A stretch of 64,000 bases of DNA from Lentibacillus persicus (GTDB taxonomy: Bacteria > Bacillota > Bacilli > Bacillales > Amphibacillaceae), in contig NZ_FOMR01000005.1 of NCBI RefSeq assembly GCF_900112705.1, forward strand, positions 199,355 through 263,354. Reading direction: 5' to 3'. Under the pieces are notes generated by a model. The model searched no databases, was not told the DNA's origin, and was given only the letters and a program-made list of their open reading frames with translations. Shown here piece by piece: positions 1 to 64,000 of the stretch. Each line of letters starts with the position of its first letter. Position 1 is the stretch's first letter. The position numbers were made by a program, and so were the translations under genes.

Positions 1-225
1 GGAGACATGCATGACTTCACGACAGAAATGAGTGACTTTAAAGGAGACATGCATGACTTCAGACAAGAAACACAGGAAGGAATAGAAAATTTAAACGCGA
101 AATTAACCCTCTTAACAAAGCAAACAAGCAATGCAGTTGTAGAAAATCATTCGAATGAATTAAAATTTTTATCCAGTAAAGTTCAGCAATTGGAAAAAGA
201 TATATATCGATTAAAGCATTCATAA
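1..225 (+). CDS. C-terminal part of a coiled-coil hypothetical protein (5' end outside the window)
   Basis: The reading frame is already open at base 1 and ends at a TAA at 223-225, so only the last 74 codons are visible. The sequence starts with heptad-like units (GDMHDFT, TEMSDFK, GDMHDFR), encoded by two identical 19-base DNA copies at 1-19 and 43-61, 42 bases apart. It continues as a charged, Leu/Val/Ile-rich helix ending in VQQLEKDIYRLKHS. No catalytic motif is present. The heptads and lack of Pro/Cys suggest a coiled coil. Function not recognised. Confidence 0.6.
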   Translation, partial: GDMHDFTTEMSDFKGDMHDFRQETQEGIENLNAKLTLLTKQTSNAVVENHSNELKFLSSKVQQLEKDIYRLKHS

Positions 226-791
226 TCGCCTCAATGTAATCCTCTGATTTCTTTCCTCAAATGTCTTCTCAATGATAGGTGGAAGCTCTCATTCCCCGAA
301 TTTGTTATTTTAGTTCACATGACGCTTCTTATTTGAGTTGTTGTTTTTTATATAAGTTTTGAATATGGGCTGGGGTCCACTTTGCTATAGATACCCATGA
401 TATGCACGCTACGGAATGCGACGATAAAGCTTTGCCGTGTTAATATGATAGAAAAACGAAATATTAGAAGGGGCTGGATAATGAGGGGCTTGTCGTATGA
501 TTATATCGTTTCTCTCACACATTTATATAGACTGGTTCACAAGGAAAAAGTAGTTGAGATACACAATATGCAAAAAAAGGAAACCGTAGAAGCAGCGGCT
601 TTCCTTTTTTCAGGGGTGATGGGGGAACGAAGGGACAAAGTGTGTGATACCCCGTCCCCCTTAGTATGGACGCAAACAAATAAAGATGTGCCGGAAGCTC
701 AATCTGTCCCCGGCACGGCAAGGAATTTTAATAAACGCCGTTACGCAACAGGGTTTTCAATTTGTGGATAGCAATAAGAACATGTCAGTGA
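226..791. other. Intergenic stretch with hairpin and repeat pieces
   Basis: About 565 bases separate the end of the first gene from the 3' end of the DAACS symporter. The stretch holds a bidirectional terminator-like hairpin (573-610), a degenerate copy of the 27-bp GGGACA/TGTCCC-type element (632-658) and a single ATGTGCCGGA unit near 690. A 96-codon frame from ATG 481 has an AAGGGG ribosome-site-like sequence, but it runs through the hairpin and both repeat pieces and is not believed to be a gene. Confidence 0.5.
573..610. terminator. Bidirectional terminator-like hairpin
   Basis: A perfect 11-bp stem (AAAAAAGGAAA paired with TTTCCTTTTTT) is extended by CCG/CGG. It has an A run on one side and a T run on the other, so it could stop transcription from either direction. 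It lies beyond the end of the minus-strand symporter gene at 792-2018. Confidence 0.6.
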
Positions 792-2018
792 TTATGCTGA
801 ATCCAACGTGTTATTGGTTTGATTTTCTGCGTTATTGATATAGAGAGCTGCTGAGGCATCCCCGGTGATGTTTGTTGCGGTACGGAACATATCCATGAAA
901 CGGTCGACACCGGCGATTAAGGCGATGGCTTCCAACGGCAGGCCGGTCGTTGTCAGTGCGAGAGTTAACATGATCAAGCCGGCTCCGGGCACCCCGGCTG
1001 TTCCGATAGAACCTAAGGTTGCGATTAGCACAACCATCATAATTTGCCCGAATGTCAAGTCGATTCCGTACGCTTGTGCGGCAAAGAGTGCTGCGACACC
1101 TATATAAAGCGAGGTTCCGTCCATATTGATGGTTGCACCTAACGGCAAGACGAAACTGGATACTTTTTTGGATACGTTGAGATTATCCTCGGAACATTTG
1201 ATGGTTACCGGCAACGTTCCCGAACTGCTTTGCGTGCTGAAGGCCAACAGGCTTGCCGGCGAGATTCCTTTGAAAAACTTAAGCGGGTTCATTTTTCCGA
1301 GTATTTTGGCTGAGATGGAGTAGGTCAGTGCCACATGTACGATACAAGCGATGGCGACGACGGTAATCAGTTTAATCAATGGAAGCAAAATAGATAAACC
1401 GTATTCGCCGATGATTGGTGCCAATAACCCGAAAATACCGATCGGAACGAGTCTCATGACGACCCACGTTATTTTATACATGACCTCTGCCAATCCATCA
1501 AAAAAACGATACACAGGTTCTGCTTTTTCGCCGACCATCGTAATCCCCAAACCTAAAAACATGGCAAAGAAGATAATTTGCAGAATATTTCCATTCGTTA
1601 ACGCGGCAACGGGATTCGTCGGAATGATGTTTAATAAAATACTGATGACACCTTCTGTTTCAGTCGTTTCAGGTATATTGCCGGATTCAGCTATGGACGT
1701 ATCAACCCCCGCACCTGGTGTGAACAGTGCGCCGGCAATCAGGCCGATGCTGACCGCAATAAAAGTGGTTGCCAAATAATAAACGATTGTTTTCCCGCCG
1801 ATTCTGCCCAATGTTTTCAAATTTCCGGTACTTGCTACCCCGACCACAAGAGTGGACAAGACTAAAGGTACAATAATAAATTGTATAAGACGCAGAAACA
1901 GATCGCCGAGCGGCTGAACAAAACTAATGCCGGTTCCGAAAATCACACCGGCAATGATTGCCGCTGCAAACGCAATCATAATTTGTGTTAATAAACCTAC
2001 TCTTCCAGTTTTGGCCAT
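792..2018 (-). CDS. DAACS-family dicarboxylate/amino acid:cation symporter
   Basis: A 408-residue membrane protein of the dicarboxylate/amino acid:cation symporter family (GltP/DctA/SstT relatives), which couples uptake of acidic or small neutral amino acids or C4-dicarboxylates to Na+ or H+. The family signatures are present: SSSGTLP in the hairpin-1 region (about 264-270), NMDGT (298-302) and a GVPGAG segment further on. The length is normal and hydrophobic segments run throughout. An AGGGAGAGG-type ribosome site precedes the ATG. It is divergent from the threonine-synthase-like gene at 2273, which suggests that its substrate feeds that enzyme pair. The exact substrate cannot be read from the sequence. 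A paralogue lies at 7504-8700. Confidence 0.9.
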   Translation of the reverse strand: MAKTGRVGLLTQIMIAFAAAIIAGVIFGTGISFVQPLGDLFLRLIQFIIVPLVLSTLVVGVASTGNLKTLGRIGGKTIVYYLATTFIAVSIGLIAGALFTPGAGVDTSIAESGNIPETTETEGVISILLNIIPTNPVAALTNGNILQIIFFAMFLGLGITMVGEKAEPVYRFFDGLAEVMYKITWVVMRLVPIGIFGLLAPIIGEYGLSILLPLIKLITVVAIACIVHVALTYSISAKILGKMNPLKFFKGISPASLLAFSTQSSSGTLPVTIKCSEDNLNVSKKVSSFVLPLGATINMDGTSLYIGVAALFAAQAYGIDLTFGQIMMVVLIATLGSIGTAGVPGAGLIMLTLALTTTGLPLEAIALIAGVDRFMDMFRTATNITGDASAALYINNAENQTNNTLDSA

Positions 2019-2272
2019 GTTACCTCTCCCTCCTTGAATTCGTATTCGTCATAAGAAAAAAAGCCTGTCCGATGGAAATTGATCGAACCAGACGCCTTCA
2101 AGTGGCAGCATTGAGGTATTGGAATGTTTGAAATCCCCCCTTTGCAGATTTATATTCAATAAACGTTAGAATATAACTAATCGTTTCCAATGGTTTTTAA
2201 AGGATGCGTGCACTATCTATGCATTTTTGTATCAAGTGCGTCATTATACTAAAAAGAATGGGAGGGATCGTG

Positions 2273-3373
2273 ATGAACTATATTTGTGTTAACTGTCAGT
2301 CAAGGTATTCAATCGAAAGCAATCAATGGAAATGTAATTGCGGAGGCTTGCTGAATCTGGAATATGATAAAGCGAGCGTTGATTTTACTAACACGGCTTT
2401 GACACGCGAACATTCGCTATGGAAATATATCGATGCATTGCCATTTGAAAAAGATGATGTCTGGCAGGACATGACGTTAGGGGAAGGCGATACACCCATC
2501 ATCAAACTATCTAAAAATAGTTATGCCAAAGCTGAATATTACATGCCCACGCTGTCTTTTAAAGACCGGGGAGCTGTCCTTCTCATCGCGATGGCGAAAA
2601 AGCTCAACGTAACCCGGGTTGTGGTGGACAGCAGCGGGAATGCCGGCACTGCCATTGCAGCCTACGGGGCACGGGCGGGAATTCAGTGTGATATTTTCGT
2701 TCCTGATTCTGCTTCGACTAAAAAAACCGAGCAAATTGAAGCACATGGGGCAGTCATTCATCGAGTTCCCGGCACGCGGGAAGATTCAGCACAAGCGGCG
2801 ATTGCGATGGTAGAGGCGACGGACGCCTTTTATGCCAGTCATATCTATAATCCAATCTTTTGGGAAGGGACAAAAACGTATGTATATGAAATTTTTGAGC
2901 AAATGAATGGCAGGCTCCCTGATGCTTTTATTATCCCGGTTGGAAACGGAACATTGCTAATGGGGGTATCCATCGCTTTCCGTGAGTTATTGGCAAGCGG
3001 GCAAATTGATAGAATGCCCAAAATCCTTGCCGTGCAGGCAGCAGCATGTGCCCCGATTATGCAAGCCTTTCATGAAGGAGATCATACCGTTGAGCCGGTT
3101 CACAATACAGGAACGTTGGCAGAAGGCATTGCCATTGCCGCGCCGGCGAGAGGAGACGAAATTTTGCGTGCTATCCGGGAGAGCGGTGGTGATGTGATCG
3201 CTGTGAGCGAGGAAAGTATTGTTCAAGCGCGCGATGCTCTTGCCCTAAACGGAATTTATGTTGAAATCACATCGGCTGTGAATTATGCCGGCTATTTACG
3301 ATATATCGAAAAATACCCGGAGTTGAACGAACAAAACGTTATATTACCGTTATGCGGCGCAGGGGTAAAGTGA
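2273..3373 (+). CDS. Threonine synthase-like PLP-dependent enzyme
   Basis: A 366-residue fold-type II PLP enzyme. An N-terminal zinc-ribbon-like segment carries Cys5, Cys8, Cys21 and Cys23. The PLP lysine sits in LSFKDRG (Lys97), and the phosphate-binding region is SSGNAG (about 120-125). ATG 2273 is preceded by GGGAGGG at a normal distance, so an upstream in-frame ATG at 2204 is not used here. True threonine synthase converts O-phosphohomoserine to threonine, but the gene lies away from hom/thrB and beside a D-threonine aldolase-like enzyme and an amino-acid symporter. A catabolic role on a hydroxy- or phospho-amino acid is therefore as likely. The family call is firm and the substrate is not. 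Confidence 0.8.
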   Translation: MNYICVNCQSRYSIESNQWKCNCGGLLNLEYDKASVDFTNTALTREHSLWKYIDALPFEKDDVWQDMTLGEGDTPIIKLSKNSYAKAEYYMPTLSFKDRGAVLLIAMAKKLNVTRVVVDSSGNAGTAIAAYGARAGIQCDIFVPDSASTKKTEQIEAHGAVIHRVPGTREDSAQAAIAMVEATDAFYASHIYNPIFWEGTKTYVYEIFEQMNGRLPDAFIIPVGNGTLLMGVSIAFRELLASGQIDRMPKILAVQAAACAPIMQAFHEGDHTVEPVHNTGTLAEGIAIAAPARGDEILRAIRESGGDVIAVSEESIVQARDALALNGIYVEITSAVNYAGYLRYIEKYPELNEQNVILPLCGAGVK

Positions 3374-3701
3374 ATCTTCAATCAGTGGGAGCGTTCTTAC
3401 CCTACTGATTAAGGGGAACAAAGGCTAAGTTCGCCACGTCCTCGAAAAAGAAAAGCACTTTTTCTTCGTGTGAAGATCGCTGTCGCAGTTTTCCTTGTCC
3501 TGTGGCAACGCCTTTGTGACCAACATCCTGTTGGCCCGAACGAATCGGACATTTACTGGCAGTTGATCCCCACCTAATCTTCATCGTATACGCGAACATT
3601 TGAGGTGAGGGGTCTTACTGCCAGTTACATGCGGGATAAAAAGTCAGTAGGGTTAATAGAATTATAGCGAATGGCATTTTAAATGGGGAGGCGTATTCAC
3701 G
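3374..3701. other. Hairpin-rich intergenic element, possibly a decayed repeat or non-coding RNA
   Basis: This 328-base stretch has several small inverted repeats: AATCAGTGGG with CCCTACTGATT (3382-3411), GAAAAAG with CTTTTTC (about 3442-3466), GCCAC with GTGGC, and CCAACA with TGTTGG (about 3521-3535). The sequence GTCAGTAGGGTTAA near 3643 echoes the first arm inverted, as if the block were bounded by related ends. No coding frame is convincing. The ribosome site for the next gene (GGGGAGG) is at the right end. Confidence 0.4.
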
Positions 3702-4805
3702 TTGAATATAAAAGAATTGGATACACCAAGTTTAGTCATAGATCAGGAAATTATGATCGCGAATATCCAGCGCATGCAGGATTATGCGGAAAAGTACCAA
3801 GTTCATCTTCGTTCGCACACGAAAACGCATAAAATGCCTGTGCTGGCCAAATTACAGGAAAAAGCCGGCGCAAATGGTATTACGGTGGCAAAAGTCGGCG
3901 AAGCAGAAGTCATGGCTGAAAACGGATTAAACGATATTTTTGTTGCGAATCAAATCGTTGGGGAATCCAAATTAAATCGTATTAAAAAGCTTGCGGAAAC
4001 GATTCATATTTCCTTTGGCGTTGACAGCATTGAACAATGCGAAATGATTGAGAAGGTCTTCACTAAGCAGCAACCGGCTCAGGTTCTTATCGAAATTGAA
4101 GTGGGCGAAAACCGTTCAGGTGTCATTGACGAAAGTGACTACGTTCGTTTGGTGAATTATATAAAAAACAGTCCTTTTATAAATTTAAAAGGGGTTTTTT
4201 CCCATGACGGCCATACATACAAAGCAAAAGACCTTGAAGAATGCCGCCGTCTTTATAATGAAGCTCAAAAACGCACCCTTCATTTCGCGCATCTTGCACA
4301 CGAACAGGGTGTAGAACTTGAAACCGTCAGCATCGGCTCGACCCCGCCGCTTTTGCATGATTTCGGTGTAATGGAAGGAATTACTGAACTTCGCGCAGGA
4401 ACCTATATCCTCATGGATGTGTCTCAAGCAAACGCACTTGGCTCATATTCCAGCTGTGCCGCCAGCGTCTTGACGACTGTTATCAGCAAACCAACGAATG
4501 AACGTATCATTACCGATGTCGGTGCAAAAGGACTGACAATGCAGTCGCGAAGTGAGGGGATTTGTGCAACCGTTGGAATAGGCTATATCAAAAACTCCAA
4601 TCACGTCCATATTGATCAAGTCTTTGATGAACATGCCATTATATATGACGAACCATTCAGAAATAACGTCATAATTGGTGACAAAGTAGAAATTATTCCA
4701 AACCATATATGCCCCGTGTCCAATCTATACGATAACGCGTATCTTGTATCCGGGGATGACGTCGTGGACGAAATTCCAATTTTGTGCCGAGGGAAGCTGC
4801 AGTAG
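3702..4805 (+). CDS. D-threonine aldolase / D-serine dehydratase-like PLP enzyme (alanine-racemase fold)
   Basis: A 367-residue fold-type III PLP enzyme starting at TTG 3702 behind GGGGAGG. The N-terminal motif RSHTKTHK carries the expected PLP lysine (Lys41). The C-terminal NHIC pair (His335, Cys337) matches the metal-binding site of the D-threonine aldolase / DSD1 D-serine dehydratase family. Relatives cleave D-threonine to glycine plus acetaldehyde, or dehydrate D-serine or D-threo-3-hydroxyaspartate. Context (threonine-synthase-like enzyme upstream, acidic amino-acid symporter divergent) favours a hydroxy-amino-acid substrate. The TAG stop overlaps the first base of a 27-bp palindromic repeat. 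A truncated copy of its last ~34 codons exists at 33371-33475. Confidence 0.82.
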   Translation: MNIKELDTPSLVIDQEIMIANIQRMQDYAEKYQVHLRSHTKTHKMPVLAKLQEKAGANGITVAKVGEAEVMAENGLNDIFVANQIVGESKLNRIKKLAETIHISFGVDSIEQCEMIEKVFTKQQPAQVLIEIEVGENRSGVIDESDYVRLVNYIKNSPFINLKGVFSHDGHTYKAKDLEECRRLYNEAQKRTLHFAHLAHEQGVELETVSIGSTPPLLHDFGVMEGITELRAGTYILMDVSQANALGSYSSCAASVLTTVISKPTNERIITDVGAKGLTMQSRSEGICATVGIGYIKNSNHVHIDQVFDEHAIIYDEPFRNNVIIGDKVEIIPNHICPVSNLYDNAYLVSGDDVVDEIPILCRGKLQ

Positions 4806-4831
4806 GGACAGAGGGACGTGATCGCTGTCCC
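4805..4831. repeat. 27-bp palindromic element, copy at the 3' end of the PLP-enzyme gene
   Basis: The outer arms are GGGACAG and CTGTCCC, with an internal GGGACGTGATC. It begins on the G of the preceding TAG stop and closely matches the copies at 22710, 30572, 41598 and 50761. Confidence 0.75.
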
Positions 4832-4861
4832 CCGCGTGCAGTAAGCGCTCACCCCGTTGTA

Positions 4862-5162
4862 GCGATGATTTTGTTGATATTCATTTTAATAGCTCAAGTA
4901 ACAACTAATTTTGGCGCCTAATATTATCCACCTGCAATGGTTCTTATGGAAACATTTAATTTCAGATGGGGAGTTTCAGCTATCATTGTTGGGTTTTTAG
5001 GGGTTATCACGTTTCCATGGGTCTTACTCACGAATGAAGGGTTTGCCTATAAGTGCGGTATTGTATTGGGTAGGTTATAAAACAATTCCTTACTATAAGA
5101 ATGAGCTTATAAAGTTATCAGAAGCATCGACAACCATTGACGACAGTGAAATCGCGGAGTAA
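4862..5162 (+). pseudogene. Remnant of an NCS1-family nucleobase/allantoin permease
   Basis: In one frame from 4862 the sequence reads as two transmembrane-like stretches with TTNFGA, YYPPAM and FPWVLL, resembling the C-terminal half of NCS1 cytosine/purine/allantoin permeases. It is interrupted by an in-frame TAA after NFGA. Near 5070 the homology moves to another frame, reading YWVGYKTIPYYKNEL and ending at TAA 5160-5162. Only about 100 codons remain and the 5' portion is missing; the left edge lies about 30 bases after a 27-bp repeat copy. Both the nonsense change and the frameshift are visible, so this is a decayed gene. Confidence 0.65.
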
Positions 5163-5273
5163 TTGAAACCGCTTTTTTTAACCGATTCCCTTAACGGTGC
5201 TTTACTTAACTAGTTGAAGTGTTCAAATTCGTGCATAATGTATCATCCTGCAGATGGCTGATCGCTTTGATTT

Positions 5274-5326
5274 AGGGTCTTGTCGCTTACCATATTAATA
5301 TGGCAAGCGACAGGACCTCTGTTTTT
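5274..5326. terminator. Strong hairpin with T run between the NCS1 remnant and panC
   Basis: A roughly 22-bp stem (AGGGTCTTGTCGCTTACC on the left arm, with matching wobble pairs on the right) closes around ATATTAATAT and is followed by CTGTTTTT. On the plus strand it fits a Rho-independent terminator for the upstream gene. It also lies beyond the 3' end of panC on the other strand. Confidence 0.75.
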
Positions 5327-5406
5327 AATAACTGCTTCGAACATGAATAATCAGGTTACTATTTCCAGGGAGGTTTGATAAGTACCGAACAACACCCGCC
5401 CAAAGG

Positions 5407-6282
5407 TCAGTTCACCCGGTTAATAACTTCCCCGTCTTGATCGAAAATCAGGTTATCGATTAATCGGGCTTTTGCAAAATATACCGCTCCAGCGAGTATG
5501 ACGCGCTGATTAACGGAAGATACCGGCTCGAGTGACGGATAACTCAGTAATTCGATATAATCAATTTTTCCGGCGGATAGGTTTTGATTCAATAATTCTG
5601 TGACGTTTTGAACAATCTCATTCGGCGTTTGCTCGCCGTCGTGGATGAGCTTTTGTCCGAACGCTAACCCTTTATAAAGCCATATGGCCTCGTGCCGTTC
5701 GTGTTCAGAAAGGTTGACGTTACGGCTGCTTTTGGCAAGCCCGTCGGACTCTCTGACTGTCGGCAGGCCAACAAGTTCAATCGGGAAGTTCAAATCATTG
5801 ATCAAGGCATCCACGACGGCCACTTGCTGCGCGTCTTTCAGGCCAAAATACACTTTATCCGGACTTGTTATGTGAAATAACTTTGTTAATACGGTCAAGA
5901 CACCTTCAAAATGGCCGGGACGGGAGCGACCGCACAACACGTCAGCGCGACCCTTGATGCCAAGCTGGATTTGCATTGGAGCCGGATAGATTTCTGTCGG
6001 ATCAGGGATAAATAATACATCAACACCTGCGTTTTCGGCCGCACGCGCGTCTGCCGTTTCATCTCGTGGATAACGTTCATAATCCTCATTTGGCCCAAAT
6101 TGCAGTGGGTTGATAAAAATGCTCGCTGCAACAATGTCATTTTCCTTGTTTGCTTCTTTCATCAGGCTTAAATGGCCTTCATGCAAAAATCCCATCGTAG
6201 GGACAAATCCGATTTGTTTCTTTTGATCACGATATACTGCTACGGTTCGTTTCATTTCATCGACTGTTCGTACAATTTTCAT
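5407..6282 (-). CDS. panC: Pantothenate synthetase PanC
   Basis: Joins pantoate and beta-alanine with ATP to make pantothenate, in the cytoplasm. The 291-residue protein has the HIGH-like ATP motif PTMGFLHEGH (28-37), GLKDAQQ and KSSRNV, all typical of PanC. ATG 6282 is chosen because AAGGTG sits 8 bases upstream; a GTG at 6291 has no spacing for a ribosome site. It begins 12 bases after the panB stop, so the two are one operon transcribed leftwards. No panD for making beta-alanine follows. Confidence 0.96.
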   Translation of the reverse strand: MKIVRTVDEMKRTVAVYRDQKKQIGFVPTMGFLHEGHLSLMKEANKENDIVAASIFINPLQFGPNEDYERYPRDETADARAAENAGVDVLFIPDPTEIYPAPMQIQLGIKGRADVLCGRSRPGHFEGVLTVLTKLFHITSPDKVYFGLKDAQQVAVVDALINDLNFPIELVGLPTVRESDGLAKSSRNVNLSEHERHEAIWLYKGLAFGQKLIHDGEQTPNEIVQNVTELLNQNLSAGKIDYIELLSYPSLEPVSSVNQRVILAGAVYFAKARLIDNLIFDQDGEVINRVN

Positions 6283-6294
6283 ACAAGCCACACC

Positions 6295-7125
6295 TTAATC
6301 TTGCTCAGGCAAGTTTTGCTTATTTTTCATGAAAAAAGAATGGTCGGCGGAAGGAAACGTTTCCTGCTTCACATCCGAATGATAGTTTCTCAGTGCTTCG
6401 GTTCCTTTTTCATTTAAGTCGGTATATGACTTCACAAATTTCGGAAGCCTGTCAACACCGTATTTCAGAATATCGTGATAAACAAGGACCTGACCGTCGC
6501 AATCGACCCCGGCGCCAATTCCAATGGTGGGAATATCGATCGCATTCGTGATAATGTTCGTTAATTCGGTTGGAACACATTCCAGCACAAGAGCGGCCGC
6601 ACCGTGATCAGCTACTTTCCTTGCGTCGTCGAGCAGCTTTTGGGCGGTGGCTTCGTCTCTTCCCTGGACTTTGAAACCTCCGAGCACATTAACTGTCTGT
6701 GGGGTAAGGCCCAAATGGGCGATGACCGGTATTCCTGCGTCGGTCAACCGTTTTATCAATTCGGGAATATCCCCTGAAGCGCCTTCCACTTTCAGGCTTT
6801 GGGCACTCGTTTCCTGAAAAATCCGTTTGGCGTTACGGAGTGAATCCTCCTGCGAAATGTGGTAGGACATAAACGGCATATCCACTACGGTTAATGTATC
6901 CGGTGCCCCGCGGTTGACAGCTTTGGCATGGTGAATCATATCATCGACCGTTACCTCAACGGTTGATTCGTATCCGAGTACAACCATTCCCAATGAATCG
7001 CCAACAAGAATCATATCGATTCCAGCGTGTTCAGCCTGCTTGGCAGACGGGTAATCATAAGCTGTGACCATCGTAATCTTTTCCCCGGAGTCTTTCATGT
7101 TCTTTAAATCTGTCACACTAAGCAT
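6295..7125 (-). CDS. panB: 3-methyl-2-oxobutanoate hydroxymethyltransferase PanB
   Basis: Transfers a hydroxymethyl group from 5,10-methylene-tetrahydrofolate to alpha-ketoisovalerate, giving ketopantoate, the first committed step to pantothenate and CoA. At 276 residues it is normal length for the family. The metal-binding motifs VGDSLGM (41-47) and VDMPFMSY (81-88) and the LECVP segment are intact. The start has a GGAGGG ribosome site. It leads the panB-panC operon. Confidence 0.96.
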
Positions 7126-7503
7126 ATTCGGGTTATCCCTCCTTCTTTATATGTGCCTGTCATTTCCCGAATGTTGCGTTTATGAAGTTGATTTCTTAAG
7201 CTGCGTGTACAATGTTTTAATTATACAATAAGTATGAAGATTATGTACATGGTGAAATGGGACAAAGGGCCAACCCTGCCCCTTTTATAATGGGCGCGTA
7301 CAGGAAAACAAGTGCCGGAGAGCAAGTTACAATGGCCGGCAGTACACGCACTAATGCCACTATTTCTATTAAAACCCTGACTGGACTGGAGTTAACACCG
7401 CAAAGCTGGTGGAATTAAATTCCAAGTTGTGCGGTCCTGCAGAAATGTGATAGGTTAATAACTAGCGTAAAATGACAAAAAACAAACTAGAGATTGGGGA
7501 CAC
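7126..7503. other. Intergenic region between panB and the second DAACS symporter
   Basis: Divergent starts flank this 378-base region, so promoters for both sides must lie here. A TATAAT on the minus strand (7220-7225) could serve panB, but no good -35 is seen. An imperfect hairpin (CCGCA/TGCGG arms around GGAATTAAATTCC, about 7399-7434) lies upstream of the symporter. Degenerate pieces of the 20-bp GCCGG repeat occur near 7312-7345. No coding frame is supported. Confidence 0.4.
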
Positions 7504-8700
7504 ATGATGAAGAAAAGTCTTATATGGCAGTTAATTATTGCATTTATTCTCGCAATTGTAACCGGTTTAATATTTGGTGACAAAATGCAAGTTGTTCAGC
7601 CGCTTGGCGATCTATTTTTGCGTTTGATTCAATTTATTATCGCGCCTTTGGTGCTAGCTACGCTTGTAGTAGGGGTAACCAGTACAAATAATGTTAAGAA
7701 ACTCGGAAGATTAGGCGGGAAAACGGTGGTATTTTACTTGTTTACAAGTATGCTTGCCATAACGTTGGGGCTTGTGGCGGGTAAAGTTTTTTCACCGGGC
7801 AGCGGGATTGATGTATCGCTGGAAGGACAAGAAGCGCCTGAACCGAATGAAACGGAGGGTGTTGTACAAACCATATTAAATATTATCCCTGAAAATCCGT
7901 TTGAAGCCCTGACGTCGGGGAATATGCTGCAAATTATCTTTTTTGCTTTATTTATCGGAATTGCGATTACCTTGGTAGGTGAAAAAGCAAAACCTGTTCA
8001 GCAGTTTTTTGATGGATTTGCAGAGGTCATGTACAAAATTACTAGCATGGTCATGGTAACTGTTCCTATCGGCGTGTTTGGCTTATTGGCACCGGTTGTA
8101 GGCGAATATGGCGCAGAGGTACTATTACCACTGTTGAAGCTGATTTTGGCTATGATGGCAGCGTGTATTTTGCAAATATTCGTCGTTTATGCATTGCTTG
8201 TTAAACAATTCGGCAAAATGAGCCCGGTTCGTTTTTTCAAAGGGATTTTTCCAGCTTTTACTGTTGCATTCAGTACAAGCAGCAGTTCAGGAACGTTGCC
8301 CGTAACGCTTAAGAATACGCAGGAAAACCTCGGCGTCTCAAAAGAAACGAGTACGTTTGTTTTGCCGTTGGGGGCTACCATTAATATGGACGGAACTGCT
8401 CTGTATGTCGGTTTGTGTTCCATGTTTATTGCCCAATATTTCGGAGCGGACCTGTCACTTTCACAGATGACTACTGTCGTCCTGATTGGCACGCTTGCTT
8501 CGATTGGAACAGCGGGGGTGCCCGGTGCAGGCTTGATTATGCTCACAATGGCACTGAGTGCAGTGAACCTGCCGCTGGCGGGAATAGCGTTAGTAGGTGG
8601 CATTGACCGTATCCTTGATATGATGCGAACATCCGTGAATGTCACGGGAGACGCTGTTGCAAGTGTCGTTGTAGATGCAAGTGAAAACAACAAAACATAG
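7504..8700 (+). CDS. DAACS-family dicarboxylate/amino acid:cation symporter (second paralogue)
   Basis: A 398-residue symporter closely resembling the product of 792-2018. Both share PLGDLFLRLIQFII, SSSGTLP (about 260-266), NMDGT (294-298) and GVPGAG. It would import acidic or small amino acids or C4-dicarboxylates with a cation. The start is ATG 7504 or the adjacent ATG 7507, behind GGGGA. It stands alone between panB and the aco operon and ends just before a strong terminator. The two copies may be a duplication with diverged substrates or regulation. Confidence 0.9.
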   Translation: MMKKSLIWQLIIAFILAIVTGLIFGDKMQVVQPLGDLFLRLIQFIIAPLVLATLVVGVTSTNNVKKLGRLGGKTVVFYLFTSMLAITLGLVAGKVFSPGSGIDVSLEGQEAPEPNETEGVVQTILNIIPENPFEALTSGNMLQIIFFALFIGIAITLVGEKAKPVQQFFDGFAEVMYKITSMVMVTVPIGVFGLLAPVVGEYGAEVLLPLLKLILAMMAACILQIFVVYALLVKQFGKMSPVRFFKGIFPAFTVAFSTSSSSGTLPVTLKNTQENLGVSKETSTFVLPLGATINMDGTALYVGLCSMFIAQYFGADLSLSQMTTVVLIGTLASIGTAGVPGAGLIMLTMALSAVNLPLAGIALVGGIDRILDMMRTSVNVTGDAVASVVVDASENNKT

Positions 8701-8734
8701 CGGGCATCAGTTCGATTCGCGCCCGCTTGACAAG

Positions 8735-8787
8735 CAAACGAATCCCCCACCAGTTCGCCACCACACTGGTGGGGATTCGTTTTGTTT
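8735..8787 (+). terminator. Rho-independent terminator after the symporter
   Basis: A stem of about 17 bp (AAACGAATCCCCACCAG paired with CTGGTGGGGATTCGTTT, one bulged C) is followed by TGTTTT. It lies 35 bases after the symporter stop. Confidence 0.85.
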
Positions 8788-8880
8788 TAATGTAAGAATG
8801 GGGGGACGCTCCCCTCTTTTAGTCAAATGAATTTTACGAATTTTTGGAATAAGTGACTGGAATTAGCGCCTTTTTTAGAT

Positions 8881-8905
8881 TATACTAGTTTTGTAAGCGC
8901 TTTCT
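8881..8905 (+). promoter_or_regulatory. aco promoter -10 region with CcpA cre box
   Basis: TATACT at 8881-8886 is a good -10. TGTAAGCGCTTTCT at 8892-8905 fits the Bacillus cre consensus TGWAANCGNTNNCW and would overlap the transcription start. In Bacillus, CcpA bound at such a site represses carbon overflow-product use while glucose lasts, which matches an acetoin dehydrogenase operon. No convincing -35 was found, so an activator may be required. Confidence 0.65.
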
Positions 8906-9012
8906 CGTAACCTAATGTCAATCTGGAACGTGAAGGAGGTGTGAATAACAGCTGTTGCGCTGGGAGAGCAAGCATCGGTCAATTTTTTAATCACTAAGAG
9001 GAGGGTTTTGGA

Positions 9013-9996
9013 ATGGGGATACCTGAGGATAAACTCTTGTGGATGTACGACACCATGTTCAAGTCCCGGTATTATGAAGAGACCATGGAACGTGTGTATA
9101 TGGAAGGGAAGTCGCCGTTTAATATTGGGGCCGGTCTTGTGCCTGGAGAAATGCATTTGTCCACGGGACAGGAACCTGCCGCAGCTGGCATATGTGCCCA
9201 TTTAACCGATGAAGATACGGTTATGTCGCCGCATCGCCCGCACCACCACGCGATTGCAAAAGGTGTCGATCTTAAAAGGATGACGGCTGAAATATTTGGC
9301 AAAGAATCCGGCTTGGGTAAAGGTAAAGGTGGCCACATGCATTTATTTGATCCAGCCGTTAAGTTTTCATGCAGTGGCATCGTTGCAGCCGGTATGCCGC
9401 AAGCAGTTGGGACTGCACTGGCAGCCAAAAAGCGGAAGAGTGATGCTGTTTCAGTTGCTTTTATTGGGGAAGGTGCAACGAACGCGGGAGCTTTCCATGA
9501 GGCGCTAAATATGGCGGCGTTATGGAAATTGCCTTTTATCGTTGTGGTTGAGGATAATAACTATGGAATTTCAGTTCCAAAGGATGTTGCCACTTCCGTG
9601 GAAACGAATGATGTGCGGTCTTCTGCGTACGGGATAGCCGGCGAAAAAGTCACGAACAATGATCCGATTGCCATGTATGAAGCTTCCGAAAGAACGGTTG
9701 AACGTGCACGTGCAGGAGAGGGACCGACGATTATTGAAATTGAAACCTATCGTTATTTGGGTCATTTCCAAGGTGACCCGGAACTTTATCGGGAAGATGG
9801 CGAAGTGGAAGCACTGCGTAAAAAAGATCCGATTGCCGGTTTAAAACAGTATGTCATTGATCAGGGTTTTGTTACAGAAAGTGAATTAGACGAGCGTGAA
9901 GATGTTATAAAGTCGGAAGTTGATCAGGCATATCAATTTGCACGTGGCAGTGAGTACCCCGTTTCAGAGGCTGCGTTGGAGGATGTTTTTGTTTAA
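9013..9996 (+). CDS. acoA: Acetoin dehydrogenase E1 component, alpha subunit
   Basis: The TPP-dependent E1 alpha subunit of the acetoin dehydrogenase complex, which cleaves acetoin to acetaldehyde and an acetyl group transferred to the E2 lipoyl arm. The 327 residues include the thiamine-pyrophosphate motif running from GEGATNAG (152-159) to EDNN (180-183), and the MSPHRPHHHAIA segment of the family. AAGAGGAGGG precedes the ATG. It is first in acoA-acoB-acoC, 24 bases ahead of acoB. Pyruvate dehydrogenase E1 alpha is the main alternative, but the sequence and the alpha/beta/E2 set without E3 favour the aco type. Confidence 0.9.
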   Translation: MGIPEDKLLWMYDTMFKSRYYEETMERVYMEGKSPFNIGAGLVPGEMHLSTGQEPAAAGICAHLTDEDTVMSPHRPHHHAIAKGVDLKRMTAEIFGKESGLGKGKGGHMHLFDPAVKFSCSGIVAAGMPQAVGTALAAKKRKSDAVSVAFIGEGATNAGAFHEALNMAALWKLPFIVVVEDNNYGISVPKDVATSVETNDVRSSAYGIAGEKVTNNDPIAMYEASERTVERARAGEGPTIIEIETYRYLGHFQGDPELYREDGEVEALRKKDPIAGLKQYVIDQGFVTESELDEREDVIKSEVDQAYQFARGSEYPVSEAALEDVFV

Positions 9997-10020
9997 AACC
10001 ATATGATGGGAGGCGCTATG

Positions 10021-11043
10021 ATGGAAACGGCAAAAAAAGAGCGGATGCTGACGGGCAATAAAGCGATGGCAGAGGGAATCGCTCAGGAAATGGAACAAAA
10101 CGACGATGTATTCGTATTGGGAGAAGATGTCGGAAAATATGGCGGCATATTTGGTTCAACAGAAGGGCTGCTTGATAAATTTGGCCCTGATCGGATTATG
10201 GACACGCCTATTTCTGAATCGGCAATCGTTGGGTCTGCCATTGGTGCTGCTACTGAAGGAATGCGACCGATTGCGGAATTAATGTTTACCGATTTCTTTG
10301 GTGTTTGCATGGATCAAATTTATAATCACATGGCGAAAATTCATTACATGTCAGGTGGAAATGTGAAAGTTCCGATGGTCTTAACGACGGCTGTCGGCGG
10401 CGAATATAACGATGCTGCCCAGCATTCACAGACACTTTATGCAACCTTCGCCCATCTGCCCGGTATGAAAGTGGTTGCGCCAACGACACCTTATGATTTG
10501 AAGGGTATGATGATATCTGCCATCCGGGATGATAATCCGGTTGTTTTCATGTTTCATAAAACGCTGCAGGGCCTCGGATGGATGGACCCGCTTGAAGCCT
10601 CTGTCGGCAACGTGCCGGAAGACGCATACACGGTTCCTTTAGGTAAAGCCAATGTTGCCCGGGAAGGCAGTGATGTCACGATTGTCGGTATCCAAATGAT
10701 GACAGTGTACGCTTTGGAAGCTGCGGAACGATTGGCTGAAGAAGGCATTGAGGCTGAAGTTATTGATCTTCGTTCGCTCGTCCCGCTGGATAAAGAAACA
10801 ATTCTTAACTCTGTTAGAAAAACGCATAACATACTTGTCGTGGATGAGGATTATTTATCGTACGGCATGACATCAGAAATCAGTGCTGTAGTGGCAGAAG
10901 AAGCACTGTATGATCTGGATACGCCTATAAAACGGATGGCGATTCCGGATGTGCCTATTCCATACAGCCGGCCACTGGAGCAGCATGTCGTCCCAAGTGC
11001 GGAAAAAATCTATAAACAGGTAAAGGATATGCTGGACAGTTAA
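10021..11043 (+). CDS. acoB: Acetoin dehydrogenase E1 component, beta subunit
   Basis: The transketolase-like E1 beta partner of acoA, about 340 residues. It carries the expected GEDVGKYGGIFGSTEGL and DTPISESAIVGSAIGAA regions of the 2-oxo-acid/acetoin E1 beta family. ATG 10021 is chosen because GGGAGG lies 7 bases upstream; earlier in-frame ATGs at 10003, 10006 and 10018 are too close to or ahead of the ribosome site. It begins 24 bases after acoA and ends 17 bases before acoC. It is expected to form an alpha2beta2 E1. Confidence 0.9.
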   Translation: METAKKERMLTGNKAMAEGIAQEMEQNDDVFVLGEDVGKYGGIFGSTEGLLDKFGPDRIMDTPISESAIVGSAIGAATEGMRPIAELMFTDFFGVCMDQIYNHMAKIHYMSGGNVKVPMVLTTAVGGEYNDAAQHSQTLYATFAHLPGMKVVAPTTPYDLKGMMISAIRDDNPVVFMFHKTLQGLGWMDPLEASVGNVPEDAYTVPLGKANVAREGSDVTIVGIQMMTVYALEAAERLAEEGIEAEVIDLRSLVPLDKETILNSVRKTHNILVVDEDYLSYGMTSEISAVVAEEALYDLDTPIKRMAIPDVPIPYSRPLEQHVVPSAEKIYKQVKDMLDS

Positions 11044-11060
11044 CATAAGGAGTGACCGTC

Positions 11061-12179
11061 ATGTCTGAGGTAAAACTTCCCAAAATCAGTGAGGATCATG
11101 ATGAAAGTTCAATCGTTCTGTGGTTTAAACAAGAAGGTGATGCTGTTACAACAGGCGATGTGCTGGTGGAAGTTCAAACGGAAAAAGCAGTTTCGGAAAT
11201 CGAAGCCGACACGGATGGGATTTTGGAAAAGATTTTAATCAAACGAGGGGAAACAGCAAATGTCGGGGATGTGCTGTGTATCATCCGCACCCGGTTTGAA
11301 AGCAGCATGCAGAATGAAAAAGAAACGGGGCCTGAGGCAAGTTCAAGGAAGGAACGAGGACAAAATTCAAGTCAAAAAGCGTTTGTCAGAGTTGCCCCGC
11401 GTCTCCGAAAACTGGCTAAGGATCTCGATGTTGATCTGACCCAAATTGAAGGTACAGGGCGGAGTGGAAAAATAACGGAAGATGATATTAAAAATGCTGC
11501 CGGGAGTCAGTCTTCCAATGAACGGTTTGGACAAGCTTTAGAAGGCATGCGCCGGACAATTGCTGACCGTATGAAAGACAGTTTGCAAAACACCGCTCAA
11601 CTCACAGAAACGGCGTATGCGGATGTTACCGCACTTGCTGAAAAAAGAGCGGCGTATGACACTAAGCTGAGTTGGAACACGTGGATTATTTATCAAACAA
11701 TTAAAGCACTAAAAGAACATCCCTACATGAATGGAACGTACGACAATGGGTTATTGAACCAAAGCGAGACCGTCAATCTGGGAGTTGCCACAGATACCGA
11801 CGACGGATTGCTTGTGCCGGTCATTAAGGATGCCGGCCAGTATTCAATTGAACAACTGCACGAAGCGATAAATAACGTAGCGGAACTGGCCCGTTCTAAA
11901 AAGTTGTCAACAGAGCAGATGAGTGGAAGCACCTTTACGATAACAAATCTCGGTTCTTTTGGGGTTCATTTTTTCACGCCCATTATTAATCCGCCTGAAA
12001 TTGCTATTTTGGGCATTGGCAAAATTGAAGACTATCTATTTAGAAAACAGGGCAAAATTGCTGATGGTAAACGGCTTCCACTCAGTTTGACTTTTGATCA
12101 TCAAGTTGTTGATGGGGCACCCGCAGCACGGTTTCTTAAAACACTAATTGCATACCTTGAAGCTCCACATATCCCATAA
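11061..12179 (+). CDS. acoC: Acetoin dehydrogenase E2 component (dihydrolipoamide acetyltransferase)
   Basis: A 372-residue E2 with the usual order: a lipoyl domain at 1-78 with the lipoylated lysine in QTEKAVS (Lys42), a peripheral E1/E3-binding domain at about 109-146, then the catalytic acyltransferase domain with DHQVVDG near residue 347. It passes the acetyl group to CoA. ATG 11061 has AAGGAG 8 bases upstream. There is no acoL (E3) after it, so an E3 from another complex must reoxidise the lipoyl arm. Two hairpin terminators follow. Confidence 0.9.
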   Translation: MSEVKLPKISEDHDESSIVLWFKQEGDAVTTGDVLVEVQTEKAVSEIEADTDGILEKILIKRGETANVGDVLCIIRTRFESSMQNEKETGPEASSRKERGQNSSQKAFVRVAPRLRKLAKDLDVDLTQIEGTGRSGKITEDDIKNAAGSQSSNERFGQALEGMRRTIADRMKDSLQNTAQLTETAYADVTALAEKRAAYDTKLSWNTWIIYQTIKALKEHPYMNGTYDNGLLNQSETVNLGVATDTDDGLLVPVIKDAGQYSIEQLHEAINNVAELARSKKLSTEQMSGSTFTITNLGSFGVHFFTPIINPPEIAILGIGKIEDYLFRKQGKIADGKRLPLSLTFDHQVVDGAPAARFLKTLIAYLEAPHIP

Positions 12180-12192
12180 AGAAACCATTGAG

Positions 12193-12232
12193 AGCTGTTC
12201 TTTTAATGATCAATTAATAGAACAGCTTTTTT
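12193..12232 (+). terminator. Terminator of the aco operon
   Basis: The stem AGCTGTTCT/AGAACAGCT, with an AT-rich loop and a run of six T, begins 13 bases after the acoC stop. Confidence 0.85.
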
Positions 12233-12250
12233 GTTCCCGAACAGCGAAAC

Positions 12251-12290
12251 ATGGGCCGGAACAGGAAGACATGTGCCGGAAACCGGCCTG
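12251..12290. repeat. Two units of the 20-bp GCCGG repeat family
   Basis: Units start at 12251 (ATGGGCCGGA) and 12271 (ATGTGCCGGA), exactly 20 bases apart, between the two terminators behind the aco operon. They belong to the family found in long arrays at 31985-32205 and 41656-41789. Confidence 0.7.
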
Positions 12291-12315
12291 TCACTGCAAT
12301 GATTCCAAAGCTATT

Positions 12316-12350
12316 AAAAACCACCGATCAGTTGCTGATCGGTGGTTTTT
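12316..12350. terminator. Bidirectional terminator between acoC and rpiR-type gene
   Basis: A perfect 16-bp stem, AAAAACCACCGATCAG and its complement, has a 3-base loop with A and T runs at the ends. It sits between converging genes and can serve both. Confidence 0.85.
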
Positions 12351-12375
12351 GATTGTCATGGATTAAACGAATAAT

Positions 12376-13230
12376 TTATAAACGCTTTAAACTTATGCCT
12401 TCCCGCATTTTCTGCAAGGCTTTCTGGCCGGCTTCATTATTCGCAATCATTACATTCGTATAAAGCGCATCTATGATGGAAAGCTGGGCAATTCTTGATG
12501 ATAGTGCTTCCGAGCGAAAATCGGTTTCTTCAGCAACGGTGTATAGTGACATGTCTGCTTTTTCGGTTAGCGGTGATTTGGCAAAATTTGTAATAGCGAT
12601 TGTTTGGATTTTCTTTTCTTGTAAAACGTGCATGATATCGAGTAAGTCTTTTGTTGAGCCGCTGTGCGAAATAAGAACGGCAACGTCGTCATTGGTCATT
12701 TGGGATGCGGACATAATCTGCATGTGCGAATCGAGATTGGCACTGACATCAATGCCGCTCCGGATGAATTTATGATACGCGTCCATTGCAACGAGCGCAG
12801 ACCCGCCGCTGCCGAAAAATTGAACTTTCCTTGCGTGTAGAATGGCTTCCACAGCTTTTCCGATCATTGTTTCATCCTGAATATGAAGTGTATCCTCAAT
12901 TGTTTTGATATTAGAACGGAAAACTTTTTCAGTGATACCTCCCGTGCTATCTTTCTCATCAATTTTTTCATGAATAGCTTTAATCGGTGTGACAACCTCA
13001 GCCGCAAGTGCAATTTTCATGGCTTGAAACCCTTTGAAACCAATTCGCTGACAGAAACGGAAAACCGTTGACTCGGCGAGCCCAAGTTTTTCTGAAATTT
13101 GATTAATCGTATGGTGAATGATTTCCTGGGGATTCTCTAAAATAAAATCAGCAATGGCTTTTTCTTTATCACTGAATTTTCCATAATTGCTTCGAATGCT
13201 GGCGAGGCAGTGTTGGTTATTATTTACCAT
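12376..13230 (-). CDS. RpiR/MurR-family transcriptional regulator
   Basis: A regulator of about 284 residues with an N-terminal helix-turn-helix (roughly 30-55, KLGLAESTVFRFCQRIGFKG) and a C-terminal SIS sugar-phosphate-sensing domain (GSGGSALVA, SHSGSTKD). ATG 13230 is preferred because AAGGGG lies 7 bases upstream; a longer frame to 13275 lacks a ribosome site. It is divergent from the gntZ operon, so it most likely senses a phosphorylated sugar acid such as 6-phosphogluconate or KDPG and controls that operon. Whether it represses or activates cannot be told. Confidence 0.88.
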   Translation of the reverse strand: MVNNNQHCLASIRSNYGKFSDKEKAIADFILENPQEIIHHTINQISEKLGLAESTVFRFCQRIGFKGFQAMKIALAAEVVTPIKAIHEKIDEKDSTGGITEKVFRSNIKTIEDTLHIQDETMIGKAVEAILHARKVQFFGSGGSALVAMDAYHKFIRSGIDVSANLDSHMQIMSASQMTNDDVAVLISHSGSTKDLLDIMHVLQEKKIQTIAITNFAKSPLTEKADMSLYTVAEETDFRSEALSSRIAQLSIIDALYTNVMIANNEAGQKALQKMREGISLKRL

Positions 13231-13373
13231 AATGATTCCCCTTACGATGAAGCTTAAATTTATGTGAATCAGCAATCATTAATTGTGGATTGCCAACCTA
13301 ATGGCAGGAGCAATCGTAATAGCTCCTTACCGACTACTTTATAGTATATCTGAAAATTCGTTTGCATAAAACA

Positions 13374-13426
13374 TTGCATACAGAAAAAAATTTGATATAA
13401 TTTCATTTAAACGGAAAAAAATTTCA
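13374..13426 (+). promoter_or_regulatory. gntZ operon promoter with twin GAAAAAAATTT boxes
   Basis: TTGCAT (13374-13379), a 16-base spacer and TATAAT (13396-13401) form a sigma-A promoter. GAAAAAAATTTGA (13383-13395) lies in the spacer and GAAAAAAATTTCA (13414-13426) lies just downstream of the -10, 31 bases apart. GAAA...TTTC boxes resemble those reported for RpiR/MurR-family proteins, and the divergent gene encodes one, so these are candidate operators. Confidence 0.55.
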
Positions 13427-13444
13427 CGACAACAGGAGGATACT

Positions 13445-14341
13445 ATGGAAATTGGCATGATTGGACTTGGAAAAATGGGGCTTAATTTATCGTTGAACTT
13501 GGTCGACCACCACCATAAAGTTTTGGGATTTGATACAAATGCGGCAGCGATTGAAAGCGTTGACAGCGAAAACCTCCAGATCGCCGGGTCTTTGCGTGAA
13601 CTTGTTGAAAGGTTGCCTTTACCCCGAAAAATTTGGCTTATGGTGCCGGCAGGCGAGGTTACTGCCGCCGTTATCGATGAACTTACCCCGTTGCTTGACG
13701 AGGGCGATATCTTAATCGATGGCGGAAATTCAAATTATAAAGATACCCTCACGCATGCTGAGCAATTAAAAGCACATGGCATATATTTCTTTGATTGCGG
13801 CACGAGCGGTGGTGTTGACGGCGCCAGGTCGGGTGTTTGCACGATGATTGGCGGCGACAAGGTAAAGTTTAAGGAAATCGAGCAACTGTTTAAGGATGTA
13901 TCGGTTGAGAATGGTTACCTTTATACCGGCAAATGCGGCAGCGGTCATTTTTTGAAAATGGTTCATAACGGGATGGAATATGGGATGATGCAGGCAATCG
14001 GCGAAGGATTCGATATTCTGGATAAAAGCGAATTCGATTATGACTATGAACAGGTTGCCCGCGTGTTCAACAATGGGTCTGTTATCCGTTCCTGGTTGAT
14101 GGAGCTTGTGGAAAGTGCGTTTTCTAAAGATGCCAATCTGGATGAGATTCGGGGCGTTATGAATTCCTCCGGGGAAGGAAAATGGACGGTTGAGACGGCA
14201 CTCGATTTACAGGTTGCCGCGCCGGTGATTGCTTTGTCGCTTATGATGCGTTACCGCTCACAGGAAGATGATACGTTCGCCGGAAAAGTTGTTGCCGCAT
14301 TAAGAAACGAATTCGGTGGTCACGATACCGTGAAAAAGTAG
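13445..14341 (+). CDS. gntZ: 6-phosphogluconate dehydrogenase (decarboxylating), short GntZ/YqeC type
   Basis: Oxidatively decarboxylates 6-phosphogluconate to ribulose-5-phosphate. The 298-residue length is that of the short, often NAD-linked class, well below the ~470-residue Gnd. The Rossmann motif GMIGLGKMG (4-12), the substrate loop CGTSGGVDGARSG and the catalytic-lysine region HFLKMVHNGMEYG are intact. The ribosome site is AGGAGG. It is first in the sugar-acid operon and is followed by gluconokinase, which supplies its substrate. A cre-like box lies inside the gene at 13552-13565. Confidence 0.92.
   Translation: MEIGMIGLGKMGLNLSLNLVDHHHKVLGFDTNAAAIESVDSENLQIAGSLRELVERLPLPRKIWLMVPAGEVTAAVIDELTPLLDEGDILIDGGNSNYKDTLTHAEQLKAHGIYFFDCGTSGGVDGARSGVCTMIGGDKVKFKEIEQLFKDVSVENGYLYTGKCGSGHFLKMVHNGMEYGMMQAIGEGFDILDKSEFDYDYEQVARVFNNGSVIRSWLMELVESAFSKDANLDEIRGVMNSSGEGKWTVETALDLQVAAPVIALSLMMRYRSQEDDTFAGKVVAALRNEFGGHDTVKK
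13552..13565 (+). promoter_or_regulatory. Intragenic cre box in gntZ
   Basis: TGAAAGCGTTGACA matches TGWAANCGNTNNCA at every defined position and lies about 108 bases into the first gene of the operon. CcpA bound here could block elongation, as described for the internal cre of the B. subtilis gnt operon. Confidence 0.5.
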
Positions 14342-14363
14342 TTTTAAATTAGGAGGAAGCACG

Positions 14364-15914
14364 ATGGCGCAGCAAAGATATTACCTGGGAGTTGATATTG
14401 GTACAACAAGCACAAAGGCGGTGCTGTACCAAAAAAGCGGTGAAGTCATAGCGGACCATACGATCAATTATCCGCTCCACACACCAAATACATTGGTAGC
14501 GGAACAGGATCCCCAGGAGATTTTTAATGCAGTACTTATGACGGTTCGGGAGTCCATGCGCAAAAGTAATATTTCGCCGGAGCAGCTCCAATTCATTTCC
14601 TTCAGTTCCGCCATGCATAGCTTGATTGCTTTGGACAATGAAGGAGAGTTACTGACAAACAGCATTACGTGGGCGGATACAAGGGCTGCTGATCACGCAC
14701 GGAAAATTAAAGAAGAACATAATGGTCATGAAATTTATTTGCGGACCGGCACTCCACTACACCCTATGTCTCCATTGGCGAAGTTGGTTTGGATGAAGGA
14801 AGAAAAGCCGGATATGTTTAACAAAGCAGCCAAATTTATTTCCATTAAAGAATATGTTTTCTTAAAACTATTTGGAAAATATGTCGTTGATTATTCAATC
14901 GCATCGGCTACCGGGTTATTTAATCTGACGACGCTTGATTGGGATGAGGAAGCTTTAAATCTGGCAGGCATTTCACGTGATCAGCTATCTGCTATTGTGC
15001 CGACGACACATCAATTAACAGGCGCTTATGAGGAACATCTCACTTATATGAAAATCAACGCTGATATTCCGTTTGTGATCGGGGCAAGTGATGGGGTCCT
15101 ATCCAACCTTGGTGTCAATGCGATTGAAGAAGGGGTGATTGCCGTAACGATTGGTACTAGCGGTGCCATCCGGACAGTGTATAACGAGCCTAAAACGGAT
15201 CCGAAAGGGCGTATTTTCTGTTATGCATTGACGGAAAACCATTGGGTCATCGGCGGTCCGGTAAATAACGGCGGGATTATTTTGCGGTGGCTCCGTGATG
15301 AGTTTGCCGCTGCTGAAGTTGAAACAGCTAAACGCTTATCGCTTGATCCGTATGATGTTCTTACAAAAATGGCTTCAGGTGTGAACGCGGGGTCGGACGG
15401 GCTGATTTTTCATCCGTTCTTAAAAGGCGAACGCGCACCACTATGGGATGCGAACGCCCGCGGGTCGTTTTTCGGATTAAGCATTCATCACAAAAAAGAA
15501 CATATGGTACGAGCGGTGCTTGAAGGGACGCTGTATAACCTGTACTCGGTATTGCTTGCGCTTGAAGAACTTACCGGGGAGCCGCAAAGTATTCAGGCAA
15601 CGGGCGGTTTTGCGCGATCTGAAACATGGCGGCAAATGATGGCGGATATTTTTGATAAGCCGGTAACCGTACCGGAAAGCTTTGAAAGTTCCTGTCTGGG
15701 GGCAGTTGTACTGGGCATGTATGCAATCGGAGAAGTTGATGACTTCAGTGTGGTTTCGGAAATGGTCGGCAATACAAACACGCACGTTCCTGATGAAGCG
15801 ACGACGAATGTTTACCGGGAGCTGCTTCCGATTTATATTCGCCTGTCACGGATGCTTACCGAAGAGTATGAAAGCATTGCGTCGTTTCAGCGCAAACATT
15901 TGGGGCAGGAATAA
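14364..15914 (+). CDS. gntK: Gluconokinase (FGGY family)
   Basis: Phosphorylates gluconate to 6-phosphogluconate with ATP. This 516-residue FGGY kinase has the N-terminal phosphate motif GVDIGTTSTKAVL (9-21), SSAMHSLIALD and a C-terminal ATP domain with TGGFARSETWRQMMADIF. The start is behind AGGAGG, 22 bases after gntZ. Gluconate is the likely substrate because gntZ precedes it and a GntP permease ends the operon; other FGGY sugar kinases are less likely. Confidence 0.92.
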   Translation: MAQQRYYLGVDIGTTSTKAVLYQKSGEVIADHTINYPLHTPNTLVAEQDPQEIFNAVLMTVRESMRKSNISPEQLQFISFSSAMHSLIALDNEGELLTNSITWADTRAADHARKIKEEHNGHEIYLRTGTPLHPMSPLAKLVWMKEEKPDMFNKAAKFISIKEYVFLKLFGKYVVDYSIASATGLFNLTTLDWDEEALNLAGISRDQLSAIVPTTHQLTGAYEEHLTYMKINADIPFVIGASDGVLSNLGVNAIEEGVIAVTIGTSGAIRTVYNEPKTDPKGRIFCYALTENHWVIGGPVNNGGIILRWLRDEFAAAEVETAKRLSLDPYDVLTKMASGVNAGSDGLIFHPFLKGERAPLWDANARGSFFGLSIHHKKEHMVRAVLEGTLYNLYSVLLALEELTGEPQSIQATGGFARSETWRQMMADIFDKPVTVPESFESSCLGAVVLGMYAIGEVDDFSVVSEMVGNTNTHVPDEATTNVYRELLPIYIRLSRMLTEEYESIASFQRKHLGQE

Positions 15915-15951
15915 CAAAACTGGTTAAAAAACGAAAAAGAGGTGAGGGTGG

Positions 15952-16905
15952 ATGGATGTTGTCACACTCGGGGAGACAATGATGCTTTTCACCCCGGATA
16001 ACCCCGGTCCGATGCGCTATGCCGATCGCTTTTCGAATCGTGTAGCGGGTGCCGAGTCTAATGTGGCCATTGGTCTGGCACGGCTCGGCTTTCAGTCCGG
16101 GTGGATCAGCCGCCTTGGCGATGATGAATTCGGTAAAAAAATCAACGCATTTATTCGCGGTGAAGGCGTTGATACGAGCCAGGTTATCCTTGATGAAACA
16201 GCTGATACCGGCTTGTTTTTCAAGGAAAAACTGGCGCCCGGCGAATGGCGGGTGAAGTATTACCGGCAGGGCTCGGCAGCAAGCAGGCTGAAACCTGGTG
16301 ATGTGGATGAGTCATATATTGCTGAGGCGAACTATTTGCATGTTACCGGGATTACACCGGCATTGAGTGATAGTTGCTATGAAACCGTTTTAACCGCAAT
16401 CGACTACGCACGGGCCCATGGGGTAAACGTGGTGTTCGACCCGAATTTAAGGCGTAAACTATGGCCTGACCACAAGGCCAGGAAGGTTTTGACCGAACTT
16501 GTTCAAAAAGCAGATATCGTACTGCCGGGGATTGAAGAAGCTGAATTTTTATTCGGAAACGGAACACCGGAAGAACTTGCACGAACATTTCGGGAAAAAG
16601 GCGCGTCCACTGTTATTTTAAAATTAGGCGGGACGGGCGCATATTACCTGAATAATGCCGCTGAAGGGTATGCCGAAGGATTCGAGGTTCCGGAAGTAGT
16701 GGATCCGGTTGGAGCCGGAGATGGATTTTCAGCCGGTGTTTTATCCGGCTTGCTGGATGGATTGGACATGAAGGATGCGGTTCAGAGAGGAAATGCTGTT
16801 GGGGCAATGGTTGTGATGGCACCCGGTGATGTTGAAGGGCTGCCGGAAAAAGACCGGCTCGTGGACTTTATAACTAATCGGAACCAAAGTGATGTTGAAC
16901 GATAA
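15952..16905 (+). CDS. kdgK: 2-keto-3-deoxygluconate/galactonate kinase (PfkB family)
   Basis: A 317-residue ribokinase-family enzyme opening with VVTLGETMMLFTP and carrying DPVGAGDGFSAG, where Asp257 is the catalytic base. It would phosphorylate 2-keto-3-deoxy-gluconate or -galactonate to the 6-phospho form. It lies directly ahead of a KDPG-type aldolase and the sugar-acid dehydratase DgoD, which supplies its substrate. Whether it prefers the gluco or galacto epimer cannot be read from sequence. The ribosome site is GAGGTGAGG. Confidence 0.88.
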   Translation: MDVVTLGETMMLFTPDNPGPMRYADRFSNRVAGAESNVAIGLARLGFQSGWISRLGDDEFGKKINAFIRGEGVDTSQVILDETADTGLFFKEKLAPGEWRVKYYRQGSAASRLKPGDVDESYIAEANYLHVTGITPALSDSCYETVLTAIDYARAHGVNVVFDPNLRRKLWPDHKARKVLTELVQKADIVLPGIEEAEFLFGNGTPEELARTFREKGASTVILKLGGTGAYYLNNAAEGYAEGFEVPEVVDPVGAGDGFSAGVLSGLLDGLDMKDAVQRGNAVGAMVVMAPGDVEGLPEKDRLVDFITNRNQSDVER

Positions 16906-16915
16906 GGAGCGTTTT

Positions 16916-17557
16916 ATGATAAACACATTACAAACAATTATGAAGCATAAGTTGGTCGCAGTTGTACGCGGGGCGAATCTTGATGATGTGATGCCGATCG
17001 CTGAAGCACTTTATGACGGCGGTATCCGTATTCTGGAAATCACGATGGATACACCGCGTGTGGAAACGGTAATAAATGAAGTGAATCAAGCTTTTGATGA
17101 GAAAATGGTTGTTGGGGCAGGAACGGTTTTAGATCCGGAATCAGCCAGAACGGCCATTATGGCGGGTGCAAAATTCATTTTTTCCCCGACCGTGAATACA
17201 CGGACGATTGAAATGACCAAACGGTATGGCGTGGTTTCCATTCCCGGTGCAATGACACCAACCGAAATTCTGACCGCTTATGAACATGGGGCAGATTTGG
17301 TTAAAGTATTTCCGGCAGGGGTAATGGGCCCAAGCTATATGAAAGATGTCCATGGCCCGCTGCCTCATGTACCGTTAATGCCCACCGGGGGCATCGATTT
17401 GTCAAACGTTCGGGCGTATTTTGAGAAAGGGGCTGTTGCGGCAGGGCTTGGCAGTGCACTTGTCAAAACCGGTTCACCAATGACAGACGACGATTTGCAA
17501 GCCATGAAAGACAACGCACGACAATTTATTGAAGCGATTGAAGGTGTATCAACATGA
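16916..17557 (+). CDS. kdgA: KDPG/KDPGal aldolase
   Basis: A class I aldolase that cleaves 2-keto-3-deoxy-6-phosphogluconate, and commonly the galactonate epimer, to pyruvate and glyceraldehyde-3-phosphate. The 213 residues carry VVRG (Arg18), EITMDTP (Glu41) and the Schiff-base lysine in LVKVFPAG (Lys130). ATG 16916 has AAGGAG 6 bases upstream, overlapping the kdgK stop region. The gene ends within a 4-base ATGA overlap with dgoD, a sign of coupled translation. Confidence 0.93.
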
Positions 17558-18702
17558 AAATAACGGATTTTAAATTATATCAAGTTCCGCCAAGGTGGCT
17601 GTTTTTAAAAATTGAAACGGATGAAGGCATCAGCGGATGGGGAGAGCCAATTGTCGAGGGAAGAGCCTATACCGTAGAGGCTTGTGTTACTGAACTGATG
17701 GACTATATGATCGGGGAAGATCCCCGTCACATTGAAGATCATTTCCAGGTTTTATACCGCGGTGGTTTTTATCGTGGCGGACCAATCCTCATGAGCGCTA
17801 TTTCCGGAATTGAACAAGCGCTCTGGGATATTAAAGGCAAGTATTATAATATGCCGGTTTATGAAATGCTCGGCGGGGCCGCCCGTCATGACATTCAGGT
17901 TTATTCGTGGATTGGCGGTGATCGGCCACAGGATGTCGGCGCTGCTGCAAAGGAAAAAGCGGACGCCGGATTTACTGCCATCAAAATGAATGGAACTGAA
18001 GAAATGAATTATATTGATAGTTATTCGAAGGTGGATGCTGCGATCAGCCGCGTGGCAGCCATTCGTGAAGCGGTCGGAGATGATTTTGGAATCGGGATTG
18101 ATTTTCATGGGCGCGTGCATAAAGCAATGGCAAAAATTCTTGTAAAAGAGCTCGAACCTTACCGGCCGATGTTTATCGAAGAACCAGTGCTGGCCGAAAA
18201 CCTGGAAGCGTTCCAGGCTGTTGCCAACCATACCACGATTCCAATTGCCGCAGGGGAACGCAATTATACACGCTGGGGATTTAAGCAAATGTTGACTGAT
18301 GGTGTGGTGGACATTATTCAGCCTGATTTATCTCACGCCGGCGGTATTTTGGAGTCGAAAAAGATTGCAACGATGGCTGAAACATTTGATGTGGCGGTAG
18401 CACCTCATGCGCCATTGGGTCCAATCAATCTGGCCGCCTCACTGCAACTGGATGCCTGCACACCAAACTGTATTATTCAGGAGCAAAGTCTGGGAATCCA
18501 TTACAATCAAGGCAGTGATTTGTTGGATTATCTCGAAAACCCGGATCTATTCAAATATGCCAATGGGTCGGTGAAAATTCCTGAAGGCGTGGGGCTTGGA
18601 GTCGAAATTGATGAAGCCCGGGTGATCGAAGCGGCGAAAACGGGTCATCGATGGAAAAATCCTGTTTGGCGTAACAAAGACGGCACATTTGCCGAATGGT
18701 AG
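17554..18702 (+). CDS. dgoD: D-galactonate dehydratase (enolase superfamily)
   Basis: Dehydrates D-galactonate to 2-keto-3-deoxygalactonate. This 382-residue mandelate-racemase-family protein matches E. coli DgoD as recalled, throughout its length, including [15 protein letters not shown] at the start and AEW at the end. Metal ligands Asp183, Glu209 and Glu235 and catalytic His185 and His285 fall at the expected numbers. The presence of gluconokinase and GntZ in the same operon leaves a gluconate-type acid as an alternative substrate. It overlaps kdgA by 4 bases and is followed by the permease. Confidence 0.92.
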
Positions 18703-18753
18703 TCTAACAATCTATTAAACGTGTAATTTAAACAAATTTAGGGGGAAATATAA

Positions 18754-20112
18754 ATGTCGACTGTCGGATTAATTTTACTTGCCGCATTTGGGATAGCCTT
18801 ATTGCTATTCCTTGTTATCAAAACAAAGCTGCAGGCGTTCCTCGCATTACTCGTCGTCAGCTATCTGGTCGGGCTTCTATCAGGAATGAACCCATCTGAA
18901 GTCCTCCAAGCGGTCAACGACGGGATGGGTGGAACAGTAGCTGAGGTCGCCGTTATAATTGGTGTCGGCTCAATGTTTGGTGAAATATTAAAGGCTTCCG
19001 GCGGTGCGGAACGTCTGGCCATGACATTGATGGACAAGTTCGGGGAAAAGCGCGTCAATTGGGCGCTGATGTTGACGGGTGTTATTATTTCAATACCCGT
19101 ATTTCTGGATGTTGCATTTGTTATTTTAGTACCTATTTTATATAGTCTTGCACAAAAAACGAAAAAATCGTTGCTCTTTTTTGCGATTCCATTGTTGGCA
19201 GGTCTTGCTGTCACACATAGTTTTGTGCCGCCAACCCCTGGTCCAATTGCCGTTTCCTCTTTACTGGATGCCAATCTTGGCTGGGTCATCCTGTTTGGAT
19301 TAATGGCGGGGATCCCGGCAGCTGTTCTTGCCGGACCGGTTTTTGGAACGTATATCTCCAAAAAAATGCATATTGAAGTGCCGAAAGAGATGCTCGAGAA
19401 TATGGCGGAAACAGCCAGAGGCAAAGAGTACGATAAAGAGTTACCTAGCTTTAAAATGATCGCTTCATTGATCTTGCTGCCTTTGGTACTTATTTTGTTG
19501 AACACGTTTTCCAGTGCAATGGTTGCTGATGGCAGCACAGCGAAAAGTGTACTAACATTTATCGGTAATCCCGGCGTAGCATTAACCATTACAGCGTTGT
19601 TAACGTTTTATTTGTTGGGAACGCGTCGCGGTTATACAAAAGAAGACATCCAACAGATTGCCACTAAAGGGTTGGAACCCGCTGGTGTTATCATTTTGAT
19701 CACCGGTGCCGGTGGCGTGTTCGGTGAAGTGTTGGTTGCAACCGGGATCGGTGATGTAATTGCCGAGACAATGCAGAATCTGAATGTGCCGATTATCGTG
19801 TTCGCCTTTATCGTCGCGTCGGCCGTTCGTATTGCACAAGGTTCAGCAACGGTCGCCATGGTTACGGCTGCAAGTCTGATTTCACCGGTAATTGGTACAC
19901 TTGGCATTGAGGGTCCAATGCTTGCATTGCTTGTTATAACCATTGCCTCCGGTGCAACCATTGCCTCTCATGTGAATGATTCAGGATTCTGGATGGTAAG
20001 CCGTTTCCTTGGAATGTCAGAAAAGGATACACTCAAATCATGGACAGTTATGGAAACAATCATTGCATTCGTCGGATTTGGTGTTTCATTAATTATAAGT
20101 ATGTTTATTTAG
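18754..20112 (+). CDS. gntP: GntP-family sugar-acid permease
   Basis: A 452-residue membrane protein of the GntP gluconate:H+ symporter family, with 12 or more hydrophobic segments and family motifs such as THSFVPPTPGPIA, GAGGVFGEVL and HVNDSGFW. It is the last gene of the operon, 51 bases after dgoD, behind AGGGGGAAA, and is followed by a terminator. It would bring in gluconate, galactonate or both. One permease for both substrates is consistent with the mixed gene set, but its specificity is not visible. Confidence 0.92.
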   Translation: MSTVGLILLAAFGIALLLFLVIKTKLQAFLALLVVSYLVGLLSGMNPSEVLQAVNDGMGGTVAEVAVIIGVGSMFGEILKASGGAERLAMTLMDKFGEKRVNWALMLTGVIISIPVFLDVAFVILVPILYSLAQKTKKSLLFFAIPLLAGLAVTHSFVPPTPGPIAVSSLLDANLGWVILFGLMAGIPAAVLAGPVFGTYISKKMHIEVPKEMLENMAETARGKEYDKELPSFKMIASLILLPLVLILLNTFSSAMVADGSTAKSVLTFIGNPGVALTITALLTFYLLGTRRGYTKEDIQQIATKGLEPAGVIILITGAGGVFGEVLVATGIGDVIAETMQNLNVPIIVFAFIVASAVRIAQGSATVAMVTAASLISPVIGTLGIEGPMLALLVITIASGATIASHVNDSGFWMVSRFLGMSEKDTLKSWTVMETIIAFVGFGVSLIISMFI

Positions 20113-20115
20113 TGG

Positions 20116-20159
20116 AATTCAGTGCAGTGGGCATGGCGTTGCCCCTGCACTGAATTTTT
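20116..20159 (+). terminator. Terminator of the sugar-acid operon
   Basis: AATTCAGTGCAG pairs with CTGCACTGAATT, with an inner GGGC/GCCC, followed by TTTTA, directly after the gntP stop. Confidence 0.85.
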
Positions 20160-20336
20160 ATTGGAGCTTTTTCGTTTTTGTCCCTCTTTCGAATGAATAG
20201 TTGAAACGCATTTGCGAAAATTGAGTGAGTTCTAAAGCACGTACATCCGAATAATTTAATCTAGTTTTTGCAGTTCCCCATTAGATAGGATAATATAAAA
20301 ACAGATTAATCTTGAAAGAGCAAATGGAGGGGAAAA

Positions 20337-20891
20337 ATGACAACCAGCACAAGTACAAATCTAAAAATTCCTGAGTTGAAAAAACATCTGAAGGACTTCG
20401 ATCACAAGGAACTTATAGAGGTCATTACTGAGCTTTATAAACTGAACGGTGACGTTAAGGATTATTTAACGTTGAAATTCAACGGTGAGGAAAAGACGCA
20501 GGAGCTTTTCGATCGGGCAAAGAAAGCGATTGAGGATGAATTTTTTCCGGCTGGAGGGCACGGCAAATTGCGTTTGGCAAAAGCCAAACAGGCCATTACT
20601 GATTTTAAAAAACTCACACATGACGATGCCAAAACAATCGATTTAATGCTTTGTTATGTCGAATTTGGCACTGAATTTACCACAGCTTTCGGTGATATCG
20701 ATGAGAGATTCTATACCAGCATGTTATCGGTGTATGGCGACGTTATTTCGGCATGTGAAGCGGACGAATCATTATTTGAACAATTACACGAGCGTTTATA
20801 TGAGGTCGTTGCCGGTTCAGATGGAATTGGATGGGGTTACGATGATCAATTGATGATTATGTATGAATCGCTGAGATGGCTGGATGACTAG
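20337..20891 (+). CDS. DUF6155-like small protein
   Basis: A 184-residue soluble, acidic, mostly helical protein without signal peptide or membrane segment. The opening LKIPELKKHLKDFDHKELIE and the block EFFPAGGHGKLRLAKAKQAI recall the DUF6155 family as remembered; no database check was possible. AATGGAGGGG precedes the ATG. It stands alone between the gntP terminator and the mqo leader. No function is assigned. Confidence 0.65.
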   Translation: MTTSTSTNLKIPELKKHLKDFDHKELIEVITELYKLNGDVKDYLTLKFNGEEKTQELFDRAKKAIEDEFFPAGGHGKLRLAKAKQAITDFKKLTHDDAKTIDLMLCYVEFGTEFTTAFGDIDERFYTSMLSVYGDVISACEADESLFEQLHERLYEVVAGSDGIGWGYDDQLMIMYESLRWLDD

Positions 20892-21235
20892 GTTTTATTG
20901 GAATGGTGCTCGACGCTTTCGCTCGGCAGACTGCTTAAGCACGTTTTTGTTCAAGTGAAAATACTGATTTTAACGCCCGCCTCGACAGTATCCGCCAATT
21001 TATTGCCCGGGCAATAAAGATTGTAACATATTGTCGAGGGGAGGCGTCATGCTCGGTCAATCGAGAGCTGTTCAGTTATCTCGACTCGATCTAACGTTGA
21101 CTGTACCTTTGCTGCTGGTTTAGTTTATTGCAGAGAGTCATGAACGGCAGAGACAGTGTTTTTAGAGCAAGTGATTATCTGAGTATCATGGAACGATAGA
21201 ATACTAAACTTATTTCCTAAACGGGGTGAATGTAA
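20892..21235. other. mqo leader region with a large imperfect palindrome
   Basis: The 344-base region upstream of mqo contains at 20972-21047 a long inverted repeat. The outer arms are ACGCC..CCTCGACA and TTGTCGAGG..GGCGT, and at its centre (20999-21018) is a perfect 20-bp palindrome whose half is TTTATTGCCC. There is no T run, so it is not a simple terminator. A GGGGTG ribosome site precedes mqo. No coding frame is supported. Confidence 0.5.
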
Positions 21236-22726
21236 ATGAGTCATGAATCATCAACATCAGATGTTGTGTTAATCGGTGCCGGGATTATGAGTGCGACCTT
21301 GGGTGTACTCCTTAAAGAACTGGCACCTGATTGGAAAATGACCGTGTTTGAGCAGCTTGACGTTGCCGGGGGTGAAAGTTCGAATGAAAAAAATAATTCA
21401 GGAACCGGCCATGCGGCGTTATGTGAGTTAAACTATACCGTGGAGCAGCCGGATGGGTCCATTGATATAAGTAAGGCTGTCAGAATAAACGAACGCTTTC
21501 AATTATCACGACAACTTTGGGCTTATTTGGCCAATCGTGATTTAATCGAGAAACCAAGACATTTTATTACCGGGCTGCCGCATATGAGCTTTGTAAAAGG
21601 TGAAGAAAATGTGGCGTTTTTAAAGAAACGCTTCGAGACAATGGCCGGGCATCCATTATTTAAAGACATGGTATTTTCCGATGACCCGGAGCAGTTAAAG
21701 GAATGGTTTCCGCTAATTATGAACAACCGGGCAGCTAATGAACCGGTTGCCGGAACGCGATTCGATGACGGTACAGATGTCAATTACGGTGAATTAACGC
21801 GCACAATGATTGATTATTTGGAAAGAGAAGACGTTAACATCCATTACGAGCACAATGTTCTGGACGTGAAGCAGACCGATGATGGCATGTGGAAATTGAA
21901 GGTACGGGATAAAAATGGTGCGATTGGAACGCACAAAGCGCGGTTTGTGTTTATCGGTTCCGGTGGAGGTAGTTTATCCTTACTGCAGAAGACCGGCATT
22001 CCTGAAGCGAAACATATCGGCGGATTTCCAATAAGCGGCCAATATCTGGAATGTAAAAATCCTGAGGTCATTGAACAGCACTATGCCAAAGTATATGGCA
22101 AGAATCCGCCTGGTGCCCCGTTAATTGTTGTACCGCATTTGGACACGCGGTTTATCGATGGGAAACAAACGTTAATTTTTGGTCCGTTTGCAGGTTTTTC
22201 GCCGAAGTTTCTTAAAACGGGTTCAAATAAAGACTTGTTTGCTTCGATTAAGCCGGATAATATGACGACTATGTTAGCGGCAGGAGCGAAGAATATCCCA
22301 TTGATGCAGTATTTGATTCAACAATTGCGATTAACCAAGGAAGAGCGGATGAATGAATTACGCGAATACTTCCCGGATGCTAAAGATGAGGATTGGGAGC
22401 TGAAAATTGCAGGACAGCGCGTTCAGGTTATTAAAGACACACCCGACGGCAAGGGCACCATTCAATTCAGTGATACCGAAGTTGTCCACAGCCATGATCG
22501 ATCGCTCGCCGCACTACTCGGTGGGTCGCCGGGTGCGTCAACATCCGTTTCTGATATGGTTGAATTGATCGAAACATGCTTCCCGCACAAGCTCGATGAA
22601 TGGAAACCGAAACTAAAAGAAATGATGCCATCGTATGGTGAAAAAATATCTGATAACCCAGAACTGATAAATGCCATTCAATCATCAACCATGAAAGCAC
22701 TGGAACTGGGGGACAGGGGGACGTGA
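21236..22726 (+). CDS. mqo: Malate:quinone oxidoreductase
   Basis: A membrane-associated FAD enzyme that oxidises malate to oxaloacetate and reduces quinone, bypassing NAD-malate dehydrogenase. The 496 residues start with a Rossmann FAD motif ([15 protein letters not shown], about 9-23) and contain the Mqo segments [19 protein letters not shown] and [17 protein letters not shown]. The last residues, GDRGT, and the TGA stop are encoded inside a 27-bp palindromic repeat at 22710-22736, so the natural C-terminus has been replaced or slightly extended. The same tail ends the DctQ protein at 50777. Confidence 0.95.
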
Positions 22727-22736
22727 TCACTGTCCC
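22710..22736. repeat. 27-bp palindromic element overlapping the end of mqo
   Basis: Arms GGGACAG and CTGTCCC surround GGGGACGTGATCA. The mqo TGA (22724-22726) is the TGA within the element. It lies between converging mqo and the TSUP gene. Confidence 0.8.
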
Positions 22737-22765
22737 ACTGGAATGTCTCTCTATGGTATTAAGAA

Positions 22766-23551
22766 TTAACCAAAATACAAACGCATGCCCATCACAACGA
22801 GCAGCATGGAAAGCATTTGGATGACGACGTTACTTGAGACTTTTTTGGACAGACTGACACCTAAATAAGCACCGATTATGGTGCCCAATCCGCCCCATAA
22901 CACGGTCGGCCAATCCACGTGCCCATACAAGGATTGCAGAAAAGCACCTGTTGTTGTATAAAGACATAATGAAAAAATCGATGTGGCGGCAGCATTATGT
23001 GCAGCAAAACGGAAAATGTAAATTAAAATAGGTACAAGCACCCAGCCGCCGCCAATTCCTAAGTAGCTTGACAGAATGCCTAAGAAAAACCCAAGTGGTA
23101 AAAACCACTTGGTACTTAAACGCGCCTTTTCAGCATTTTGGTTATAAGCTGCCGGCATATCACCTTTGTTTTTAGATGTCATATTTTTTAAAAATAAAAA
23201 TATGCCCAATGAGAGAAGGGCGGTGGCAAAAATCCAGTAGAATGCTGTGGATTCTGATGACTGAAATGTGAGCAGCCATACCCCTGCTAAAGATCCGGGG
23301 ACAGCCCCTATGCCAATCTGTAATCCTGCTTTATAGTTTATTCTTTTTTGCCGGGCATACCCCGTTACCCCGGATAAAGCATTAATAAGGACAATAACCA
23401 GCCCGGACCCTGCGGCAATGGCTGGTTCCATGTTAAAAAATATTAAAAGAGCCGGGACAAATATAAATCCCCCGCCTGCACCCACCACTGTGCCATAAGA
23501 TCCCGCCAAAACACCTGTGACGAACAAAGCAATTGCTGTCGATACGGTCAT
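22766..23551 (-). CDS. TSUP/TauE-SafE family membrane transporter
   Basis: A 261-residue membrane protein of the sulfite exporter TauE/SafE family. It has the N-terminal TGVLAGSYGTVVGAGGGFIFVPAL and the repeat-like LSSYLGIGGGWVLVPIL in its second half. Members export sulfite, sulfoacetate or other organosulfur anions. ATG 23551 is chosen for GGAG 8 bases upstream. It lies after a CysL-like LysR gene on the same strand. With taurine-to-sulfite genes elsewhere in the window, sulfite export is a reasonable inference, but the family is broad. Confidence 0.85.
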   Translation of the reverse strand: MTVSTAIALFVTGVLAGSYGTVVGAGGGFIFVPALLIFFNMEPAIAAGSGLVIVLINALSGVTGYARQKRINYKAGLQIGIGAVPGSLAGVWLLTFQSSESTAFYWIFATALLSLGIFLFLKNMTSKNKGDMPAAYNQNAEKARLSTKWFLPLGFFLGILSSYLGIGGGWVLVPILIYIFRFAAHNAAATSIFSLCLYTTTGAFLQSLYGHVDWPTVLWGGLGTIIGAYLGVSLSKKVSSNVVIQMLSMLLVVMGMRLYFG

Positions 23552-23595
23552 ATATCTCACTCCATGTATTGGTATGTAATCCTGCTGTCAGGCGG

Positions 23596-23625
23596 CTGGG
23601 ACAACCACCAGCCACTCTGTCCCAG
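23596..23625. repeat. Hairpin with GGGACA/TGTCCC arms
   Basis: CTGGGACA and TGTCCCAG form a perfect 8-bp stem around a 14-base loop. The arms match the 27-bp element family but the centre does not. It lies between the LysR gene and the TSUP gene. Confidence 0.5.
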
Positions 23626-23744
23626 TGCGAAGGGGCAATTATATGCGGACAAGCAGGTTACGCAGTTCGCTATACCTTAATTTAACAGAGCGAATGAAGT
23701 GTGTATATTTCGATAATGGCATAGGCTATAAGGAATTGGAATAT

Positions 23745-24626
23745 CTAATGACGGATAAAGTTTACAAATGAAACGGCATTATTTTTGTGGAAACGCTCAT
23801 TTTTTCGAACGAGCCATAAATCACGTTTTAAGGTCAGATGACGTATAGGAACTTCTTTTAGCATGCCTTGTTTAAGTTCCTGGGCCACCGTCAATCGTGA
23901 AACAATACTTACCCCGAGGCCTGCCTCCACGGCACTTTTAATTGCTTGTGTAGTTCCTAACTCCATGTAGTTGCCCATTTTATCAAGGACGTTATTATCG
24001 TTTAAAAACTTTTCGATCATTAAGCGTGTGCCGGAAGCAGCCTCTCTCCAGAGCATTCTTTCGTGTGTGATTTCTTCAATGTCAATTCCTTCGCGCTCAC
24101 GCCAAGGATGTTCAGGCGGGTGAATTAAAACTAATTCATCATCTGCAAAATTCTCGGCTAATAAATCGTCGTCGTGAATAACACCCTCAACCAACGCAAG
24201 GTCTAAAACATCATTTGCTAATTCATCCAATATTTTGGGGGTGTTATTAATGCTTAACGATAATTTTACCTCGGGATGTTCTTTTTTAAATTTCCCCAAT
24301 AAACTTGGCAGCAAATATTCGCCAATCGTATAGCTGGCCCCTATTGTAAGCGTTGTGTTGGCGTGTTCAAGTTTTTCTTGAATCGACGCTTGTGATCGGT
24401 TGTACGCATCAACAATTGAGCGTGCGTACGGATAAAGAATTTCGCCGTTTGCAGTAAGTGACAGCCTGCCATTTTTTCGCTCAAATAACAGAGCATCGTA
24501 TGCGCTTTCCAACTGTTGAATTTGTTTGGAAACGGTCGGCTGCGAAACAAATGATAATTTTGCTGCTTGACTGACACTGCCTACTTCAACAACAAGGCAA
24601 AACGTTTTAAACGTTTCTATGTTCAC
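23745..24626 (-). CDS. LysR-family transcriptional regulator (CysL-like)
   Basis: A 293-residue LysR regulator with an N-terminal winged HTH (about 18-37, VSQAAKLSFVSQPTVSKQIQ) and a C-terminal periplasmic-binding-like effector domain (SYTIGEYLLPSLLGKF). The sequence resembles the YwfK/CysL branch that governs sulfite reduction in Bacillus. The neighbours are a TSUP exporter downstream and the amidohydrolase/Rieske operon divergently. It could regulate either; the organosulfur link suggests the exporter. It is also similar to the LysR at 44589. Confidence 0.85.
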   Translation of the reverse strand: MNIETFKTFCLVVEVGSVSQAAKLSFVSQPTVSKQIQQLESAYDALLFERKNGRLSLTANGEILYPYARSIVDAYNRSQASIQEKLEHANTTLTIGASYTIGEYLLPSLLGKFKKEHPEVKLSLSINNTPKILDELANDVLDLALVEGVIHDDDLLAENFADDELVLIHPPEHPWREREGIDIEEITHERMLWREAASGTRLMIEKFLNDNNVLDKMGNYMELGTTQAIKSAVEAGLGVSIVSRLTVAQELKQGMLKEVPIRHLTLKRDLWLVRKNERFHKNNAVSFVNFIRH

Positions 24627-24960
24627 GTCACATCCACCACCCTCAATGTATTATCCATTCGATCAACGCGTTTTTGCACATTCATTAGCTTATCATATCG
24701 AAAAAGAAAGTAAATACATGCCGATTTCTTATGAGAACGGGTGCAACTATCTGAATATTCACGTTAATCTTTCACGAAATTTCGACGAATTTTGCTCACT
24801 GAGCTTCACTGACGTTCACTGAGCTTCACTGAAGCCACTCAACTTCTGAAATTGGATTTGCCAGTCTTCAGAGGGTTTATGTAGACTACATTTAGTTCAT
24901 GCGCATGGATTTTTCAAGTCGTTTTAATCGTTTGTTAAGAACGGAATAGGAGGATTTCAT
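24627..24960. other. Divergent promoter region between LysR and amidohydrolase genes
   Basis: This 334-base intergenic region carries four head-to-tail 10-base units beginning TCACTGA at 24796, 24806, 24816 and 24826. The third and first units are identical. The ten-base spacing places every unit on the same face of the helix. No clear -35/-10 pair was recognised. AGGAGG lies just before the amidohydrolase ATG. No coding frame is supported. Confidence 0.5.
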
Positions 24961-26058
24961 ATGTCGCAAAAGTCTACCGGCAAGAAGCAGAAACAACGTC
25001 GTATCATTGATACCGACGTCCATGAAAGAGCTACCTACGCGGACCTTGTCCCTTACTTAGAAAATCCATGGAAACGGTATATAACAGATAATCATTGGAT
25101 GCAGGAAAAACATATGCCTTACACTCAGCCAACTGTTGCTGGCGTCGATCGGGCGGATGCAATCACACCAGACGGTGGTGCTGCAGGTACCGATCTCGGT
25201 TTTATGCAGGAGCAATTACTCGACGCAGAAGGCCATGAATACGGCATTCTAACCGGTGCTCTAGATCCGTCACCGTCATCCATGCACGGTTGGTACGAAA
25301 TGGCAACAGCCTTGGCAAGTGCTTATAACGATTGGCAAATTGAAAATTGGCTGGAAAAGGATAACCGTTTATACGGATCGGTTCACATTGCGGCACAGGA
25401 TCCGCAGCAAGCGGTCCGCGAGATCGAACGGGTCGGGTCCCATCCGAAAATGGTACAAATATTGCTGCCGATTGACCGAACATCGTGGGGAGATCCGTTT
25501 TATCATCCCATTTATGAAGCATGTGAGCGCTATAATTTATCCATTGGCATGCACCATAATGAGCCACCGACCCATTTCGGGGGTTGGCCGCGTTATTTCA
25601 TCGAATGGCATACGATGCTGCCGACCGCGCATATGATTGAAGTTTCCAACATGGTGTTTAACGGCGTCTTTGATAAATTCCCTGGCTTACATCTTATTAT
25701 GATCGAGGGCGGGTTCACGCATGCCCCACATTTGATGAAAAAGATGGACCAGCAGTACAAGGAACTTCGTCACGAGATACCTTGGATGAAGCGGATGCCG
25801 AGTGACATTATGCGCGAGCACGTTCGTTTCACGACCCAGCCGGTGGAAGAAATGAGCCAGAAAGAATTTATGCAGTATATTGATCAAATGGGTTCAGAGG
25901 ATATGGTCTGTTTTGCAACGGATTACCCACATTGGGACTATGATTCTCCACAGGAGGCACTTCCTAAGTTGGATGAAGCACTGGCAGAAAAAATCTATTC
26001 CGAAAATGCACGGGCAGCATATCCGAAATTGCCCCAAAAACAAGGGAGTGTGACATGA
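24961..26058 (+). CDS. Amidohydrolase-family (PF04909-type) metal-dependent hydrolase/decarboxylase
   Basis: A 365-residue TIM-barrel amidohydrolase of the ACMSD/amidohydrolase-2 type. It has the strand-1 metal motif DTDVH (His21), a central IGMHHNEPP, LIMIEGGFTHAP and a late FATDYPHWDYD carrying the conserved aspartate. Family members decarboxylate or hydrolyse carboxylated ring or ring-cleavage products. AGGAGG precedes ATG 24961. The stop overlaps the first Rieske gene, so the two are translationally coupled. The substrate is unknown; the operon suggests an oxidised small organic acid or amine. Confidence 0.85.
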   Translation: MSQKSTGKKQKQRRIIDTDVHERATYADLVPYLENPWKRYITDNHWMQEKHMPYTQPTVAGVDRADAITPDGGAAGTDLGFMQEQLLDAEGHEYGILTGALDPSPSSMHGWYEMATALASAYNDWQIENWLEKDNRLYGSVHIAAQDPQQAVREIERVGSHPKMVQILLPIDRTSWGDPFYHPIYEACERYNLSIGMHHNEPPTHFGGWPRYFIEWHTMLPTAHMIEVSNMVFNGVFDKFPGLHLIMIEGGFTHAPHLMKKMDQQYKELRHEIPWMKRMPSDIMREHVRFTTQPVEEMSQKEFMQYIDQMGSEDMVCFATDYPHWDYDSPQEALPKLDEALAEKIYSENARAAYPKLPQKQGSVT

Positions 26059-26414
26059 TGCGGGAAGTTGTATTTAAAAAAGAAGATATCGAACCCGGTA
26101 AGATGAAAAGTGCGTCATTAGGGAAAATTCCGGTCGTTGTTTGCCGCACAAAAGACGGAGAATTCTATGCATATGCCAATCGGTGCCTGCACCAGGGTGC
26201 TCCACTCTCAGAGGGTGCTTTATGCGGAGACACCAAGCGAACGGATATTCACGGCAATTATGAGTATATCCGCGACGGCGAAATTCTCCGCTGTCCGTGG
26301 CACGGGCTTGAGTATGACATTAAAAATGACGGTTGTATGCTGGCTGAGCCCGACAAAAAATTACGCAGCTTCAATGTGACAATTGAGGACGACCATGTGG
26401 TTGTACACAAATAA
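26055..26414 (+). CDS. Rieske [2Fe-2S] ferredoxin-like protein 1
   Basis: A 119-residue soluble protein with a Rieske cluster site: CLH (Cys44, His46) and CPWH (Cys80, His83). The loop between the two halves is longer than in classic Rieske ferredoxins (about 33 residues, containing CGDTKRTDIHGNYEYI). It resembles the N-terminal Rieske part of oxygenases as well as stand-alone ferredoxins. It overlaps the amidohydrolase stop; ATG 26055 or 26058 are both possible starts. It would carry one electron to an oxygenase that is not in the window. Confidence 0.85.
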   Translation: MMREVVFKKEDIEPGKMKSASLGKIPVVVCRTKDGEFYAYANRCLHQGAPLSEGALCGDTKRTDIHGNYEYIRDGEILRCPWHGLEYDIKNDGCMLAEPDKKLRSFNVTIEDDHVVVHK

Positions 26415-26444
26415 ACCTGCCAGAGGATGCACGAGGTGAATGGA

Positions 26445-27908
26445 ATGCAAAAGATGTTTATTAACGGTGAGTGGGTTGAAGCCATTTCCGGCATGACAAG
26501 AAACATTATCAATCCTTACAATCAGAAAATCATCGCGACGGCGGCGGAAGGGAACGAGCAGGATGCGAAACGCGCGATTGCTTCTGCACGTGAAGCTTTC
26601 GACAACAAGGAATGGGCTTTTATCCCTGCTATTGAACGCGGTGCGGTGGTTCAACGCATCGCCAGTCTGATCGAGCGGGACCGGCATGAATTGGCTGAGC
26701 TCGAATCGCTTGATACGGGTAAAACTGTTGAGGAAAGCCTTGGTGACATGGATGACATCGCCGGAGTATTCCGCTATTTTGCGGAAATGGCGGGCAAGGA
26801 TGGCGGTGCGATAATCGATTCGCCTATTCCAAATTCAATGAGCAGGGTGGTCCATGAACCGGTCGGTGTCTGCGGCCAGATTACACCGTGGAACTACCCG
26901 TTGCTGCAGGCATCCTGGAAATTGGCTCCTGCGCTGGCAGCGGGCAACACACTTGTGATGAAACCGAGTGAAATCACGCCGCTTACATCGGTGAAAGTGT
27001 TTGAGTTAATGGCAGAAGCCGGCATCCCGGCTGGTGTTGTCAACCTGGTGCTCGGGCCCGGCGATTCAGTTGGTGCGGAGCTGTCCGAGAATGCAGAGGT
27101 CGACCTCATTTCGTTTACAGGCGGAATTCACACCGGTAAAAAAATCATGCAGGCGGCCAGTTCCAATGTGAAAAATTTGGCGTTGGAACTGGGCGGTAAA
27201 AACCCGAATATCGTGTTCGCCGATGCTGATTTTGATACAGCTGTTGACCAGGCGATGAATGCGGTGTTTTTCCATGCCGGGCAAATTTGTTCAGCGGGGA
27301 CCCGCTTGCTGGTTGAGGAAAGCATCCACGATGATCTCGTGGAGGCACTCGTTGAACGGGTGAAAAACATCAAGCTTGGCAGCGGGTTTGACGCTTCAAC
27401 CCAAATGGGGCCGCTTATTTCCAAAGAACACTTAAGTAAAGTGGTCGAATATGTCGAAAACGGCAAAAAAGAAGGCGTAACGGTCGCTGTCGGCGGGGGG
27501 CGTCCGGAAGAACCGGAATTGCAGAACGGCTTCTTCTACTTACCAACCGTATTGGTCAATTGCACGACCGACATGCGTGTTGTGCAGGAAGAAGGCTTTG
27601 GTCCGGTGGTAACCGTGGAAAAATTCACAACCGAAGAAGAGGCCATCAGGCTTGCCAACGATTCCATTTATGGGCTTTCCGGCGGTGTGTTTACGAATGA
27701 TATCGCCAAAGCGGAGCGCTGCGTTGCCAAAATGCGAATGGGAACGGTTTGGATCAACGACGTGAACTTGTACTTCCCGCAAGCGCCGTGGGGCGGCTAT
27801 AAACAATCCGGAATCGGTCGTGAACTTGGCAAATCGGGATTGGAAGAATATCAGGAAACGAAGCATATTTTCCAGAACCTGAAACCTGAGCCGATGAACT
27901 GGTTTTAA
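26445..27908 (+). CDS. NAD(P)-dependent aldehyde dehydrogenase (betaine-aldehyde dehydrogenase-like)
   Basis: A 487-residue aldehyde dehydrogenase with the oxyanion Asn in PWN (Asn150), general base Glu248 in LELGGKNP and the nucleophile Cys282 in GQICSAG. Similarity is to the BetB/GbsA group. ATG 26445 has GAGGTG 6 bases upstream; an earlier ATG at 26427 lacks one. It sits between two Rieske ferredoxin genes and ahead of a betaine-type binding protein, so an amine-derived aldehyde is a fair guess. The exact aldehyde is not determinable. Confidence 0.92.
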   Translation: MQKMFINGEWVEAISGMTRNIINPYNQKIIATAAEGNEQDAKRAIASAREAFDNKEWAFIPAIERGAVVQRIASLIERDRHELAELESLDTGKTVEESLGDMDDIAGVFRYFAEMAGKDGGAIIDSPIPNSMSRVVHEPVGVCGQITPWNYPLLQASWKLAPALAAGNTLVMKPSEITPLTSVKVFELMAEAGIPAGVVNLVLGPGDSVGAELSENAEVDLISFTGGIHTGKKIMQAASSNVKNLALELGGKNPNIVFADADFDTAVDQAMNAVFFHAGQICSAGTRLLVEESIHDDLVEALVERVKNIKLGSGFDASTQMGPLISKEHLSKVVEYVENGKKEGVTVAVGGGRPEEPELQNGFFYLPTVLVNCTTDMRVVQEEGFGPVVTVEKFTTEEEAIRLANDSIYGLSGGVFTNDIAKAERCVAKMRMGTVWINDVNLYFPQAPWGGYKQSGIGRELGKSGLEEYQETKHIFQNLKPEPMNWF

Positions 27909-27960
27909 CGTCGGGACGTGGCAACCAAATATGAACGAAACAAACGCAAGGAGGATAACG

Positions 27961-28311
27961 ATGCAACATACAGAGGGATCGAATCCGGTGTCAGATAATG
28001 CTTATATTTATGTCTGTTCAAGTTCTGAGCTTGAAGAGGATGATCTTTTTGAGTGTGAAATAGGAACGGAGACGGTTGTTGTCGGCCGGGGTGAAGGAAA
28101 CGTGTATGCTGTACAGGGAATATGTTCGCACGCGTATGCTGAGTTGGCCGACGGGGAATTGGATGGAACGTGCCTAACGTGTCCGCTGCATTTTGCCTGC
28201 TTCGATATCCGTGATGGTTCGGTGCTGGAAGGGCCGGCAGACACCCCGTTGCAGGTCTATAAAGCAATCGAAGCTGACGGATCGATCTGGGTGAGCAGGG
28301 AAAGGGGATGA
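27961..28311 (+). CDS. Rieske [2Fe-2S] ferredoxin-like protein 2
   Basis: A 116-residue ferredoxin with CSH (Cys55, His57) and CPLH (Cys74, His77), the compact spacing of biphenyl/naphthalene-dioxygenase ferredoxins and nitrite-reductase small subunits. ATG 27961 is preceded by AAGGAGGA, ruling out the upstream ATG at 27931. The ferredoxin reductase gene follows 4 bases after the stop, so the two form an electron-transfer pair. It differs from Rieske protein 1 in cluster loop length. Confidence 0.88.
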   Translation: MQHTEGSNPVSDNAYIYVCSSSELEEDDLFECEIGTETVVVGRGEGNVYAVQGICSHAYAELADGELDGTCLTCPLHFACFDIRDGSVLEGPADTPLQVYKAIEADGSIWVSRERG

Positions 28312-28315
28312 AATC

Positions 28316-29548
28316 GTGTCTGATGAAAACACAACGGTGATTGTCGGAGCAGGCATTGCAGGGGTGCATGCCGCTGAGAGCCTGCGAACGGAAGGCTATC
28401 AAGGCCGGGTTGTGCTAATGGACCGCGACAGGCAAATGCCTTATGACCGCCCGCCTTTATCGAAGGAATGGTTGACCGGAAAAATGGATGAAGCAAGTAT
28501 GTTATTGCGGGACCCTGCGATTTATGAAAAATTAGACATCGATTTGCAGCTCGGTGTTGACGTGACAGACGTCGATCCTGTTCGGAAAACCATCGCAGCC
28601 AAAGATGGTTCTTCTTATGATTGGGATAAACTTCTGCTCGCAACGGGATCCAGTTTACGGACCTTATCGATTGCGGGCGATGACCTTCAAGGCATTTTTT
28701 ACTTACGGCGAATGGCAGATGCCATCGCCATAAAACAACATATGCAGCATGTGAATGAGGTCGTAATTATCGGTGCTGGGTTTATTGGCGCTGAACTGGC
28801 TTCGTCATTGAAGCAGCTGGGAATGGATGTGACGATTGTCGAGCGGTCGTTGTACCCTATGGAAGCGATCGTTGGCCGGGACATCTCCGCTTTTTTACTT
28901 AATTTACACGATTGTCATGGTGTTAATGTGATTTTCGACGATTCGGTTGTGCAATTTAACGGGGAGTCAACCGTTGAGGAAGCCGTCACAGCCGGTGGGC
29001 AACGGATTCCATGCCGGGCAGTCATGATCGGGGTAGGGGCAACACCGAACACGGTTGTCTCGCATCCGGATTTAGAGGCAGATGGCGGTTATGCTGTGAA
29101 TGAATTTGGCGAGACCTCGATTCCTGACATATTTGCTGCAGGGGATTGCACGTTATGGCCGTATCGTGGAACGCCGATCCGTGTGGAACATTGGGATCAT
29201 GCTGTCAACCATGCCAAGACCGTTGCTCAAAACATATTGCAACCGCAATCATCCCCCTACACATATATACCGTACTTTTGGTCAGACCAGCATGGCAGCC
29301 GCTTCCAATATTTTGGCCATGCTAAGCAATGGACCAAAACCGTCCTGCGGGGATCGCTGGAATCCCATGCATTTACGAACTTCTACCTGGATGAACACAA
29401 TCGTGTCCAAGCCGCCTTCATTGCGAACCAGCCGAAAAATGCCCTGCCCGTACGACGGATGATTAAACAGCAACAAGTCATCGATCCAGAGGCATTGGCA
29501 GATGAAAGTGTCGCGTTGAAAAAAATGAAACATAAGACTAGAATCTAG
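28316..29548 (+). CDS. FAD/NAD-dependent ferredoxin reductase
   Basis: A 410-residue reductase of the BphA4/rubredoxin-reductase type. It has an N-terminal FAD motif (VIVGAGIAGVHAAESL), the DRPPLSKEWLTG segment, a second NAD motif (VVIIGAGFIGAELASSL) and the FAD-binding FAAGDCTLWPY. It moves electrons from NADH to the adjacent Rieske ferredoxin. The start is GTG 28316 behind AAAGGGG. A terminal oxygenase alpha subunit, the usual partner, is missing from the neighbourhood. Confidence 0.93.
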   Translation: MSDENTTVIVGAGIAGVHAAESLRTEGYQGRVVLMDRDRQMPYDRPPLSKEWLTGKMDEASMLLRDPAIYEKLDIDLQLGVDVTDVDPVRKTIAAKDGSSYDWDKLLLATGSSLRTLSIAGDDLQGIFYLRRMADAIAIKQHMQHVNEVVIIGAGFIGAELASSLKQLGMDVTIVERSLYPMEAIVGRDISAFLLNLHDCHGVNVIFDDSVVQFNGESTVEEAVTAGGQRIPCRAVMIGVGATPNTVVSHPDLEADGGYAVNEFGETSIPDIFAAGDCTLWPYRGTPIRVEHWDHAVNHAKTVAQNILQPQSSPYTYIPYFWSDQHGSRFQYFGHAKQWTKTVLRGSLESHAFTNFYLDEHNRVQAAFIANQPKNALPVRRMIKQQQVIDPEALADESVALKKMKHKTRI

Positions 29549-29662
29549 AATGATTTTAAAATCGTTGTGGCTGTTCTTTTTTGATTAACCACGCTACTTG
29601 CCAAAATTGAATATAAGAACTTAATGAAAATCATAGTCACAGAAAGGATGATAAAAAACAGT

Positions 29663-30568
29663 ATGCTATCATTATCAAAGAAATGGGTTACATTAATAAG
29701 TCTTAGTATTGTCGTCATGTTGACAGGTTGTCAGGAAGAAGCGAGCGGTGATAATACAGAAGAAAGCAAAAAAAACAATGATGCAGCCGAAATTGAAGAA
29801 ATCGTTGGAATTGAGCCGGGATCAGGCACGATGGATATCGCCCAGAAAACCGTTGAGGGTTACAACTTGGACCTTGAATTAACAACAAGTTCAGAAGCAG
29901 GTATGTTGTCGGAATTAAAACGTGCTCTTGAAAACGAAGAACCTATTGTCGTGACCCTTTGGCAGCCCCACTGGATTTTTAAAGAACATGACTTGAAGTT
30001 TTTAGAGGATCCAAAGGAAACAATGGGGGCATCTGAAAATATACATACGATGGTCAAACAAGGCTTGAAAGATGAACATCCAGCCGCTTATCAATTACTG
30101 GATAATTTTCACTGGGATATAGCAGACATGAATGAGGTTATGTCAAAATTCAGAGCAGACGATGTTGAGCCCCGCGAAGCAGCTTCGGAATGGATTGAAA
30201 ACAATCGGGATAAAGTTGACGCTTGGATGGAAGGTGTCGACTCAGTGGAAGATGAGACAATCGAGCTCGCTTACGTTAATTGGGACACCGAAACCGCCTC
30301 AACAAACGCCGTTGCACTTGTTCTTGAAGAACTGGGCTACGATGTTAAATTGACGATGGTGGATATGGGCATCGCCTTTCAAGCCCTGTCCGATGGCGAC
30401 GTTGATGGTATGTTAATTGCCTGGCTCCCTGTAGGCGCAGCCTCCTATTATGAAGAATATAAAGACCAAATTGTTGACCTCGGTCCAAATTTGAAAGGCG
30501 CCCAACAAGGATTAGTCGTACCAGAATATATGGACATCAACAGCATAGAAGACCTGCCAACTAAATAA
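29663..30568 (+). CDS. OpuAC-type glycine betaine/compatible-solute binding lipoprotein
   Basis: A lipoprotein of about 301 residues with a signal ending in the lipobox MLTGC (Cys23). The mature part follows B. subtilis OpuAC in order: GIEPGSGTMD, then VTLWQPHWIFKEHDLKFL, then AYVNWDTETASTNA and AWLPVGAA. The tryptophans of the betaine-binding cage are recognisable. The start is uncertain: ATG 29663 is about 15 bases from AAAGG, while ATG 29648 abuts it. No opuAA/opuAB ATPase or permease accompanies it, so it either serves a transporter elsewhere or supplies substrate for the oxidative genes upstream. Confidence 0.85.
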   Translation: MLSLSKKWVTLISLSIVVMLTGCQEEASGDNTEESKKNNDAAEIEEIVGIEPGSGTMDIAQKTVEGYNLDLELTTSSEAGMLSELKRALENEEPIVVTLWQPHWIFKEHDLKFLEDPKETMGASENIHTMVKQGLKDEHPAAYQLLDNFHWDIADMNEVMSKFRADDVEPREAASEWIENNRDKVDAWMEGVDSVEDETIELAYVNWDTETASTNAVALVLEELGYDVKLTMVDMGIAFQALSDGDVDGMLIAWLPVGAASYYEEYKDQIVDLGPNLKGAQQGLVVPEYMDINSIEDLPTK

Positions 30569-30571
30569 AGT

Positions 30572-30598
30572 GGGACAGGGGGACGGGATCACCGTCCC
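30572..30598. repeat. 27-bp palindromic element after the OpuAC-like gene
   Basis: It begins with GGGACAGG and ends with CCGTCCC around GGACGGGATCA, a few bases after the TAA stop. Confidence 0.7.
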
Positions 30599-30616
30599 CA
30601 CCTGAAAAGCGAGTAC

Positions 30617-30656
30617 ATATGCGGAAAAGCAGAAATATGTGCGGGTCCATGAATTT
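30617..30656. repeat. Two degenerate units of the 20-bp repeat family
   Basis: Units start at 30617 (ATATGCGGAA) and 30637 (ATGTGCGGGT), spaced 20 bases. They are less conserved than the arrays downstream. Confidence 0.4.
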
Positions 30657-30710
30657 ACAATGTTTTTAAAGTGTTTCATCAAGCGGGAATGGTCTATAAT
30701 GGGGTTGAAC

Positions 30711-30748
30711 GGGGTCAGACCCCAGTCATCGACAAGGGGTCTGACCCC
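30711..30748. repeat. GGGGTCAGACCCC hairpin
   Basis: GGGGTCAGACCCC (30711-30723) and GGGGTCTGACCCC (30736-30748) are exact reverse complements separated by 12 bases, giving a 13-bp stem. Each arm is itself nearly palindromic. A related single unit is at 60450-60464. Confidence 0.7.
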
Positions 30749-30831
30749 TTCGTCAAAGATTAACCGCGAATAATGCAGATGAAGGCCTGTTATAAGAAGA
30801 AAAGGAAATAAGTAAGGGAGTTGCTTTTTAA

Positions 30832-31587
30832 ATGAGTTACACGACCGAACAGCTGCCGGGAAATGAAATTCGCACAATTCTGCGGGCGGCGGATGAGCTT
30901 ATTGCAAGCGGCGGCCGCAATCTTCTTATGAAAATATTAAAAGGTTCCCGTGAGAAGAAGGTGCTGGAATTGGAGCTGGATAAATGTCCCGTCTATGGTG
31001 CCTTTAAACAGGAAAAGCGCGACGATGTGCTGGGCAAAATCGACTGGATGATCGACCACGATTTTCTGGATATTCAATACAGTGGCCGGCTGCCGATGCT
31101 CGTTTTCACCGACCGCGGATGGGAAATCGAACGCGATCAGCGGGTTGATGAATTTTTGCGGGAGTGGGACAGCTGGCTGGCAGATGGCAAGGCCGCGCCT
31201 GATATGACCTATTTAAAAGATCGCAATCGGGGCATGATTCTTTTAATGCTGGAAAAAATCAAAGAAACGAACAACAGCCAATACATCCCCTACCTTGAAG
31301 AATGGGAAAAGATTGATTACAAGAAGGTGCGAGCGGCGATTCGAACGACAATCGGTGCGTTAAAAGCGAATGAACCCATTGATCTTCAAAACGCCCGCGA
31401 GCGGGGTGCATCGATTAACGAGGCATTGAAAGGTCACACGCCGCATGATCTCCGTTTGAAGTGCTGGGAATGCGGCGAGCGATTTATGTTTACAGTCGGC
31501 GAGCAACAATTCTACAGACGAAAAGGGTTCGACCATCCGAAACGATGCCCGGAATGCCGGGAAAAGAAGTGGGAGCTCTATTGGTGA
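30832..31587 (+). CDS. RQC-minor-type DNA-binding protein with C-terminal zinc ribbon
   Basis: A 251-residue cytoplasmic protein. The N-terminal ~100 residues (ADELIASGGRNLLMKILKGS, then DWMIDHDFLDIQ, then LVFTDRGWEIE) look like the RecQ C-terminal winged helix found without a helicase, the RQC-minor group. The C-terminus has two CxxC pairs, Cys211/Cys214 and Cys239/Cys242, in a zf_Tbcl-like ribbon (QFYRRKGFDHPKRCPEC). AAGGGAG precedes the ATG. It lies alone between repeat blocks on both sides. A role in binding DNA forks or unusual DNA structures is inferred from the domain only. Confidence 0.75.
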   Translation: MSYTTEQLPGNEIRTILRAADELIASGGRNLLMKILKGSREKKVLELELDKCPVYGAFKQEKRDDVLGKIDWMIDHDFLDIQYSGRLPMLVFTDRGWEIERDQRVDEFLREWDSWLADGKAAPDMTYLKDRNRGMILLMLEKIKETNNSQYIPYLEEWEKIDYKKVRAAIRTTIGALKANEPIDLQNARERGASINEALKGHTPHDLRLKCWECGERFMFTVGEQQFYRRKGFDHPKRCPECREKKWELYW

Positions 31588-31706
31588 AATGTGCACGTGG
31601 CAACAGGAGCGTTAAGGAGTGGAAGGGGGCAGCAACGTGTTGCCTATCCTCCCCCGCCGAACTTGGCGACACGTTCAGTGCTGCTTATGAGCGCAAACGC
31701 GGACTT

Positions 31707-31820
31707 ATGTGCCGGTTCTGACAAATACGGGCGGGTGTAAACAAGATATGTGCCGGAGCGGGGAAACATGTGCCGGAACGCCGAAACATGGGCGAGTATG
31801 AGCATGATATGTGCTACCGG
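31707..31820. repeat. 20-bp tandem repeat array, about six units
   Basis: Units start at 31707, 31727, 31748, 31768, 31788 and 31809, i.e. spacing 20, 21, 20, 20, 21. The best units open ATGTGCCGGA and end GAAAC; one reads ATGGGCGAGT. Confidence 0.75.
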
Positions 31821-31984
31821 TAAAGCCTCCCGTAAAATACAAAGCCATTAAAAAATAACGCCACTAGTCGTAATGTTCACTGTCACATCGGGGTTGAAAA
31901 ATCATACCAGACGCTGCGAACCATTCCGGTGGAAAAGGTTGCGGTGACAATTTGGGACCTCCACATGGGTGGGAACATGGGAGT

Positions 31985-32205
31985 ATGTACCGGAGCGGGC
32001 AAGCATGTTCCGGTACAAGCAATTTATGTGCCGGAGAGACGAAACACCGGCGGGAAATCAGAAATATGTTCCGGTCCCGGGAAATATGTTCCGGTTTCAG
32101 CCAATATGTGCCGGAAATTGAGAATATGTGCCGGAATACCGAAATATGTTCCGGTATGGAAAAATATGTTCTGGTTTCGCCAAACATGTGCCGGAACAGA
32201 GAAAT
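31985..32205. repeat. 20-bp tandem repeat array, eleven units
   Basis: Eleven units follow one another with a spacing of 20 bases (one of 21). The first ten bases are conserved as ATGTKCCGGW, with T or G at the fifth position. The middle seven bases vary freely and the end is usually AAAT or AAAC. The CCGG core and A/T-rich edges recur every two helical turns. Not coding: the period is not a multiple of three. Confidence 0.85.
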
Positions 32206-32384
32206 GGGACAAGCGCCTCCTTGTTCCATAAATCCGGGAAAACTCAAACCTATTATGCCCTGCCCGGCAATGTTAAAATGAGTAAGATGGACGGCGGCGT
32301 TTGATAAAAATCATCGCCTATCGATTGATTGCAATGCCAGAAACGTCTGTCATCGTATCGGAAAATCTGATCAGAGGTGTTTTG

Positions 32385-33317
32385 ATGGAAAAACGACGAA
32401 ACCGGTACAAGTCCAAGCCCAAACGAAAAAAATGGTTATGGATCACATTAAGTGTCATTCTACTTTTGGCAGCAGCAGCTGCATATGGGTATTCCATATG
32501 GCGTGATGTGCAGAATACCGTTGCCACGGAGCTGCACGAGCCAGTTGACGGCATTGATACCGAAGCGACTAAGAAGAAAGTAGATGGGAAAGAACCGATC
32601 AACATTCTCCTGTTAGGTGTTGATGAACGATCACACGACAAAGGGCGTTCGGACACGATGATCGTCATGACGCTGGATCCGGCCAATCAGCAAATGCAGC
32701 TGGTGAGTATTCCACGCGACACACGGACCGAGATTGTCGGCAGGGGCATGGTGGATAAACTGAATCATGCTTATGCGTTTGGCGGGAGCGAGATGTCGGT
32801 TGCATCTGTCGAAAACTTTCTGGATATCGACTTGGATTACTACGTCCGCATGAATATGGAAGGCTTGGCACAGCTGGTGAATGCCGTTAATGGGATTACG
32901 GTCACGAATGATCGTGCCTTCAGCCAGGGCGGTCATTCATTTGGAACGGGTGAGTTGCAGCTGAACGGCGAAGAAGCACTGGCGTATGTGCGCATGCGCA
33001 AAGGCGACACGCAAGGCGACTTAGGCCGGAACGAGCGCCAGCGCCAGGTAATTCAGGGTATCATCGATAAAGGTGCCAACTTTAACATCCTCAATAAGAT
33101 TGGGGATATTATGGATGTGCTCGGCGATAATATGGCCACCAACATGAAATTTGATGATATGCGCAACCTCGCCACCAACTATCGAAGTGCCCGCAAAAAC
33201 ATCACCACTTACCAAATGTCCGGCCAGGGCACACGCATCAACGGCATCTATTATATGCTGATGTCAGACGAAGAAGTCCGGAAAGTACATGACATGATCA
33301 CGACGTTTGGGGAGTAA
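32385..33317 (+). CDS. LytR-CpsA-Psr (LCP) family cell-wall glycopolymer ligase
   Basis: A 310-residue membrane-anchored LCP enzyme. LCP enzymes attach teichoic acid or other glycopolymers from undecaprenyl-phosphate carriers to peptidoglycan outside the cell. A basic N-terminus and one transmembrane helix (about 17-38) are followed by the LCP domain with LLGVDERSHDKGRSDTM (Asp80, Arg88, Asp90) and SIPRDTRTEI (109-117). ATG 32385 is chosen for the AGAGGTG ribosome site. Relatives in Bacillus are TagT, TagU and TagV; which one this equals is not clear. Confidence 0.92.
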   Translation: MEKRRNRYKSKPKRKKWLWITLSVILLLAAAAAYGYSIWRDVQNTVATELHEPVDGIDTEATKKKVDGKEPINILLLGVDERSHDKGRSDTMIVMTLDPANQQMQLVSIPRDTRTEIVGRGMVDKLNHAYAFGGSEMSVASVENFLDIDLDYYVRMNMEGLAQLVNAVNGITVTNDRAFSQGGHSFGTGELQLNGEEALAYVRMRKGDTQGDLGRNERQRQVIQGIIDKGANFNILNKIGDIMDVLGDNMATNMKFDDMRNLATNYRSARKNITTYQMSGQGTRINGIYYMLMSDEEVRKVHDMITTFGE

Positions 33318-33320
33318 GGG

Positions 33321-33355
33321 AGAGTGTCTGAGAGGGACAAGGTGTCAGACACTCT
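33321..33355 (+). repeat. AGAGTGTCTGA hairpin after the LCP gene
   Basis: AGAGTGTCTGA (33321-33331) and TCAGACACTCT (33345-33355) form a perfect 11-bp stem 4 bases after the stop. The loop side contains GGGACAAGGTGTCAGACA, also present at 50864. There is only a short T-rich tail, so termination is possible but not certain. Confidence 0.55.
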
Positions 33356-33370
33356 TGTCACACCACGATT

Positions 33371-33475
33371 GGTGTAAAGGTGGAAATTATCCCAAACCAT
33401 GATGACGCTTATCTTGTTTCCGGCGGTGACGTCTTGGATGAAATCTCTATTTTATGCAGATCCAAGCTGCTGTAG
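33371..33475 (+). pseudogene. Truncated copy of the D-threonine aldolase-like gene's 3' end
   Basis: Frame 33371 reads VEIIPNH, then DDAYLVSGGDVLDEISILC and ends KLL before a TAG at 33473-33475. This parallels the last codons of the gene at 3702-4805 (VEIIPNH, NAYLVSGDDVVDEIPILC, KLQ) with about eight codons deleted between NH and the AYLV block, including the metal-binding Cys. Nothing upstream of it resembles the rest of the gene. It is a remnant of a lost paralogue or a copied fragment, directly before the 21-bp array. Confidence 0.75.
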
Positions 33476-33490
33476 TCGATGTCGGGCGTC

Positions 33491-33742
33491 GAAACGTGAG
33501 ACGCCACTTTCGAATCGTGCGGAGCCATCGTCAAAACGTGCGGCGCTCCGCCTGAACCGTGCGAGCCCACCGTCGAAACGTGCGGGGCCCCTTCCGAATC
33601 GTGCGGCACCCTGCCCAAACCGTGCGAGACTGCCGTTAAATCGAGCGAGACCACTTCCGAATCGTGCGAGATCAGGCCCAAATCGTGCGAGACTGCCGTC
33701 AAACCGTGCGACACCCCTCCTGAACCGTGCGGCAAGACCGCC
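33491..33742. repeat. 21-bp tandem repeat array, twelve units
   Basis: Twelve contiguous 21-base units, each opening RAAHCGTGCG (H = A, C or T) and ending in a variable C-rich stretch. Because 21 is a multiple of three, long open frames run through it in several phases (a repeated NRA heptapeptide on the plus strand, SHDS-like on the minus). No ribosome site or unique sequence supports a gene. Confidence 0.85.
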
Positions 33743-33758
33743 ATGCTCAATTCGATGG

Positions 33759-33785
33759 GGGACAACGATCCCGTCCCTTTGTCCC
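33759..33785 (-). repeat. 27-bp palindromic element, inverted copy
   Basis: Read on the minus strand it begins GGGACAAAGGGACGG, continues GATCG and ends TTGTCCC. A further CCGTCCCTTTGTCCCC half-copy follows at 33786 onward. Confidence 0.6.
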
Positions 33786-34109
33786 CCGTCCCTTTGTCCC
33801 CGCCCTGCCTCGGACAGCCCCGCGCCCTGGTTTCAAAATTTAATTGTTAAGAAATTATTGACATTTTATGTGTCACGATATAGTATGTATTTTAATAAAC
33901 TATTCCTATCAATTTACTACGAATAATATTCCCGGGTTCAGATAAAATTTCCCAAAACCGACCGAGCGAAGCACTGTGTTAAATGCCTGCAGATTTCAAC
34001 CGTGACACGGAAAATATACAGAGCGGCAAGGGTTAGAAGAGTAGCTTCAAGCTGAAGGATTTTAGCATTCGCGTTTATAAGAAAAGACTTTGTCATGGAG
34101 GGATAAGAT
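33786..34109. other. cys operon leader region
   Basis: The 324 bases before cysH contain a half-copy of the 27-bp element, a promoter (33858-33886) and an AT-rich stretch (33890-33935). No SAM-riboswitch, T-box or other known leader fold was recognised. GGAGGG lies before the cysH ATG. Confidence 0.45.
33858..33886 (+). promoter_or_regulatory. Likely sigma-A promoter for the cys operon
   Basis: TTGACA (33858-33863) and TAGTAT (33881-33886) are separated by 17 bases. It is the best promoter between the repeats and cysH, about 220 bases upstream of the start codon. Confidence 0.5.
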
Positions 34110-34829
34110 ATGACGGATGTTGCAGTGACGTACAGTAATTTTTCCGGTGACCCGTTCAAAGATATGGACCCTGCCGACGATACGAAAGGCGCGCTGAACG
34201 TTTTGGAATGGGCCTATGAATCGCACGGGGATTCTGTTGTCTATGCGTGCAGTTTCGGAGCGGAAGGCATTGTTTTGATTGATTTGATTTCTCGGGTGAA
34301 AAAAGACGCAAAAATTGTTTTTCTCGATACGGAAATTCATTTCCAGGAGACGTACGATTTGATCGATGACATTAAGGAAAAACATCCGGAGCTTCGGATT
34401 GAAATGAAAAAACCCGACTTAACATTAGAGGAACAGGCGAATCAATATGGATCGGCGCTGTGGAACAGACAGCCGGACCAGTGCTGCTTTATCCGTAAAG
34501 TGAAGCCGCTTGAAGATGCTTTAACCGGTGTGCCTGCGTGGATATCGGGGTTAAGGCGGGAGCAGTCGCCTTCACGAAGTAAAACGGATTTCGTCAATAA
34601 GGATGAGCGATTTGAATCGATTAAGGTTTGCCCGCTGATTCATTGGACGTGGGATGATGTGTGGAACCACATTCATGAAAATGCGTTGCCCTATAACGAG
34701 CTGCATGATCATGGTTATCCAAGTATCGGCTGCATCCCATGCACGTCCCCGGCATCGGGTGATTCACGTTCCGGCCGGTGGGAAGGTATGAATAAAACAG
34801 AATGCGGGATTCATGCAGGTGGTCAGTAA
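34110..34829 (+). CDS. cysH: Phosphoadenylyl/adenylyl-sulfate reductase CysH
   Basis: Reduces APS or PAPS to sulfite in assimilatory sulfate reduction. At 239 residues it has SFGAEG (48-53) in the PP-loop, Cys125-Cys126 and Cys208/Cys211 (CIPC) that bind a [4Fe-4S] cluster, and the C-terminal redox Cys232 in ECGIH. The cluster cysteines mark the type that can use APS directly, like B. subtilis CysH. It heads the cysH-J-I-siroheme operon. No sulfate permease, ATP sulfurylase or APS kinase follows, unlike the B. subtilis operon. Confidence 0.94.
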
Positions 34830-34887
34830 TCGTATTACTGATTTAATTTACCGTTAAATCCCGACTAAAACGCTAAAATTACTCAAT

Positions 34888-34939
34888 AATTCTCGGGCGC
34901 TGTGAGTAACCTGCGCCGGAAGGAGAATTTACGAGAATT
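34888..34939 (+). promoter_or_regulatory. Nested hairpin between cysH and cysJ
   Basis: AATTCTCG (34888-34895) pairs with CGAGAATT (34932-34939). Inside it GGCGC (34896-34900) pairs with GCGCC (34913-34917). An AAGGAG sequence lies in the inner right part, so folding could hide or expose it. It may shape processing or expression of the downstream genes. Confidence 0.4.
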
Positions 34940-34965
34940 AAAACTTTTAAAAGAGGTGGGGAACG

Positions 34966-36816
34966 TTGCAGTTACAAGTAGAGAACAGTCCTTTTAACCA
35001 GGAGCAGACGGATTATTTAAATCATCTTCTGCCGACATTAACCGAAGCGCAGCGGATTTGGCTTAGCGGGTTTCTTGCTGTTCCCGTCACGATGGAAGCA
35101 CCGGCAGCAGCAACCGCAACCGCCGCGCTGGATCCGGCAGAAGCTCAGCAAAACGCACAAAAGCCGGCTGCCCGCAACGTGACAATCCTTTTTGGATCCG
35201 AGACGGGGAATGGTCAGCAGGTGGCAGAAGACATGCTGCAAAAGCTTGAAGAAAAGGATATGGACGTTACGATTTCGGCGCTCGATGATTTCAAGCCGAA
35301 AAACCTGAAGAAAGTCGAGGATTTGCTGATTGTCACGGCAACGCATGGGGAAGGTGACCCACCGGATAATGCGGTCGCGTTCTATGAAACGTTGTTCAGC
35401 AGAAAGGCACCGAAATTGGACGGTGTACGATTTTCAGTGCTGTCGCTGGGTGATGAGTCGTATGAGTTTTTCTGCCAGACCGGAAAAGACTTCGATAAGC
35501 GGCTCGAGGAACTGGGCGGCGAGCGACTGTATTCGAGGGTGGACTGTGATGTCGACTTTGATGAGGATGCATCCGGCTGGATTGAAGGAGTCTTCGGCGT
35601 CCTGCGCGAGTCATTGGAGGTCCCGTCGGCAGATGAATCGACTCCGGCAGCACAGCTTGAGACAACTTCGCTCACTGCTGATCAGCCGGTTTATTCACGC
35701 ACCAATCCATTCAGGGCGGAAGTGCTTGAGAATTTAAATTTAAACGATCAAGGGTCGAATAAGGAAACCCGGCACATTGAATTATCGCTTGAAGGGTCAA
35801 ACTTCGACTTTGAGCCCGGCGACAGTCTGGGTATTTTTCCGGAAAATGATCCGGAACTGGTCGATGCGCTGATCGCACGAATGTATTGGGACCCGGATGA
35901 GTCGGTTCCGATCAATAAACAAGGTGAAGTGCGCTCACTGCGAAATGCGCTGCTGACCAATTTTGAAATTACCAAACTGACCAAGCCGTTATTGGAAAAA
36001 GCGGCCCAATTATTTGAAAATGAATGGCTGAGCGCGCTTCTGAAGCCGGAACAGGAAGAAGAACGAAAAGCGTATCTCGACGGGCGCGATTTGCTGGATT
36101 TCGTGACTGATTTTGAACTTGGCGACGTCAGTCCAGGAGAATTTGTTCAAATTCTGCGGAAAATGCCGGCGCGTCTTTACTCGATTGCGAGCAGTTACCA
36201 GGCCAATCCTGATGAGGTGCACCTGACGATTGGAACGGTTGCTTATCACGCGCATGGCCGGGACAGAAAGGGCGTCTGCTCCGGACAGTGTGCATTACGT
36301 GTGGAGCCTGGCGAGCAGTTGCCGGTATATATCCACCGCAATCCGAATTTTAAATTTCCTGCTGATGCGGAAGCACCTGTCATCATGGTGGGTCCCGGTA
36401 CAGGGGTTGCACCGTACCGGTCGTTTTTGGAAGAGCGCGAGGAGGCCGAAGTTAACGGGAAAACGTGGCTTTTCTACGGGGATCAGCATTTTGCTTCAGA
36501 CTTTCTGTATCAAGTCGATTGGCAGCAGTGGCTGAAGGAAGGCATTTTGACAAAGATGGATGTAGCCTTTTCCCGTGATACGGCTGAAAAAGTGTACGTC
36601 CAGCACCGGATGCAGGAGCACAGTACGGAACTTTATCAATGGATAACAGAAGGCGCTTATGTTTACGTGTGCGGTGATGAAAAGCGGATGGCGAAAGATG
36701 TGGAAAATGCCTTGCTGACGATTTTCGAAAACGAAGGACAAATGAGCGCTGACGAAGCAGGTGACTACTTAAAGAAGATGCGGCAGGAGAAACGGTATCA
36801 GCGGGATGTTTACTAA
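34966..36816 (+). CDS. cysJ: Sulfite reductase (NADPH) flavoprotein alpha subunit
   Basis: Passes electrons from NADPH through FAD and FMN to CysI. The 616 residues follow the order flavodoxin domain (about 70-210, LFGSETGNGQQVAEDM and THGEGDPPDNA), FAD-binding domain (ARLYSIASSY, GVCSGQCA) and NADP domain (MVGPGTGVAPYRSF, YVCGDEKRMAKDV, ending RYQRDVY). The start is TTG 34966 behind GAGGTGGGG. It is followed by cysI 36 bases later. Confidence 0.95.
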   Translation: MQLQVENSPFNQEQTDYLNHLLPTLTEAQRIWLSGFLAVPVTMEAPAAATATAALDPAEAQQNAQKPAARNVTILFGSETGNGQQVAEDMLQKLEEKDMDVTISALDDFKPKNLKKVEDLLIVTATHGEGDPPDNAVAFYETLFSRKAPKLDGVRFSVLSLGDESYEFFCQTGKDFDKRLEELGGERLYSRVDCDVDFDEDASGWIEGVFGVLRESLEVPSADESTPAAQLETTSLTADQPVYSRTNPFRAEVLENLNLNDQGSNKETRHIELSLEGSNFDFEPGDSLGIFPENDPELVDALIARMYWDPDESVPINKQGEVRSLRNALLTNFEITKLTKPLLEKAAQLFENEWLSALLKPEQEEERKAYLDGRDLLDFVTDFELGDVSPGEFVQILRKMPARLYSIASSYQANPDEVHLTIGTVAYHAHGRDRKGVCSGQCALRVEPGEQLPVYIHRNPNFKFPADAEAPVIMVGPGTGVAPYRSFLEEREEAEVNGKTWLFYGDQHFASDFLYQVDWQQWLKEGILTKMDVAFSRDTAEKVYVQHRMQEHSTELYQWITEGAYVYVCGDEKRMAKDVENALLTIFENEGQMSADEAGDYLKKMRQEKRYQRDVY

Positions 36817-36852
36817 AAATGTGTTTAACCGCATGAGGAAAGGAGTTTGATC

Positions 36853-38580
36853 ATGACAGACAATAAATTCCCTCACATGAACGAACCGCTCGATGTGATG
36901 GAACGAATTAAACGTGAGAGTGATTATTTGCGGGGGACAATTAAGGAAGGGCTTGAGGATCGAATAACTGCCGCTATTTCGGAGGAAGATACAAAGCTCT
37001 TAAAGTTTCACGGCAGCTATCAGCAGGATGACCGGGATGTGCGTGATGGCCGGCGCCGCAAGAAACTGGAACCTGCTTATCAGTTCATGATCCGTGTGCG
37101 GGCACCCGGCGGCGTGGCGACCCCTGAGCAATGGCTCACCCTCGATGACCTTGCCGGGAAGTATGCAAATGGGACAATGAAGCTGACGACAAGGCAGTCG
37201 TTTCAATTTCATGGCATTTTAAAATGGAACCTGAAAAAGACGATGCAGGAAATCAACGGCACGTTAATGAACACACTCGCTGCCTGCGGGGACGTCAACC
37301 GGAATGTCATGTGCAATCCGAACCCTTACCAGTCCAAGGTTCATTCCGAAGTGTACGAATGGTCAAAACAACTGAGTGAACATTTATCGCCAAGAACGAA
37401 TGCGTATCATGAAATCTGGCTCGATGATGCAAAAGTGGTTGATACGAAAGAAGCGACTGAACCCATTTATGGCGAAACATATTTGCCGCGTAAGTTTAAA
37501 ATTGGGATTGCGGTGCCGCCCTCCAATGATGTTGATATTTATTCGCATGATCTTGGATTCATTGCGATTCTCGAAGATGGCGAGCTGAAAGGATTCAACG
37601 TTGCGGTCGGCGGCGGAATGGGCATGACACATGGTGATACAAACACATATCCGCAAGTGGCGCGAGTGATCGGCTTTATTCCGGCAGACAAAATCATCGA
37701 AACAGCAGAAAAGGTCGTCACGATTCAGCGCGATTTCGGGAACCGCTCCAACCGAAAAAATGCCCGGTTTAAATACACGATTGATGCCGGCGGCGTTGAT
37801 TGGTTTAAAGATGAATTGAATGAGCGACTCGGATGGGACTTGGAAGAGGCGCGCGATTTTAACTTTGAACATAACGGTGACCGGTACGGTTGGGTGGAAG
37901 GCGATGGCAGATGGCACTATACGTTGTTCATTCAAAACGGCCGTGTGAAAGATACCGAGGATTATCCGCTTATGACCGGTCTGCGGGAAATTGCGAAAGT
38001 CCATACAGGCGATTTTCGCTTGACTCCGAACCAGAATCTGATTATCGCCAATGTCACCGGACAGAAAAAGAAGAAAATCGACGGATTGCTAAAAGAATAC
38101 GGCATTACGGAAGGGAAAGAATATTCGGCGCTCAAGCGGAATTCGATGGCGTGTGTGGCATTTCCAACGTGCGGTCTGGCAATGGCTGAATCGGAACGTT
38201 ATCTGCCGTCGTTACTTGAAAAAATTGAAGTGATTCTTGATGAAGCCGGCATCCGTGAAGAAGAGATTACCATTCGCATGACGGGATGCCCGAACGGATG
38301 CGCACGTCCCGGGCTCGCTGAAATCGCGCTTATCGGCAAGGCGCCCGGGAAGTACAACATGTATCTTGGCGGTGGCTTTGCCGGCGAGCGACTGAACACG
38401 TTATACAAGGAAAATATCGGTGAAGACGATATTTTGAATGCGCTCCGCCCGCTCTTGATTCAATATGCAAAAGAACGGCAGAAAGGTGAGCATTTTGGGG
38501 ATTATGTCATTCGCGCCGGCGTCGTTGAGGAAGTTCATTCAGGACTTGACTTTCATAAGGCGGCCTCGGTTAAAAAATAA
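36853..38580 (+). CDS. cysI: Sulfite reductase hemoprotein beta subunit
   Basis: Carries out the six-electron reduction of sulfite to sulfide at a siroheme/[4Fe-4S] centre. The 575-residue protein has the cluster ligands Cys434, Cys440, Cys479 and Cys483 in CVAFPTC and TGCPNGC, the same numbering as E. coli CysI as recalled. [12 protein letters not shown] is the usual N-terminal siroheme-side motif. ATG 36853 has AAGGAG 8 bases upstream. The siroheme genes follow immediately, so cofactor and enzyme are co-expressed. Confidence 0.95.
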
Positions 38581-38626
38581 GCATGTCCGGTCAAAAACGG
38601 TCAGGCTTAACGAAAGAGGTGTAACG

Positions 38627-39403
38627 ATGGGAAAGGTTTACTTGACAGGCGCAGGCCCCGGTGATCCGGACTTAATAACCGTAAAAGGATTAAAATCAAT
38701 CCAGCAGGCGGATGTTATTTTATATGACCGTTTAATTAATCCGGAATTGCTCGAGCATACAAAAGTGGGTGCGGAACTGATTTATTGCGGCAAACTCCCC
38801 GAGCGTCATTCACTCGCACAGGACGAGATCAATGCGCTGCTCTGTCAATTTGCCAAAGAAGGTAAAACGGTAACGCGATTGAAGGGCGGTGATCCGTTTA
38901 TTTTTGGCAGAGGTGGCGAGGAAGCTGATGTGTTAAGCCAGCAGGCTATTGAATTTGAAATAATACCGGGGATTACCTCGGGTGCTGCAGCGCCTGCTTA
39001 TGCAGGCATTCCCCTGACTCACCGCGATTACAGCTCATCGGTTGCTTTTGTGTCAGGTGTCAGCAAACCGGATATCTTATCCGAACAATACTGGGAGCAT
39101 CTCGCACAGGGCGCGGATACGCTTTGTATTTATATGGGTGTGAAAAATCTTCCTGATATTTGTGCGAAGCTCATCCGATATGGCCGGGCTAACGAAACGC
39201 CGATTGCACTCGTAAACTGGGGCACAACTGAGGATCAGAAAACCGTGACAGGCACATTGAAAACGATTGTTGAAAAGGCGGCGGAAGTAAAAAATCCGTC
39301 GATGATCATTGTTGGCGAGGTTGTGCGGTTGCGGGAAAAGCTTCAGTGGTTTGAGGAGAAGGCAATGGATGAGAAGGTCCGGTTTGAAGCCAACACAGGT
39401 TGA
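38627..39403 (+). CDS. sumT: Uroporphyrinogen-III C-methyltransferase
   Basis: Methylates uroporphyrinogen III twice with SAM to give precorrin-2, the first step to siroheme. The 258 residues match the single-domain SumT/CobA/NasF form: TGAGPGDPDLITVKG near the start, RLKGGDPFIFGRGGEE and PGITSGAAAPAYAGIPLTHR. ATG 38627 follows GAAAGAGGTG; longer upstream frames run into cysI. It is part of the cys operon. Confidence 0.94.
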   Translation: MGKVYLTGAGPGDPDLITVKGLKSIQQADVILYDRLINPELLEHTKVGAELIYCGKLPERHSLAQDEINALLCQFAKEGKTVTRLKGGDPFIFGRGGEEADVLSQQAIEFEIIPGITSGAAAPAYAGIPLTHRDYSSSVAFVSGVSKPDILSEQYWEHLAQGADTLCIYMGVKNLPDICAKLIRYGRANETPIALVNWGTTEDQKTVTGTLKTIVEKAAEVKNPSMIIVGEVVRLREKLQWFEEKAMDEKVRFEANTG

Positions 39404-39431
39404 GCATTTATAGTCGGGAGGAGGAATTGAC

Positions 39432-40196
39432 GTGCAAGGTATTCTATATGTCAGTCACGGCAGCCGCATCCGGGAAGCGCGGCAAGAGGCGGTGTCATGC
39501 ATCCAATCGGTGATCGGGAATGTTAATTTTCCGCTTCAGGAAATGTGCTTTCTGGAGCTTGCGGCGCCGACGGTCGAACAGGGTATCGATCGTCTCGTCA
39601 ACCGGGGCGCCACGGCGATTTCCGTTATCCCGGTATTGCTGTTAAGTGCTGGGCATTATTATCACGATATACCGGAAGAACTCCGTGCGGCCAAGGCAAA
39701 GTACCCGGATATTCACTGGACGTACGGTAAGCCACTCGGCGTGCAGGACCGGTTTATCGATGTTTTGGCCGAGCGGATTCAGGAAACGGGTGCCCCGGCC
39801 AACGATGATGCGAAAATAATGCTTGTCGGGCGCGGCAGCCGTCATCCCGACACGATCAGGGATATTCAAGAAATCGGGGGCAAACTTAGGCGACAAACGG
39901 GTTTTGCGCAAGTAGATATTTGTTTTTTGGCTGCTTGTGGGCCTACTTTTGATGAGGCGTTGAAAACATCGATCGCGGAAGATCATTCACAGGTTTTTGT
40001 TGTGCCATATTTATGGTTCACCGGCGTGCTCATGCGTTCGATCCGGGAAAAATTAAGTGCCGTGAATGTCGCTGTAAAAAAGCAGTTTATTTGCTGCAAC
40101 CAACTTGGAAGTCACGCGCTTATGCAGCGGGCGTTGGCGGAGCGCGTCTATGAATCGGTACACTTTGATGAATTTGTTTCGCCGAGAGGAGCGTAA
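39432..40196 (+). CDS. sirB: Sirohydrochlorin ferrochelatase (CbiX/SirB type)
   Basis: Inserts Fe2+ into sirohydrochlorin to give siroheme. The 254-residue two-domain CbiX-like chelatase has metal-site histidines in YVSHGSR (His9) and LLSAGHYYHDIP, with a second half (LVGRGSRHP) that repeats the fold. It starts at GTG 39432 behind GGAGGAGG. It lies between sumT and sirC. Cobalt chelation for B12 is the alternative family role but does not fit this operon. Confidence 0.9.
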   Translation: MQGILYVSHGSRIREARQEAVSCIQSVIGNVNFPLQEMCFLELAAPTVEQGIDRLVNRGATAISVIPVLLLSAGHYYHDIPEELRAAKAKYPDIHWTYGKPLGVQDRFIDVLAERIQETGAPANDDAKIMLVGRGSRHPDTIRDIQEIGGKLRRQTGFAQVDICFLAACGPTFDEALKTSIAEDHSQVFVVPYLWFTGVLMRSIREKLSAVNVAVKKQFICCNQLGSHALMQRALAERVYESVHFDEFVSPRGA

Positions 40197-40202
40197 GCGG
40201 TT

Positions 40203-40832
40203 ATGACAGCCATTCCTCTCATGATTGACCTCGATGGGAAACGGGTTATCGTTGTTGGCGGCGGGGCTGTCGCAGAGCGCAGAATCCGTGCGCTTCTGGA
40301 AAGCGGCGCTCATCTGACGGTGATCAGCCCTGATGTAACAGAAGCGATTTATACTTTGTGGCAAGAAGGTGCTGTGGACTGGCGGCAGAAACGTGTATCA
40401 GGCGGTGACCTCTCGGATGCTTTTCTCATTGTGACAGCGGCAAACGATCTTGAGGTTAATCAATTTGTTGCTGCAAGAGCTCCGGCGAACGCCTTAATAA
40501 ATAATGCCTCAGATGCCGAGCGCGGGAATACACAGTTTCCTTCCTTTTTTAACCGGGGCCGGTTGTCGCTCAGTGTCTCGACCAACGGAGCCAGTCCGAT
40601 GCTTACGGCAAACATTAAGCGCGATTTGGAAGCGCAATTTGACAAAAGATGGACCGGGTATGTGGATTTTTTATATGAATGCCGCCAGCTGTTGAAACGA
40701 ATACGCCTCCCTGAAAATGAACAGCGATTAATTTTGCAGCAAATTCTATCTGAAAACTATTATCATCATGCCAACCGGCAGATAATGCTCAACTGGCTGG
40801 CAAATGAGCCTGAAGGGGAGGACGCGCAATGA
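40203..40832 (+). CDS. sirC: Precorrin-2 dehydrogenase
   Basis: Oxidises precorrin-2 to sirohydrochlorin with NAD. The 209-residue protein has the Rossmann motif VIVVGGGAVAERRI (about 16-29) and the STNGASPMLTANIKRDLE segment of the Met8/SirC/YlnF family. It begins 6 bases after sirB and overlaps the next gene by 4 bases. Together with sumT and sirB it completes siroheme synthesis from uroporphyrinogen III. Confidence 0.92.
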   Translation: MTAIPLMIDLDGKRVIVVGGGAVAERRIRALLESGAHLTVISPDVTEAIYTLWQEGAVDWRQKRVSGGDLSDAFLIVTAANDLEVNQFVAARAPANALINNASDAERGNTQFPSFFNRGRLSLSVSTNGASPMLTANIKRDLEAQFDKRWTGYVDFLYECRQLLKRIRLPENEQRLILQQILSENYYHHANRQIMLNWLANEPEGEDAQ

Positions 40833-41647
40833 ATGGGCTGCGAGGTAAAAAAATCGGTGTTGCGGCTTCACGAAATCGTGACGCCATCGCCAAACTGATT
40901 AAAACGAATGGCGGTGAACCAATCCATTTTCCAATTCAAGGGGAACAGCGGTTAAACGACAACGTGAGCTGCAAAGATGTGCAAAAATTTATAGATGAGG
41001 CGTTTGACGACGTTCTTTTAACAACCGGAATTGGAGCGGAAACGCTGGGAAAAGCGGCAAGCGATCTGAATTGTCACAGCGCTTTTATTGAAAAGCTCAA
41101 GGATGTATCTCTGGCAGTGCGCGGCAGCAAAACCGTCAATTGGCTGAAACAACAGTCGATCGTTGCTGACTTGGTTTCCGAAGACGGCACGATGGACAAC
41201 CTGCTCGGTCAATTGGGTGATGGTAATGGCAGGCGGTTATTTTTACAGGCGTATAGTCAGGAAGATGTGGCGGTAAAGTCGCAACTCGAGCGGCAAGGTT
41301 ATGCCGTATACCTTGCCAGGCCGTACCAGTATCGGGAGCCGGACCCTGATGTGCTGGCAGGTTTAGGGGAACAGATTAAATCGCAGTCGCTTGATGTCGT
41401 CGTATTCACGAGTAAAACGCAGGTTCGAAATCTTTTTAACGAAAGCGGTGGGGCAGAAATTGCGTCCGCCTTTAATGACAGTGTTCTGTCAGCAGCCGTA
41501 GGAAAAGTCACCGCAGCCGAGCTCGAGAAAAATGGCGTGACAACCGTCTTTCAACCAAAAACACAAAAAATGGGCGTCATGATCATCGAATTAAGCCGGG
41601 ACATGGGGACGGGATCGCTGTCCCCCGCATCGATGCGCCATGAGTGA
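40829..41647 (+). CDS. Uroporphyrinogen-III synthase-like protein (HemD family)
   Basis: A 272-residue two-lobed HemD-like protein (start MNGLRGKKIGVAASRN, inter-lobe FTSKTQVRNLF). HemD cyclises hydroxymethylbilane to uroporphyrinogen III, the substrate of SumT. It may be a second HemD dedicated to siroheme, since the main one is normally in the hem operon. Its start overlaps sirC. The last 15 or so codons (RDMGTGSLSPASMRHE) are read through a 27-bp repeat copy at 41598-41624, so the natural C-terminus has been replaced. Confidence 0.82.
   Translation: MNGLRGKKIGVAASRNRDAIAKLIKTNGGEPIHFPIQGEQRLNDNVSCKDVQKFIDEAFDDVLLTTGIGAETLGKAASDLNCHSAFIEKLKDVSLAVRGSKTVNWLKQQSIVADLVSEDGTMDNLLGQLGDGNGRRLFLQAYSQEDVAVKSQLERQGYAVYLARPYQYREPDPDVLAGLGEQIKSQSLDVVVFTSKTQVRNLFNESGGAEIASAFNDSVLSAAVGKVTAAELEKNGVTTVFQPKTQKMGVMIIELSRDMGTGSLSPASMRHE
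41598..41624. repeat. 27-bp palindromic element inside the end of the HemD-like gene
   Basis: Arms GGGACATG and GCTGTCCC flank GGGACGGGATC. It lies in frame within the coding sequence, unlike the copies that lie at stops. Confidence 0.7.
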
Positions 41648-41655
41648 GCGACGAT

Positions 41656-41789
41656 ATGGGCGGGAGCGGCGAGAAATGTTCCGGAGCGAGGAAATATGTT
41701 CCGGAACGGCCGGAACTCGGAAATATGTTCCGGAACAGCGAAACATGGGCAGGAAATTTGAAATATGTTCCGGAGCAGCGAAATATGTT
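41656..41789. repeat. 20-bp tandem repeat array, six units
   Basis: Units start at 41656, 41676, 41696, 41725, 41745 and 41765, then a partial ATGTT at 41785. The third unit is 29 bases because a CGGCCGGAA-like stretch is duplicated inside it. The core is ATGTTCCGGA. It begins 9 bases after the HemD-like stop. Confidence 0.8.
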
Positions 41790-41866
41790 ATGACGACAAC
41801 GAGCGGTTTTATTACAACCGTGAGAATTTAAAAAATGGCTGGTTTTTGGCAAAACGGTAAGAAGGT

Positions 41867-41907
41867 AAAATGATGGCAGCGGAGGTAATCCGCTCCATCA
41901 TTTTTTT
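41867..41907 (+). terminator. Terminator of the cys/siroheme operon
   Basis: AAATGATGG and CCATCATTT enclose a second stem AGCGGA/TCCGCT, followed by seven T. It lies after the repeat array. Confidence 0.88.
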
Positions 41908-41974
41908 GGTTAAACGAAGTTGTCCTTTCCTTTCCTTATCCAGAAAAATAATCCGAATTTTGCGAATAAAAGTA

Positions 41975-42032
41975 TTGAATTATGCACGGTAATAGAGTAT
42001 GATTTTAGTATCAGAAAATTGGTACGTATGTC
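41975..42032 (+). promoter_or_regulatory. Promoter and candidate operator of the GntR gene
   Basis: TTGAAT (41975-41980), 17 bases, TATGAT (41998-42003). Eleven bases further is AAAATTGGTACGTATGTC (42015-42032). The same 18 bases with one change occur at 42969-42986 in the same place relative to the tpa promoter, which marks them as a shared operator, probably for the GntR protein encoded here. Confidence 0.65.
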
Positions 42033-42098
42033 TTTTGCTATTTAACGCAACATCACTACAATATTCGTTTTTCCATCAACAAAGAGAGGTTTTGAGTC

Positions 42099-42821
42099 AT
42101 GCCATTAAACGACGAGAGTTCGATCTCTCTACATGTGCAGCTTAAGAGGATTATTGAAAATCAAATAGCGAATGGTGAGCTTACCGGTAAAATTCCCACT
42201 GAAAGGGAATTTATGGAACACTATAACGTTAGCCGGAGCACCGTCCGTGAGGCCGTCAGCCTTCTGGTTCGCGAGGGCATTTTGGAAAAAAGACATGGAA
42301 GCGGCACTTTTGTATCCATTAAACCAATTCAACAATGGCTGGGCAATCTGACCAGTACGAGCGACATGATAAGGCAGATGGGGAGAAAGCCGGGCGCGAA
42401 ATTGATTGAACAGTACATTCTAACGCCGCCAGTTTATATACAGGAAAAAATTAATCTGGAGAAAGTGTATTTTATTAAGCGGGTTCGTTTCGCCGATCAT
42501 ATCCCGATTGGTATTGAATGTCATTACTACCCGGTTGCTATCGGGGAAGCACTGGCTGAGTATAATTTGAATGATGCGACGCTTTATGAAATTCAACAAA
42601 ATGAGCTTGGTATTTGGTTTGCGGATGCGACGCAAACAATTGGAAGCGGGATCATACCGGATGAGGATGCAGACCTTCTAAATGTTCCGAAACAGCTGCA
42701 TGTTTTAGTGGCTGAGCGTGTTATAAAAGATAGTGATGGCAGTATGGTTGAATTTGAAAAAGCGTATTACCGCAGTGACATGTATAACTTTCAAATTCAA
42801 TTATCGCGCAAGCTTGGTTGA
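42099..42821 (+). CDS. GntR-family (HutC/UTRA) transcriptional regulator
   Basis: A 240-residue regulator with an N-terminal winged HTH (about 30-65, GKIPTEREFMEHYNVSRSTVREAVSLLV) and a C-terminal UTRA ligand domain. It precedes the taurine genes. A shared 18-base motif just downstream of its own -10 and of the tpa -10 suggests that it represses both. The ligand is unknown; taurine or a downstream sulfonate is the natural guess. Taurine catabolism is more often controlled by MocR-type TauR, so this would be a different arrangement. Confidence 0.88.
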   Translation: MPLNDESSISLHVQLKRIIENQIANGELTGKIPTEREFMEHYNVSRSTVREAVSLLVREGILEKRHGSGTFVSIKPIQQWLGNLTSTSDMIRQMGRKPGAKLIEQYILTPPVYIQEKINLEKVYFIKRVRFADHIPIGIECHYYPVAIGEALAEYNLNDATLYEIQQNELGIWFADATQTIGSGIIPDEDADLLNVPKQLHVLVAERVIKDSDGSMVEFEKAYYRSDMYNFQIQLSRKLG

Positions 42822-43187
42822 TTTCTATACCGATCTCATTTTACTGCGCATCACCAAATTCGTATTAATAAAAAAATATTATAGAACTTATCACCTTTTG
42901 AAATAACAGAATTAACAAAAAATTATTGAATTTCGAGTCCAGCATCCGATATACTATAACTAACCAACAAAATTGGTACGGATGTCCTTATGTTTTAAAT
43001 TTGTTGGAATGGGATGGATAGCCCCAATTAAAGACTGATATCCACCTGATAAAGCAATGAAAGGAGCCTTCTTAAATCAATCTGGCGTTTCAGTTTTTGC
43101 CACTAAAGGTCAGGATGTCTTTGTAGAAAAACGCATTAATTGAAACGGTTTCTTAATCTTTTGTATCTCACGAAAGGAGGAATTTAA
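42822..43187. other. Intergenic region between the GntR gene and tpa
   Basis: The 366 bases hold the tpa promoter and operator (42926-42986). A 28-codon frame from ATG 43057 to TGA 43143 (MKGAFLNQSGVSVF...) has no ribosome site and could be chance or a leader peptide. The tpa ribosome site is AAAGGAGG. Confidence 0.5.
42926..42986 (+). promoter_or_regulatory. tpa promoter with shared operator
   Basis: TTGAAT (42926-42931), 18 bases, TATACT (42950-42955). AAAATTGGTACGGATGTC (42969-42986) begins 13 bases after the -10. It matches the motif at 42015 in 17 of 18 positions. Confidence 0.65.
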
Positions 43188-44543
43188 ATGAAAGCAGAAG
43201 TTGAAATGAAAAGGGGAGCAGAGGAAAAAAAATCGCATCTTTGGAATGCCATGCATAAATACAACCCGAATGTTAAGCCGACGGTAGCCGTTTCGGGTGA
43301 GGGTTCCTGGTTTAAAGATGAAGAAGGCAATGCGTATCTCGATGGTGTTTCCGGCCTCTGGTGTCTCAATCTGGGGTATGGAAGACAGGAGATCGTTGAC
43401 GCGGCAGCTGAGCAGATGATGAAGCTCGCGTATTTTCCATTGACAATGAATCATCAGCCGGCTATTCAACTGGCCAATAAACTTAGCGAATTATTAGGCG
43501 CAGCGTATCAGACATTTTTCTCGAATGGAGGCTCTGAAGCAAATGAAACTGCATTCAAGATAGCCCGTCAGTATCACCAGCAGACCGGCAATCCTGGAAA
43601 GTATAAATTCATTTCGCGCTATCGGGCTTATCACGGTTCCACTTTGGGTGCCATGAGTGCGACAGCTCAGGCCAACCGTCGTTTTAAATACGATCCGTCA
43701 GCGCCGGGTTTCCTGCATGTTGCGCCGCCATATAGTTATCGCTCGCTGTTTTCAGGCACTTCAGAAGAAAAGGATATGCGAGCGGCTGATGAACTGGAGG
43801 AAATGATCCGCTGGGAAGGTGAGGAAACAGTAGCCGCTGTGATTATGGAGCCGTTTATTTCGGGTGGCGGGGTTATTATACCATCTATGAAATATATTGA
43901 ACGGGTTTCTGAAATTTGCCGGAAATATCACGTTCTGCTCATTATGGATGAAGTTGTCTCCGGGTTTGGCCGCACAGGTGAAATGTTTGGATTCAAGCAT
44001 GCGAATGGTATACAGCCGGATATTGTGACGATGGCAAAAGGACTGACCAGCGGGTATTTGCCACTTGGTGCCACCTCGGTGAAAGCTGAAATTTATGAGG
44101 TGTTTAAACAAGAAGGAAAAGACAATCACTTCCGGCATGTTTCAACTTACGGCGGACACCCGGCAGCCTGTGCAGTCGGACTGAAAAACATTGAAATTAT
44201 TGAGAAAGAAAAGATTGTTGATCGTGTACGGCAACTTGGCCATTCGAGGCTGTCAGAATTGCGTAATCTCCAAGAGCATAAACATGTAGGTGAAGTCCGG
44301 CAAGTCGGTTTTCTGCTGGGAATGGAAATGGTTGAGGATAAGTCGACTAAAGAACCATTGTCAGATTCAAAAATGAATGAAGTGGTTGGCGCGTGTAAAC
44401 AAAAGGGCTTAATCATCGGAAAAAATGGTGATACCGTGCCTGGAGGAAATAACATCCTCATTATCGCACCACCGCTTTCGAGTACTGAGGAAGACTTGGA
44501 TTTCATCATTGAAACCGTCAAATCTGTTATTCGCAGTATTTAA
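43188..44543 (+). CDS. tpa: Taurine:pyruvate aminotransferase (class III)
   Basis: Transfers the amino group of taurine to pyruvate, giving sulfoacetaldehyde and alanine. The 451-residue class III PLP aminotransferase has SNGGSEANETAFKIAR, the cofactor aspartate in MDEVVSGFGRTG and the PLP lysine in TMAKGLTSGYLP (Lys284). The taurine call rests on context: Xsc for the product and a TRAP transporter follow. Other omega-amino acids are possible for this family. AAAGGAGG precedes ATG 43188. Confidence 0.88.
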   Translation: MKAEVEMKRGAEEKKSHLWNAMHKYNPNVKPTVAVSGEGSWFKDEEGNAYLDGVSGLWCLNLGYGRQEIVDAAAEQMMKLAYFPLTMNHQPAIQLANKLSELLGAAYQTFFSNGGSEANETAFKIARQYHQQTGNPGKYKFISRYRAYHGSTLGAMSATAQANRRFKYDPSAPGFLHVAPPYSYRSLFSGTSEEKDMRAADELEEMIRWEGEETVAAVIMEPFISGGGVIIPSMKYIERVSEICRKYHVLLIMDEVVSGFGRTGEMFGFKHANGIQPDIVTMAKGLTSGYLPLGATSVKAEIYEVFKQEGKDNHFRHVSTYGGHPAACAVGLKNIEIIEKEKIVDRVRQLGHSRLSELRNLQEHKHVGEVRQVGFLLGMEMVEDKSTKEPLSDSKMNEVVGACKQKGLIIGKNGDTVPGGNNILIIAPPLSSTEEDLDFIIETVKSVIRSI

Positions 44544-44588
44544 AGAAGCTGGCTGTGGCGAAGCGCGCTGGATGGGCAGGTTATATAT

Positions 44589-45524
44589 GTGAACTATGAA
44601 CGATTAAAAACATTTATTGTAGTTGCTGAAAAGAATAGTTTTTCAGAAGCGGCTAAAATATTGTATGTCACTCAACCTACGATTACATCACAAATTAAAT
44701 CGTTGGAAGAAGAATTGAATACAAAATTATTTGAGCGAACAACAAAAAAAGTGGCGTTGACGCAGTCGGCCAAAATTCTATTAAAATATGCCAGAGAAAT
44801 TGTCCAAATGAATGATGCTGCACGAAAAGAGATTACGGACATGGAGCGCACCACTTATGGGGATTTAGGGATGGGGTGCAGTTTGACAATCGGTGAATAT
44901 ATTTTACCGGAATTTCTCAAGCAATTTAAAGAAATGTATCCGCTCATTCAAATACAGGTGAATATCGCAAACTCCCAGGCGATTATCAGCAGCATTAAAG
45001 ATCAATTAATTGATGTGGGGCTGATCGAGACTCCAATAGAAGATGAGCAGATATGTCTTGAACCGTTTCTTGAGGATGAACTTGTATTAATTGCAGCCCC
45101 CGATTATTTTCCGGAAGTAGACAACTATCTGACAATCGAGCAAGTTAAGAACGCACCGCTTATATTTCGTGAAGAAGGCTCAGGAACACGTTCAGTTGTG
45201 AATCATTATATGGAAAAAGCAGGCTTAACGAAAAATGATTTGCAAATTGTGATGGAATTAGGGAGCACCGAAGCAATTAAAGCAGCAGTGGAATCTGGAC
45301 TTGGGGTTTCGTTCATTTCCAAAAATGCGATTAAAAAGGAACAGAAGCTGGGACTGCTAAAAGCCTATTCCATCAGTGAGATAAAGCTTAAACGATCTTT
45401 TTATATTGCCCACCGAAAAAAACATGTGTTGAAGTCAACAACAGAGCTGTTTTTAGACACATTGCGAGGTATCGTTAGAAAAAAAGAGGAAGCAAAAATT
45501 CAAATGTTATCCAAAGATAATTAA
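44589..45524 (+). CDS. LysR-family transcriptional regulator
   Basis: A 311-residue LysR protein starting at GTG 44589, with HTH FSEAAKILYVTQPTITSQIK (about 18-37) and a substrate-binding-like domain (GCSLTIGEYILPEFLKQF, IEDEQICLEPFLEDELVLI). It resembles the CysL-type regulator at 23745. Lying between tpa and xsc in the same direction, it probably controls part of the sulfonate genes. With the GntR protein it gives the module two regulators. Confidence 0.87.
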   Translation: MNYERLKTFIVVAEKNSFSEAAKILYVTQPTITSQIKSLEEELNTKLFERTTKKVALTQSAKILLKYAREIVQMNDAARKEITDMERTTYGDLGMGCSLTIGEYILPEFLKQFKEMYPLIQIQVNIANSQAIISSIKDQLIDVGLIETPIEDEQICLEPFLEDELVLIAAPDYFPEVDNYLTIEQVKNAPLIFREEGSGTRSVVNHYMEKAGLTKNDLQIVMELGSTEAIKAAVESGLGVSFISKNAIKKEQKLGLLKAYSISEIKLKRSFYIAHRKKHVLKSTTELFLDTLRGIVRKKEEAKIQMLSKDN

Positions 45525-45551
45525 AGCGTTATTAAAAAGGAGGATTTCAAA

Positions 45552-47333
45552 ATGGTCAAGCAAACAGAGGAAATGGAGCGGGCAGTCAAGCAGAAACAGA
45601 AAATGACACCTAGTGAGGCAATTGTGGAAACCCTTGTCGCGGAAAATATTAAAGAAGTTTACGGAATTGTCGGCTCAGCGTTTATGGATATGCTTGATTT
45701 GTTCCCGGCAGCCGGAATTCGCTTTATCCCGGTGCGCCACGAACAAAGTGCCGGGCATATGGCAGATGCTTATGAACGTGTGTCCGGCACAGCGGGCGTT
45801 ATTGTCGGGCAAAATGGACCGGGGATCACGAATATGGTCACATCAGTGGCAGCCGCGAATCAGGCGCACAGCCCACTGGTTGTCATTTCGCCTTCTGCGG
45901 GTACAAATGCGATTGGACTGGATGGGTTTCAAGAGGCTAACCAGGTATCCATTTTTGAAGATATTACAAAAGAAACGGTCCAGGTAACAAACAAGAACCG
46001 TGTTGCTGATAACTTGCGGACAGCTTTCCGTATTGCTTATGCCGAGCGCGGACCTGTGCTATTCGATATTCCACGTGATTTGTTCTATGGGGAATTGGAG
46101 GATGTTATTCTCGAACCGCACCAATACCGCGCTGATAAACGAGGGATTGGTGATCCAGCGTCTATCGAGCGAGCTGTTGAGTTGCTGAAAAATGCCAAAA
46201 AACCGGTTATTATATCTGGTCGGGGTTCAGTCGATGCCAATGGAGTTGAGTCTGTCATCAAAGTAGCCGAGCATTTAGAGGCGCCGGCTGCAACAGCTTA
46301 TATGCACAATGATGCCTTCCCGGCTGATCATCCCTTGGGAGTGGGGCCGATTGGCTATATGGGATCAAAAGCAGCGATGTATTCCCTGCAGGAAGCGGAT
46401 GTCGTGCTTGCAGTCGGGACACGCTTGTCACAGTTTGGCACGTTGCCTTGTTATGATATTGATTACTTCCCAACCGATGCCAAAATTATTCAAATCGATA
46501 TTAACCCGCGCCAGATTGGCCGCACGCATCCTGTGGAAGTGGGTATTATCGGTGATGCGAAAGCAGCAAGTGATGAAATCTATCGTCTGTTAAAGTCAGA
46601 GGTGCCGACGCCTGAAAAGAACCCAGCACGTCTCCAGACTATAAGCCAACGAAAAGAAGAGTGGGAACAGGAACTTGTCGATTTGGCAATGGAAGATGGC
46701 AATCCAATTAACCCGCGCCGTGCTTTATTGGAAATGACCAAAGCGATGCCGGAAAACGCGATTGTTTCATCGGATATCGGAAACGTGTCGTCAACTGCGA
46801 ATGCTTACTTGAAATTTAATCAAACGAGGCGTCACATTGCAGCATTAACATTCGGTAACACCGGATTTGCTTATCCGGCAGCCCTGGGTGCACAGCTGGC
46901 TGAACCGGATGCTCCTGTATTCGCAATTATTGGTGATGGCGCGTGGGGTATGAGTCTGCATGAAGTGAGCACAGCCGTTGAACAAAATATTCCGGTGGTA
47001 GCCTGTGTCTTCAACAATAAATCATGGGCAGCTGAAAAGAAAAACCAGGTTGACTACTATGATGATCGGTATGTTGGGTCAAACATTGAAGCACCGGAGT
47101 TTGCCGAAGTGGCTAAATCGATGGGTGCACTTGGTTACACAATTGATAAACCGGAGGAGATTGAACCGACAATCAAAGAAGTGCTGAAGAAGCGTAAACC
47201 TGCCGTGCTGAACATTTATGTAGATGGAACGCAACTGGCACCGCCATTCCGAAAAGATGCCTTGAAAATGCCAACTCGTTTCCTGGATAAATATAAGCAT
47301 CTGGATTATAGCGAGTGGGGGAATAAGCAGTAA
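45552..47333 (+). CDS. xsc: Sulfoacetaldehyde acetyltransferase
   Basis: A TPP enzyme that converts sulfoacetaldehyde plus phosphate to acetyl-phosphate and sulfite. The 593-residue protein has the acetohydroxyacid-synthase-like layout: an N-terminal domain with [19 protein letters not shown] and [12 protein letters not shown], a central domain, and the C-terminal TPP motif running from [11 protein letters not shown] to VFNN. Length and sequence fit Xsc. It starts 27 bases after the LysR gene, behind AAGGAGG, and a terminator follows. No pta lies nearby, so acetyl-phosphate must be handled by an enzyme from elsewhere. Confidence 0.92.
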
Positions 47334-47353
47334 GTGCAGTAAGGTTTTAAGGG

Positions 47354-47388
47354 AGCTCTCTGTCTTAGTGTGTGGCAGAGAGCTTTTT
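47354..47388 (+). terminator. Terminator after xsc
   Basis: AGCTCTCTG and CAGAGAGCT form a 9-bp stem followed by TTTTTGC. Confidence 0.85.
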
Positions 47389-47413
47389 GCTAAAGATTAA
47401 GCGAAAAATTCAT

Positions 47414-47442
47414 TTGCAAAGTTAATAAAGTTTATCTACAAT
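47414..47442 (+). promoter_or_regulatory. Likely promoter of the TRAP transporter genes
   Basis: TTGCAA (47414-47419), 17 bases, TACAAT (47437-47442). It lies between the xsc terminator and dctM. The GntR-type operator motif is absent here, so the transporter may respond to another regulator. Confidence 0.45.
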
Positions 47443-47569
47443 CTTAATATATATAATTTTCGGAATCTATTGAATTATGACAACGGCAATGTTTGAATTA
47501 AAACAGTAATAGAACTTATTAAGAGCTATACCCGGTAATAGATAAAGGAGACTGTAAGGGGAGGATAAT

Positions 47570-48877
47570 TTGGACACGATACTCATCATATCATTAATGT
47601 TTATTTGCCTTTTTGTTGTCTTATTTTTGGGGTTGCCTGTTGCCCTTGGACTTGGTGGCACTGCGGCTCTGTTTGGTTATTTGTTCGCTCCTGAGGTGTT
47701 GACGGCTGCGCCCAGTACATTTTTTTCCACGCCATGGCAACATATTTTAGTAACAGTGCCGTTGTTCATATTTATGGGCAATATTATTCGTTATTCGGGG
47801 ATTGCTCAAGACGCTTATGATGCAGCGTATAAATTAATTGGCCATCTTCCCGGAGGCTTGGCAATGGGCACGGTGCAAGTTTGTACAATCTTTGCAGCTA
47901 TAACGGGTGTAACACCCCCGGCAACGATTACGATGGGACAAATCGCTTACCCTTCAATGATGCGGTATAACTACCACAGAGGTATCGCGATAGGTTCCAT
48001 CGGTGCCGGTGGAGCACTGGGCGCCCTCATTCCTCCAAGTGTCCCCTTTATCTTTTACGGCATTCTTGCCAATGAATCGATAGGTGCTTTGTTTTTAGGC
48101 GGAATTATACCAGGGTTAATCTTGTCCACTTTATATGTCATCTATATCGGCATAAGATGTAAGATCCAGCCACACATGGGCCCGGCAATCCCTAAAGATA
48201 ACAGGTATTCTGTGCGGGAAAAAATTGGCGCTGTAGCTGGTATTTGGCCGTTTCTTCTTCTTATTTTTCTTGTTCTGGGCGTCATTTGGCTAGGGGTTGC
48301 GACACCTGCAGAAGCTGCGGCATTTGGTGCCGGCGGTGCTCTTCTTATTAACGTTCTGTACAGAAGCATTACCTGGGAGATCGTTAAAGACTCTCTAATA
48401 TTTACAGTCAAACTTGTTGGGATGGGTTTTTGGATATTGATCGCTGCAAACTTTTTCGTCAATATTTTTAGCGCACTTGGCGGCCAGGGCATTATTACTC
48501 AGGCAGTCTTGGCAATGCCAGGCGGTGAATGGGGCGCTTTGTTGATGATGATGCTCATTATCATGCTCCTCGGGATGATAATGGATGATTGGGCGATTAT
48601 CATGATGGTCACGCCATTGTTTGTGCCGATCCTGAACATATTGGATATAAGTACACTGTGGTTTGGTGTTTTGTTTATCGTCAATATACAGATTGCTTAT
48701 TTGACGCCTCCATTTGGTTTTGTCTTGTTTTGGATCAAAAGTATATTGCCAAAAGATGTCACGATGGGGGACGTTTACCGTTCCGTTCTTCCGTTCATCG
48801 GTTTGCAAATCATTGCTTTAATATTATTAATCTTGTTTCCTGAATTGGCAACATGGCTTCCGAGCACGATGAAGTAA
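47570..48877 (+). CDS. TRAP transporter large permease DctM
   Basis: A 435-residue membrane protein of the DctM family with about 12 hydrophobic segments, beginning LFLGLPVALGLGGTAALFG and carrying MGQIAYPSMMRYNYHRGIAIGSI and LIPPSVPFIFYGI. It moves the substrate captured by the DctP protein, driven by an ion gradient. The start is TTG 47570 behind AAGGGGAGG. Gene order here is M-P-Q. Location after xsc suggests taurine or another sulfonate as cargo. Confidence 0.92.
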   Translation: MDTILIISLMFICLFVVLFLGLPVALGLGGTAALFGYLFAPEVLTAAPSTFFSTPWQHILVTVPLFIFMGNIIRYSGIAQDAYDAAYKLIGHLPGGLAMGTVQVCTIFAAITGVTPPATITMGQIAYPSMMRYNYHRGIAIGSIGAGGALGALIPPSVPFIFYGILANESIGALFLGGIIPGLILSTLYVIYIGIRCKIQPHMGPAIPKDNRYSVREKIGAVAGIWPFLLLIFLVLGVIWLGVATPAEAAAFGAGGALLINVLYRSITWEIVKDSLIFTVKLVGMGFWILIAANFFVNIFSALGGQGIITQAVLAMPGGEWGALLMMMLIIMLLGMIMDDWAIIMMVTPLFVPILNILDISTLWFGVLFIVNIQIAYLTPPFGFVLFWIKSILPKDVTMGDVYRSVLPFIGLQIIALILLILFPELATWLPSTMK

Positions 48878-48997
48878 TTTTGTTCAAAAGCGAATTTAAA
48901 AAGGAGGTGGTTCACCATTCCAAAAACTTGAACATTCACGCGCCGTTGATCGTCTGAGGGGGCAGGACGTGCTAAATATGAAAAGGAGGTTATATTG

Positions 48998-50080
48998 GTG
49001 AAAAAGTATCTTATATTTTTACTGTTACTGGTTTCTGCCGTTCTTGTTATAACGGGGTGCCAAGCTGAAGAAACACCAGAAGCAGAAGGGTCTGATTCAG
49101 AAGAAGAATATGGTCCCCCTGAAGAAGTAACCAAATGGACATTCCAGCCTGCTTTTGATTCCGGAGATGCCGGCTGGGCGAATGGTGTTGAGCCGTGGAT
49201 TGAGGATGTAGAAGAAGCGACAGAAGGTACAATTGAAATTGATTTACTTCCGGCCGGTTCAATCGTTAGCGGGAATGAAGCTTTTGGTGCTGCCAGTAAC
49301 GGGACGATTGATGTGTATGCCGGCTGGGCAACCGTTTATGGCGGGATTATGCCTGAGGGTATGCTCGCTTATGGTATGCCAATGGGCGCAGAGAACTCCG
49401 AACAGGCCTGGGAGGCTATGTGGGGAGATGACGAGTATCGAATTGGTGAGCTTGTACAGGAAGCAGCCAATGAAGAAAACCTGCAATGGGTAGGCTGGGC
49501 AAATCAAGGACCAAATTCTATCTTCACTACTTTTCCAATAAACAGTTTAGAAGATTTGGAAGGAAAAAAACTTAGAGCTGGCGGTCCTCAAGCATTATTC
49601 TTTGAAGCAATGGGAGGAACACCGGTATCTTTCGAAAGTGATGAAATCTACTCAGGAATCGATTTAGGCACGATTGAAGGAACCTTTTGGGACACTGGCG
49701 GCATGAATGATATGAATTTTCATGAAGTTATTGATTATGCGATGCTCCCTGGGTGGAACCCTGCTCAGCATCAGGAAATCTACGTCAATAAGGACGCGTG
49801 GAATGAATTGAATGAATGGCAGCAGGATAAGATCAATGAGATTTTTGAATCGAACTATTTTAAAACGAGCGAGATGCATGCTGAAGGAGTCGAAGAAGCT
49901 CTGCAGGATCTGGAAGATAGCGGTGGAGAAGTTATTACTTTAAGTGATGAAAAGGTTGAGGAAATGCGTCAAGAAGCGATTGAAAAAGTATGGCCTGAAA
50001 TTGCTGATCAGTCAGAACGTAATGCTGAGGGCGTTGAACGGTGGGAACAATACCTGCAAGATAAGGGCATGATTGAATGA
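48998..50080 (+). CDS. TRAP transporter substrate-binding lipoprotein DctP
   Basis: A 360-residue secreted binding protein anchored by lipobox VITGC (Cys21), followed by an acidic linker and a DctP domain (FQPAFDSGDAGWANGVEPWIEDVEEATEG, LAYGMPMGAENSEQAWEAMWG, LEDLEGKKLRAGG). GTG 48998 is preferred over TTG 48995 because AAGGAGG is 8 bases upstream. It captures the substrate outside the cell for DctM/DctQ. A second AAGGAGGTGG sequence at about 48901 has no good start codon after it. Confidence 0.92.
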   Translation: MKKYLIFLLLLVSAVLVITGCQAEETPEAEGSDSEEEYGPPEEVTKWTFQPAFDSGDAGWANGVEPWIEDVEEATEGTIEIDLLPAGSIVSGNEAFGAASNGTIDVYAGWATVYGGIMPEGMLAYGMPMGAENSEQAWEAMWGDDEYRIGELVQEAANEENLQWVGWANQGPNSIFTTFPINSLEDLEGKKLRAGGPQALFFEAMGGTPVSFESDEIYSGIDLGTIEGTFWDTGGMNDMNFHEVIDYAMLPGWNPAQHQEIYVNKDAWNELNEWQQDKINEIFESNYFKTSEMHAEGVEEALQDLEDSGGEVITLSDEKVEEMRQEAIEKVWPEIADQSERNAEGVERWEQYLQDKGMIE

Positions 50081-50112
50081 TAGACTTTTGTGTTAGATCA
50101 GATTTTCTGCCA

Positions 50113-50170
50113 CCTTAATAAGGCTGAAGTGTAAGGAATACTGAGGCAACCCGCCCCTTCTGTATTAAGG
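50113..50170 (+). other. Intercistronic hairpin between dctP and dctQ
   Basis: CCTTAATA (50113-50120) and TATTAAGG (50163-50170) are exact complements, with a weaker CTGAAG/CTTC pairing inside. There is no T run. Such hairpins after a binding-protein gene can stabilise its message or reduce readthrough to the permease gene. Confidence 0.4.
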
Positions 50171-50267
50171 TTTGTCTGTGCTATTAATTGGTATTCACCA
50201 ACAGGAGAGGCGGTTTGTTTTTGGCAGATCATAGTTACCTTGTCATGAAAGGAGATGGGCCAATCAA

Positions 50268-50777
50268 ATGAAGGTGTGGGGCAATGTTGAACGAACAATT
50301 GACTCAATCAGCGAATGGTTAGGCAGAATCGGGTGGCTTATCATTCTTTATGCGCTGTTTTTTGGGGTATTTGACGTCATTATGAGATATTTTTTCAATG
50401 AGCCTTCTTTATGGATTTCCACTACCATTCAATATGGAATGGTGTTATTGGCTTGTGTGTCCGGGGCTTATTCGCTTAACACGGATTCATTTGTTAAAGT
50501 CGATCTTTTCTATGAAAAATTTTCGACGAGAAAAAAAGCGATTTGCGATATTATTACATTCGCGTTTGCTTTTTTGTATTTGTATGTGTTGATCACAAAA
50601 GGAATAGAAACCGCTTCAGCATCTTTTGCAACGAGAGAAACAACACCGACAGCTGTTCCAATACCCCTTTATCATCTAAAAGCAGCTATCCCGATAGGAG
50701 CATTTTGTGTCCTGTTAGTAGTCATTAAAAAATTCGTTCGGGATATTCAAACAGTAATCGGGGACAGGGGGACGTGA
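50268..50777 (+). CDS. TRAP transporter small permease DctQ
   Basis: A 169-residue protein with four transmembrane segments typical of DctQ (IILYALFFGVFDVIMRYFFN, STTIQYGMVLLACVSGAY, and two later). It pairs with DctM. Its last residues GDRGT and TGA stop lie inside a 27-bp palindromic repeat, exactly as at the end of mqo, so the end of the native gene has been overwritten. AAAGGAGATG precedes the ATG. A terminator follows. Confidence 0.9.
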   Translation: MKVWGNVERTIDSISEWLGRIGWLIILYALFFGVFDVIMRYFFNEPSLWISTTIQYGMVLLACVSGAYSLNTDSFVKVDLFYEKFSTRKKAICDIITFAFAFLYLYVLITKGIETASASFATRETTPTAVPIPLYHLKAAIPIGAFCVLLVVIKKFVRDIQTVIGDRGT

Positions 50778-50787
50778 TCGCTGTCCC
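50761..50787. repeat. 27-bp palindromic element overlapping the end of dctQ
   Basis: Arms GGGACAG and CTGTCCC with GGGGACGTGATCG between. The dctQ stop TGA (50775-50777) is the TGA within it. Confidence 0.8.
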
Positions 50788-50820
50788 AACAAGGTTACCG
50801 CAGGATGGAATGTGCTAGTA

Positions 50821-50856
50821 AAGCTGCTGGTTCAAATAGAACTGGCAGCTTTTTTG
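50821..50856 (+). terminator. Terminator of the TRAP genes
   Basis: AAGCTGCTGGTTC pairs with GAACTGGCAGCTT with one wobble, a 5-base loop and a run of six T. Confidence 0.85.
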
Positions 50857-50860
50857 TCTT

Positions 50861-50891
50861 AGTGGGACAAGGTGTCAGACAGAGTCCCACT
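50861..50891. repeat. AGTGGGAC hairpin
   Basis: AGTGGGAC (50861-50868) and GTCCCACT (50884-50891) form an 8-bp stem. The segment GGGACAAGGTGTCAGACA at 50864 is identical to that at 33334. Confidence 0.55.
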
Positions 50892-50936
50892 ACCCCTGTT
50901 TACTTTTCAGAAAATTACTATTATAATTAAAACAAA

Positions 50937-50958
50937 GGTTAGTGAATACTCACTAACC
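50937..50958 (+). promoter_or_regulatory. TetR-type operator palindrome
   Basis: GGTTAGTGAAT and ACTCACTAACC form a 22-bp palindrome with one mismatched pair, about 50 bases upstream of the TetR gene. Size and position are typical of an autoregulatory TetR operator. Confidence 0.7.
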
Positions 50959-51007
50959 GTAACAATCTACCGCATTTTCCATCAACGACACGTAGGAGGT
51001 GAAGGCC

Positions 51008-51616
51008 TTGGATAGTAGGAAGCGTTTACCGGCGAAGCAAAGGAGAAGAATTCTAATTCATGCCGCGATTGATGTGTTTTCAGAATCGAATTTTCAAGTG
51101 GCAAAAGTTGCAGATATTGCGTCGCGCGCAGGTATTTCCGAACCAATGGTTTATAAATTTTTCAATTCAAAAAAAGAATTATTTCTCGAGATTCTGGATA
51201 GCACCAGCCATAAAACGCTCCAAAATTTCCTGGCTTTTAATCGCGAAGGGTTTGAGCAGGCAGCGTCCAAAGAGGAACTTATCAGGCTACTCGAAGAAAG
51301 TTTGATGACGTACTTTGACAGCATGGAAACTTACAGAAAAGAGATTAAAATCTATTTTCAGGCGATATCGGAAATTGACGATCCGGATGTACAAGAAGTG
51401 TTAAAAAGCGCTTATGAACGTTATGCTGACTTTTATGATTCAGTCCTGCAACGTGCACAAGCCAAAAACCTTATCGGCAGTGCGCTTGATACAAAAGCAA
51501 TCGCTTGGGATATTGTCGGGTTTACAATTCACCAAAGTACCCTGTTTATTATGGGGTATTATGATAAAGAAAATTTGAAAGCGTTTTTATCACGAAGGCT
51601 GCAAACATGGCTTTAA
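51008..51616 (+). CDS. TetR/AcrR-family transcriptional regulator
   Basis: A 202-residue TetR protein with the N-terminal HTH (AAIDVFSESNFQVAKVADIASRAGISEPMVYKFF, about 20-52) and a helical ligand domain. TTG 51008 has AGGAGG 8 bases upstream; a GTG at 50999 overlaps that site. The gene it precedes is a truncated phenylacetate-CoA ligase, and the operator resembles those of acyl- or phenylacetyl-CoA-sensing TetR proteins. It was probably the regulator of an aromatic or fatty-acid pathway now partly lost. Confidence 0.85.
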   Translation: MDSRKRLPAKQRRRILIHAAIDVFSESNFQVAKVADIASRAGISEPMVYKFFNSKKELFLEILDSTSHKTLQNFLAFNREGFEQAASKEELIRLLEESLMTYFDSMETYRKEIKIYFQAISEIDDPDVQEVLKSAYERYADFYDSVLQRAQAKNLIGSALDTKAIAWDIVGFTIHQSTLFIMGYYDKENLKAFLSRRLQTWL

Positions 51617-51650
51617 CAGCCAAACCTTAAGCGAAAGAGGGGCTATACAA

Positions 51651-51962
51651 ATGAGAAAAGTAACGTATGCAAATCCTGAATTAAACGTGATGTCAGATGA
51701 AGAAATCCATCAATTGCGGGAAACAAAATTAATGAACCAAATCAAATATACTTATCGAAATTCCGAATTCTATCAGAATAAATTTAAGGAAATTGGGGTT
51801 TCGCCTCAAGAGATAACATCAATAGAAGATTTTCGTAAACTGCCATTATTAATGGACAAAGAAAACGAGAGAATCAGTCAGCAGGAATCCCTGGAAAGAA
51901 TGGGCCACCCTTTTGGTATGCACTTGTGCGCTTCACCACGCAGTAAATATATCCTCGCGTAA
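51651..51962 (+). pseudogene. 5' fragment of a phenylacetate-CoA ligase gene
   Basis: The 103 codons match only the N-terminus of PaaK-type acyl-CoA ligases: YRNSEFYQNKFKEIGVSPQEI, LPLLMDKENER and HPFGMHLCASP. After CASP the sequence departs from the family (RSKYILA, then TAA), where a full gene would continue for some 300 codons with the SGTTG motif. No further homology was seen in any frame downstream. The break lies where the sequence turns AT-rich, so a recombination or deletion removed the rest. Confidence 0.75.
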
Positions 51963-52186
51963 TGGTTTGTATTTATATCAGTTGTTAAAAATGAACACAT
52001 CAATGAAGAGGTAACAAAACGTATTTTATTAAGGATTTTTTGCCTGTTTGCGCTAAATGGATAATTAATTTCACCCCATTTATGTGAATTTTAATAAAAA
52101 ATCAAAACATCTATTGACATATTCGAACAAATATATCAAAATAAAACAAACAAAAGTTAAAAGTTAACAGAAAAGCAGGGGATTTC
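51963..52186. promoter_or_regulatory. DeoR gene promoter region
   Basis: This very AT-rich leader has TTGACA at 52114-52119 and CAAAAT 17 bases later (52137-52142) as a possible promoter. AACAAA-type sequences repeat at 52126, 52146 and 52150, like sites used by DeoR-family proteins. Confidence 0.35.
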
Positions 52187-52951
52187 ATGTTACCGGTAGA
52201 ACGTAGAAAGTGGATTGAAGATCAAATATTAATTAATGGAAAAATTGATATCGATAGTTCTTCAAAACAACTAAATGTTTCTTCGATGACAATAAGAAGA
52301 GATTTGAAAGAACTTGAAAATGAAAACAAAGTTATTCGAACCCATGGCGGGGCAGTTTCGCCTGAGTCTTTAATAACAGAAATTCCATATTCCTCAAAGA
52401 AAGGGCAAAATATCAATGAAAAGAAGTCAATAGCTTTAAAAGCAAAATCAATTATAAAACCAGATTCTACAATTATATTAGATTCGGGGACTACTACTTT
52501 AGAGCTTGCAAAATTGTTAAAAGGTCGTAACGATTTAACAATCGTTACTAATGATATCAAGATAGCTGGAGAGTTAATGAGCAGTCTGAATAAAGTTATT
52601 GTCACGGGAGGGGAAATGCAGAAAGATATTGGAGCGTTATTTGGTGCTGCTACTCAACAAATGTTAAAGGTCATCCATGCCGATGTATTTTTCTTGGGAG
52701 CCCATGCTGTTGATATAAGTCGTGGTGTTACTTCGCCAACTTTTGACAAATCCCTGATTAAACAATTAATGATAGATGCTTCTAAAGAAACTTGGCTTTT
52801 AGCCGATTACAGTAAATTTGGTAAAAAAGCATTTTCAAGTGTGTGCTCATTAACTGATTTAGACGGGGTTATTACTGATTCGAATCTGGAATCTTCCATT
52901 AATAGCCAACTGGAACCCAGTGTACCTGTTTTATACGGAGGTGAGTTATAA
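52187..52951 (+). CDS. DeoR-family transcriptional regulator
   Basis: A 254-residue regulator with an N-terminal DeoR HTH (LPVERRKWIEDQILINGKIDI, SKQLNVSSMTIRRDLKELE) and a C-terminal sugar-phosphate-sensing domain (DSGTTTLELAKLL, TNDIKIAGEL, VTGGEM). It is the first gene of the four-carbon acid cluster and abuts the kinase, so it likely senses a phosphorylated acid made by it. The ribosome site is AGGGGA. Its base composition is strikingly AT-rich compared with genes before 51,600. Confidence 0.9.
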   Translation: MLPVERRKWIEDQILINGKIDIDSSSKQLNVSSMTIRRDLKELENENKVIRTHGGAVSPESLITEIPYSSKKGQNINEKKSIALKAKSIIKPDSTIILDSGTTTLELAKLLKGRNDLTIVTNDIKIAGELMSSLNKVIVTGGEMQKDIGALFGAATQQMLKVIHADVFFLGAHAVDISRGVTSPTFDKSLIKQLMIDASKETWLLADYSKFGKKAFSSVCSLTDLDGVITDSNLESSINSQLEPSVPVLYGGEL

Positions 52952-54250
52952 GTGAGAGTTGGCGTGATAGCCGATGATTTAACCGGGGCAAATGCTACAG
53001 GTGTAAAGTTATCAAAGCAAGGCCTTTTCGCTGTTACCTTCTTGGGGAATGGAAGAATTCCCTATAACGAGAAAGAAATGGCGGTTTGTATTGATACCGA
53101 TAGTCGCTATGTTTCCTTTGATACATCAAAAAAGCGGGTACAGGAATCGCTTGGAAAACTTCAAGATTGGAACACAGATCTAATTTGCAAAAGGATTGAT
53201 AGTACTTTTCGCGGTAATATTGGACAAGAATTAGATACAATCCTTGATACATTGTATGAAGACGCTGCAATTGTCATGTGTCCTTCCTATCCAGCGTCTG
53301 GAAGAATGACGATAGGTGGGTATTTGTTGGTTGATAATCAGCTGATACAAGTAACAGATATTGCAAATGATCCCATACAACCCATAAAAAGCTCTTTTGT
53401 ACCAAAATTGGTGGAGGACCAAAGTGATCGAGATGTTGGTTTAATAAGTATTCACCAAGTAGAACAGGGCGGTGATGTCATTCGTTCAGAGATAGAAAGG
53501 TACATTTCAAAAGGTCATCAAATTATTGTTTGTGATGCTATATCGGAAAAAAATATTAATGATGTCGCTTACGCCATGTCACAAATTAAGCACGCTCAGT
53601 TAATTCCTGCTGATCCAGGACCATTAACAAATGCTTACATAAGACACACAAATAATAAGAACGTACATCCGGAAGCAGATTTTCTATTGACAATAGGAAG
53701 TGTTACCTCACTTACAACCAAACAAATTGAGTATTTATTGAGCGAACTTAAGATTGAACCGGTTATAGTCCGCCCTGCAGCATTAGCAACTTTATCGAGT
53801 TCTTGGGAGGAAGAAGTGAATCGTGCAGTGCGGGAAACTGAAAAATTACTGAAGAAACAATCCTTTTTAGTGGTAACGACAAACAGCCCAGAACAAAAAC
53901 TGGTTGATTTAAATCGAATTGCAGCAACTGAAAACGTTTCGAAAGACTTGTTAGCAAAGCGAATTACCGAAGGCTTGGCGGAAATTTCCCGAAAAATCAT
54001 TCTTAAATCGAATCAAAAAATAGATAAATGCTTTTTTAGTGGTGGAGATGTTACCGCTTCCTTTTGTGAAAGAGTCGGAGCGGAAGGAATTGATTTAAAA
54101 GGTGAAGTTATGCCACTAGCAGCATATGGTGAACTGCTCGGCGGTGAGTTTAACGGGCTCTCTGTTATAACGAAAGGGGGGATGGTGGGGAGTCACACTG
54201 CGATTTTAGATAGTATAAAATATATGCAATCTTTAGCTAAAAGAAGATAA
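52952..54250 (+). CDS. Four-carbon acid sugar kinase (DUF1537 family)
   Basis: A 432-residue kinase of the OtnK/DtnK family that phosphorylates erythronate or threonate at C4. It opens VGVIADDLTGANATG, has KRIDSTFRGN for the substrate and a C-terminal nucleotide part with FFSGGDVTASFCER and TKGGMVGS. It starts at GTG 52952 directly after the DeoR stop. A PdxA2-like dehydrogenase follows, which in known D-threonate pathways converts the phosphate to dihydroxyacetone phosphate. Whether the acid is D-threonate, L-threonate or erythronate is unknown. Confidence 0.9.
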   Translation: MRVGVIADDLTGANATGVKLSKQGLFAVTFLGNGRIPYNEKEMAVCIDTDSRYVSFDTSKKRVQESLGKLQDWNTDLICKRIDSTFRGNIGQELDTILDTLYEDAAIVMCPSYPASGRMTIGGYLLVDNQLIQVTDIANDPIQPIKSSFVPKLVEDQSDRDVGLISIHQVEQGGDVIRSEIERYISKGHQIIVCDAISEKNINDVAYAMSQIKHAQLIPADPGPLTNAYIRHTNNKNVHPEADFLLTIGSVTSLTTKQIEYLLSELKIEPVIVRPAALATLSSSWEEEVNRAVRETEKLLKKQSFLVVTTNSPEQKLVDLNRIAATENVSKDLLAKRITEGLAEISRKIILKSNQKIDKCFFSGGDVTASFCERVGAEGIDLKGEVMPLAAYGELLGGEFNGLSVITKGGMVGSHTAILDSIKYMQSLAKRR

Positions 54251-54262
54251 GGAGTGTTTTCA

Positions 54263-55261
54263 TTGAATAATATTATTTCAATCCCCATGGGAGACCCGGC
54301 AGGTATTGGGCCGGAAATTACAGTAAAGGCATTAAATAACAAAGAAATCTATGATCAGTGTGCCCCTCTGGTAGTTGGGAATAAAGAGGTTTTGAAAAAT
54401 GCAATGGAAATGACCGGCGTCACATTGGATACAAATGCTATCACAAATCCTAACGAGGGAAAGTACACGTTCGGTACAATTGATGTCATCTCTTTAGATA
54501 ATCTTGATGTATCTGAGCTGAGGATAGGTGAAGTGCAGAAACAAGCAGGCGCTGCAGCCTTTGAATACATTAAAACTTCCATCAATATGGCAATGGATGG
54601 GGAAGTATCAGCGTTGGCTACTACACCAATAAACAAAGAATCTTTGCAAGCAGCTGAAGTGCCATATATAGGGCATACAGAAATGTTAGGAGAGCTGACC
54701 AATTCAGAAGACCCTTTAACGATGTTTGAAGTCCTTAATATGCGAATCTTCTTTTTGACGCGGCATGTATCGTTAAAGGATGCGATTGGCCAAATGACAA
54801 CAGAACGTGTTTACACTTACCTGAGACGTTGTAATCAGGCTCTTAAACAGTTAGGAGTGGAAGATGGCAATATAGCTGTTGCAGGACTGAACCCTCATTC
54901 TGGTGAAAACGGTTTGTTCGGGAGAGAAGAAATAGACGAAATCATACCAGGCATTAATAAAGCTGTTGAAGAAGGGATAAAAGTAGAGGGACCAGTTCCA
55001 GCGGATTCTGTATTCTATCACGCCTTAAACGGCAAGTATTCAGCAGTTCTCTCGCTTTATCATGACCAAGGTCATATTGCTGCCAAAATGACTGATTTCG
55101 AAAGAACCATTTCGATTACAAACGGGTTACCATTCTTAAGAACCTCTGTAGATCACGGAACAGCATTTGATATTGCGGGTACCGGCAAAGCAAGCAGTGT
55201 AAGCATGGAGGAATGTATTAAGTTAGCAGCTAAATACAGTCAATCATTTTATAAAGTTTAA
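54263..55261 (+). CDS. PdxA2-type threonate-4-phosphate dehydrogenase
   Basis: A 332-residue PdxA-family enzyme expected to oxidise and decarboxylate threonate/erythronate 4-phosphate to dihydroxyacetone phosphate with NAD. It has [18 protein letters not shown], metal-site histidines in IGHTEML, LNPHSGE and LYHDQGH, and [16 protein letters not shown] 54263 has AAGGAG 8 bases upstream; GTG 54254 overlaps it. PLP biosynthetic PdxA is unlikely: Bacilli usually lack that route and the neighbours are a kinase and a second PdxA-like gene. Confidence 0.88.
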
Positions 55262-55280
55262 TGAGAGGAAGTTATTTTCT

Positions 55281-56300
55281 ATGGTGAATTCAAATTCAAC
55301 AATAGGTGTTACCTTAGGTGACGCCACAGGTATTGGCCCGGAATTAATCGCTAAGGCGTTTCAAGAGAAAAAGGTCCGTCAACAAGCTGCATGGGTTCTT
55401 GTAGGAGATAAAAGGGTTCTCCTGCAAGGACAAGCGATTGCAGGATTGGAATTAGAAGTAACCGAAATTACGGACGCGAGTCAAATTAATAACACAGCAG
55501 GCACAATAAATTTTATTGATTTAGAAAATATTAGTCCAGACGATTATCATTTAGGTGAATTGTCCGAACTTTCAGGTAAAGTAACGGGTGAAACACTGAA
55601 ATACGTCCTGGAACTTTCTAAGGATGGAGTTATAGATGGGGTGGTATATGCTCCTTTAAATAAGGAAGCACTCCATCGTGGGGGGCATCACTTTCAAGAC
55701 GAACTCCATTTCTTTGCTGATCAACTAGATTGTAAAGAAGGTTTCAGTGAAATTAATGTTATGGATGATCTTTGGGTATCGCGGGTGACATCGCATATTC
55801 CTTTGCGAAATGTAAGCGAAAACATTTCACAAGAGAAGGTGGAAGAACGTATACAATTCGCAGACAAAACGTTGAAAGCTGCAGGTGTTGAAAATCCAAG
55901 GATTGTTGTATCAGCTCTTAATCCACACGCTGGGGATGGAGGGATGCTTGGTGATGAAGAGATAAGATTTATAACACCTGCTATAGAATCGTCGAGTAAA
56001 AAAGGTATTAATGTAGCTGGTCCATACCCAGCAGACACATTGTTTCTACGTTTAAATAAAGAACCGTTCGATTGTCTGCTTGCGATGTATCATGATCAAG
56101 CTCAAACAGGAATGAAACTGTTAGGTTTTAATCGTGGGGTCACCATGAGTGGTGGTTTACCAATTACATTAACAACACCAGCACATGGCACAGCATTTGA
56201 TATTGCTGGTGAGGGCGATGCAAATCCTGGAGCAACAATAGCTGCTATAAATATGGTTGTGAAAATGGCATCTGCCCACACGTATCAAAAAAGTAAGTAA
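55281..56300 (+). CDS. Second PdxA-family dehydrogenase
   Basis: A 339-residue paralogue next to the first, from which it is well diverged: GDATGIGPE instead of GDPAGIGPE and GGHHFQDELHFF in place of IGHTEML. All three metal histidine regions are kept (GGHHF, LNPHAGD, MYHDQAQ), with [14 protein letters not shown], so it is probably active. It may act on the other diastereomer of the phosphorylated C4 acid, or partner the first subunit. It starts 19 bases after it behind GAGAGGAAG. Confidence 0.85.
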   Translation: MVNSNSTIGVTLGDATGIGPELIAKAFQEKKVRQQAAWVLVGDKRVLLQGQAIAGLELEVTEITDASQINNTAGTINFIDLENISPDDYHLGELSELSGKVTGETLKYVLELSKDGVIDGVVYAPLNKEALHRGGHHFQDELHFFADQLDCKEGFSEINVMDDLWVSRVTSHIPLRNVSENISQEKVEERIQFADKTLKAAGVENPRIVVSALNPHAGDGGMLGDEEIRFITPAIESSSKKGINVAGPYPADTLFLRLNKEPFDCLLAMYHDQAQTGMKLLGFNRGVTMSGGLPITLTTPAHGTAFDIAGEGDANPGATIAAINMVVKMASAHTYQKSK

Positions 56301-56374
56301 ATTGGTGATGTTTTCATTAGACAAATAAATTTTAGTAAAGGAAGCTATTAAGTTAATTGAGGGAGGAAGTTAAC

Positions 56375-57346
56375 ATGAGAAAAATTGCTGGTAGTGTGAT
56401 GTTGTTAGCTGTGTTGGTGCTCGCTGCATGTGGCAATAGCGGTAATTCAGAGGGGAATGCAGCAGAAAGCTATCCTGAAAAAGAAATTGAAGTTTATGTA
56501 GGGCATGGACCTGGCGGTGGAACAGACACTTTCGTACGAACGATCACAAATCAAATGTCGGATATTTTAGATGGTGAATTCAACATTATTAACCAAGAAG
56601 GTGGGTCTGGTGTAGTGGCTATGAAAAATGCCATGCAACAGCCTGCGGATGGCTACACACTGATTGGGGATTCAGCTTATGCAGTAACCACTGCAGCAGG
56701 TACAAATGAATATGGCTTGGATCAAGTGGTGCCGATTGCCCGTGTACAAAGCGATACTTATTCACTTCAAGTAAAAAAAGGAACGTTTGAAAGCATTGAT
56801 GAATTAGTATCCTATGCTGAAGAGAATCCCGGAGAAGTAAGAATTGGAGCAGTTGGGACGATGGGCATTGATGAAATTACTGCACGTCGTTTTATGAAAG
56901 AAGCTGGCGTTGAAATGAATTATATCCCGATGGAAGGTGCAGGGGAAATGCACTCCGGAATTTTAGGCGGACATATCGATGTTATGCTCGAAGAAGTTGG
57001 TCCAACGATGTCTTATATTGAAGACGATGAATTTGAGCCGCTCGTATTTTTTGCTGAAGACCGTATAGAAGATTTTTCAGAAATCCCTACAACTGTTGAA
57101 AAAGGTTGGGATTTAACCGATGGGGTAGAACGTTACCTTATGGCCCCAGCTGATACGCCACAAAAGGTTATTGATAAGTTGGAGAAAGCTGCTAAAGAGG
57201 CAATGGAAACAGAAGAATATCAAGAGTATGCTAAAAATTCATATTTAGATTTGCGTGACGGTTGGATGGGCTCAGAAGACTTTAAAGAGAAACTCAAAGA
57301 AGATATTAAAAAATATGAGAGTATTCTTGCTGAAATAGAAGAGTAA
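56375..57346 (+). CDS. Tripartite tricarboxylate transporter binding lipoprotein TctC
   Basis: A 323-residue TctC/BugT-type binding protein with lipobox VLAAC (Cys19) and the family features PEKEIEVYVGHGPGGGTDTFVR and NQEGGSGVVAMKNAMQQPADGYTL. ATG 56375 is behind GGGAGGAAG. It captures the substrate, by context a four-carbon sugar acid rather than citrate. A GC-rich hairpin follows before tctB. Confidence 0.9.
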   Translation: MRKIAGSVMLLAVLVLAACGNSGNSEGNAAESYPEKEIEVYVGHGPGGGTDTFVRTITNQMSDILDGEFNIINQEGGSGVVAMKNAMQQPADGYTLIGDSAYAVTTAAGTNEYGLDQVVPIARVQSDTYSLQVKKGTFESIDELVSYAEENPGEVRIGAVGTMGIDEITARRFMKEAGVEMNYIPMEGAGEMHSGILGGHIDVMLEEVGPTMSYIEDDEFEPLVFFAEDRIEDFSEIPTTVEKGWDLTDGVERYLMAPADTPQKVIDKLEKAAKEAMETEEYQEYAKNSYLDLRDGWMGSEDFKEKLKEDIKKYESILAEIEE

Positions 57347-57356
57347 GTTAGTTAGA

Positions 57357-57378
57357 AAGGAGGGGCTGCCCCCTCCTT
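57357..57378 (+). other. Intercistronic hairpin between tctC and tctB
   Basis: AAGGAGGGG pairs with CCCCTCCTT around a 4-base loop, with no T run. It follows the binding-protein stop within 15 bases, as the hairpin after dctP does in the other transporter. It probably raises the yield of the binding protein over the membrane subunits. Confidence 0.5.
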
Positions 57379-57402
57379 CTCAATAAGGGAGTGAAAGATG
57401 AT

Positions 57403-57918
57403 ATGCGGGCAAATTATTTGTTATCTATCATAACAATTATTGTCTCAGTATTTTTTTTAGTTGCAGCCTTCCTGACGTCTGAGGCAGCTTCTTCAACAAA
57501 TATCGGCCCTATGGGATGGCCAATTATGATTCTCCTTTTTACATTATTAATGGGAACTCTGTTGTTACTAATTACTTGGGTGAAAGGAAGAAACACTGAT
57601 CAACAAGACAAGGGTTACATCCCCAGTGATGATGAAGCGCCGGAAAATAAGCATTTTCACATGAAAAATCGGCATTTCTATATACTAGCCTCAATTGCGC
57701 TATATGTTCTGTTATTGCCTGTTGTTGGTTTTATTGTTGTGACGCCGGTTCTGTTCTTTTTCCTCGCCTGGTTATTAGGGATGGGTAAGATACTGAAAAT
57801 CGTTGCTGTAACAGTTGCCAGTAACATTGTTTTTGTGATTATATTTATCTATTTATTAGGTATACCTTTCCCGAGAGGAGTAGGTATCTTTCGGTCTTTT
57901 AGCTTCTTAATCTATTAA
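57403..57918 (+). CDS. Tripartite tricarboxylate transporter small permease TctB
   Basis: A 171-residue protein with four hydrophobic segments, TctB-like (NIGPMGWPIMILLFTLLMG near the start, FYILASIALYVLLLPVVGFIVVTPVLFFF later). ATG 57403 is 11 bases after AAGGGAG; a GTG at 57391 overlaps the ribosome site. It works with TctA and TctC. Confidence 0.85.
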   Translation: MRANYLLSIITIIVSVFFLVAAFLTSEAASSTNIGPMGWPIMILLFTLLMGTLLLLITWVKGRNTDQQDKGYIPSDDEAPENKHFHMKNRHFYILASIALYVLLLPVVGFIVVTPVLFFFLAWLLGMGKILKIVAVTVASNIVFVIIFIYLLGIPFPRGVGIFRSFSFLIY

Positions 57919-57946
57919 TGATAATTTCAGAAAGGACAGTGTGAGG

Positions 57947-59428
57947 ATGATTGACGGAATACTAATAGGCCTAGAGAACCTTTTTGAACCGATGCACTTG
58001 ATTATTTTGTTATTAGCAATGATGATTGGTTTTTTAGGGGGAGCACTGCCAGGAATATCTGGAACGATGATTGTTATTATTTTGTTACCTGTGTCTTATG
58101 GGTTAGATACAATCTCCGCCTTTATACTTCTTACAACTATATATGCTGCATCTGTTTTTTCTGGCTTAATCAGTGCAATTTTATTTCGAACTCCCGGCAC
58201 GCCTGAGGCAGTAGCGACTGTCTTTGATGGGTACCCAATGACTCAGCAAGGAAAACCTGGTCAAGCATTAGGTATAGGCATTTTGAGTTCCGCAACTGGA
58301 GGGGTTATAGGAACATTAATCCTCATTTTTTTGACACCTTTACTTGCATCTTTCGCATTAAATTTCTCTTCCCCTGAATATTTTGCGCTTGCAGTACTCG
58401 GGTTAACAGTTGTCGCTTCCTTAAGCGGTGGCAATCTGATTCAGGGATTTATTGGCGTCGGACTGGGGTTGTTTATCGCGACCATCGGTATGGACCCTTT
58501 ATCAGGGACTGAACGTTTCACATTTGGGTCCCTTGGTTTAATTGGAGGCATTGACCTTATCCCAGTATTGATAGGTTTGTTTGCTATTTCTGAGGTCTTG
58601 AGAAAAAGTAAACAGGACCATTCAATCAAAGAGGAAATGCAAAAGGTAAAAACAAAGATATTTGATAGGAAGATTTTTAGTAGGATTAAAAATACAATTT
58701 TTCGTTCCGCGATTCTAGGTATATCTATAGGGATCCTACCCGGGGTAGGCGCTACCACTGCCGCAATGATCAGCTACAGTGAAGCTACACGGTGGTCGAA
58801 AAACAAGGAGGCGTTTGGGACCGGGGTACCGGAAGGAATTGCAGCACCTGAAGCGGCAAATAATGCAGGTGCAATGGGAGCGATGGTTCCATTGCTTGCT
58901 CTTGGTATTCCAGGGAGTGCTACGACTGCTGTGATTTTAGGTGCATTTGTACTTCACGGCTTGCAACCTGGTCCAATGCTGATGTCGGACGAGCCAGGTT
59001 TAGTATATACCATCTTTATGTCATTACTTGCAGTCAATATTTTAATTATTGTATTTGCCAAGCCTTTCATACGTATGTTCTCAAAAATCATGAAGGTTCC
59101 ATATACGGCCCTAGGGCCTGCTATTATCGTGTTCTGTATTATAGGGACTTTTGCGGTACGTAATTCGGTTTTTGATATTTGGATTATGTTGCTGTTTGGT
59201 CTCATCGGTTATTATTTAGATAAAATGAAATTCCCTCTTGCAGCTATTATCTTAGGCATTGTGCTGGGGCCTATTGCTGAGGTGGAATTCAGAAGAGCAT
59301 TTCAAATGTCTCAAGGAGATATTAGTATCTTTTTAACACGACCAATTAGTGCTGTTCTATTAGGCTTAGCCTTGATTGCGTTTATTTTGCCGTTAATCAA
59401 TAAGATAAAGAAAACGAAAAAATCATAA
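57947..59428 (+). CDS. Tripartite tricarboxylate transporter large permease TctA
   Basis: A 493-residue membrane protein of the TctA family, with GFLGGALPGISGTMIVIILLPVSY at the start, RTPGTPEAVATVFDGYPM, and GILPGVGATTAAMISYSEA in the second half. It forms the channel of the transporter. ATG 57947 lies 10 bases after AAAGGA; GTG 57941 is an alternative start. It ends the tct genes; a permease of another family follows. Confidence 0.92.
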   Translation: MIDGILIGLENLFEPMHLIILLLAMMIGFLGGALPGISGTMIVIILLPVSYGLDTISAFILLTTIYAASVFSGLISAILFRTPGTPEAVATVFDGYPMTQQGKPGQALGIGILSSATGGVIGTLILIFLTPLLASFALNFSSPEYFALAVLGLTVVASLSGGNLIQGFIGVGLGLFIATIGMDPLSGTERFTFGSLGLIGGIDLIPVLIGLFAISEVLRKSKQDHSIKEEMQKVKTKIFDRKIFSRIKNTIFRSAILGISIGILPGVGATTAAMISYSEATRWSKNKEAFGTGVPEGIAAPEAANNAGAMGAMVPLLALGIPGSATTAVILGAFVLHGLQPGPMLMSDEPGLVYTIFMSLLAVNILIIVFAKPFIRMFSKIMKVPYTALGPAIIVFCIIGTFAVRNSVFDIWIMLLFGLIGYYLDKMKFPLAAIILGIVLGPIAEVEFRRAFQMSQGDISIFLTRPISAVLLGLALIAFILPLINKIKKTKKS

Positions 59429-59474
59429 ATTAAAACTCATGTCTTGAAAGAATTACTTATTATCGAAATGTGAA

Positions 59475-60419
59475 ATGGTAATAAGTATTTTCTTGCTGGG
59501 GTCTGGGGTGTTTAGAATTCAATTCATTGTAACGTTAGTACCAATATTTTCAATTTTTGTTATTGGGTATTTGATAGGAAAAGGAACCCAGTTGGACGTG
59601 CGTTCACTCTCGTTTGTGGCAGTTAACGTTTTTTACCCTTTTTTAGCTTTCCATACCTTTTATGAAAATCCGCTTACATATAATCATCTATACATTTTTA
59701 TCACGTTTGGTGCGCTTATTTTGTTGTTATTTTTAACCATCTTGGTTTTTTCGAACTTATCAAGCTTACATAAACAAAGGACACATGCGATGTTGTTAGC
59801 TGGACTTTTTATGAATGGTGGTAATTATGGTGTGCCCGTTGTCCTCTTTACATTTGGACAAGAAGGTTTTGTTTATGCCTTGATGGTTATGGTTGTGATG
59901 GGCATGCTAATGAATTCCCTCGGTCTATATATAGCTGCTAGCGGGGCAAATGAGAATATTTCTAAAAAAGCCGCTATCTTAAAAACCATTAAGATGCCTT
60001 TGCTTCCTGCTACACTGGCAGGCATGCTATTTCAAATAATAGGCCTCGAACTTCCGGAACAAGTAATAGAGACAATTGAGCTGCTTTCGAATGCTGCTAT
60101 CCCTCTTATTATGATCGTGCTGGGAGTTCAATTATCAACAATCGTGGTACGAAAAATTGAGTGGGGGTATGTTGGTTTTATTGTATTTACACGTTTGGTG
60201 TTGTCGCCTTTACTTACTTTAATCATCGTAAACATAGTTGGATTAAACAGTTCTGTTCTTGGCGATGTTCTGGTATTAATTGCTGCTATGCCGAGTGCTG
60301 CCAATACAACTATTTTTTCAGTGCGATTCCATGTGGACCCTAATTTTGTATCTTCCGCAACATTTATAGGAACAGTTCTAAGCATCGTAACGTTGCCCAT
60401 TTGGTTTGCAATCCTATGA
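59475..60419 (+). CDS. AEC-family (auxin efflux carrier-like) transporter
   Basis: A 314-residue protein with about ten transmembrane segments in two repeats, like the AEC/malate permease family (FMNGGNYGVPVVLFTFGQEG, PSAANTTIFSVRFHVD). No good ribosome site precedes ATG 59475, so the start may lie a little downstream. It follows tctA in the same direction and could be an exporter or alternative importer for the same acid or a product. Confidence 0.82.
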   Translation: MVISIFLLGSGVFRIQFIVTLVPIFSIFVIGYLIGKGTQLDVRSLSFVAVNVFYPFLAFHTFYENPLTYNHLYIFITFGALILLLFLTILVFSNLSSLHKQRTHAMLLAGLFMNGGNYGVPVVLFTFGQEGFVYALMVMVVMGMLMNSLGLYIAASGANENISKKAAILKTIKMPLLPATLAGMLFQIIGLELPEQVIETIELLSNAAIPLIMIVLGVQLSTIVVRKIEWGYVGFIVFTRLVLSPLLTLIIVNIVGLNSSVLGDVLVLIAAMPSAANTTIFSVRFHVDPNFVSSATFIGTVLSIVTLPIWFAIL

Positions 60420-60449
60420 TCATCGGCGCTTGATTTTTGGGTCACAAAG

Positions 60450-60464
60450 GGGGGTCAGACCCCC
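60450..60464. repeat. GGGGGTCAGACCCCC palindrome
   Basis: A 6-bp stem with loop CAG, related to the arms at 30711-30748. It lies between the converging AEC and GATase genes. Confidence 0.55.
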
Positions 60465-60468
60465 TCGC

Positions 60469-61098
60469 TTATTTGAGTGTTAGAAAGTTTTGCAATATAA
60501 TCTTGCCGTCAGGGTAGTCTTCGGTGTACTGTTCCGGGTGGAATTGGACGCCATAAAATTCCTTTTCTCTATGTTTGATGCTTTGAATCTTACACATATC
60601 ATTTGATGCCAGTAATTCAAATGTGTCCGGAACATTTTTTACTTCGTCTCTATGGTCCTGATAACAATGGAAATGACTCCCTAATCCTTTAAATAGAGGG
60701 GTTTCTTTTGTCACATCAATTTTATGAAAACCTTTCTCACGTACGTCTTCTTTTCCCTTTTCTGTTTCAATCATTTTACCAAAGCTTCCCCCATATGCTA
60801 TTGCCATTAGTTCATGGCCTGCGCAAACCCCGAGTGTGGGAATTTCCGTGTATTGCAGCATATTTATTATTGAAGTATAATCTTTTAGTATTTCATCAAT
60901 TGTCCAATCATAAGTTGCTCTGCCGGTTAAATATATCAAATCCGGGTTGATGTCATCTAAAGTGTCTTTAGATGCCTCACTATGATGAATCACTGCAAAT
61001 TCAACATTCTCAACAGCTGACACAGCTTTTTTTATTTGGGGAATCCAGCCAATATCATCACGGTCCTTCTCATTATTGATGATTAACAGTTTTTGCAT
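60469..61098 (-). CDS. Class I glutamine amidotransferase-like protein
   Basis: A 209-residue GATase1-fold protein with the nucleophile elbow GVCAGHE (Cys92) and QFHPEQ (His187, Glu189), so the catalytic triad is complete. ATG 61098 follows GGTGAGG; a longer frame to 61125 abuts the AGCS stop. No synthetase partner is nearby, so it may hydrolyse gamma-glutamyl compounds or glutamine alone. It is downstream of the AGCS symporter on the same strand, perhaps co-transcribed. Confidence 0.82.
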   Translation of the reverse strand: MQKLLIINNEKDRDDIGWIPQIKKAVSAVENVEFAVIHHSEASKDTLDDINPDLIYLTGRATYDWTIDEILKDYTSIINMLQYTEIPTLGVCAGHELMAIAYGGSFGKMIETEKGKEDVREKGFHKIDVTKETPLFKGLGSHFHCYQDHRDEVKNVPDTFELLASNDMCKIQSIKHREKEFYGVQFHPEQYTEDYPDGKIILQNFLTLK

Positions 61099-61124
61099 AG
61101 CCCTCACCTTCCTATTTTTAATCA

Positions 61125-62492
61125 TTATGTTTGCTTTCTTTTTTCATTATCATTTGCCAACCAAAAATCGTTGCTTGTTTTGAATATTTCTTTGCTCATT
61201 AAGAGCATTACGATTAAATTAAGGAACATTACTAACGCCAGGAACAGGTCTGTAACCGCCCAAATGCTTTGCAAACCGCCAATACCTCCTAAAAATGTAA
61301 ACAACAGGAATACATAGCGGTAAATTTTGGCTTTCCCGGCATGAATGATCGTACTGAGCTGTGATTCACCCACATAGCCGAGACCGATGACGGTACTATA
61401 AGCAAACAGGATAAGCGCAATTCCGGCAAACACACCTAAAAACGGCGATGTTTGAGCAAAGGCTTCATTCACGAGGATAGCTGCATTTCCTTCCGGGCTC
61501 AGAATGCCGCTCGTCAGGATGGAAAGGCCTGTTACGGTACATATAATCGTGACGAGAAAGATTTCAGTAATGGCGTACATTGCCTGTTCTACAGGATTTT
61601 TTACTTTAGCCGGAGCATGGGACACCGTAAAGACCGATTGGCCTGCACCCGACACAAAGAAGCCCCGCGCAATTCCATATTGCATAGCTTCTTTAATGCC
61701 ATAGCCAACAACCCCGCCGCCTACTGCCACAGGACTGACAAACCCTTGAAGCATAACTTGTATCGACGGTATAATATTCGCGTAATTGGCTATTATGACG
61801 ATAATTCCGGCAATGAAATAAAACCCTGACATAAACGGTACAATTTTTTCAGCGACAGCCCCCACTCGTTTAATGCCGCCTACTAATACAATGCCGACTA
61901 AAACCACATTGATTACAGCAAACGCATACTTTGAAACACCGTCGTCACCAGTAAAGTTTAATGTGTTTTCAATAATGACATTGGACTGGATCATGGTACT
62001 GCAAAGGCATACGAGCACCATTAGCAGCACAATAATTTCACCTAAAGCCGGCACTTTTAAACCATTTTTTACATACAATGCCGGGCCGCCAACGAATTCT
62101 CCTAATTCAGTCTTTTTTCTGTATTTTATGATTAAAATAATCTCCGAGTATTTAATAATCATACCAATAAATGAAGCAATCCACATCCAAATTAACGCAC
62201 CAGGGCCACCGGAGATAAGCGCAGAGGCAACGCCAACAATACTCCCCATCCCAATAACGGAAGCGAGCGACGTAAAGAGTGACTGAGAAGAAGTGATCAC
62301 TCCTTCTGCCCCATCTTCATCTTTTTTATTATTGGTGATTGTTTGTTTTAAAATATATCTAAACTTTTTAATATGAACGAATTTCGTCCCAATCGTTAAA
62401 TAGATACCGATTGCAGCTAAAAATATCAAAGCAGCCGGGCCCCATAAGATACCGTTTACATTCTCCACCCACGTCATCATATGATTTAACAT
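61125..62492 (-). CDS. AGCS-family sodium:alanine/glycine symporter
   Basis: A 455-residue membrane protein of the alanine or glycine:cation symporter family. It has GTKFVHIKKFRYILKQTI, SLFTSLASVIGMGSIVGVASALISGGPGALIWMW and FGYSTVIGLGYVGE-like segments (FAYSTVIGLGYVGESQ). It imports alanine, glycine or glutamine with Na+. Position between a GATase and an ornithine-cyclodeaminase-type enzyme suggests an amino-acid role. The start behind AGGGAG is acceptable; ATG codons a few residues on are alternatives. Confidence 0.9.
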   Translation of the reverse strand: MLNHMMTWVENVNGILWGPAALIFLAAIGIYLTIGTKFVHIKKFRYILKQTITNNKKDEDGAEGVITSSQSLFTSLASVIGMGSIVGVASALISGGPGALIWMWIASFIGMIIKYSEIILIIKYRKKTELGEFVGGPALYVKNGLKVPALGEIIVLLMVLVCLCSTMIQSNVIIENTLNFTGDDGVSKYAFAVINVVLVGIVLVGGIKRVGAVAEKIVPFMSGFYFIAGIIVIIANYANIIPSIQVMLQGFVSPVAVGGGVVGYGIKEAMQYGIARGFFVSGAGQSVFTVSHAPAKVKNPVEQAMYAITEIFLVTIICTVTGLSILTSGILSPEGNAAILVNEAFAQTSPFLGVFAGIALILFAYSTVIGLGYVGESQLSTIIHAGKAKIYRYVFLLFTFLGGIGGLQSIWAVTDLFLALVMFLNLIVMLLMSKEIFKTSNDFWLANDNEKRKQT

Positions 62493-62533
62493 GTGCTCCC
62501 TGCCTTTCTTTATTGCTTAACAACCCAAAAGTC

Positions 62534-62582
62534 TGATTGAATTAATCCGTCCAGTTTTCGAAGTGGACGGATAATTCAATCA
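62534..62582. terminator. Strong hairpin between the cyclodeaminase-like and AGCS genes
   Basis: TGATTGAATT...TCCGTCCA pairs with TGGACGGAT...ATTCAATCA, nearly 20 bp. On the minus strand it is followed by GACTTTTGGG, a weak T tail, so it may be a partial terminator. Confidence 0.6.
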
Positions 62583-62642
62583 GCTGCTCAACTGAATGTT
62601 AACGATCCTTCCTGCGATGCGATCAGATGCCATCCAGCAATA

Positions 62643-63767
62643 CTATTTAGTTAAATAGGAGCTGTTCCAAAGCGGAAGTCTGGTGCCGATATTATGTTCC
62701 AGTGCATTTTGATAAACGTGATAACCCCACGCCACATCTTCAGTTGGAAGGCCGCCGGTCATGCAAATAATGGCCTCGTCTTCAGATGTTCTCCCGGCTT
62801 TTTTCCCGGCGATGATGTCTCCAAGGTCATCGACTTGGCTGCTGTCATAATCACCGTTATGGATTTTTTCCAACAGTTCACCGGACATCGTCCAGCTCGT
62901 AATACTTGATATACCATCAGGATGACTCAATCCATCTTCCAGCCATTTCTCGTGCATTGACCACAAATCCGCCACCACCCGATGATTTTGATACGATGCA
63001 TCTGAAAAACTCGCTGCTCCGGTCAAAATGATAAGTGCTCCTGGTTTAATGCTTTCTTCTTTTATCGTGGGTTTTGTTTTGCCGGATGTCGCGACTGTTA
63101 CAATATCCGACTGCTCAACACACGCATCGATATCATCAACCACTTCAACCGGAAGTCCAATCTGCTCATGCAATTTTTCGGCAATTTGTTTTCCTTTTTC
63201 GAGATTTATATCAAACAGTACAACTTTTTCAAGTGTATTGACAGAAGTCGTTATAGCGTCGATGCACGATTGGTTAATCGCGCCTCCCCCGATTGCGCCC
63301 AGCACCTTTGATTCTTTTTTGGCAAGGTGCTTTGAGAAGACACCGGGGACTGCACCGGTTCGGGCTGAGCTGATCAAGTTGCCTGCCATGATCGCAAGCG
63401 GCGCCCCGGTTTCTTTATCATTCAGTGTAAACGTATGGACCGAGCGCGGTAGCCCTTTATCCACGTTCTCGATGTTCGAGCCGTACCATTTATTGCCTAC
63501 AACATCGTAATCCCCTCCGAGATAGGCAATCAGCGACATGAATCGTCTATCCGGCCCCGCTTTCGGCATATTTTCAAACGGTTCATTTTCGTTGAACCAT
63601 AGCATTAGGCCATGATCATTCCTGTTCGGGCCTCCCATAATGTAATCACCTTTACCAATCAGTCTGAACATATCTTCAATCGTGGTGATACATTGTGCCA
63701 TATTTAACACACCGGCTTCGATAACGTCTTCTTCTTGTAAATATAATAGTTCCAGTTTTTCGGACAT
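62643..63767 (-). CDS. Ornithine cyclodeaminase / mu-crystallin family protein
   Basis: A 374-residue member of the ornithine cyclodeaminase family with the substrate-side lysine region NKWYGSN (Lys93), SARTGA (134-139) and the NAD motif GAIGGGAIN (157-165). It is longer than typical ornithine cyclodeaminases (~330) and has an extra N-terminal block (MLWFNENEPFENMPKAGPDRRFMSL). Similar proteins carry the label 'tyramine oxidase subunit B' in some annotations, as remembered. It likely reduces or deaminates an amino or imino acid. AAGGAG precedes the ATG. Confidence 0.82.
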   Translation of the reverse strand: MSEKLELLYLQEEDVIEAGVLNMAQCITTIEDMFRLIGKGDYIMGGPNRNDHGLMLWFNENEPFENMPKAGPDRRFMSLIAYLGGDYDVVGNKWYGSNIENVDKGLPRSVHTFTLNDKETGAPLAIMAGNLISSARTGAVPGVFSKHLAKKESKVLGAIGGGAINQSCIDAITTSVNTLEKVVLFDINLEKGKQIAEKLHEQIGLPVEVVDDIDACVEQSDIVTVATSGKTKPTIKEESIKPGALIILTGAASFSDASYQNHRVVADLWSMHEKWLEDGLSHPDGISSITSWTMSGELLEKIHNGDYDSSQVDDLGDIIAGKKAGRTSEDEAIICMTGGLPTEDVAWGYHVYQNALEHNIGTRLPLWNSSYLTK

Positions 63768-64000
63768 TCGTATTCTCCTTACAATTAGTTGTCTGATAGT
63801 AAATACAATGAATTGTGCACGGCTTTAAATTAATTATAAAATTGTGAATGGCTAAATGTGATAAAATAATGCTAAGATTGTGATGATAAGATGGGCACTA
63901 GAGTACGTCGAAATAGACTTTTAACTCGTTATATTTATGCAACCCCTTTCATTTTGAAATTGTATCATTGATAATGGAAAAAATAAACCAGATTTTTGAA
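63768..64000. other. AT-rich region upstream of the cyclodeaminase-like gene
   Basis: It holds the promoter of the minus-strand gene, but no clear -35/-10 was fixed. ATTGTG recurs at 63812, 63842 and 63878. No coding frame is supported. Confidence 0.35.

Follow-up and report, generated by a model that had tools for sequence, protein, structure and literature searches.

The stretch of DNA analysed here, referred to as the window, comprises 64,000 nucleotides of the genome of the salt-loving Lentibacillus persicus (3.31 Mb, 23 contigs) and contains rows of short head-to-tail repeats, several of which are built on the core ATGTKCCGGW and were assigned to a common word family (family A). The following rows were located:

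31985..32205, + strand: main array of family A, 11 slots of 20-21 bp with the core ATGTKCCGGW
31707..31816, + strand: further family A array, which shares the gap of the main one, three exact cores (the last at 31777) plus degenerate units
41656..41796, + strand: family A array 3' of a HemD-family gene, four exact cores (41656-41774) plus GGCGGG-type units
12231..12290, + strand: family A remnant with two cores, of which one is exact and the other has one mismatch (12251/12271)
30617..30650, + strand: weak family A pair (30617/30637), one core with one mismatch
33487..33735, + strand: array with a 21-bp period and the core AAnCGTGCG, belonging to a different word family

Exact family A cores occur 18 times in the window as compared to 0.61 expected, a number that none of 100 shuffles attained. 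The first-pass annotation had placed the same unit at four sites besides the main array; those at 31707 and 41656 proved to be true arrays, while the site at 12251 is a remnant and that at 30617 a weak pair. What had been overlooked is that the main array represents one of several word families with a common period, another of which is found at 33487-33735. The array at 41656..41796 possesses one irregular step of 29 bp, and the remnant at 12231..12290 has a 2-oxoacid dehydrogenase gene on one side, a convergent RpiR-type gene on the other and terminator-like hairpins on both, the left one having been judged by eye. Eight genes next to window arrays, scanned with Pfam, have metabolic, regulatory and cell-wall assignments in mutually unrelated families (OpuAC, zf_Tbcl/RQC, LytR_cpsA_psr, PAPS_reduct, HEM4, GntR/UTRA, 2-oxoacid_dh and HTH_6/SIS). 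A short 10/20-bp repeat of TTCACTGA-type units was also seen in an intergenic gap of the window (24796-24846), and the sole Rfam match of the window, Bacillaceae-1 RNA (RF01690, 3409-3534, above the gathering score), lies outside the arrays.

The slots of the main array start at 31985, 32005, 32026, 32046, 32066, 32086, 32106, 32126, 32146, 32166 and 32186, the step being 20 bp throughout except for one of 21. Eight of the 11 slots carry the exact core, two carry it with one mismatch and the slot at 32046 deviates at four positions. The eleven-unit 20-bp array that had been annotated stands, with ten slots at no more than one mismatch. Across the 11 slots mean pairwise identity amounts to 0.79 for the ten core columns, to 0.61 for the four bases 5' of the core and to 0.27, approximately the level of unrelated DNA, for the last six columns, which agrees with the earlier description of a unit conserved in one half and variable in the other. 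The main array and its recurrence are real and unusual, and any function is inferred. Its combination of worn spacers and intact cores, which is the opposite of what is seen in homogeneous arrays, was taken to favour a platform bound by protein at the DNA level, as plain duplication would erode core and spacer alike; the rival idea of selfish or neutral minisatellites explains random spacers beside intact cores less well.

The claim that all CCGG cores face one side of the DNA does not hold: with a helical repeat of 10.5 bp, units spaced by exactly 20 bp drift by about 34 degrees each, so that about ten of them circle the helix once, and only the 21-bp families keep helical phase. This drift was counted against the binding platform, and it also speaks against intrinsic DNA bending, according to which A/T-rich and G+C-rich parts would alternate at about two turns and produce a curved segment without any specific protein reading the words. 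Several consensus units do, by eye, consist of an A/T-rich and a G+C-rich part, and the periods lie near two and five helical turns; bending would however not require identical specific words at many loci, and it was considered highly improbable. The CCGG itself is likewise no universal core, as it is present in 142 of the 185 family A units (the commonest replacement being GGCGGG), and other families of the same genome lack it.

Mapping of the cores over the whole genome bore out the recurrence that had been claimed, with 190 exact family A cores (99+91) as compared to 7 for the reversed pattern and 63 tandem core pairs as compared to none. Spacings between exact cores are nearly always multiples of 20-21, with exceptions of 29 and 37 bp. 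Runs of N break family A arrays of this genome at three places (L148 15678-16039, L149 5935-6575 and L157 at about 18360-18430), hence some arrays may be longer than the assembly displays. Each of the eleven congeners searched holds 16-91 exact cores, so that a single core means little; the tandem pair, unlike the single core, is specific to arrays. Tandem pairs were found in only two of these eleven congeners and, the host included, in four of 60 genomes searched. Searching genomic contigs with the pair pattern yielded at least 107 loci, many of them single pairs, and among the matches listed the named Bacillaceae with true arrays were Lentibacillus sp. CBA3610, Bacillus litorisediminis and Virgibacillus ndiopensis. 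For the LytR orthologues of congeners, the three best loci, whose upstream sides were covered in part, held no comparable array. The strict AAACGTGCGG pair had no match in the host genome, the exact CGCGCGAAAT pair occurs in one of 199 genomes of the order, a pattern too strict for measuring spread, and the GTGAACTTY pair occurs in four of the 199 (19 places), with six matches of its reversed pattern in five other genomes, so that single matches such as that in G176 need an array check (made for L268 and L269). At pattern-selected loci 21-bp arrays are present in G133 and G176, both of other families, and array words recur at many loci, also in other genera and families. Outside this set, 21-bp arrays of ATGTTCCGG- or ATGTGCCGG-like words were observed in metagenome-assembled genomes named Odoribacteraceae, Tannerella and Planctomycetaceae (L053, L104, L124, L131, L036, L067, L097, L107 and L123), some of them under an open frame and all with a period biased by the selection of the loci by pattern.

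A lag-identity scan independent of any motif revealed several families. Its unbiased sample of 1.86 Mb consisted of 800 kb of CBA3610, 400 kb of the congener G011 and, for the remainder, single-contig pieces (at most the first 20 kb) representing 20 further genera of the family and 20 further families of the order, one contig for each. Two of the same-family pieces were entirely N; the survey excluded segments with more than 20 N, one unit-level analysis excluded N-containing units, and gene calls are longest open frames, not annotation. The survey identified 47 noncoding tandem arrays with base periods of 20 (6 arrays), 21 (16), 41 (1), 51-53 (11), 11-12 (3, one with its best lag at 52), 47 (1), 55 (1), 61-66 (6) and 79 (2), whereby none of the 47 had a period of 13-19 or 22-40. 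Visual inspection suggested CRISPR for three of the 61-66-bp arrays (those of 65-66 bp in L217) and tRNA genes for the two 79-bp pairs. First-order shuffles of 200 kb gave no match at a similar scan setting, and as noncoding periods TRF returned 20, 21, 40 and 51-53 and, with one array each, 55, 63, 66 and 120. Repeats within long frames of the same sample have periods of 9, 12, 15, 18, 27, 30, 33, 42, 54 and 78, and five of these repeats have a period of 20 or 21. This concentration of noncoding base periods at 20-21 (22 of 47, plus the one of 41) was counted for the binding platform, and a narrow period common to unrelated words speaks against the minisatellite reading. The class is dense in CBA3610 (18 per 800 kb, the 41-bp array counted), where arrays per 20 kb are overdispersed (variance/mean 1.8), and rarer in G011 (three in 400 kb) and in other genera of the family (two in 363 kb); the 299 kb sampled from further families within the order yielded none. 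One 20-kb segment (L279, G000:C11:156500-176400) harbours five 21-bp arrays of several word families.

Whether the conserved columns form a contiguous block of ten was assessed for 24 arrays (22 motif-free and two of the window) by permuting the columns of a sub-run that was itself chosen for high identity. The outcome was p<0.05 in 16 of the 24 (combined Fisher p 9e-15), and in arrays passing the test the conserved block is contiguous and about 10 bp long, which was counted for the binding platform. The window array at 33487 reached p=0.017 and the main array 0.093; the latter value, together with the patchiness of the class, was counted against the binding platform. Clustering of 78 arrays, unbiased and targeted, placed 64 in ten clusters with two or more members and left 14 as singletons, whereby the common period is there by construction, as only periods of 20 and 21 were fitted to arrays chosen for such periods, and some arrays with the appearance of family A members (G011, L200) were split off. 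The clusters are:

Word family A: 23 arrays
GTGAACTT types: 10 and 6 arrays
CTACAGCG family: 5 arrays
TTCGTTGATA family: 5 arrays, all from G133
CGCGCGAA family: 4 arrays
CTGCAG-like family: 4 arrays
TTTATGTGCCG family: 3 arrays, all from B. litorisediminis
CTCGCACG family: 2 arrays, one of which is the window array at 33487
Tenth cluster: one more pair, in G133

Two viral contigs carry GTGAACTT repeats with a step of 22 bp (or 11 bp) instead of 21 (L340 4876-5061 and L341 3587-3761). A second noncoding class, the period of which (51-53 bp) approximates five helical turns, was observed in several genera and families of the order:

L205: 14938-15146
L207: 1-298 and 18509-18898
L208: 15257-15848
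L215: 11519-11727 and 13291-13544
L253: 15454-15758
L307: 14375-15654

Position was examined for 20 core-holding stretches of the host genome and the window, giving 26 array rows. These lie between genes by longest-open-frame calls, in keeping with the annotated location in gaps, and tandem, convergent and divergent gaps are all represented. In 22 of the 26 rows an open frame covers the array, with a length of 72-169 aa in 20 cases and of 286 aa and 316 aa in the other two; these frames were taken for by-products of the repeat, and a coding repeat was rejected for family A since its 20-bp period is not a multiple of 3. A terminator-like hairpin stands between gene and array for 25 of 61 array-facing genes as compared to 44 of 361 control genes, a contrast that is inflated because the control includes operon-internal genes; the scanner considered loops of 3-9 bases and missed one hairpin beside 12231. 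Proximity to the replication terminus, which the first-pass annotation had raised, did not appear as clustering in Lentibacillus sp. CBA3610, where two of 18 arrays fall into the eight of 40 sampled segments nearest the skew switch (about 1.05 Mb) and 3.6 would be expected. A strand bias, raised there as well, does exist by local GC skew, with 20 leading and 6 lagging rows for family A, 1 and 8 for B and 4 and 6 for C, in a tally that includes coding or 52-bp repeat rows (L164 13418, L238, L240 and L195) and one A row with a skew of about zero (L200); orientation is biased, not strict.

A further reading assumes an RNA-level element, in which neighbouring CCGG-type cores would pair in the transcript and influence termination, decay or a small RNA. 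In comparison with shuffles, folding of the main array gave z values of -4.63 (sense) and -2.81 (antisense), and of 18 family A arrays 12 had a z below -2 on the sense strand and five on the opposite one. When the cores were kept and the spacers alone shuffled, 11 of 12 arrays were still negative and five below -2, the main array however reaching only -1.71; part of the folding signal is built in, since CCGG is palindromic. Pairing between neighbouring units was found in slight excess (58 of 120 as compared to 53.2 after reordering, sd 2.6). Against the RNA reading, the other families are inconsistent (of 11 arrays, one is below -2 on the named strand and four are on the opposite one), many arrays are located past a terminator, and the window arrays show no Rfam match at or above the gathering score, so that a known RNA family was rejected. 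RNA pairing may matter in family A, it does not account for the class, and an RNA-level function was judged quite unlikely.

Four family A arrays of the host genome reside in a dispersed mosaic repeat (L312-L326), the ends of which resemble CATAAACTGCGA in inverted arrangement and the interior modules of which are interchangeable. Its flanks matched 15 times in this genome, four of the 15 with a family A array, and at the other eleven no array was found in the 680 bases examined. The four array-bearing copies comprise 7, 8, 11 and 13 loosely matched units. Flank comparison over 23 pairs revealed both flanks to be common to three loci and parts of them to a few more. Within 300 bp no CATAAACTGCGA end was found for any of the four window arrays tested; some arrays outside the window have one such end, and none was flagged with both. 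Some arrays (C13:13390 and C9:419249) repeat near-perfectly over the whole unit and must be young.

In bacteria noncoding tandem repeats are usually explained by slippage, and for human minisatellites a copy-promoting core was once proposed. Along these lines the units would multiply by slippage and unequal recombination, whereby the core would be copying-prone and serve no host function, an account that is plausible and was given appreciable, minority weight. Its accompanying step, the spread of arrays into new gaps by ectopic recombination or as cargo of a mobile element with survival wherever they are harmless, was deemed possible to the same degree. This account is supported by the unit number varying among the four carrier copies (7, 8, 11, 13), by several arrays being homogeneous across the entire unit, by the occurrence of arrays in every gap type beside unrelated genes and by their patchy presence between congeners, and it is better than binding at explaining young homogeneous arrays, carrier repeats and patchiness. 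Homogeneous arrays and varying unit number were accordingly counted against the binding platform; conversely, the same words being kept in other genera and families argues against selfish spread. A selfish array with a self-copying core was therefore regarded as nearly as good a reading as the binding platform, and as a tentative second choice.

The reading that was tentatively favoured over selfish minisatellites, although with somewhat less than even confidence, considers the arrays as candidate DNA-level multivalent binding platforms. It builds on the observed period, the conserved half, the dispersal, the several word families per genome and the frequent post-terminator position. All families have a one-turn word, a repeat of about two turns and an intergenic location, and a row of binding sites explains word, spacer and period: the word covers about 10 bp, approximately one helical turn, and together with about ten subsequent bases under weak constraint makes up a unit that repeats every 20-21 bp. 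Successive units would be occupied by a sequence-specific DNA-binding protein, perhaps a separate paralogue for each word family, which would form a multivalent patch like those on iteron or operator arrays, and it would be this binding which retains the word. The recurrence of words in other genera and families and the hairpins preceding arrays were counted for the binding platform, the role of which may be chromosome architecture or insulation between transcription units and not single-gene control. New units would be born by tandem duplication, and transport of arrays by the dispersed MITE-like repeat was documented for four copies. A bolder version, in which halophilic Bacillaceae and relatives would use a chromosome-organising code of about ten 10-bp words, each with its own paralogue and serving as anchoring or insulating platforms, is doubtful, and so, to a like extent, is its tenet that such a code would involve tens of intergenic arrays per genome with repeat lengths of only 20-21 and 51-53 bp. 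Half-kept units of unrelated words at one narrow period would point to unrecognised chromosome-docking proteins; the arrays are a ready bait for finding DNA-binding proteins, with core-scrambled arrays as the matched control, and if selfish, they would constitute a clean system for studying the retention of the core in a repeat that loses its spacer.

Among known classes, CRISPR arrays combine near-identical repeats of about 23-47 bp with unique spacers of similar length. A CRISPR array was rejected, as the first-pass annotation had done, the unit of 20-21 bp in total (about 10 bp conserved and about 10 bp variable) being too short; no cas family was detected among the eight window-array neighbours scanned with Pfam. 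In the open PMC library, the titles and abstract openings listed in response to searches contained no description of such arrays, which is weak evidence of novelty. Iteron and operator arrays, such as plasmid Rep iterons and phage origin iterons, are direct repeats of about 17-22 bp with a conserved core, and the arrays described here resemble them in repeat length, in combining a conserved core with a freer remainder and in a spacing of about two turns, but differ in occupying many chromosomal loci and in comprising several word families in one genome. Iterons of an origin lie beside their initiator gene and have a specific protein bound to them; no replication-initiator (Rep) gene was found among the eight neighbours, and this, together with the many loci, is why the arrays were not classed as iterons. 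A plasmid or phage origin was unsupported as well, with no plasmid match and, by the array criteria applied here, an array in none of the 13 viral contigs that carry the family A pair pattern. With REP/BIME-type repeats, which are short, dispersed and extragenic and possess a palindromic core, the arrays share these features, the palindromic core in family A; they differ from them in forming long head-to-tail rows of 20-21-bp units and in that the other families lack a consistent hairpin. The likeness to MITE-like repeats, which are characterised by terminal inverted repeats, consists in the four family A arrays that sit inside a dispersed repeat with inverted CATAAACTGCGA-like ends, whereas 11 of the 15 carrier flank copies are without array and four window arrays are without such an end. 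Finally, bacterial minisatellites or VNTR loci are tandem, intergenic and variable in unit number, and the arrays are alike in their head-to-tail units and in a unit number that differs between carrier copies within one genome. They are unlike them in that unrelated words share a period restricted to 20-21 (and 51-53) bp and in that old arrays keep only half of the unit. As repeats, the arrays are minisatellites with an unevenly wearing unit.
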